This document shows positions 1 through 20,939 of a DNA stretch of 20,939 nt, piece by piece. The notes under the pieces were generated by a model. That model made no database searches, was not told the DNA's origin, and saw only the letters and a list, made by a program, of their open reading frames with translations. This DNA is from Acidobacteriaceae bacterium (GTDB lineage: Bacteria; Acidobacteriota; Terriglobia; Terriglobales; Acidobacteriaceae). How positions within the stretch are numbered: the first letter of the stretch is position 1; every line of letters starts with the position of its first letter. The stretch covers positions 3,047 to 23,985 of the forward strand of contig PMBA01000374.1 in assembly GCA_003152795.1 (NCBI GenBank), given 5' to 3'. The position numbers and the translations under genes were made by a program.

Positions 1-1728
1 GGTCGCAACAACTATCTCTGCCGCAAGAAGCTCTTCGACCTCACCGATCAGCCGGTTCTCAGCGGGCTGGAAGAGATTGAGCATTTCCGCGCCATCGCCG
101 CCTGGGAGAAAACAACGCAGACCGGCGATCGCGCCGAACTCGCCGAACTGCCCGAAGCCAGCGCTCTCTGGCACAAGCTCGATGCGCGGGCCGATACCTG
201 TCTCGGCCAGAAATGCAAGGACTATGACCGCTGCTTCATCACCGAGATGCGCCGCCACGCGGCCGAGAGCGACATCATCATCGTGAACCACCACCTGTTC
301 TTCGCCGACCTCTCCATCAAGCTCGAAGCCGAGGGCGCGCCCGACGCCGGCGTGCTTCCCGAGTGCGGGGCGGTGATTTTCGACGAGGCGCACGAACTGG
401 AAGATATCGCCGGCAGCTACTTCGGGATTTCGGTCAGTAACCTGCGGATGGACGAACTGACGCGCGATGTTGAACACCTCTTGCACCGCGAGAAACTTTA
501 CACCCCCCAAATGTCGGGAGCGATTCAATCGCTGCGGGAGCGCTCGCAGCTGTTTTTCTCGCTGCTGCCCGCGAACGAAGGACGGTTCGCCTTCGACTCC
601 CGCCGCGAGTTTCTGGAGGAAAACGGCGAGGAATTTCTTGCCCTCAATCAATCGCTGTACCGCCTGGGCGCGGAACTGGAGCAGCTTCCGCAGAAGCCCG
701 AAGAAGTTTTCACCCTCACACGTCGAGCGCAGCAACTGCAAGTGCAGCTTCGCTTCGTCATGGAAAACGAGGACCCGAACACGGTCTTCTGGATCGAGCG
801 CAGGGGATTCCGTGGGGCGCCCGGCGCAGCTTTGAAAGGGCGTGGCTCTAGCCACGCCGCAGCCAAGCCGTTTGGAGATGGGGCTTCAGCCCCTGAGGGA
901 CGTCCTGGCGGCCGCACCAATGTTTTTCTGCAGGCAACCCCCATCGAAGTCGGACAGATTCTGCGCGAGTGCCTCTGGTCGAAGCTGGAAACGTCAGTCT
1001 TGACCTCGGCGACGCTGGCCGTGGGCTCCGGTTTCGACTACATAAAGCAGCGGCTCGGGCTCGACCATGCGCGCGAATTGATCGTCCCCTCGCATTTCGA
1101 TTACGAGAGTCAGGCCATTCTTTACGTTCCGCCCGATCTGCCCGATCCCCGCACCCCGCAATTTGCCGCCGAGGCCGCCAGCGTGATCCGGCGCCTGTTG
1201 CAGATTACCCGAGGGCGCGCGTTCGTGCTCTTCACCAGTTACGCCCAGATGAACGACATTTACGAGAGGCTGCTTGGCCAGTTGGAATTTCCCGTACTCA
1301 AGCAGGGCGACGCTCCGAAATCGGCGCTGCTCGAGCAGTTCCGGCTCACTCCACACGCCGTGTTGTTTGGAACGTCGTCATTCTGGCAGGGCGTGGACGT
1401 GCAGGGCGAGCAGTTGAGCTGCGTGATTATCGATCGCCTGCCCTTTGCCGTGCCCAGCGATCCGGTAGTCGCGGCTCGGGTCAAGGCCATCGATGCGGGC
1501 GGCGGCAACGCCTTCTTCGAATACCAGGTGCCGAGCGCGGTCATTACCCTGAAACAGGGGTTTGGGCGACTGATCCGGTCCCTGCACGACCGCGGCTTGC
1601 TCGCTTTGCTCGATAACCGGATTTTGAAGAAGCAGTACGGGCGCGTGTTTGTAGAGAGTCTGCCGCCTTATAGCAGGACCACAGACCTGAAAAAAGTGGA
1701 AGAGTTTTTCGGATTGGATCCCCAATGA
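1..1728 (+). CDS. dinG: DinG/XPD-family ATP-dependent DNA helicase, 5' truncated by window edge
   Basis: Superfamily 2 iron-sulfur helicase, expected to unwind DNA 5'->3' in repair or at R-loops and stalled forks. The open frame runs in from base 1, so the N-terminus (Walker A) lies outside; 575 residues are visible. Seen directly: cysteines at visible residues 7, 67, 72 and 78, spaced like the 4Fe-4S ligands of DinG/XPD proteins; VNHHLFF at about 96-102; the DEAH box at 128-131 (VIFDEAH); a late motif NVFLQATPIEVGQIL where helicase domain 2 begins; and motif VI QGFGRLIRS at about 519-527. Odd: residues about 277-305 are a Gly/Ala/Pro-rich insertion encoded by a double-hairpin DNA repeat, absent from the family as I know it. 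DinG versus its paralogue YoaA cannot be separated here. Ends convergently with rplI across a strong hairpin. Confidence 0.9.
   Translation, partial: GRNNYLCRKKLFDLTDQPVLSGLEEIEHFRAIAAWEKTTQTGDRAELAELPEASALWHKLDARADTCLGQKCKDYDRCFITEMRRHAAESDIIIVNHHLFFADLSIKLEAEGAPDAGVLPECGAVIFDEAHELEDIAGSYFGISVSNLRMDELTRDVEHLLHREKLYTPQMSGAIQSLRERSQLFFSLLPANEGRFAFDSRREFLEENGEEFLALNQSLYRLGAELEQLPQKPEEVFTLTRRAQQLQVQLRFVMENEDPNTVFWIERRGFRGAPGAALKGRGSSHAAAKPFGDGASAPEGRPGGRTNVFLQATPIEVGQILRECLWSKLETSVLTSATLAVGSGFDYIKQRLGLDHARELIVPSHFDYESQAILYVPPDLPDPRTPQFAAEAASVIRRLLQITRGRAFVLFTSYAQMNDIYERLLGQLEFPVLKQGDAPKSALLEQFRLTPHAVLFGTSSFWQGVDVQGEQLSCVIIDRLPFAVPSDPVVAARVKAIDAGGGNAFFEYQVPSAVITLKQGFGRLIRSLHDRGLLALLDNRILKKQYGRVFVESLPPYSRTTDLKKVEEFFGLDPQ
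834..899. repeat. REP-like double hairpin inserted in frame in the helicase gene
   Basis: Two GC-rich hairpins: GGCGTGGC/GCCACGCC (839-846 with 851-858, loop TCTA) and GGGGC/GCCCC (880-884 with 889-893, loop TTCA), the second followed by TGAGG. The same layout (hairpin, GCCGCA, short spacer, GGGCTTYAGCCCCTGAGG) occurs between genes at 2799-2855. That makes this a mobile or dispersed repeat that landed in a coding sequence without breaking the frame. Confidence 0.75.
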
Positions 1729-1742
1729 GTGTAGTCGATCTC

Positions 1743-1775
1743 GTGTGGTGGCGGGGATTTGCCCCGTCACCACAC
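1743..1775. terminator. Strong hairpin between convergent dinG and rplI
   Basis: A near-perfect stem of about 14 bp: GTGTGGTG (1743-1750) pairs with CACCACAC (1768-1775), then one G-T wobble, C-G, and GGGG (1753-1756) with CCCC (1762-1765), around a 5-base loop. It lies in the 54-bp gap between two genes that end toward each other, the expected place for a bidirectional terminator. No U-tract follows on either strand, so mRNA 3'-end protection or a REP element is equally possible. Confidence 0.5.
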
Positions 1776-1782
1776 AATAAAA

Positions 1783-2241
1783 CTACTCCGCTGCCGGGGC
1801 TTCTTTGTCGACAACCACCTTCAAGTGCGTGGTCACGTCCTTGTGCAGCTTGATGGGAACGATGAATTCGCCGATGGTCTTCAGCGGTTCGTGCAGCTGA
1901 ATCTTCCGCCGATCGATGTGGAAGCTTTTCTTTTCCAGCGCTTCTGCAATATCCCCCGCCGTGACCGATCCAAACAACTGATCGCCCTCGCCGGACTTGC
2001 GCAGGAACTTCACCTCGAGCCCGTCAAACTGCTTGGCTAGCGCTTCTGCTTCCGTCTTCTCCTTGGCGGAGCGGCGCACGGCGGCGGCCTTCATCTGCTC
2101 GATGACGGTCTTGTTGGCGACCGTGGCTTCAATCGCCAGTTTCTTGGGCAGCAGAAAATTCCGCCCGTAGCCCTCGGCCACTTTCACTACCTCGCCACGG
2201 TTGCCCAGCTTCGGCACATCTTCTTTCAGGATGACTTCCAT
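1783..2241 (-). CDS. rplI: 50S ribosomal protein bL9
   Basis: Large-subunit ribosomal protein that binds 23S rRNA near the base of the L1 stalk and helps maintain reading frame. At 152 residues it matches the family (about 148-150). The N-terminal signature is clear: MEVILKEDVPKLGNRGEVVKV, then the GYGRNFLLPKKLA loop at about 24-36, the long connecting helix rich in Ala/Lys/Glu, and a C-terminal domain with DQLFGSVTAGDIAEAL at about 86-101. The start is fixed by GGAG 11 bases upstream. It is the last gene of the minus-strand rpsF-rpsR-rplI set, the usual bacterial order, 147 bp after rpsR; the spacer carries direct and inverted repeats. Confidence 0.97.
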   Translation of the reverse strand: MEVILKEDVPKLGNRGEVVKVAEGYGRNFLLPKKLAIEATVANKTVIEQMKAAAVRRSAKEKTEAEALAKQFDGLEVKFLRKSGEGDQLFGSVTAGDIAEALEKKSFHIDRRKIQLHEPLKTIGEFIVPIKLHKDVTTHLKVVVDKEAPAAE

Positions 2242-2265
2242 GAATAACTCCGTTTCGTAAGTAAC

Positions 2266-2381
2266 CTGGTCGTCAGTCGCCTGTCATTGGTCGTCTGCAG
2301 ATTTGCGAACAGTCAACAAGTCAACAAATGTCCTGATTGCCGCGGACTGCGAACGACGAACGACCAACGACGAACGACCGC
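2266..2381. repeat. Short-word repeats in the rpsR-rplI spacer (GGTCGT/CGAACGAC type)
   Basis: The left part contains GGTCGTC twice (2268-2274 and 2289-2295). The right part is a tandem run of CGAACGACGAACGACCAACGACGAACGACC-like words (about 2349-2379; quoted in part: CGAACGACGAACGACC). The two halves are partly complementary (TTGGTCGT with ACGACCAA). The pairing is weaker than in the other spacers, but the words belong to the same family as 4822-4880 and 15698-15749. Confidence 0.55.
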
Positions 2382-2388
2382 TTTGAAT

Positions 2389-2760
2389 TTACTGCGCGCG
2401 TCCGGCGAACGGCAGCAGCGCGATATTGCGCGCCTGCTTGATCGCCCTCGACAATCGGCGCTGGTGCGGCGTACACACGCCGGTCAGCCGTCGCGGAGTG
2501 ATCTTGCCGCTTTCCGCCACGAACTGCGCCAGCAGACGCACATCCTTGTAATTGACCGCTTCGATCTTCTCGACGCAGAACTTGCATACCTTCTTGCGCC
2601 GGAAGAATTTACGGCCACCTTCGCGGGGACCGCCAGGGCCTCCGCCAGGACGTGGACCGCGCGGCGGCCCGCTGCGCTCCGGACGCTCACTACGCTCGGG
2701 ACGGGTTTCACCGCCGCTTGCTCCCGCATGCGCGGCTGGTGCTTTTGTTTCTTCTGCCAT
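2389..2760 (-). CDS. rpsR: 30S ribosomal protein bS18, with long N-terminal extension
   Basis: Small-subunit ribosomal protein that forms a platform heterodimer with bS6. The conserved core starts at about residue 50: [11 protein letters not shown], then [50 protein letters not shown] (residues about 69-118). The CxxC plus a later Cys and His suggest the zinc-binding form of bS18. At 123 residues it is about 40-50 longer than usual; the excess is an N-terminal tail rich in Gly, Pro, Arg and Glu. The start codon is supported by AGGAG just upstream. It lies between rpsF and rplI, with 134 bp to rpsF. Confidence 0.96.
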
Positions 2761-2796
2761 AGTGCTCCTGCTTTCTAAGAATGCGGCTTTGGGAAG

Positions 2797-2858
2797 GTCA
2801 CGGCTTCAGCCGTGCCGCAAAGCGCCCGGAAAAATGCGGGCTTTAGCCCCTGAGGTCG
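2797..2858. repeat. REP-like double hairpin between rpsF and rpsR
   Basis: CACGGC/GCCGTG (2799-2804 with 2809-2814, loop TTCA) is followed by GCCGCAA and a second hairpin GGGC/GCCC (2838-2841 with 2846-2849, loop TTTA) ending CCTGAGG. The layout matches the copy inside the helicase gene at 834-899. It fills most of the 134-bp rpsF-rpsR gap, between two genes expected to be cotranscribed. Confidence 0.7.
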
Positions 2859-2894
2859 AGCGCCTCGCCCCTTTTCGTTAGCCCTCAGTTCTGA

Positions 2895-3329
2895 CTAAAC
2901 TGGCGCCGAGGCCGGTGTTTCCGCGGCCGCTTCCGGCGCCGCCGGTGTTACGGGCGCTACCGGCGCAGCGACTGCCGCCGGCTGTGCGCTAACTTTCTTT
3001 TTCGCGTCGCGGAGTTTCTTGATCTTGTCCAGACGCTTCAGCTCCTCGTCCGTGCGCACCGTAAGGAACTTGATCACCGGCTCGGTCACGCGCAGGCGGC
3101 GTTCGACTTCATGCACCGTCGCCCCGCCGGCTTCAATCAACATGAGCACAAAGATGCCATCGTTAAACTTGCCCACCCGGTAGGCGAGACGGCGCTTGCC
3201 CCAGACTTCGCTCTTGGCGATTCCCCCGCCCGAGGTCACCGAAGACTCCAGCGTCGAAATCAGCTTGTTCAGATCCTCGTCCACCATGTCGGGCCGGACG
3301 ATGAACATCAATTCATATTTACGATTCAT
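2895..3329 (-). CDS. rpsF: 30S ribosomal protein bS6
   Basis: Small-subunit platform protein, partner of bS18. The ferredoxin-like core is recognisable: MNRKYELMFIVRPDM at the start, VWGKRRLAYRVGKFNDGIFVLM at about 42-63 (the family's WGKRRLAY box) and LRVTEPVIKFLTVR at about 79-92. At 144 residues it is longer than usual (about 95-135) because of a C-terminal tail rich in Ala, Pro and Val after residue 112. The start is supported by a GGAGATAACGA stretch upstream of ATG. First of the rpsF-rpsR-rplI group and 67 bp after pth, so probably cotranscribed with it. Confidence 0.96.
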   Translation of the reverse strand: MNRKYELMFIVRPDMVDEDLNKLISTLESSVTSGGGIAKSEVWGKRRLAYRVGKFNDGIFVLMLIEAGGATVHEVERRLRVTEPVIKFLTVRTDEELKRLDKIKKLRDAKKKVSAQPAAVAAPVAPVTPAAPEAAAETPASAPV

Positions 3330-3396
3330 TCGTTATCTCCAAAATCTCTCCTGCATCAGGTCGGTATGGGAACGGGACCCCGCCACCACACCGATA

Positions 3397-3987
3397 CTAT
3401 TGCGGCTCTTCTCCCGCTTCGTTCTTGCGATTGAACCGGTTCATCGCCGCCGCTGGTCCCTCTTTCAAAATCATCTCGACCGCCTGCGCAGCCGTATCGA
3501 GAACTTCGTCCACCAGTTCGAACTGCGCCTTGCGGAACGGCGTCAGAACATATTTCACACTGTCCGCGACTTTGCGGTCGGGCGCTATTCCCAGCCGAAT
3601 CCGCAAAAACTCTTCGGTACCGAGAGCGCCGAGGATCGACTCCATCCCATTGTGTCCCGCCGAACTGCCCCGCTGCCTTATTCGAATCGTGCCCAGCGGC
3701 AGGTCGAGCTCGTCGTAAATCACCATCAGGTCGCGCTGCACATCCACCTGGTGCTCGGCGACCAGTTCCCGCACCGAAAGCCCACTCAGGTTCATGTAGG
3801 TTTCCGGCTTGGCCAGCACCGCCGGCTCTCCCGCGACCGTTGCCCGCGCGGTCAGCGCCCGGCATTGCCGATTCCTGACTTCGATCCCCAGTCCGTTGGC
3901 GATCCGATCGACCGTCAGGAACCCGAGATTGTGCGGCGTGAACTGGTACTCGATTCCGGGGTTGCCCAAACCGACAATCAGTTTCAC
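3397..3987 (-). CDS. pth: Peptidyl-tRNA hydrolase
   Basis: Cleaves the ester bond of peptidyl-tRNA released from stalled ribosomes and recycles the tRNA in the cytoplasm. At 196 residues it is the normal family length. Motifs: LIVGLGNPG at 3-11 with the conserved Asn, the TPHNLGF catalytic-His region at about 17-23, NRQCRALTA in the tRNA-contact region, ETYMNLSG at about 62-69, the conserved Asp in VIYDELDLP at about 89-97, and GSSAGHNGMESI at about 107-118. The start is GTG (3985-3987) with only a weak ribosome site upstream; that start begins the conserved strand exactly. It sits between rplY and rpsF, a common order in several phyla. Confidence 0.96.
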   Translation of the reverse strand: MKLIVGLGNPGIEYQFTPHNLGFLTVDRIANGLGIEVRNRQCRALTARATVAGEPAVLAKPETYMNLSGLSVRELVAEHQVDVQRDLMVIYDELDLPLGTIRIRQRGSSAGHNGMESILGALGTEEFLRIRLGIAPDRKVADSVKYVLTPFRKAQFELVDEVLDTAAQAVEMILKEGPAAAMNRFNRKNEAGEEPQ

Positions 3988-4010
3988 GAGTCAGCTCTTA
4001 GCTTCGGTGC

Positions 4011-4047
4011 CCCAGGTTCGCGCCCGTCCTTTGGACGCTAACCTGGG
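4011..4047. repeat. Interrupted hairpin in the rplY-pth spacer
   Basis: CCCAGGTT (4011-4018) pairs with AACCTGGG (4040-4047), and inside it CGTCC (4025-4029) pairs with GGACG (4033-4037) around a TTT loop. It fills most of the gap between the rplY stop and the pth start. There is no U-tract, so it looks like a dispersed intergenic element rather than an intrinsic terminator. Loss of pth transcription here would be surprising if the genes form one operon. Confidence 0.6.
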
Positions 4048-4060
4048 AGCGGGCCAGCAG

Positions 4061-4795
4061 CTATTTCTTCTCTTTCTTCTCGGCCTTTTCCGGCTTGGCC
4101 TTGGCCTTGGCATCGCCTTCGGCCTCCGCTTCACCCTCGGTCTCCTGCTTGCCCTTCTTAATCACCTCGGGCTCAGCCGGAGTTGCCGCCGCGTCCGCCA
4201 CCACTTCCGGAGCCACCACCACTTCTTCCTTCACCGTCGTGATGTGCGCGATCATCTGGTTTTCTTCGGTCAGGAACTTCAGCTTCTCGCTGTGCGGGAG
4301 ATCCTTCACGCGCACTTCCACGCCGAAGACCAGATGGCTGATGTCCACTTCGATGTTCTTCGGAATGTCCGCCGGCAGGCATTCAATTTCGATCGCCCGC
4401 AGCAACTGTTCAAGGATGCCGCCCTCGGTCTTCACCCCCACGGCCTCTCCTTTGAGCACCACCGGAACCGTCACCGTCAGCTTCTTGTCCATGGCGATGC
4501 GCTTCAGGTCAATGTGCAGCAGCGTCCCCTTGATCGGTTCGAACTGCCAGTCGACGATCATCGCTTTCACCCGATCGCTGTCCAGCGCCAGATCGAAAAT
4601 CGTGTTGTGCCCGCTCTCCGACCGGAGAATCCGCAGCACCTGCCGCGGATCGACCGCCACCGAAGCCGCCTCTTTGCCCGCCCCGTAAACCACGGCTGGT
4701 ATCTTTCCGCCCACGCGCACCCGCCGCGCGGCGTTCTTGGTCCCCGGTTCGCGCTTCTCTGCTTCCAGTATGCTGATATCGGTTGCTGTCGCCAT
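4061..4795 (-). CDS. rplY: 50S ribosomal protein bL25, long Ctc-type form
   Basis: Binds 5S rRNA in the large subunit; long forms are known as general stress protein Ctc. From the chosen start the protein has 244 residues. The N-terminal 5S-binding domain includes REPGTKNAARRVRVGGKIPAVVYG (residues about 16-39, quoted in part: KIPAVVYG), FEPIKGTLLHIDLKRI and the C-terminal bL25 domain with IECLPADIPKNIEVDIS. The last 50 or so residues are a charged Lys/Glu/Ala tail. An ATG 15 codons upstream is possible, but that stretch lies in the repeat-rich spacer and looks non-conserved; GAGG lies about 12 bases before the chosen ATG. Follows prs, the usual pairing. Confidence 0.94.
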   Translation of the reverse strand: MATATDISILEAEKREPGTKNAARRVRVGGKIPAVVYGAGKEAASVAVDPRQVLRILRSESGHNTIFDLALDSDRVKAMIVDWQFEPIKGTLLHIDLKRIAMDKKLTVTVPVVLKGEAVGVKTEGGILEQLLRAIEIECLPADIPKNIEVDISHLVFGVEVRVKDLPHSEKLKFLTEENQMIAHITTVKEEVVVAPEVVADAAATPAEPEVIKKGKQETEGEAEAEGDAKAKAKPEKAEKKEKK

Positions 4796-4821
4796 AATTG
4801 CGTCCTCGCTAATTCGCTGTT

Positions 4822-4880
4822 CGTCGTTCGTCGTTCGCAAGCCCTTTCACTCCAGGGCAATGAGCGAACGGCGAACGACG
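4822..4880. repeat. Inverted repeat of the GTTCGTCG family between prs and rplY
   Basis: Left arm 4822-4838 (CGTCGTTCGTCGTTCGC) pairs with right arm 4864-4880 over 17 positions with a single T-G wobble. Inside it GCCCT (4841-4845) pairs with AGGGC (4854-4858). The right arm ends 3 bases from the prs stop codon. No U-tract is seen. The prs mRNA running into rplY would fold here. Confidence 0.75.
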
Positions 4881-4883
4881 CTC

Positions 4884-5936
4884 CTAAATAAACAGTCTGC
4901 TCACCGAAGTTTCTTCGTGAATCGACTGAATCGCCCGCCCAATCAGCCCCGCGATCGAAAGCACCTTGATCTTCGAGACTTGCTTGGCCGCTTCGGTCAG
5001 CGGAATCGTGTTGGTTACGACCACCTCGGTGATCGGAGAATTCACCAGATTTTCCACCGCCGCCCCTGAAAGTACGGGATGCGAGCAGCAGGCATACACC
5101 GAGCTTGCTCCATTTTCAACCAGCGCCTGCGCCACCTTCACCAGCGTTCCCGCCGTGTCGATAAGATCGTCAATGATCAGACAGGTCCGGCCATCCACCT
5201 CGCCGATCACGTTCATCACTTCGGCCACGTTCATTTCCACGCGCCGCTTATCCACAATGGCCAGCGCCGCATCGACCTTCTTCGCGAAAAAGCGCGCCCG
5301 TTCCACGCCCCCCGCGTCCGGCGAAACCACCGTCAGATTCGGCAGGCTCAGCTTCTTGAAATAGTCCACCAGCACCGGCGAAGCGAACAGGTGGTCCACC
5401 GGAATATTAAAAAATCCCTGCAACTGCGGCGCGTGCAAATCGACGACCAGCGCGCGATCGGCTCCCGCGGTGGTCAGCAGGTCGGCCACCAGCTTCGACG
5501 AAATCGGCACCCGCGGTTTGTCTTTACGATCCTGCCGCGCGTAGCCATAGTACGGAATCACCGCCGTGATCCGCCGCGCCGACGCCCGCTTGAGCGCGTC
5601 CATCATCAACAACAATTCCATCAGGTGCATGTCCACCGGCTGGCAGGTGGGCTGCATCACGAACACGTCGGCTCCCCGCACGTTTTCCTGGATCTGCACA
5701 TACGCTTCGCCATCCTTGAAGCGCGTGACCAGAGCCTGTCCCCGCGTCAGGCCGAGAAAACTGCAGACCTCATCGCAGAGCGCCTCGTTCGCGGTTCCAC
5801 AGAACACTTTGAATCTGTCGTCCACCCGCGCGCGCTGCGGCTTGCGTTCCGTCTTGTCATCCACAATCGGCTTCTTTTCCGCGGTCGTCTTTTCCGCGGT
5901 CGTCTTCTCGGCAGTCGTGGTTGCAACTGTGGCCAT
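4884..5936 (-). CDS. prs: Ribose-phosphate pyrophosphokinase (PRPP synthase)
   Basis: Makes phosphoribosyl pyrophosphate from ribose 5-phosphate and ATP, the precursor of purines, pyrimidines, NAD, His and Trp. From the chosen ATG it has 350 residues. The catalytic core begins near residue 38 (FKVFCGTANEALCDEVC) and includes FKDGEAYVQIQENVRGADVFVMQ (quoted in part: QENVRGADVFVMQP), the YYGYARQDRKDKPR ATP-site loop, the metal-binding VDLHAPQLQGFF, SPDAGGVERARFFAKK and the PRPP-binding DDLIDTAGT. All key residues appear intact. The N-terminus carries about 37 extra residues including a TTAEK repeat from a 15-bp tandem repeat. An earlier ATG at 6014 would read through the intergenic inverted repeat, so I reject it. 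Confidence 0.95.
   Translation of the reverse strand: MATVATTTAEKTTAEKTTAEKKPIVDDKTERKPQRARVDDRFKVFCGTANEALCDEVCSFLGLTRGQALVTRFKDGEAYVQIQENVRGADVFVMQPTCQPVDMHLMELLLMMDALKRASARRITAVIPYYGYARQDRKDKPRVPISSKLVADLLTTAGADRALVVDLHAPQLQGFFNIPVDHLFASPVLVDYFKKLSLPNLTVVSPDAGGVERARFFAKKVDAALAIVDKRRVEMNVAEVMNVIGEVDGRTCLIIDDLIDTAGTLVKVAQALVENGASSVYACCSHPVLSGAAVENLVNSPITEVVVTNTIPLTEAAKQVSKIKVLSIAGLIGRAIQSIHEETSVSRLFI
5881..5925. repeat. 15-bp tandem repeat in the prs N-terminal coding region
   Basis: The unit GCGGTCGTCTTTTCC occurs at 5881-5895 and 5896-5910, with a diverged third copy at 5911-5925. On the coding strand it gives the repeated pentapeptide TTAEK. Being a multiple of three it can vary in copy number without breaking the frame. 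Confidence 0.8.
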
Positions 5937-5941
5937 AGTTT

Positions 5942-6024
5942 CAGTTCTCAGTTCCCGGTTTTCAGTTCTCAGTTTTGGGGCTCCAGGTCTCGACTGAGAA
6001 CTGAGAACTGGCAACTGAGAACTG
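5942..6024. repeat. Inverted repeat of the CAGTTCTCAG family between tRNA-Gln and prs
   Basis: CAGTTCTCAGTT at 5942-5953 and TCAGTTCTCAGT at 5962-5973 face ACTGAGAACTGA at 5993-6004 and AACTGAGAACTG at 6013-6024. The two pairs nest into one long stem. It starts 6 bases from the prs start codon and ends 6 bases from the mature tRNA 3' end. A solitary arm of the same word lies at 8205-8229. Confidence 0.75.
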
Positions 6025-6030
6025 GTTGTC

Positions 6031-6104
6031 TGGCTGGGCCGCTAGGATTCGAACCTAGACAAAGTGCTCCAAAGGCACTTGACCTACCATTAGTCGACGG
6101 CCCA
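6031..6104 (-). tRNA. tRNA-Gln (anticodon UUG)
   Basis: Cloverleaf read on the minus strand. The acceptor stem TGGGCCG (from 6104) pairs with CGGCCCA (ending 6035), with discriminator G at 6034 and an encoded CCA at 6033-6031. The D-loop holds AATGGTAGG; the anticodon loop CTTTGGA sits between AGTGC and GCACT and gives UUG, reading CAA (and CAG by wobble); the T-arm holds GGTTCGAATCC. It lies between ispE and prs in the same direction. Confidence 0.95.
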
Positions 6105-6158
6105 GTGAAACGATCAGACTCGCTGATTGCTCTTCAATTGTCGTTCAACCATCGAAAA

Positions 6159-7235
6159 TCAATCAAGAATTCTTTTCCAATACTGCTGGCGCGTCAACGT
6201 ACTGGTCGCCACCGCCTTCACCCCCTGCTTGCGCAGACGGCTCGCCGCCTTCGCGGCTTCGGCTCGCGACCGGAACAGCCCGTACAGGCTTGACCCTGAC
6301 CCGGAGAGCGAAGCGTATCTCGACCCCGCGCGCTCCAGCGCACCTTTTATGTCTCGCAATTCGGGATATTGAGGAAAGACGACTTTCTCGAAGTCGTTTT
6401 CAATCCCGGTACGGACAAGGTCGAGAAGCAAGCTCCCGGCCCGGCTCCCACCTTTTGTGGAAGCACCGGTGTTGGGGTAACCATTCAGCCACGCCGACAG
6501 CGCGCAGCCAACCTCAAACAGTCTATCGGACGCTCCCGCCCGCGTCAATTGATGATTCCCCGTGGAACCAAGAGCCCCTGCGGTGCGAGCCCGTTCGGTG
6601 CCCCAAGCCCGTGTTTTGACGGGGCTCTGCCCCGTCCCAGCCGAGCGAAGCTCGGCAGCCCCTTCCCGCTGAATTAGCCCATCCCAATCCGCAAACGCCC
6701 GAGCCGTAGAAACCCCAACTTCCGGCGTCACCACTACCATCGGCACCGAACATAAATCGGGCAGAGGATAAACCTCCTCACCGCGCCCCACTCCCAACGT
6801 CGTTCCGCCCACCAGAAACAGCGGCAAGTCCGATCCAACCTCAGCGGCAATTCGAAGACGCGCCCTCTGCGGCAGAGTTCTTCTCAGCGCCCGCTCCAGC
6901 GCGACCATGGTTGCCACCGCATTCGATGACGCCGCACCCAACCCTCCCTGCACCGGCAGCCGCTTCTCGATCTCAACCGCGACCTTGCCCTTCGCGCCGA
7001 GTTCGTTCATCACCCGCTCGGCCATGCGATAGCAGGTGTTCGAAGAATCCAGCGGAACTCGCGAGTCTTTGCAGCGGATCTCAACCCCGCTGCCACGCCC
7101 GACGCTCACCCTTATCACGTCATGCAGCGCGATCGTCTGGTACACAGTGCGCAGGTCGTGATAACCGTCCGCGCGCGCGGCACCGATGTAGAGACCGACA
7201 TTAATCTTCGCAAAGGAACGAACCGCGACTGTCAT
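6159..7235 (-). CDS. ispE: 4-diphosphocytidyl-2-C-methyl-D-erythritol kinase with in-frame insertions
   Basis: GHMP-family kinase that phosphorylates CDP-methylerythritol in the MEP pathway to isoprenoids. Motifs: FAKINVGLYIGAARADGYH at 8-26, the ATP loop PVQGGLGAASSNAVA at 94-108, SDLPLFLVGGTTLGVGRGE at about 135-153, IENDFEKVVFP at 278-288 and SGSGSSLYGLF at 311-321. At 358 residues it is about 60 longer than typical. The excess is mostly residues about 188-228, a Gly/Ala/Thr/Arg-rich stretch partly encoded by two DNA hairpins; residues about 253-266 may be a smaller insertion. The start is at the ATG before VAVRSFAKINV; an upstream GTG-like extension (to 7301) would encode non-conserved sequence in the repeat region. 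No clear Shine-Dalgarno site. Confidence 0.92.
   Translation of the reverse strand: MTVAVRSFAKINVGLYIGAARADGYHDLRTVYQTIALHDVIRVSVGRGSGVEIRCKDSRVPLDSSNTCYRMAERVMNELGAKGKVAVEIEKRLPVQGGLGAASSNAVATMVALERALRRTLPQRARLRIAAEVGSDLPLFLVGGTTLGVGRGEEVYPLPDLCSVPMVVVTPEVGVSTARAFADWDGLIQREGAAELRSAGTGQSPVKTRAWGTERARTAGALGSTGNHQLTRAGASDRLFEVGCALSAWLNGYPNTGASTKGGSRAGSLLLDLVRTGIENDFEKVVFPQYPELRDIKGALERAGSRYASLSGSGSSLYGLFRSRAEAAKAASRLRKQGVKAVATSTLTRQQYWKRILD
6618..6656. repeat. REP-like double hairpin inside ispE
   Basis: GACGGGGC (6618-6625) pairs with GCCCCGTC (6629-6636) around a TCT loop, and GCCGAGC (6640-6646) pairs with GCTCGGC (6650-6656) around a GAA loop. Both stems are perfect and are translated as part of the ispE frame, in the region where the protein is longer than its family. 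Confidence 0.7.
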
Positions 7236-7300
7236 CGAAGGGGAATTGTAAGCGATTTGGCAGGGGATGGGCGGATAGTCGGGTGGCGCCCAAAAGATCA

Positions 7301-7380
7301 TTAACCACCAAGGCCACGGAGGTGCACGAGGAAAAACGTTAAGGTTCTCCTTCGTGTACCTCCGTGCCCTTTGTGGTTAA
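7301..7380. repeat. 80-bp palindromic element (TTAACCACCAAGG type) between PEGA lipoprotein gene and ispE
   Basis: The left arm starts TTAACCACCAAGGCCACGGA at 7301; the reverse complement of the right arm, ending at 7380, starts TTAACCACAAAGGGCACGGA. The arms match at roughly 28 of 32 positions, with about 15 bases of loop. It ends 4 bases from the stop codon of the lipoprotein gene and lies 65 bp upstream of the ispE start. It could separate the two transcripts as a hairpin, but there is no U-tract and its form is that of a dispersed palindromic element. Confidence 0.75.
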
Positions 7381-7384
7381 CGCA

Positions 7385-8119
7385 CTATCTCTTCCCCAGA
7401 GTCGCATCCAGCGTCAACTCCGATCCCACCGTAATCGTCACCACCTTTGTCCAAGGCGAGTACCCCGGCTTGTCGACGCGGAAGGTATGTTTCCCCGGAC
7501 CGAGCGCGATCTTTGCCGGCGTGTATCCCATGGAGTCGCCGTCCACGAATACTTCGGACAAAAACGGAGTGGAGCGCACCGTCACCGTGCCTGTCGAGGG
7601 CGCGGCAGGAGCCGGCGGCGGTTGCGGAGCTGGTTCTGGCGCAACGGCCTTGCTTTCCGCCGCCTTCGAAAAGCCGATCATGGACTGCGGCGCGGCATTG
7701 AGTTCTGACAACCGCTTCTTTTCCTCCGCGCTGATCGGCTGCATCGGGCCCGCAGTCTTTCGTTGCGTGATGTGTAACCGCAGGCTGCCGGTCGCCGACC
7801 GCAAGTACAGAGAATCGCCGCTGGCCTCGATCTGCACTGCGTAGCCCGACGTCCATTCCAGCGGCGGGTCGGATTGGGTGGAGGAAAGCTCGTAGCTGCC
7901 GACAATGATTCTGTCCTGCACGTGAACCGAGATGGTGTACTGCGTCCGTTCTTCATCGAGCGGAGTGTTGACCACCCAGGCTTTCGTGGTGGTGGTGACG
8001 GATTTCTTGACCGCTTCGATCCGGCCATACTGCCAGAGCGACTCGGCGACGGCGGACCTGCCGCAACCAGCCAGTAAAAAGCCGGTCAGCACAAAAACAA
8101 TGAACTGGAAGCGCTTCAT
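7385..8119 (-). CDS. PEGA-domain lipoprotein
   Basis: A 244-residue exported protein. The N-terminus MKRFQFIVFVLTGFLLAGC is a lipoprotein signal with lipobox LAGC and the acylated Cys at 19. The middle (about 25-130) is a beta-rich domain I do not recognise. A Pro/Ala-rich linker follows (about 157-173), then a C-terminal PEGA domain (about 176-241) with TVTVRSTPFLSEVFVDGDSMGYTP and KHTFRVDKPGYSPWTK (first motif quoted in part: SEVFVDGDSMGYTP). PEGA domains occur on surface and periplasmic proteins and are often thought to bind envelope structures. No enzymatic motif is seen. It diverges from the E1-beta gene and is monocistronic as far as visible. Confidence 0.85.
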   Translation of the reverse strand: MKRFQFIVFVLTGFLLAGCGRSAVAESLWQYGRIEAVKKSVTTTTKAWVVNTPLDEERTQYTISVHVQDRIIVGSYELSSTQSDPPLEWTSGYAVQIEASGDSLYLRSATGSLRLHITQRKTAGPMQPISAEEKKRLSELNAAPQSMIGFSKAAESKAVAPEPAPQPPPAPAAPSTGTVTVRSTPFLSEVFVDGDSMGYTPAKIALGPGKHTFRVDKPGYSPWTKVVTITVGSELTLDATLGKR

Positions 8120-8204
8120 TCTGCTATCCAGTTTACAGCCTCCCCGGGATTCCTATAGCTAGCCAGGGGGGAGGGGGTACCGATACTAACCGCCAAACGC
8201 ATTT

Positions 8205-8229
8205 ACTGAGAACCGAGAACTGAGAACTG
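8205..8229. repeat. Solitary arm of the CAGTTCTCAG repeat family upstream of the E1-beta gene
   Basis: ACTGAGAACCGAGAACTGAG and the following AACTG repeat the word found in the inverted repeat at 5993-6024. No complementary arm is visible nearby. It ends 21 bp before the ATG of the E1-beta gene, in the 131-bp divergent spacer, so it replaces the usual ribosome-binding stretch or lies just upstream of it. The rest of the spacer holds a G-rich run (8164-8177) and no promoter I would defend. Confidence 0.6.
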
Positions 8230-8250
8230 CTTGCTGTAAACTTCCTTTTT

Positions 8251-9225
8251 ATGCCCGTAGTCACCTACCTCGAAGCCATCCGCCAGGGAGTCTGGGAGGA
8301 GATGGAGCGCGACCCCACCGTCTTTTGCCTGGGCGAGGACATCGGTATCTACGGCGGCGCTTTCAAAGTTACCGACGGCTTCATCGACCGCTTCGGCCCC
8401 GAGCGCGTGATTGATACGCCGATTGCGGAGTCGGCCATCATCGGCGCTGCCTTCGGCGCCGCTCTTACCGGCTTGCGCCCCGTCGCTGAATTCCAGTTCA
8501 TGGACTTCATCGGCTGCGCCTTCAATCAGATCGTCAACATGGCCGCGAAGTCGCACTACCGCTGGGGAGCGCCGGCGCCGATGGTGTTGCGTGGCCCAAG
8601 CGGCGGCAATGTGCATGGCGGCCCTTTCCACTCGCAGAATCCGGAGATGTGGTTCGTGCACGCGCCCGGTCTCAAGGTCGTCTGCCCGGCGACGGCCTAC
8701 GATGCCAAGGGACTCATCAAGTCGGCGATCCGCGACCACAACCCCGTGATCTTTTTCGAACACAAGTATCTGTATCGAAGAATCAAGGAAGAGATTCCAG
8801 ACGACGATTACGTGGTTCCTCTGGGGAAGGCGCGGGTGGCGCGCGAAGGGCATGACCTCAGCGTGATCACCTACGCCGCCATGCTCTATGTTGCGCTTGA
8901 AGCCGCGGAAATACTGAGCAAAGAAGGAATCGAAATCGAAGTCGTCGACCTGCGGACGGTCTCGCCGCTCGATCGCGAGGCGATTGCCGCCACCGTAAAG
9001 AAGACCAACAAAGTGATCATTCTCCACGAACACGCGCGCACCGGAGGTCTGGCTGGGGAAATTTCCGCGATCATCAACGAAGATGCGTTCGACGATCTCG
9101 ACGGCCCCATCGTGCGCCTGACGTCGCTCGACACGCCGGTTCCGTTCTCTCCACCGCAGGAGGAGTTTTTCCTGCCGAAAGTTTCCGACCTGGTGCGGGA
9201 GGCTCGGCGTCTGCACGCTTACTAA
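8251..9225 (+). CDS. 2-oxoacid dehydrogenase E1 component, beta subunit (pyruvate or branched-chain type)
   Basis: Beta subunit of the thiamine-diphosphate E1 heterotetramer that decarboxylates a 2-oxoacid (pyruvate, branched-chain or acetoin-type) and passes the acyl group to E2 lipoate. At 324 residues it is the typical length. Signatures: FCLGEDIGIYGGAFKVTDG at 25-43, VIDTPIAESAIIGAAFGAAL at 53-72 with the ThDP-activating Glu60, EFQFMDFIGCAFNQIVN at about 80-96, GGNVHGGPFHSQNPE at about 118-132 and LDTPVPFSPPQEEFFLPK near the end. Substrate cannot be told from the beta subunit alone. No E1-alpha, E2 or E3 gene adjoins it: upstream is a divergent lipoprotein gene, downstream a VWA-like protein. 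Confidence 0.93.
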   Translation: MPVVTYLEAIRQGVWEEMERDPTVFCLGEDIGIYGGAFKVTDGFIDRFGPERVIDTPIAESAIIGAAFGAALTGLRPVAEFQFMDFIGCAFNQIVNMAAKSHYRWGAPAPMVLRGPSGGNVHGGPFHSQNPEMWFVHAPGLKVVCPATAYDAKGLIKSAIRDHNPVIFFEHKYLYRRIKEEIPDDDYVVPLGKARVAREGHDLSVITYAAMLYVALEAAEILSKEGIEIEVVDLRTVSPLDREAIAATVKKTNKVIILHEHARTGGLAGEISAIINEDAFDDLDGPIVRLTSLDTPVPFSPPQEEFFLPKVSDLVREARRLHAY

Positions 9226-9377
9226 TCACCGCGCTCAGCCCCGCATGAGTTCTTCCGCTCATGGGCCGCGCTCCCGTCATATACTGGTTTCCTCAGCGGC
9301 GCTTTTCGTCTCCAGCACGCAACCCGCGCCGGGAATTACACGGGATCCTTTTCTCGCAATCGGAAGGGAGTAAGGGC

Positions 9378-11084
9378 ATGTCGATCAGCCGCAAGCTTTC
9401 CTGCTACGTCATCCTAATCGCCGCCGTGGCTGGTTCCATTTTTGTGTTTGCAAAACCCAAAGACAAAGAAAAAGAGAGCGCTGAAGTCAAATTCACGGCG
9501 CGCACTGAACTGGTATTGATCCCCACGCTGGTGACCGACAAGTCCGGCAATCACATTACCGGGCTCAAGAAGGAAGACTTCACGGTGCTGGAAAACGGCG
9601 CCGAACAAAAAGTCGCCACGTTCGAGGAAATCATCAGCGACGCACACCGAGTGTCGCGTCCCAAGAGTGCCAACGAGTTCAGCAATGCCCTGGCGGGCGA
9701 GTCATCCGCCAGGCGCATTACGCTCATGGTGCTGGACTTGATTAACACGCCCTTCATGGATCAGGCTAATGCGCGCAAGGACCTGCTCAAGTATCTAACG
9801 CAATCGGTGGATCAGCGCGAACCGACAGCCCTCTACACCCTCACCCGTAGCGGCATTCAAGTGATTCACGACTTCACTACCGACCCTCGAGTGCTGGTCG
9901 CCGCATTGCATAAGGTGAAGGGCGATGCGTTCCAGATGGTTGACAGCCCGGAAGATGTGGAAGGCATGACCGGAAGCGCCAGCCCCGATGGCAGCGCGGG
10001 GGTCGATCCCGGCGCGGTACTGAGCGAAACCCAAAAGATACAGACCATGATGGAGGACTCGGAACTGAATTTTCAATCGTTCCAGCAACGTCTTGCCATC
10101 ACCTACACCTTGGAGGGGATGCAGCAGGTGGCACAGGCGTTGGCAGGGTTTCCTGGGCGCAAGTCGCTGATCTGGGCAGGCGGCGGATTTCCCTTCAGCG
10201 TGAGCGACAACACCATGCAGTTGGCGCCGGCCGGCCGGGATTCTCTTACCGATGTGCTGCCGCTGTACGAACACACCTGGCAACTGCTGAACGACGCGCA
10301 GATTGCGCTCTATCCGGTGGACGTAAAGGGACTGCAGGTTGTAAGCCTGCCCAGCGCCTCGGTGCGCAACCCGGGGAGAAACTATGCGCGCAACATGAAC
10401 TGGAGAAACCTGGATACCCAATCGACCCTGCAGACCTTTGCCGCCATGACCGGAGGCCGCGCCTATTACAACTCGAACGATCTGACCAAGGGCTTTCGCG
10501 ATGCGGTGAACGACTCTGCCGAATACTACATGCTCGGCTACTATCTTGACCGGTCGAAGACCAAGCCTGGCTGGCGCAAGCTGGCGGTGAAAGTGAAGCG
10601 CGATCACGTGGAAGTTCGCGCGCGCAGCGGCTTCTTTGTGACCAATGCCACGGTCGATCCCGAAAGCAGCCGCAACAGCGACATTTCATCGGCGCTGCAG
10701 TCGCCTTTGGATTACACATCGCTGGCACTGGTGGCGCGTTGGGACAAAATTGAACCGGGCAAGGAGCCGGGCAAGAAGCATGTGAGTTATGCGATGCACG
10801 TGGCGGCAGATGCTGCTCTGATCGACGAAGCCGACAATAACCATCTTGTGCTGGACTTCGTCGCGCTGGCGAAAACACCCCAAGGCAAGCAGGTCGATCA
10901 GCCCGAGGGCCAGAAAATAGACGCTCATCTGAGCCCGGAGAAGTTGTTGTCGATTCGCCAGAACGGCGTTGGCTACAGAGGCTTTCTGGATCTTTCCCCC
11001 GGCGAATACACCGTCCGTCTGGTTGTGCGTGACGGCCTTAGCGGACGCATCGGCTCGGTTGCCGCACCCTTGAAGGTAGAATAA
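9378..11084 (+). CDS. Secreted VWFA-related Acidobacterial-type protein
   Basis: A 568-residue exported protein. From the chosen ATG, with GGGAG 8-12 bases upstream, the N-terminus MSISRKLSCYVILIAAVAGS is a signal peptide or anchor; an earlier ATG at 9261 would bury it. Next comes a beta-rich segment ending LVTDKSGNHITGLKKEDFTV (about 52-71, quoted in part: GLKKEDFTVLENG), which is the usual lead-in to the VWFA-related domain. The VWA-like domain (about 112-330) begins ITLMVLDLINTPF, with D120 where a MIDAS motif would start, but DxSxS is not kept. GRKSLIWAGGGFP and MTGGRAYYNSNDL are later markers. Function unknown; probably protein-protein contact in the envelope. The cytochrome gene follows 56 bp on. 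Confidence 0.85.
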   Translation: MSISRKLSCYVILIAAVAGSIFVFAKPKDKEKESAEVKFTARTELVLIPTLVTDKSGNHITGLKKEDFTVLENGAEQKVATFEEIISDAHRVSRPKSANEFSNALAGESSARRITLMVLDLINTPFMDQANARKDLLKYLTQSVDQREPTALYTLTRSGIQVIHDFTTDPRVLVAALHKVKGDAFQMVDSPEDVEGMTGSASPDGSAGVDPGAVLSETQKIQTMMEDSELNFQSFQQRLAITYTLEGMQQVAQALAGFPGRKSLIWAGGGFPFSVSDNTMQLAPAGRDSLTDVLPLYEHTWQLLNDAQIALYPVDVKGLQVVSLPSASVRNPGRNYARNMNWRNLDTQSTLQTFAAMTGGRAYYNSNDLTKGFRDAVNDSAEYYMLGYYLDRSKTKPGWRKLAVKVKRDHVEVRARSGFFVTNATVDPESSRNSDISSALQSPLDYTSLALVARWDKIEPGKEPGKKHVSYAMHVAADAALIDEADNNHLVLDFVALAKTPQGKQVDQPEGQKIDAHLSPEKLLSIRQNGVGYRGFLDLSPGEYTVRLVVRDGLSGRIGSVAAPLKVE

Positions 11085-11140
11085 AAAGAGAGTTGCCACG
11101 TGGCTGCAGATTCGACCGCGAAGCTCTCTGAGGATCTGAA

Positions 11141-11692
11141 ATGCGCGGCTTCATTCTAGGGATCGTCATCACTATTCTGGTTCTGCTGCTTGGTGGCCTG
11201 GGTCTTGCGCTGCTTGGTTTTCTGCCGACTCGGGCGAACAGCGCTCCCCCAGAGATGGAACGCCACCTCGCCATGAGCGCGCTCGATAATTCAGTGGAAC
11301 GCCATGCTCCGCGGGTAAATAATCCGGTTCCCCCAACCGACGAGAATCTGATCGAGGGGCTGAAGATCTACACCATGAATTGCGCGCTTTGCCATGGCGG
11401 GATCGACCGCCAGCCTTCGACCCTTGAGAAGTCGTTCTATCCCCCGCCTCCGAATCTCATCTTGCATCCCCCGGACGACGCGGAGTGGCATGTCTTCTAC
11501 TTGATTCACAACGGCGTGCGCTATACCGGGATGCCGGCCTGGGACAAAACGCTCTCCGAGGGAGACATATGGAAGCTCACGGCGTTTCTAACTCGCGTGG
11601 AAAAGCTGCCGCCCTCGGTACAGGACTATTGGAAAAAATCGAGCGGGGCAAACCCTCCAACTGGCAGCCAGGGGCACGACGAGCACAAATAA
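11141..11692 (+). CDS. Membrane-anchored monoheme c-type cytochrome
   Basis: A 183-residue electron carrier in the periplasm. An N-terminal membrane helix (about 4-28, FILGIVITILVLLLGGLGLAL) is followed by a Pro-rich linker and one heme c motif CALCH at about 80-84 (MNCALCHGG). The distal ligand is probably the Met in RYTGMPAWDKTL at about 129; GMPAW is the usual context in the cytochrome CBB3/class I fold. The last helix, WKLTAFLTRVEKLP, is also typical. The start is supported by GAGG about 10 bases before ATG. It may be cotranscribed with the VWA-like gene; no oxidase or reductase gene is nearby to name its partner. Confidence 0.88.
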   Translation: MRGFILGIVITILVLLLGGLGLALLGFLPTRANSAPPEMERHLAMSALDNSVERHAPRVNNPVPPTDENLIEGLKIYTMNCALCHGGIDRQPSTLEKSFYPPPPNLILHPPDDAEWHVFYLIHNGVRYTGMPAWDKTLSEGDIWKLTAFLTRVEKLPPSVQDYWKKSSGANPPTGSQGHDEHK

Positions 11693-11714
11693 GCGCTAGG
11701 TCCGGTGGTTTGGC

Positions 11715-11756
11715 GGCGCAGTCCACCGTGATCCGCTATGGCTAAGCCGGCGGATC
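11715..11756. terminator. Candidate convergent terminator hairpins
   Basis: GATCCGC (11730-11736) pairs with GCGGATC (11750-11756) over a 13-base loop that contains the stop codon of the minus-strand TonB-domain gene. Just before it CGGTGG (about 11703-11708) can pair with CCACCG (about 11723-11728). The stems lie where the cytochrome gene and the TonB-domain gene converge. No U-tract follows, so support is modest. Confidence 0.35.
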
Positions 11757-13106
11757 GCTGAAGTTTATCGTAATGACGGTTTGAGTTGCCGCGGCATGTC
11801 CATTCACGGTGTAGGGTTGGAACCGCCACTGCTTGACGGCGGCAATGGCCGCCCGGCCAAGAATAAAGTATCCCCGGACAATTTTCAGATCCTCGACGGT
11901 TCCATCGCGTGCCACCAGAGCTTGCAGCACTACGGTTCCATGAAGTTTCTGCGGCAACCCTTCCGGTGGATACACGGGATCGACGCTGTGCACCAGCCGG
12001 GCCCTGGCTGCTTCTTCGGTCAGCGCGATGGGTTCGCTGAATTGCTGGATCGCTGGCTGGGACTGAGGTGCGGACACCGGCATCATCTGCGCCGGATTCA
12101 CGGTCACGACGATTGGCTGCGCAATCGGCGCTGAGTTTCGCATGCTTTCGGGAATCGCCGCGTGTTGCACGTGCATCGGCGCCACTTCCTGACGCGCAAG
12201 GACGGCGACGGGCAGCGGAAAGTCGGGAGCCTTGGGAAAGGGCAGCCGCGTGTCGAGGGGGGCCTCGGTAGCCACCACCCCCAGCGCGGGTGTCTGGACA
12301 TTGGAAGTGGCCGGAGTTCGGCTGAAGTATGCATCCTGTTGCGCGTCGTTTCCGGCGGAACCGACGGGCAGTGCCCCGGATTGGTTCATATAAAAAAGCC
12401 CCGCCACCGATTCCCGCAAAACCCGGAATGTTCCTTCCGGCGTCCGCGCCAGATAGTCGAGGGACTCCCGCGATCTCCACAGGCAGAACACCGCGGTCAG
12501 AACAAGCGCCGCAGCGCAAACTTCGCGGCGCCCGATCGCGTGGCCATGCTCTCGAGGTTCGTGAAAGGCTTCGGCTTCTTCAAGCGCAATTTCGCCGTGG
12601 CCGCTGTCCTGCGCCGCGTTCGCTTCCGGCGAACCGGCTGGCTGATCCTGGCTGTGGTCCGCGCCCACGGAGACTGCGCTCGGCGCTGCGCTGCTCGCTT
12701 CGTCAGCGGCGGAATACTTTACAGCATCTTCCGCACTGGTTGGCTGCATCCGCTCACACGCTTTCGCCAGCACAGCTTCGGCTTCTTCGACGGCAATTGG
12801 ACGATAGATCAGAAAATCGAGGCGGTTGTCACGTATTTCCGCGGCTGTCGGTTCGTGATTGGCGATGGCAATGGCCACCGTGTCACGGTTGGGCATGGAC
12901 TCGCGGGCGCGCCGCAACAGGAAACTCGCCTCCGGCTGCTCGACCCAGTCCGCAATCACGCAGGAGAAGGCTTGCGTCTTGCCTTTTTCGATGGCGGTAA
13001 AAATGTCCGAACAGACTTCGGCGCTGATGCCTGCGGCTTTGCAGGCTCCCGCCATCGTGGTATTCGTCTCGGAGTTTTTTGAGAACAACAAAGCGCGGAA
13101 GCCCAT
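11742..13106 (-). CDS. Degenerate receiver domain - transmembrane - TonB C-terminal domain fusion
   Basis: A 454-residue protein with three parts. Residues 1-120 have the alternating strand/helix pattern of a response-regulator receiver: RALLFSK, then CVIADW with D53 where the phospho-acceptor would be, VAIAIANH, and DFLIYRPI in place of the usual KP. The acidic pair after strand 1 is missing, so phosphorylation is doubtful. Residues about 121-195 are a disordered acidic/Ala linker; 196-211 (VCAAALVLTAVFCLWR) is one membrane segment; 212-360 is a Pro/Gln-rich spacer; 367-450 is a TonB C-terminal domain (VDPVYPPEGLPQKLHGTVVL, then AIAAVKQWRFQPYTVNG). It would place the receiver in the cytoplasm and TonB_C in the periplasm. 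Last of five co-directional genes, 149 bp after the PDZ gene. Confidence 0.82.
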   Translation of the reverse strand: MGFRALLFSKNSETNTTMAGACKAAGISAEVCSDIFTAIEKGKTQAFSCVIADWVEQPEASFLLRRARESMPNRDTVAIAIANHEPTAAEIRDNRLDFLIYRPIAVEEAEAVLAKACERMQPTSAEDAVKYSAADEASSAAPSAVSVGADHSQDQPAGSPEANAAQDSGHGEIALEEAEAFHEPREHGHAIGRREVCAAALVLTAVFCLWRSRESLDYLARTPEGTFRVLRESVAGLFYMNQSGALPVGSAGNDAQQDAYFSRTPATSNVQTPALGVVATEAPLDTRLPFPKAPDFPLPVAVLARQEVAPMHVQHAAIPESMRNSAPIAQPIVVTVNPAQMMPVSAPQSQPAIQQFSEPIALTEEAARARLVHSVDPVYPPEGLPQKLHGTVVLQALVARDGTVEDLKIVRGYFILGRAAIAAVKQWRFQPYTVNGHAAATQTVITINFSDPPA

Positions 13107-13255
13107 CGCGGCATCAGAGTATCGGGATTCTCTTCACCGCGACAGGTAACCAGTGGGTGGTGCACCGGTGGAATCTGGCCATCTCTCTGTTAAATCTAGG
13201 GTTTCATTCTCGCGCCGGTGACCTTCGTAACCGGCTCCAGCCCGCGCTTTCAGCT

Positions 13256-14350
13256 TCAGATCTCGGCCCAGTCCCTGGATATCTCATGGCGCAGCTTCTG
13301 CTGCCGTTCCTGCATTTCCTTCTGCCTGTCCTGCAGCCGGCGCTGCGAATCCTGCAACTGCTTCTCCATGTCCTTCATGTGCAGCGTGTACTCGTGCTGC
13401 ACTTTCTCCGCGATGAGCGGCGCCATGCGGGCCATTTGATCTCCGGCGCGATTGATTGCCTGCTCCGTTTCCGCCGTGAACTCGGGAATGTCAAAGCTGT
13501 CTTCCAGCAGACTGCCGGAATCCTTCTTTTCGGGAAGAGTCAGAGTCAGATTCTGCTCTTTCTTTTCACGCATCACGGTAACGGCGGCGGTGCCCCCCGA
13601 CGATGAGCGCAGAGCATGCGTGAAGTCAGAGGCATCTCGTACCGGCTGATTATTCACCTTGACCACGACATCTCCGGCATGGAATCCGGCCTTTTCCCCG
13701 CGACTGCCTTTTTCCACCGAGCGGACCAGCACGCCACTGCCGCCCTTGACGCCAAAAAAATCTCCCAGTTGCGGAGTAATATTTTCCACCATCAGGCCGC
13801 TGCGCAACGACTGGTGCGAGATGATCACGGAAACCGGCGCCTCGAACTCGGGCATGGCCGGGATCTCCGGCATGTTGAACTTGAACTCGCCGCTTTTCGG
13901 CGTCCACGTCATGGACTTGTGCCGGTCGGCGAGTTGCACCTTCATCGTCTGGGCCTGACCATCGCGGATGATGCCAAGGTTTACCACGCGACCCGCGGGC
14001 GTTTCCTTAATCATCCGGCGCAATTGGGCGGCACTCTCTACCGCCGTGCCGTTCAGGCTTACGATGACGTCGTGCTCGTGCAGGCCGGCCTTTCCAGCCG
14101 GAGCGTCCTGGTCAACCATCGTGACTTCCGCTCCGTGCTCTTCCTTGAGTTTCAGTTCGCCCAGTCGCTCCGGAGAAACGTCGGCGATGTCCACTCCAAG
14201 GTACGACGACCCACTGCCCTCTTCCGACCCTTCACCCCAACTCCAGCTTTCGCCGGTGCCATCGTAGTTCAATCCGGCTGGTTGCGCGCTTGCAACCATT
14301 CCACCGGCCAGCGTGACCAGAAACATGCAAAGCAGGAAGCGATGAACCAT
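13256..14350 (-). CDS. Exported twin-PDZ protein with C-terminal coiled coil
   Basis: A 364-residue protein with a signal peptide (MVHRFLLCMFLVTLAGGMVASA, quoted in part: FLVTLAGGMVASAQ) and probable cleavage after residue 22. PDZ1 spans about 49-140 (SYLGVDIADVSP; APAGKAGLHEHDVIVSLNG) and PDZ2 about 186-275 (GVLVRSVEKGSRGEKAGFHA; GDVVVKVNNQPV). Between them lies a short Met/Pro/Glu stretch. Residues about 315-360 are a charged Gln/Arg/Glu helix that should form a coiled coil. There is no trypsin-like or other protease domain, unlike DegP/DegS/RseP, so it is a scaffold or peptide sensor rather than a protease. It follows the DUF4097 gene by 99 bp with repeat words in the gap, and is part of the sigma-factor cluster. 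Confidence 0.88.
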   Translation of the reverse strand: MVHRFLLCMFLVTLAGGMVASAQPAGLNYDGTGESWSWGEGSEEGSGSSYLGVDIADVSPERLGELKLKEEHGAEVTMVDQDAPAGKAGLHEHDVIVSLNGTAVESAAQLRRMIKETPAGRVVNLGIIRDGQAQTMKVQLADRHKSMTWTPKSGEFKFNMPEIPAMPEFEAPVSVIISHQSLRSGLMVENITPQLGDFFGVKGGSGVLVRSVEKGSRGEKAGFHAGDVVVKVNNQPVRDASDFTHALRSSSGGTAAVTVMREKKEQNLTLTLPEKKDSGSLLEDSFDIPEFTAETEQAINRAGDQMARMAPLIAEKVQHEYTLHMKDMEKQLQDSQRRLQDRQKEMQERQQKLRHEISRDWAEI

Positions 14351-14370
14351 AACTCCTCCCGAACAAAAAG

Positions 14371-14460
14371 CTAGTCGTCAGTCGTTAGCAAACCCTCGCC
14401 GTCCGGCAGCGAACCCGAACCACCAGCGACTAACGACCAGCGACCGTTCCTAACGACTGA
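14371..14460. repeat. Inverted repeat of GTCGTTAG words between DUF4097 and PDZ genes
   Basis: TCAGTCGTTAG at 14378-14388 pairs with CTAACGACTGA at 14450-14460; the latter overlaps the end and stop codon of the DUF4097 gene. Between them CGACTAACGACCAGCGACC adds further copies of the word (14427-14445). It fills nearly the whole spacer and resembles the GTTCGTCG family in form. Confidence 0.6.
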
Positions 14461-15649
14461 CGCGGCGGAAGGTGACACTGCCGGAGTTCGTACGCACCTT
14501 CAGCACCGGTCCGCCGCCGTTGAGTTGACCTTCCGCAGTCACCGTCTTCGGCCCCCAGGGTCCGCCTTCACTGGACACATGAATATCGGAGAAATCGCTG
14601 CGGATCGTATGCCCATTGGCGACTTCGATCTCCGCCCGAACGGAGATGGCCAGATCGTTCGCCAGATAAACGGTGATGTCGCCGGCCGAAGTTTCCAGGG
14701 TGGAGTTGTTGTGAGCGGCCGCGCCATTTGACGACAGCAGTTTCACAATGATTCCGCCGGCCGAAGTTTCCGCCTGCACCGACGTTGCTCCATCCAGTTG
14801 GATACTGCCGCCGCCAGTCTGAGCGTGCACACGTCCTTTCGCCGACGCCAGCCGAATGCTGCCCGCGCCGGTTTCAATCTCTGCCGGTCCTCCGATGTCG
14901 CCCAGGTCCACGCTGCCGCCGCCGGTCCTGGCTTTTACCGGCCCACCGCACTTGTCCACCCGAATGCTACCCCCGCCCGTCCCCAGCACGGCGCCTTGCA
15001 GCCCGGCAAGAACGACTACGTTTCCCCCTCCACTTTCCGCCTTGATCTCGCCCCTGGCGGATGCAATCTTGATGTTTCCTCCACCGGTCTGAAGAGTGAC
15101 ATTGCCTTGCACGCTGCCGACTTCAATCGTGCCCCCGCCGGTCTCCGCCGTCGCATCGCCGCCAATGTCGTCCAGACGAATATTTCCACCGCCACTCTCG
15201 AGTTCGACACGCCCGGCAACCCCGGTTACGTTGACATTGCCGCCGCCCGTCTCCATCTTGGCGGAGTCCAGGCTCCGCGGCACATTGATGACAAATTCAT
15301 CGGAGCATTTGGAATCCCGCCGGCTCGACTCCGCTACAATCCACGCGGTGTCTCCCTTTACGGACGTGCTGATCCGGTAAGACTCAAATTCGCGGCGGGC
15401 CTTCTCTTCCGAAGATGTATAGGCCTTGCGATGAATGACGTATGTGATCCCCGCCTGCGATCCACCCTGAACCCGCACCGAACCCGCGGCCAGTTTCACC
15501 CGCAGATTCTTCGCCGCACCCAGGTCTCCCTTCATTTCCTGGACCCAGTTGCTGCCTTCGCGATAGACCCGAGTTTCCTGGCACAGAGCCAGAGACGCCA
15601 GCGCGGAAATCAAGACTGCGATGCTGGCAAGTTTTATAGCCTGCTTCAA
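14450..15649 (-). CDS. Secreted DUF4097 protein with a regular 18-residue beta-solenoid repeat
   Basis: A 399-residue exported protein. The signal peptide is about 1-23 (SIAVLISALASLALCQ); LALC is a poor lipobox, so I expect signal peptidase I. Residues 25-130 form the beta-rich DUF4097 head. From residue 133 an [EQR][TS]GGGxIxVxxxxGxVxx unit starts at 133, 151, 169, 187, 205, 223, 241, 259 and 277, exactly 18 residues apart, then a diverged copy at 294; shorter relatives lie near 319 and 386. Such GGG-rich regular units predict a beta-helix. Its location with an ECF sigma and anti-sigma gene suggests an envelope role; no enzymatic residues are evident. It follows the anti-sigma gene by 104 bp. 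Confidence 0.88.
   Translation of the reverse strand: MKQAIKLASIAVLISALASLALCQETRVYREGSNWVQEMKGDLGAAKNLRVKLAAGSVRVQGGSQAGITYVIHRKAYTSSEEKARREFESYRISTSVKGDTAWIVAESSRRDSKCSDEFVINVPRSLDSAKMETGGGNVNVTGVAGRVELESGGGNIRLDDIGGDATAETGGGTIEVGSVQGNVTLQTGGGNIKIASARGEIKAESGGGNVVVLAGLQGAVLGTGGGSIRVDKCGGPVKARTGGGSVDLGDIGGPAEIETGAGSIRLASAKGRVHAQTGGGSIQLDGATSVQAETSAGGIIVKLLSSNGAAAHNNSTLETSAGDITVYLANDLAISVRAEIEVANGHTIRSDFSDIHVSSEGGPWGPKTVTAEGQLNGGGPVLKVRTNSGSVTFRRVSR
14740..15253 (-). repeat. 54-bp coding repeats specifying the 18-residue solenoid units
   Basis: About nine consecutive 54-bp units with a conserved core reading GCCGCCGCCGGTCT on the plus strand (for example near 14811, 14919, 15135 and 15240). 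The core encodes ETGGG on the minus strand. DNA identity is high around the GGG core and low elsewhere, which suggests old duplication with protein-level selection rather than recent expansion. Confidence 0.8.
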
Positions 15650-15697
15650 TGAATGTCCTCCTCAACTTCGTACTTGTTGCTTAGCGCGTCTGCTGTT

Positions 15698-15749
15698 CGT
15701 CGTTCGCGGTTCGCAAACCCTTACAGTCAAGAGCGAATAGCGAACGACG
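15698..15749. repeat. Inverted repeat of the GTTCGTCG family between anti-sigma and DUF4097 genes
   Basis: CGTCGTTCGC (15698-15707) pairs with GCGAACGACG (15740-15749), and inside it TTCGC (15710-15714) pairs with GCGAA (15733-15737). The same words and polarity form the spacer hairpin at 4822-4880. The right arm ends 5 bases from the stop codon of the anti-sigma gene. Confidence 0.7.
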
Positions 15750-15753
15750 TTCC

Positions 15754-16725
15754 CTAATCCATCTCCGGCATCTGCGCCAGCATGGCACGGGCCTGCGAGC
15801 GAATTGAAACGTTCTGATCCGCCTGCGACACCTTGGTCAGCACCGATCGCACATTGCTGTCCGTTTTCATCGGCTCCACCAGTCGCAGGGCCTGCATCCG
15901 AACGCCGGAGTTCGTGTCGCCGATCAACACCCGCAACACCCCATCCCGCACTTGCGGATCCTGCCGCACGAAACCGCTTAGCCCATCCAGCGCCTTCAAA
16001 CGCACGCCCGGATTAGTATCGTTCTGCAAGGCATACATGAGCGCTTCGCGCACGCGCGAATCGTCGGGCGCCTGGGTAAGCACATCCACCGAGTCCATCC
16101 GGACTCCCGAGTTGTAATTGTTGCGGGCCGCGAACAACAGCAATTGCTGGATGCGCTGGTCGTTCAGCGAGCCCTGCGCTTCCTGGGTCGACACCGTGTC
16201 GTACTTGATGCTCACCTGATTCGATCCCGGTTCCTGAGTCACCGACCGGATACCCGCAATCGCGGACGATTCCAACGGTTGATTGACGGACTGAGCCGGA
16301 TTGCCGCTGCCCGATTCGAGCGCGCCGGTCATCACACCATTGCCGCCGCGAGCCGAAAGAAAGTTGTAGGTCGCGCCAATGCCGCCACCAAACCCGACGA
16401 TGAAAATCGCCGCCGCCAGAGCCGGCGCCATCCGAATCTGCCGCAGCCAGATTGCCGGCTCAAGAACCAGGCGCCGCCACAACCCTCCCGGCCGCGTCGT
16501 CTCCAGCGCTTCCTGGAGCCGCATCCGCGATGCCGCCAGCAGGTTCGGTGTCGGCTCCGCCACCGGCGTTTCCGAAAGCGTCGCGTGAAACTTGCGCGTC
16601 GCTTTCAATTCGATGGCGCATTCCGGACACCGTCCCAAATGCTGCTCTACCTCGTAGCGGGCGTCGTCCTCCAGCTCGTTGTACACATAGAACAGAATGT
16701 TCTGCCGCACCCAATCACATTTCAT
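15754..16725 (-). CDS. Transmembrane zinc-finger anti-sigma factor with C-terminal HEAT repeats
   Basis: A 323-residue protein. Residues 1-40 form a zinc-binding anti-sigma (ZAS/zf-HC2) motif: Cys3, and H29-x3-C33-x2-C36 in EQHLGRCPEC, which in this family holds the sigma factor. A membrane segment lies at about 99-120 (MAPALAAAIFIVGFGGGIGA). A low-complexity linker follows, then four helical repeats at about 187-320 whose cores NSGVRMDSVDVL, NPGVRLKALDGL, NSGVRMQALRLV and NVSIRSQARAML start at 205, 238, 272 and 305 (33-34 residue period), so HEAT type. This puts the zinc finger in the cytoplasm and HEAT repeats in the periplasm, a sensor layout by inference. It lies 73 bp after the sigma gene, the usual pairing. 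Confidence 0.88.
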   Translation of the reverse strand: MKCDWVRQNILFYVYNELEDDARYEVEQHLGRCPECAIELKATRKFHATLSETPVAEPTPNLLAASRMRLQEALETTRPGGLWRRLVLEPAIWLRQIRMAPALAAAIFIVGFGGGIGATYNFLSARGGNGVMTGALESGSGNPAQSVNQPLESSAIAGIRSVTQEPGSNQVSIKYDTVSTQEAQGSLNDQRIQQLLLFAARNNYNSGVRMDSVDVLTQAPDDSRVREALMYALQNDTNPGVRLKALDGLSGFVRQDPQVRDGVLRVLIGDTNSGVRMQALRLVEPMKTDSNVRSVLTKVSQADQNVSIRSQARAMLAQMPEMD

Positions 16726-16798
16726 TGTCGTCTTCCTTCGCGGGAAGCTGTAAGCGGCTGATTCCTTGCCACCGCTGTTGTAGGCTCGTGGCGCCCTC

Positions 16799-17509
16799 TC
16801 ATCGCATCTCCGCCAGTGCGCTCCGCAGTTTTTGCGTCGCGCGAAATAACGTATTCTTGGCCGTCTCTTCCGTCGTATTCAGCATCTCGCCGACGGTGCG
16901 CAGCTTCAGCCCGTGATAATGCTTCAATTCGAACACCATGCGCTCGCGGGGCGTCAGCTTCGTCAACGCCGCTCCAATCTTCCGGCCCAGCTCCCGCCGC
17001 ATCAGATCGCGTTCCGGGTTCGCTCCCGAGCGCACATCCGCAAACTGCTCCAGCCGGCTGTACTCTTCGCCGGAGGCGTCCACCGCAACCGGCGCGTCTT
17101 CCTTGCGCACATTCCGTTTTCGCAGATGATCGAGGCAGAGGTTAGTGACGATGCGGTAGATCCACGTATAGAAGGAACACTCAAATCGGAAACTGCCTAG
17201 ATTCTTATAGGCCTTCAGGAAGGCCTCCTGATACACGTCTTGAGCGTCGGACTCCGAACCGGTCAAGTGCAGCGCCAGCCGCAGAACCGACTGATCGTAA
17301 TGACGCACCAGTACCTCGAAGGCCGCGCGGTTGCCCTGCTGCGCCTCCCGGATCAGACTCGTGTCGTCAATGCGGTTGCCCTGCGCTGCCAACGAGCCCC
17401 TCATATTCCAATACGACGTGGGGTTCTGGTTGCCGCCGCCCCGTTCCGCCCGCTTCGGACGGTAATTGTCGCCAACCGGAAACGCCACTGCGAAAGAATC
17501 GGCCGGCAT
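16799..17509 (-). CDS. ECF (RpoE-like) RNA polymerase sigma factor
   Basis: Directs RNA polymerase to a small regulon, normally including its own operon. At 236 residues it is slightly long. Region 2 spans about 49-135: LIREAQQGNRAAFEVLVRHY, the core-binding AQDVYQEAFLKAYKNLGSF and the promoter-melting FYTWIYRIVTNLCLDHLRKR (quoted in part: WIYRIVTNLCLDHLRKR). Region 4 spans about 172-235, with LTPRERMVFELKHYHGLKL and the DNA-reading helix around TTEETAKNTLFRATQKLR. The first 36 or so residues are non-conserved; the ATG encoding MRGSLAAQG (residue 36) is an alternative start. First gene of the five-gene minus-strand cluster and so probably autoregulated. The 146-bp upstream spacer (17510-17655) may hold its promoter, but I cannot assign one. 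Confidence 0.92.
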   Translation of the reverse strand: MPADSFAVAFPVGDNYRPKRAERGGGNQNPTSYWNMRGSLAAQGNRIDDTSLIREAQQGNRAAFEVLVRHYDQSVLRLALHLTGSESDAQDVYQEAFLKAYKNLGSFRFECSFYTWIYRIVTNLCLDHLRKRNVRKEDAPVAVDASGEEYSRLEQFADVRSGANPERDLMRRELGRKIGAALTKLTPRERMVFELKHYHGLKLRTVGEMLNTTEETAKNTLFRATQKLRSALAEMR

Positions 17510-17655
17510 GGTCTGTCTCTGTCCCCTACAAGTGATTCAACCTTTTTCTTGCCTTGCATGGGAATAGACGGGGCAGCAGCCCGAACGTTAGCAGGTTATC
17601 AGGAGTTGGCCCTTGGTTTGCTCAACAGTGGGAAACAGCGGCAAAAACACCCTGT

Positions 17656-18138
17656 TCATTTCGGCCCATCAAACTTCAACCGCATCTCGTTCGTAGCTTC
17701 AAACCCCAGCTTTTCATACAAGTGCCGGCCCTCGGCGCTGGCGTGCAGATTGACCGCGCGCAGGCCCTGCTGCTTGATCCAGGCCAGGATGGTCAGCATC
17801 AGTTGCCGCGCAATTCCTCGTTTCCGAAACTCCCGCTCCGTGTACACATTCAGAATCACCGCCCGCTCGATGCATGGGTCTTTGGGATTTGCCGGCCACG
17901 GACACAACAGCACCCCGCCGCCCCCGGCGACGCGGCCGGTAGCGTCGAGCGCCAGCCAGTGGTGGTAGGAACCATCGGCCAGAGCCCGCGCCAGCCACGG
18001 ACTTGCAACTTCCACCATCCTGTCGAGTTCTTCTGCCGTGCCTTCGCCCATGTCGCGAAACATGGAGCGACGGTGATGCAGAATGATCGCGGACTCGCTC
18101 GCCGCGGCTTCTCGAATCGTGATGTCTGCGGGTGTCAT
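17656..18138 (-). CDS. GNAT-family N-acetyltransferase
   Basis: Transfers an acetyl group from acetyl-CoA to an unidentified amine. From the chosen ATG it has 160 residues, the usual length. ITIREAAASES opens the fold at 6-16; strand 4 VILNVYTEREFRKRGIARQL (about 94-113) contains the acetyl-CoA loop RKRGIA (105-110), and LYEKLGFEATNEMRL closes the domain. A longer frame from a TTG at 18186 would add 16 non-conserved residues and run into the queD promoter side, so I prefer the ATG. It diverges from queD over 77 bp. No substrate clue from neighbours. Confidence 0.88.
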   Translation of the reverse strand: MTPADITIREAAASESAIILHHRRSMFRDMGEGTAEELDRMVEVASPWLARALADGSYHHWLALDATGRVAGGGGVLLCPWPANPKDPCIERAVILNVYTEREFRKRGIARQLMLTILAWIKQQGLRAVNLHASAEGRHLYEKLGFEATNEMRLKFDGPK

Positions 18139-18181
18139 GGTCGCGCCGTGTCTCTCCGGCTCTAAACCGGCTCTCAAAAGG

Positions 18182-18187
18182 TACAAT
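18182..18187 (+). promoter_or_regulatory. queD: Possible -10 box of queD
   Basis: TACAAT matches five of six bases of the sigma-70 -10 consensus and lies 28 bp before the queD start. I find no good -35 element 16-18 bp upstream, so this is only a suggestion. No preQ1 riboswitch-like structure is visible in the short spacer. Confidence 0.3.
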
Positions 18188-18215
18188 AAAACAGAGTCGA
18201 GGCTAACTGGATTTC

Positions 18216-18593
18216 ATGTACGAAGTCACCGTCGAAGACACTTTCGCCGCAGGGCACTACCTGCGCAACTATAAAGGCAAGTGCGAGAACCCGCACGGCC
18301 ACAATTACAAGATTCGCGTAACCCTCGCCGGCGCCGAACTCGACAAGGCCGGCCTGCTGCTCGATTTCAAAGACCTGAAAGACGTGATGAAGCATGCCAT
18401 CGATCGTCTCGATCACCAGATGATCAACGACATCGAGCCTTTCACCGTCCTCAACCCCTCCGCCGAAAATCTCGCCAAGTATTTCTACGACGAAACCAAC
18501 TCGCGTCTGCGCAGCGTGACCAACGGACGTGTGAGCGTGAAGGATGTCACCGTCTATGAGACGGATACGACGACGGCGCGTTATAGCGAGTGA
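18216..18593 (+). CDS. queD: 6-carboxy-5,6,7,8-tetrahydropterin synthase (QueD)
   Basis: Converts dihydroneopterin triphosphate to 6-carboxytetrahydropterin, the first committed step toward 7-cyano-7-deazaguanine and queuosine. At 125 residues it has the normal length of the PTPS/QueD family. Zinc ligands are H14 (FAAGHYL), H27 and H29 (NPHGHNY); the catalytic Cys is C23 in GKCENP, which favours QueD over eukaryote-type PTPS; LDHQMIND at 65-72 supplies the Asp-His pair; and the Glu in VYETDTTTARY at about 115 contacts the pterin. Followed 96 bp later by queE in the same direction, which supports the queuosine assignment. queC and queF are not in the window. Confidence 0.93.
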   Translation: MYEVTVEDTFAAGHYLRNYKGKCENPHGHNYKIRVTLAGAELDKAGLLLDFKDLKDVMKHAIDRLDHQMINDIEPFTVLNPSAENLAKYFYDETNSRLRSVTNGRVSVKDVTVYETDTTTARYSE

Positions 18594-18609
18594 AAATCAT
18601 TGAGACATC

Positions 18610-18680
18610 GAGTCATTTAGTCATTGAATCATTTAAGTTCAACGGCAAAGCTTTTCAATGATTCAATGACTAAATGACTC
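18610..18680. repeat. 24-bp perfect inverted repeat just before the queE start codon
   Basis: Bases 18610-18633 pair without mismatch with 18657-18680 around a 23-base loop. The arms consist of repeated GTCATTTA/GTCATTGA/ATCATT words. The right arm ends 9 bases before the queE ATG at 18690, exactly where the ribosome must bind, and no Shine-Dalgarno sequence is seen between arm and ATG. Confidence 0.85.
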
Positions 18681-18689
18681 AATGACCCG

Positions 18690-19373
18690 ATGCAAGTAAC
18701 CGAAATCTACAAGTCGCTCCAGGGCGAATCGACGCACGCTGGCTTGGCCTGCGTCTTCGTGCGTCTCACGGGATGCAACCTGCGCTGCTCCTGGTGCGAC
18801 AGCGAGTTCAGTTTCTACGGCGGGCAGAAGTTGACGCTGCAGGAAGTCCTGAGCGAAGTCGCCCGCCTCAGTCCGGCTGGCGGACTGGTCGAGATCACCG
18901 GCGGCGAACCCATGTTGCAGGAGCGCGAAGTCATCCCGCTAATGGAGCAACTGCTGGACGCCGACTATCAGGTGTTGCTTGAGACCAGCGGCGAACGCCC
19001 CCTGGCGCATGTTCCAAAACAAGTCATCAAGATCGTCGATGTGAAGTGTCCGCACTCCGGCGAACCTGACACGTTCGCTCTGGAAAACCTGGACGCGCTC
19101 CGCCCTCACGATGAACTTAAGTTTGTCCTGACCGATCGCATGGACTACGAATTCGCCCGCGACTTCGTTCTGAATCACCGGCTGGACGAGCGGGTGTACG
19201 CCATCTTATTTTCGCCTGCGTTTGAAAAAACCGCCTCTGGCTCGCGGGGTACTTCGCACTGTCAACTCGATCCGCAAGAGCTCGCGGAGTGGATTCTCGC
19301 CGACAATGTCCCCGCGCGCCTCAGCCTGCAAATCCACAAACTGATCTGGGATCCCGCCGCCAAAGGCGTATAG
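18690..19373 (+). CDS. queE: 7-carboxy-7-deazaguanine synthase (QueE), radical SAM
   Basis: Radical S-adenosylmethionine enzyme that contracts the 6-carboxytetrahydropterin ring to 7-carboxy-7-deazaguanine, the step after QueD. 227 residues. The N-terminus VTEIYKSLQGEST fixes the start and is the family signature. The cluster motif is C29-x3-C33-x2-C36 (GCNLRCSWCDSEF). VEITGGEPMLQ at about 67-77 is the SAM-binding GGE motif, and VDVKCPHSGE at about 117-126 and KFVLTDRMDYEFA are typical later blocks. Directly follows queD; a strong hairpin occupies the ribosome-binding region, so its expression may be held below that of queD or may depend on translation-linked unfolding. The 61-bp gap to the convergent recQ is short. 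Confidence 0.93.
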   Translation: MQVTEIYKSLQGESTHAGLACVFVRLTGCNLRCSWCDSEFSFYGGQKLTLQEVLSEVARLSPAGGLVEITGGEPMLQEREVIPLMEQLLDADYQVLLETSGERPLAHVPKQVIKIVDVKCPHSGEPDTFALENLDALRPHDELKFVLTDRMDYEFARDFVLNHRLDERVYAILFSPAFEKTASGSRGTSHCQLDPQELAEWILADNVPARLSLQIHKLIWDPAAKGV

Positions 19374-19409
19374 GGTTGCGCCCAATAAAATTCGGGCCAA
19401 GAGTTTGAC

Positions 19410-19430
19410 AACTTTGTGAGAAGTTCTTTT
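19410..19430 (+). terminator. Weak candidate terminator after queE
   Basis: AACTT (19410-19414) can pair with AAGTT (19421-19425), followed by CTTTT. The stem is short (5 bp, AT-rich), so it is only a candidate for ending queE transcription before the convergent recQ. Confidence 0.3.
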
Positions 19431-19434
19431 GCAA

Positions 19435-20939
19435 CTACGCCGACTTCGCCCGCACCCGGTTCTCCGCTCGCAGGTGCGCTACCACCAGCCGTATGTCCTC
19501 GAAACTGACATAAGGTGGCACCGCATCTTTGATATCTTTCAGCCGCTCGATCCCCTGCGCCAGGCAAGCCGCTTCAATCAGCGGCTGCGCGTCGGGAGAA
19601 ATCCATTTCGGGTCCAACTTCACTCGTCCGCTTTCGATCAGTCTTTCCACCGTGCAAACAACGTTCGAAATCTGCCGGACGCGAATGCGGGCAATCTCCT
19701 CCAAGCTGTGCCCCTCGTTCAGCAGCCGCAGCGTTCCCTCCGCCGGCGCATCGTCTTTGGCCATCATCGGCGTGGCGCGCGCTCCATCGCGAAAATTCTT
19801 CAGAACCTGGAGAATTTCATTGCCATACGTCTCCGCTCTCTTTTCGCCAATCCCTGGTACCTGCCTCAACTCGGCAAAATAGACCGGATGCCGACGGCAT
19901 AATTCTCCCAGTGTGCTGTCGGGCATGATAATGAACGTCGATACCTTTTTCTCCCGCGCCATGTTGCGGCGCCATTCACGCAAATAGGCCATAAGCTCTG
20001 CATCGACTTCGGGCAGCGCTGAACCCAGTGACGGTTGTTTTTCGGCAGGCGGCAGCGATCTGAAAGTTGAGGGGAAAACTTCGACCGCCGGTGTAGCAAC
20101 TCTCAGCCCCTTCTTGCCCAGCCATTCCGGCTTAGCGCCGCAGTTATCGCAGTTGCCGCACTTCTCCCATGGCGGAGTCTCGCCGAAGTGCAGGCAGATC
20201 TGGCGCTGGCGGCAGCCATGAGAATCGGCGAAGCGGCTGATCACCCGCTTGCGTCCGGCGGCGCGCTCACGCTCGGCGTCATCGGAAATTTTGTTGATGA
20301 AGTATTCCAGAAGAATGTAGTCGCGCTTCTGCCACAGCAGCACGCAATCGGCCGGACGCCCGTCCCGTCCCGCGCGCCCTGCTTCCTGGTAGTACTGTTC
20401 AATCGACTGCGGCACCGACAGGTGAATCACGGCCCGGACCGCGGGTTTGTTGATGCCCAGCCCAAACGCGATCGTTCCCACCAGCACGCGCACCTCGTCC
20501 GACATCCAGCGTTCCTGATTCTGCCGGCGCATGGGAGCATCCATCTTCGCGTGATAAGGAACCGCCGCAATCCCGCTCTCCTCGAGGTATTCGACCGTTT
20601 CTTCGACGCGGCGAATCGTGGGCGAATACACGATTACGCTCTCTCCCGCGTAGTGGCGCAACGCGCGGCTGAGCAATTCCATCTGCGTCCGCGCTTCGCA
20701 CTCGTGCACCACATAGCTCAAATTCTTGCGATGGAAGCTGGCAATGTAACAATCCGGATCGCGCATCTGCAGTTGCTTGAGAATGTCGTGCCGCACCTGC
20801 CGCGTGGCGCTGGCCGTAAACGCCGCGATCGGAAGGTTCGGAAAGCTGGTGCGCAGACGGTTGAGCTGGCGGTACTCCGGTCGAAACTCGTGCCCCCACT
20901 CGGAAATGCAATGCGCCTCATCCACCGCAAAGAAGCCGA
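19435..20939 (-). CDS. recQ: ATP-dependent DNA helicase RecQ, 5' end outside the window
   Basis: 3'->5' DNA helicase of recombination and replication repair. About 500 C-terminal residues are visible; the frame runs through the right edge, so Walker A is missing from view. The first visible residues read GFFAVDEAHCISEWGHEFR (motif II). AAFTASAT is motif III and YYQEAGRAGRDGRP motif VI. The zinc-binding region has four Cys: GCRQRQICLHFGE and then KCGNCDNC. An HRDC domain follows (AELMAYLREWRRNMA to GNEILQVLKNF). After it comes a C-terminal helix-turn-helix type extension of about 100 residues (LLNEGHSLEEIARIRVRQIS to the end), found in many but not all RecQ proteins. Domain order and length are normal. 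Confidence 0.95.
   Translation of the reverse strand, partial: GFFAVDEAHCISEWGHEFRPEYRQLNRLRTSFPNLPIAAFTASATRQVRHDILKQLQMRDPDCYIASFHRKNLSYVVHECEARTQMELLSRALRHYAGESVIVYSPTIRRVEETVEYLEESGIAAVPYHAKMDAPMRRQNQERWMSDEVRVLVGTIAFGLGINKPAVRAVIHLSVPQSIEQYYQEAGRAGRDGRPADCVLLWQKRDYILLEYFINKISDDAERERAAGRKRVISRFADSHGCRQRQICLHFGETPPWEKCGNCDNCGAKPEWLGKKGLRVATPAVEVFPSTFRSLPPAEKQPSLGSALPEVDAELMAYLREWRRNMAREKKVSTFIIMPDSTLGELCRRHPVYFAELRQVPGIGEKRAETYGNEILQVLKNFRDGARATPMMAKDDAPAEGTLRLLNEGHSLEEIARIRVRQISNVVCTVERLIESGRVKLDPKWISPDAQPLIEAACLAQGIERLKDIKDAVPPYVSFEDIRLVVAHLRAENRVRAKSA

Follow-up and report, generated by a model that had tools for sequence, protein, structure and literature searches.

The operons of the RpoE-RseA-RseB and AlgU-MucA-MucB-MucD systems encode an ECF sigma factor, a single-TM anti-sigma factor, an exported partner and a DegP/MucD-type PDZ protein. 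PDZ domains of the DegP, MucD, AlgW and site-2 protease type read exposed C-termini. In Acidobacteriota, which are abundant in soil, no experimentally studied envelope-stress sigma system was found among the literature matches listed. In the available part of one study (PMC11237479) the Toastrack (DUF4097) domain is tied to membrane stress, shares an operon with a sigma factor in one context, and is argued to be intracellular. The words anti-sigma, ZAS, PDZ and ECF are absent from the available main text of that study, and in the available part of PMC3174227 HEAT repeats are mentioned only in a gene-count table.

The acidobacterial operon described here lies in a window of 20,939 nucleotides (the whole stretch of DNA that was analysed). 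It resembles the RpoE and AlgU systems in that an ECF sigma factor, a single-TM anti-sigma factor, an exported partner and a DegP/MucD-like PDZ protein are found in one operon, and its own conserved promoter is counted as a further likeness. Unlike RseA/MucA, the acidobacterial anti-sigma factor combines HEAT repeats with a ZAS zinc finger; a DUF4097 protein serves as the exported partner, and an RseB/MucB domain is not matched in any of the five proteins of the locus; and the operon has PDZ domains only and no HtrA protease, PF13365 domains being located elsewhere in the genome. The operon is similar to SigW-RsiW of Bacillus in having a ZAS anti-sigma factor with a TM segment, and the anti-sigma profile matches RsiW in the PDB (5wuq, E 3e-4). 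RsiW itself is not known to be associated with HEAT, DUF4097 or PDZ parts. In comparison with the Toastrack proteins in the available part of the PSP/Lia study (PMC11237479), the DUF4097 protein here differs by its N-terminal signal-type segment and its position beside a ZAS-HEAT anti-sigma factor, and an apparently exported DUF4097 protein at such a position runs against the intracellular argument put forward there. The combination of sigma factor, ZAS-HEAT anti-sigma factor, DUF4097 and PDZ is not described among the literature matches listed, and the ECF classification literature could contain a description. In our best reading, what is new is the periplasmic composition: next to a HEAT array it includes a PDZ protein that carries no protease domain and a DUF4097 solenoid that is exported.

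Proteins encoded by the locus

The original prediction placed five genes in the same direction with spacers of 73-149 bp. The ORF listing of the window gives all five on the minus strand at the same coordinates, with intergenic gaps of 73, 104, 99 and 149 bp:

16799..17509, minus strand: ECF sigma factor of 236 aa, with a ~45-aa N-terminal extension starting MPAD
15754..16725, minus strand: membrane anti-sigma factor with a ZAS zinc finger, one TM segment (99-117) and HEAT repeats
14450..15649, minus strand: DUF4097 (Toastrack) protein, predicted to be exported, with GGG repeats and a TTG start
13256..14350, minus strand: predicted exported twin-PDZ protein without a protease domain, with a charged C-terminal tail
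11742..13106, minus strand: protein with a degenerate receiver, a TM segment and a TonB_C domain; a genus-level neighbour outside the conserved core

The domains originally assigned to these proteins (sigma, HEAT anti-sigma, DUF4097, PDZ without protease, TonB) agree with Pfam. The sigma factor has Sigma70_r2 and Sigma70_r4_2 and no other sigma regions, the region 2 and 4 architecture of ECF sigma factors, and scores 124.3 bits against TIGR02937 (cut-off 42.9). The anti-sigma factor matches zf-HC2 at residues 3-37 and HEAT_2 at residues 227-317, the DUF4097 protein matches its Toastrack family at 26.5 bits (cut-off 22.9), and TonB_C is found at residues 377-449 of the fifth protein. PDZ is matched in two stretches of the twin-PDZ protein, in which Pfam finds no protease domain. 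PspA and PspC are not matched among the seven window proteins scanned with Pfam. In the hydropathy scan, a single hydrophobic segment is found in the anti-sigma factor (99-117) and in the TonB protein (191-209), and a signal-type segment is found at the N-terminus of both the DUF4097 and the PDZ proteins; the DUF4097 protein has a further marginal segment (211-229) within the repeats. Four of the five proteins thereby look exported or membrane-bound, as had been predicted, and the single TM segment of the anti-sigma factor would place its HEAT repeats in the periplasm.

Residues C3, H29, C33 and C36 are invariant across 20 aligned anti-sigma factors, and H29, C33 and C36 form the N-terminal Hx3Cx2C zinc motif of class I ZAS proteins, the motif named for ZAS anti-sigma factors in the available part of PMC7406223. 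Judging from family knowledge and the invariant zinc ligands, the ZAS domain would retain the sigma factor. Homologues of the anti-sigma factor are common (at E 1e-10, 6312 of the 8000 candidates that were scored qualify), and those with names among the 120 listed are HEAT-repeat, zinc-finger, RsiW-like or hypothetical proteins, so that the family is already known by annotation. The PDZ domains are nearest to those of DegP/DegQ, MucD and AlgW and to the PDZ tandem of a site-2 protease. The original statement that no protease is present holds for the locus but not for the source genome (4.7 Mb, 475 contigs, 82% complete), in which PF13365 (HtrA-type) and PF02163 (M50) domains are encoded elsewhere; proteolytic release would thus be possible in trans.

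Conservation of the core operon

A scan of named Acidobacteriota contigs found 129 relatives. We retained the best 80, all with at least 56% identity; these contigs overlap with the genomes of our other set of relatives. The relatives in named records are Acidobacteriota (Acidobacteriaceae, Terriglobales, Terriglobia and similar). Among the testable loci of the best 80 contigs, with contig ends excluded, the sigma gene precedes the anti-sigma gene in 78 of 78, DUF4097 follows the anti-sigma gene in 78 of 78, and the twin-PDZ gene is found downstream in 74 of 74. Since the order of the first four genes is complete in all testable loci, it is not a chance arrangement, and the predicted linkage of sigma, HEAT anti-sigma, DUF4097 and PDZ as one unit is borne out across relatives.

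In the other set, where neighbourhoods were examined at 45 places, the anti-sigma factor was matched in 54 of 61 relatives, the weaker matches being partial and often confined to the zinc finger. Similarly, the anti-sigma profile matches 142 of the 247 genomes of a phylum sample, many of them through the zinc finger only. Further loci, ranging from the same genus to other classes, were passed through one script, and 51 of these 55 kept an anti-sigma gene (L076, L198, L199 and L209 were dropped by the gene picker). Among the 51 loci, the sigma gene is upstream of the anti-sigma gene in 45, DUF4097 is present in 35 and PDZ in 28. One or both are present in 50 loci, and the exception (L064) stops at a contig edge. 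Twelve same-family loci (L185-L196) contain sigma, anti-sigma and PDZ but no DUF4097. In a class-wide DUF4097 search (E 1e-30), nine of these twelve genomes are listed as matchless and the other three are not among the matched ones. Outside the family, in other families and classes, DUF4097 is often found without PDZ. Neither DUF4097 nor PDZ is obligatory, each being missing from many loci. The conserved unit is smaller and older than the five-gene set, consisting of sigma, anti-sigma and one or two exported partners, and the presence pattern suggests an ancestral core of sigma factor, ZAS-HEAT anti-sigma factor and an exported partner. A natural DUF4097-free version is carried by near-complete same-family genomes, some of which are on one or few contigs and so probably come from cultured isolates.

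The receiver-TonB protein

The fifth gene had been described as a receiver-TonB fusion. A profile built from residues 1-125 finds mostly CheY-type receivers in the PDB (best E 9e-4), but the active-site residues are degenerate and Response_reg is not matched by Pfam in the TonB protein of the window; one of ten aligned homologues has a match. In an alignment of ten sequences, no acidic pair follows strand 1, the usual receiver Lys is replaced by an invariant Arg (R102), and the receiver Asp position (D53) is Asn in two. The acidic pair, Asp and Lys of a phosphorylatable receiver are not found together, and the receiver part is, by its residues, degenerate.

When gene-neighbourhood conservation was checked, the first four genes held together as given above but the TonB gene did not: it is found downstream in 11 of 65 testable named contigs, adjacent in 10 and at 4.7 kb in one. 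Its adjacency was observed only within the genus, in 14 of 22 loci, and six of the other eight loci end close by. Unrelated genes (GNAT, queD, queE, cytochrome c and pdhB) are also syntenic within the genus, and adjacency of the TonB gene is consequently not evidence of co-function. The predicted five-gene unit was rejected on these grounds, and the TonB gene is considered a genus-level neighbour.

It is very unlikely that the five genes are nevertheless one system to which the receiver-TonB protein contributes a function, either as input or as output. The TonB gene is indeed adjacent and on the same strand in 10 named contigs and in 14 of 22 same-genus loci, but it was not found downstream in 54 of the 65 testable contigs, unrelated flanking genes are syntenic across the same range, the window holds no second promoter-motif site, and the receiver of the protein is degenerate. 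We give almost no weight to the opposite possibility, that the genes are accidental neighbours with no common function: the functional links discussed here come from sequence comparison, which leaves it some room, but the first four genes keep their order in the testable loci of the 80 contigs while their flanks vary.

Promoter and candidate regulon

Two elements were located upstream of the sigma gene by upstream alignment:

17564..17593, minus strand: ECF-type promoter TGCTAACGTT-N13-CGTCTAT, beginning 84 bp upstream of the sigma ATG
17595..17600, minus strand: GATAAC, immediately before the ECF promoter, at the position where relatives have a conserved TATAAT box

They belong to a block that, unlike the sequence around it, is conserved across genera and consists of a TATAAT-like box, TGCTMACGNT, 13 nt and CGTCYAT. 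The promoter motif (at most three mismatches, spacer 12-14) is found in 90 of 123 sigma upstream regions, 49 of them exact, versus 2 of 123 in the base-shuffled control. The window holds one site, with no mismatches (0.35 expected by chance), and no second one. ECF promoters are generally of AAC-N16-CGTC-like form. A promoter of this type precedes the operon and is putatively used by its own sigma factor, and the GATAAC position is a possible housekeeping promoter.

A motif shared by the sigma gene and distant genes, as suggested originally, was found before S9 and other genes. Looser promoter patterns gave fewer matches than reversed controls, and the strict motif TGCTHACSNW-N13-CGTCYA was fixed after a looser search had revealed recurrent sites. 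Across 24 genomes of the genus, 47 sites of this motif were counted, versus 5 for the reversed pattern: 21 before sigma genes, 10 before an exported S9 prolyl oligopeptidase (a count that is not independent, because the motif was fixed after the S9 sites had appeared) and 16 others. The latter precede DUF2911 (4), DUF5916 (3) and sortilin/BNR (2) genes and, once each, genes for an M48 peptidase, a cytochrome P460, an exported protein without a Pfam match, a MacB-like permease and a STAS protein; one further site has a short ORF only, and at another no gene was found nearby. The targets were identified with Pfam for S9 and one example each of six families, and by eye for the remainder. A crude rule applied alike to targets and background classes 8 of 11 non-sigma target families as exported or membrane proteins versus 70 of 206 background genes (binomial P ~0.01, the families being chosen after the fact). 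In 80 family genomes, 77 strict sites were found, many of them the sigma gene's own promoter, versus 26 for the reversed pattern.

Among the 18 S9 orthologues of the genus (at least 77% identity) with upstream sequence present, 17 have a site within three mismatches (9 are exact, and 3, 4 and 1 have one, two and three mismatches, respectively), and the site in G022 falls outside the limit and has a longer spacer. Two more orthologues, in G011 and the source genome, had no upstream sequence in this test; the S9 site of the source genome is exact, and a contig end leaves only the first S9 codons. In another genus (G026), an S9 gene of 67% identity has a match at three mismatches, some of them in the -35 element, and the motif was found in 0 of 8 distant S9 homologues, whose gene starts are estimated only. 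In G016 and G014 the sigma factor is present and the S9 -10 element has decayed. G020 has no sigma orthologue (best match 39% identity), yet a DUF5916-type gene in it is preceded by a strict site, and its S9 gene by a decayed one; another ECF sigma factor may therefore read some of the sites, and about nine other ECF-like matches are found in the source genome. The observed promoter conservation points to a small exported-protein regulon, chiefly S9, that the sigma factor would recognize. A recurrent match, GCTTGCGTTGATCC, falls inside a reading frame on the opposite strand. A possible DUF885-like target at L270-L272 was judged by eye.

Leader RNA

Folding statistics point to a structure between the promoter and the sigma gene:

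17522..17563, minus strand: predicted leader hairpin, in which the mRNA 5' end pairs with the Shine-Dalgarno-like AGGGGA
17522-17527, minus strand: Shine-Dalgarno-like AGGGGA, 12 nt from the sigma ATG

The leaders (46-77 nt, n = 72, from related genomes and hence not independent) are more stable than dinucleotide shuffles, with a mean z of -2.11 and 64% below -1.5. For control regions of 55 nt, the mean z is -0.46 before anti-sigma, -0.27 before DUF4097, -0.03 before PDZ and -0.23 before the -35 element. The mean pairing probability of the Shine-Dalgarno-like stretch with the first 12 leader bases is 0.51, versus 0.18 when the 5' part is shuffled. The window's own leader together with the gene start has a z of -0.29, which is not significant. 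Within a single clade (20 leaders), 94% of cells pair, but only one pair changes on both sides; covariation was rejected as evidence, versions of the hairpin slid by -3 and -1 columns showing more two-sided changes (4 and 2). The hairpin is thus supported by statistics of energy and pairing in related sequences rather than by covariation. A covariance model built from the 20-leader clade found other genera weakly and missed the window's own leader, and Rfam has no match in 11600-18300. According to the structure statistics, the folded leader would cover the ribosome-binding site and probably provide a further level of control at translation. At the sigma start-codon region, RNAalifold predicts a six-pair stem, and the codons of P2, A3 and V12 are 97, 94 and 100% identical, whereas 147 other conserved residues average 65%; this second hairpin shows no two-sided pair change and has an energy no better than that of synonymous versions (mean z 0.16), and it was dropped.

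Proposed mechanism

We consider it reasonably likely that the operon encodes an RseA/MucA-like envelope ECF switch with a different periplasmic half, which is autoregulated and has a small exported-protein regulon. The ZAS domain would hold the sigma factor at the inner membrane, and the periplasmic HEAT array would dock both the protease-free PDZ protein, which could pass an exposed-C-terminus signal to the array, and the exported solenoid of DUF4097. An envelope signal would alter this HEAT/DUF4097/PDZ assembly and the sigma factor would be let go, most likely via site-1/site-2 proteolysis by HtrA-type and M50 proteases from elsewhere in the genome. The free sigma factor would then transcribe its own operon and a set of exported proteins, chiefly the S9 prolyl oligopeptidase, and the leader hairpin would probably add its control at translation. 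The defined core, the promoter sequence and the named candidate targets make the operon directly testable.

A possible but rather unlikely alternative is that DUF4097 and PDZ are autoregulated outputs placed in the sigma operon and that the HEAT domain alone senses the signal. Such a role would fit the absence of each of them from some lineages, the mostly exported nature of the other motif targets, and the finding in one genome (L280) of another exported DUF4097 protein, standing alone behind a similar motif. However, at least one of the two is downstream of the anti-sigma gene in 50 of 51 further loci, a tighter association than that of the other targets. An extension of this switch, which we regard as doubtful, is an envelope response that is doubly gated and was ancestral to Acidobacteriota, in which a periplasmic scaffold gates sigma release and the leader hairpin gates translation, with exported peptidases as output. 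That scaffold would combine the HEAT array and the DUF4097 solenoid with the protease-free PDZ protein as a reader of misfolded C-termini. The candidate peptidase outputs are S9 in the genus, and M48 and M13, seen once each.

An element resembling the ECF-type promoter of the sigma gene, without the leading T, precedes the gene of a separate exported DUF4097 protein in one same-genus genome (locus L280:1637-2281). At three other loci (L270, L271 and L272), a related recurrent motif is found upstream of a putative secreted DUF885-type protein, the protein being assigned by eye.

Within the window, the DUF4097 gene has TTG as its start codon (15647-15649, minus strand), and automated start choice picked TTG in 20 of the 21 same-genus loci. 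This start may result in low translation of DUF4097.

The N-terminal motif of sigma, MPAD..AV...VG (window 17471-17509, minus strand), is kept across the family, with uncommonly uniform codons at some of its residues; the linker behind it differs in length among family members. The region upstream of sigma (window 17656-20925) carries GNAT, queD, queE and RecQ-like helicase genes, and neighbourhood comparison showed their synteny within the genus only. Two TonB-like ORFs are present in a different genus (locus L102:13670-16063), starting 4.7 kb downstream of the anti-sigma gene.
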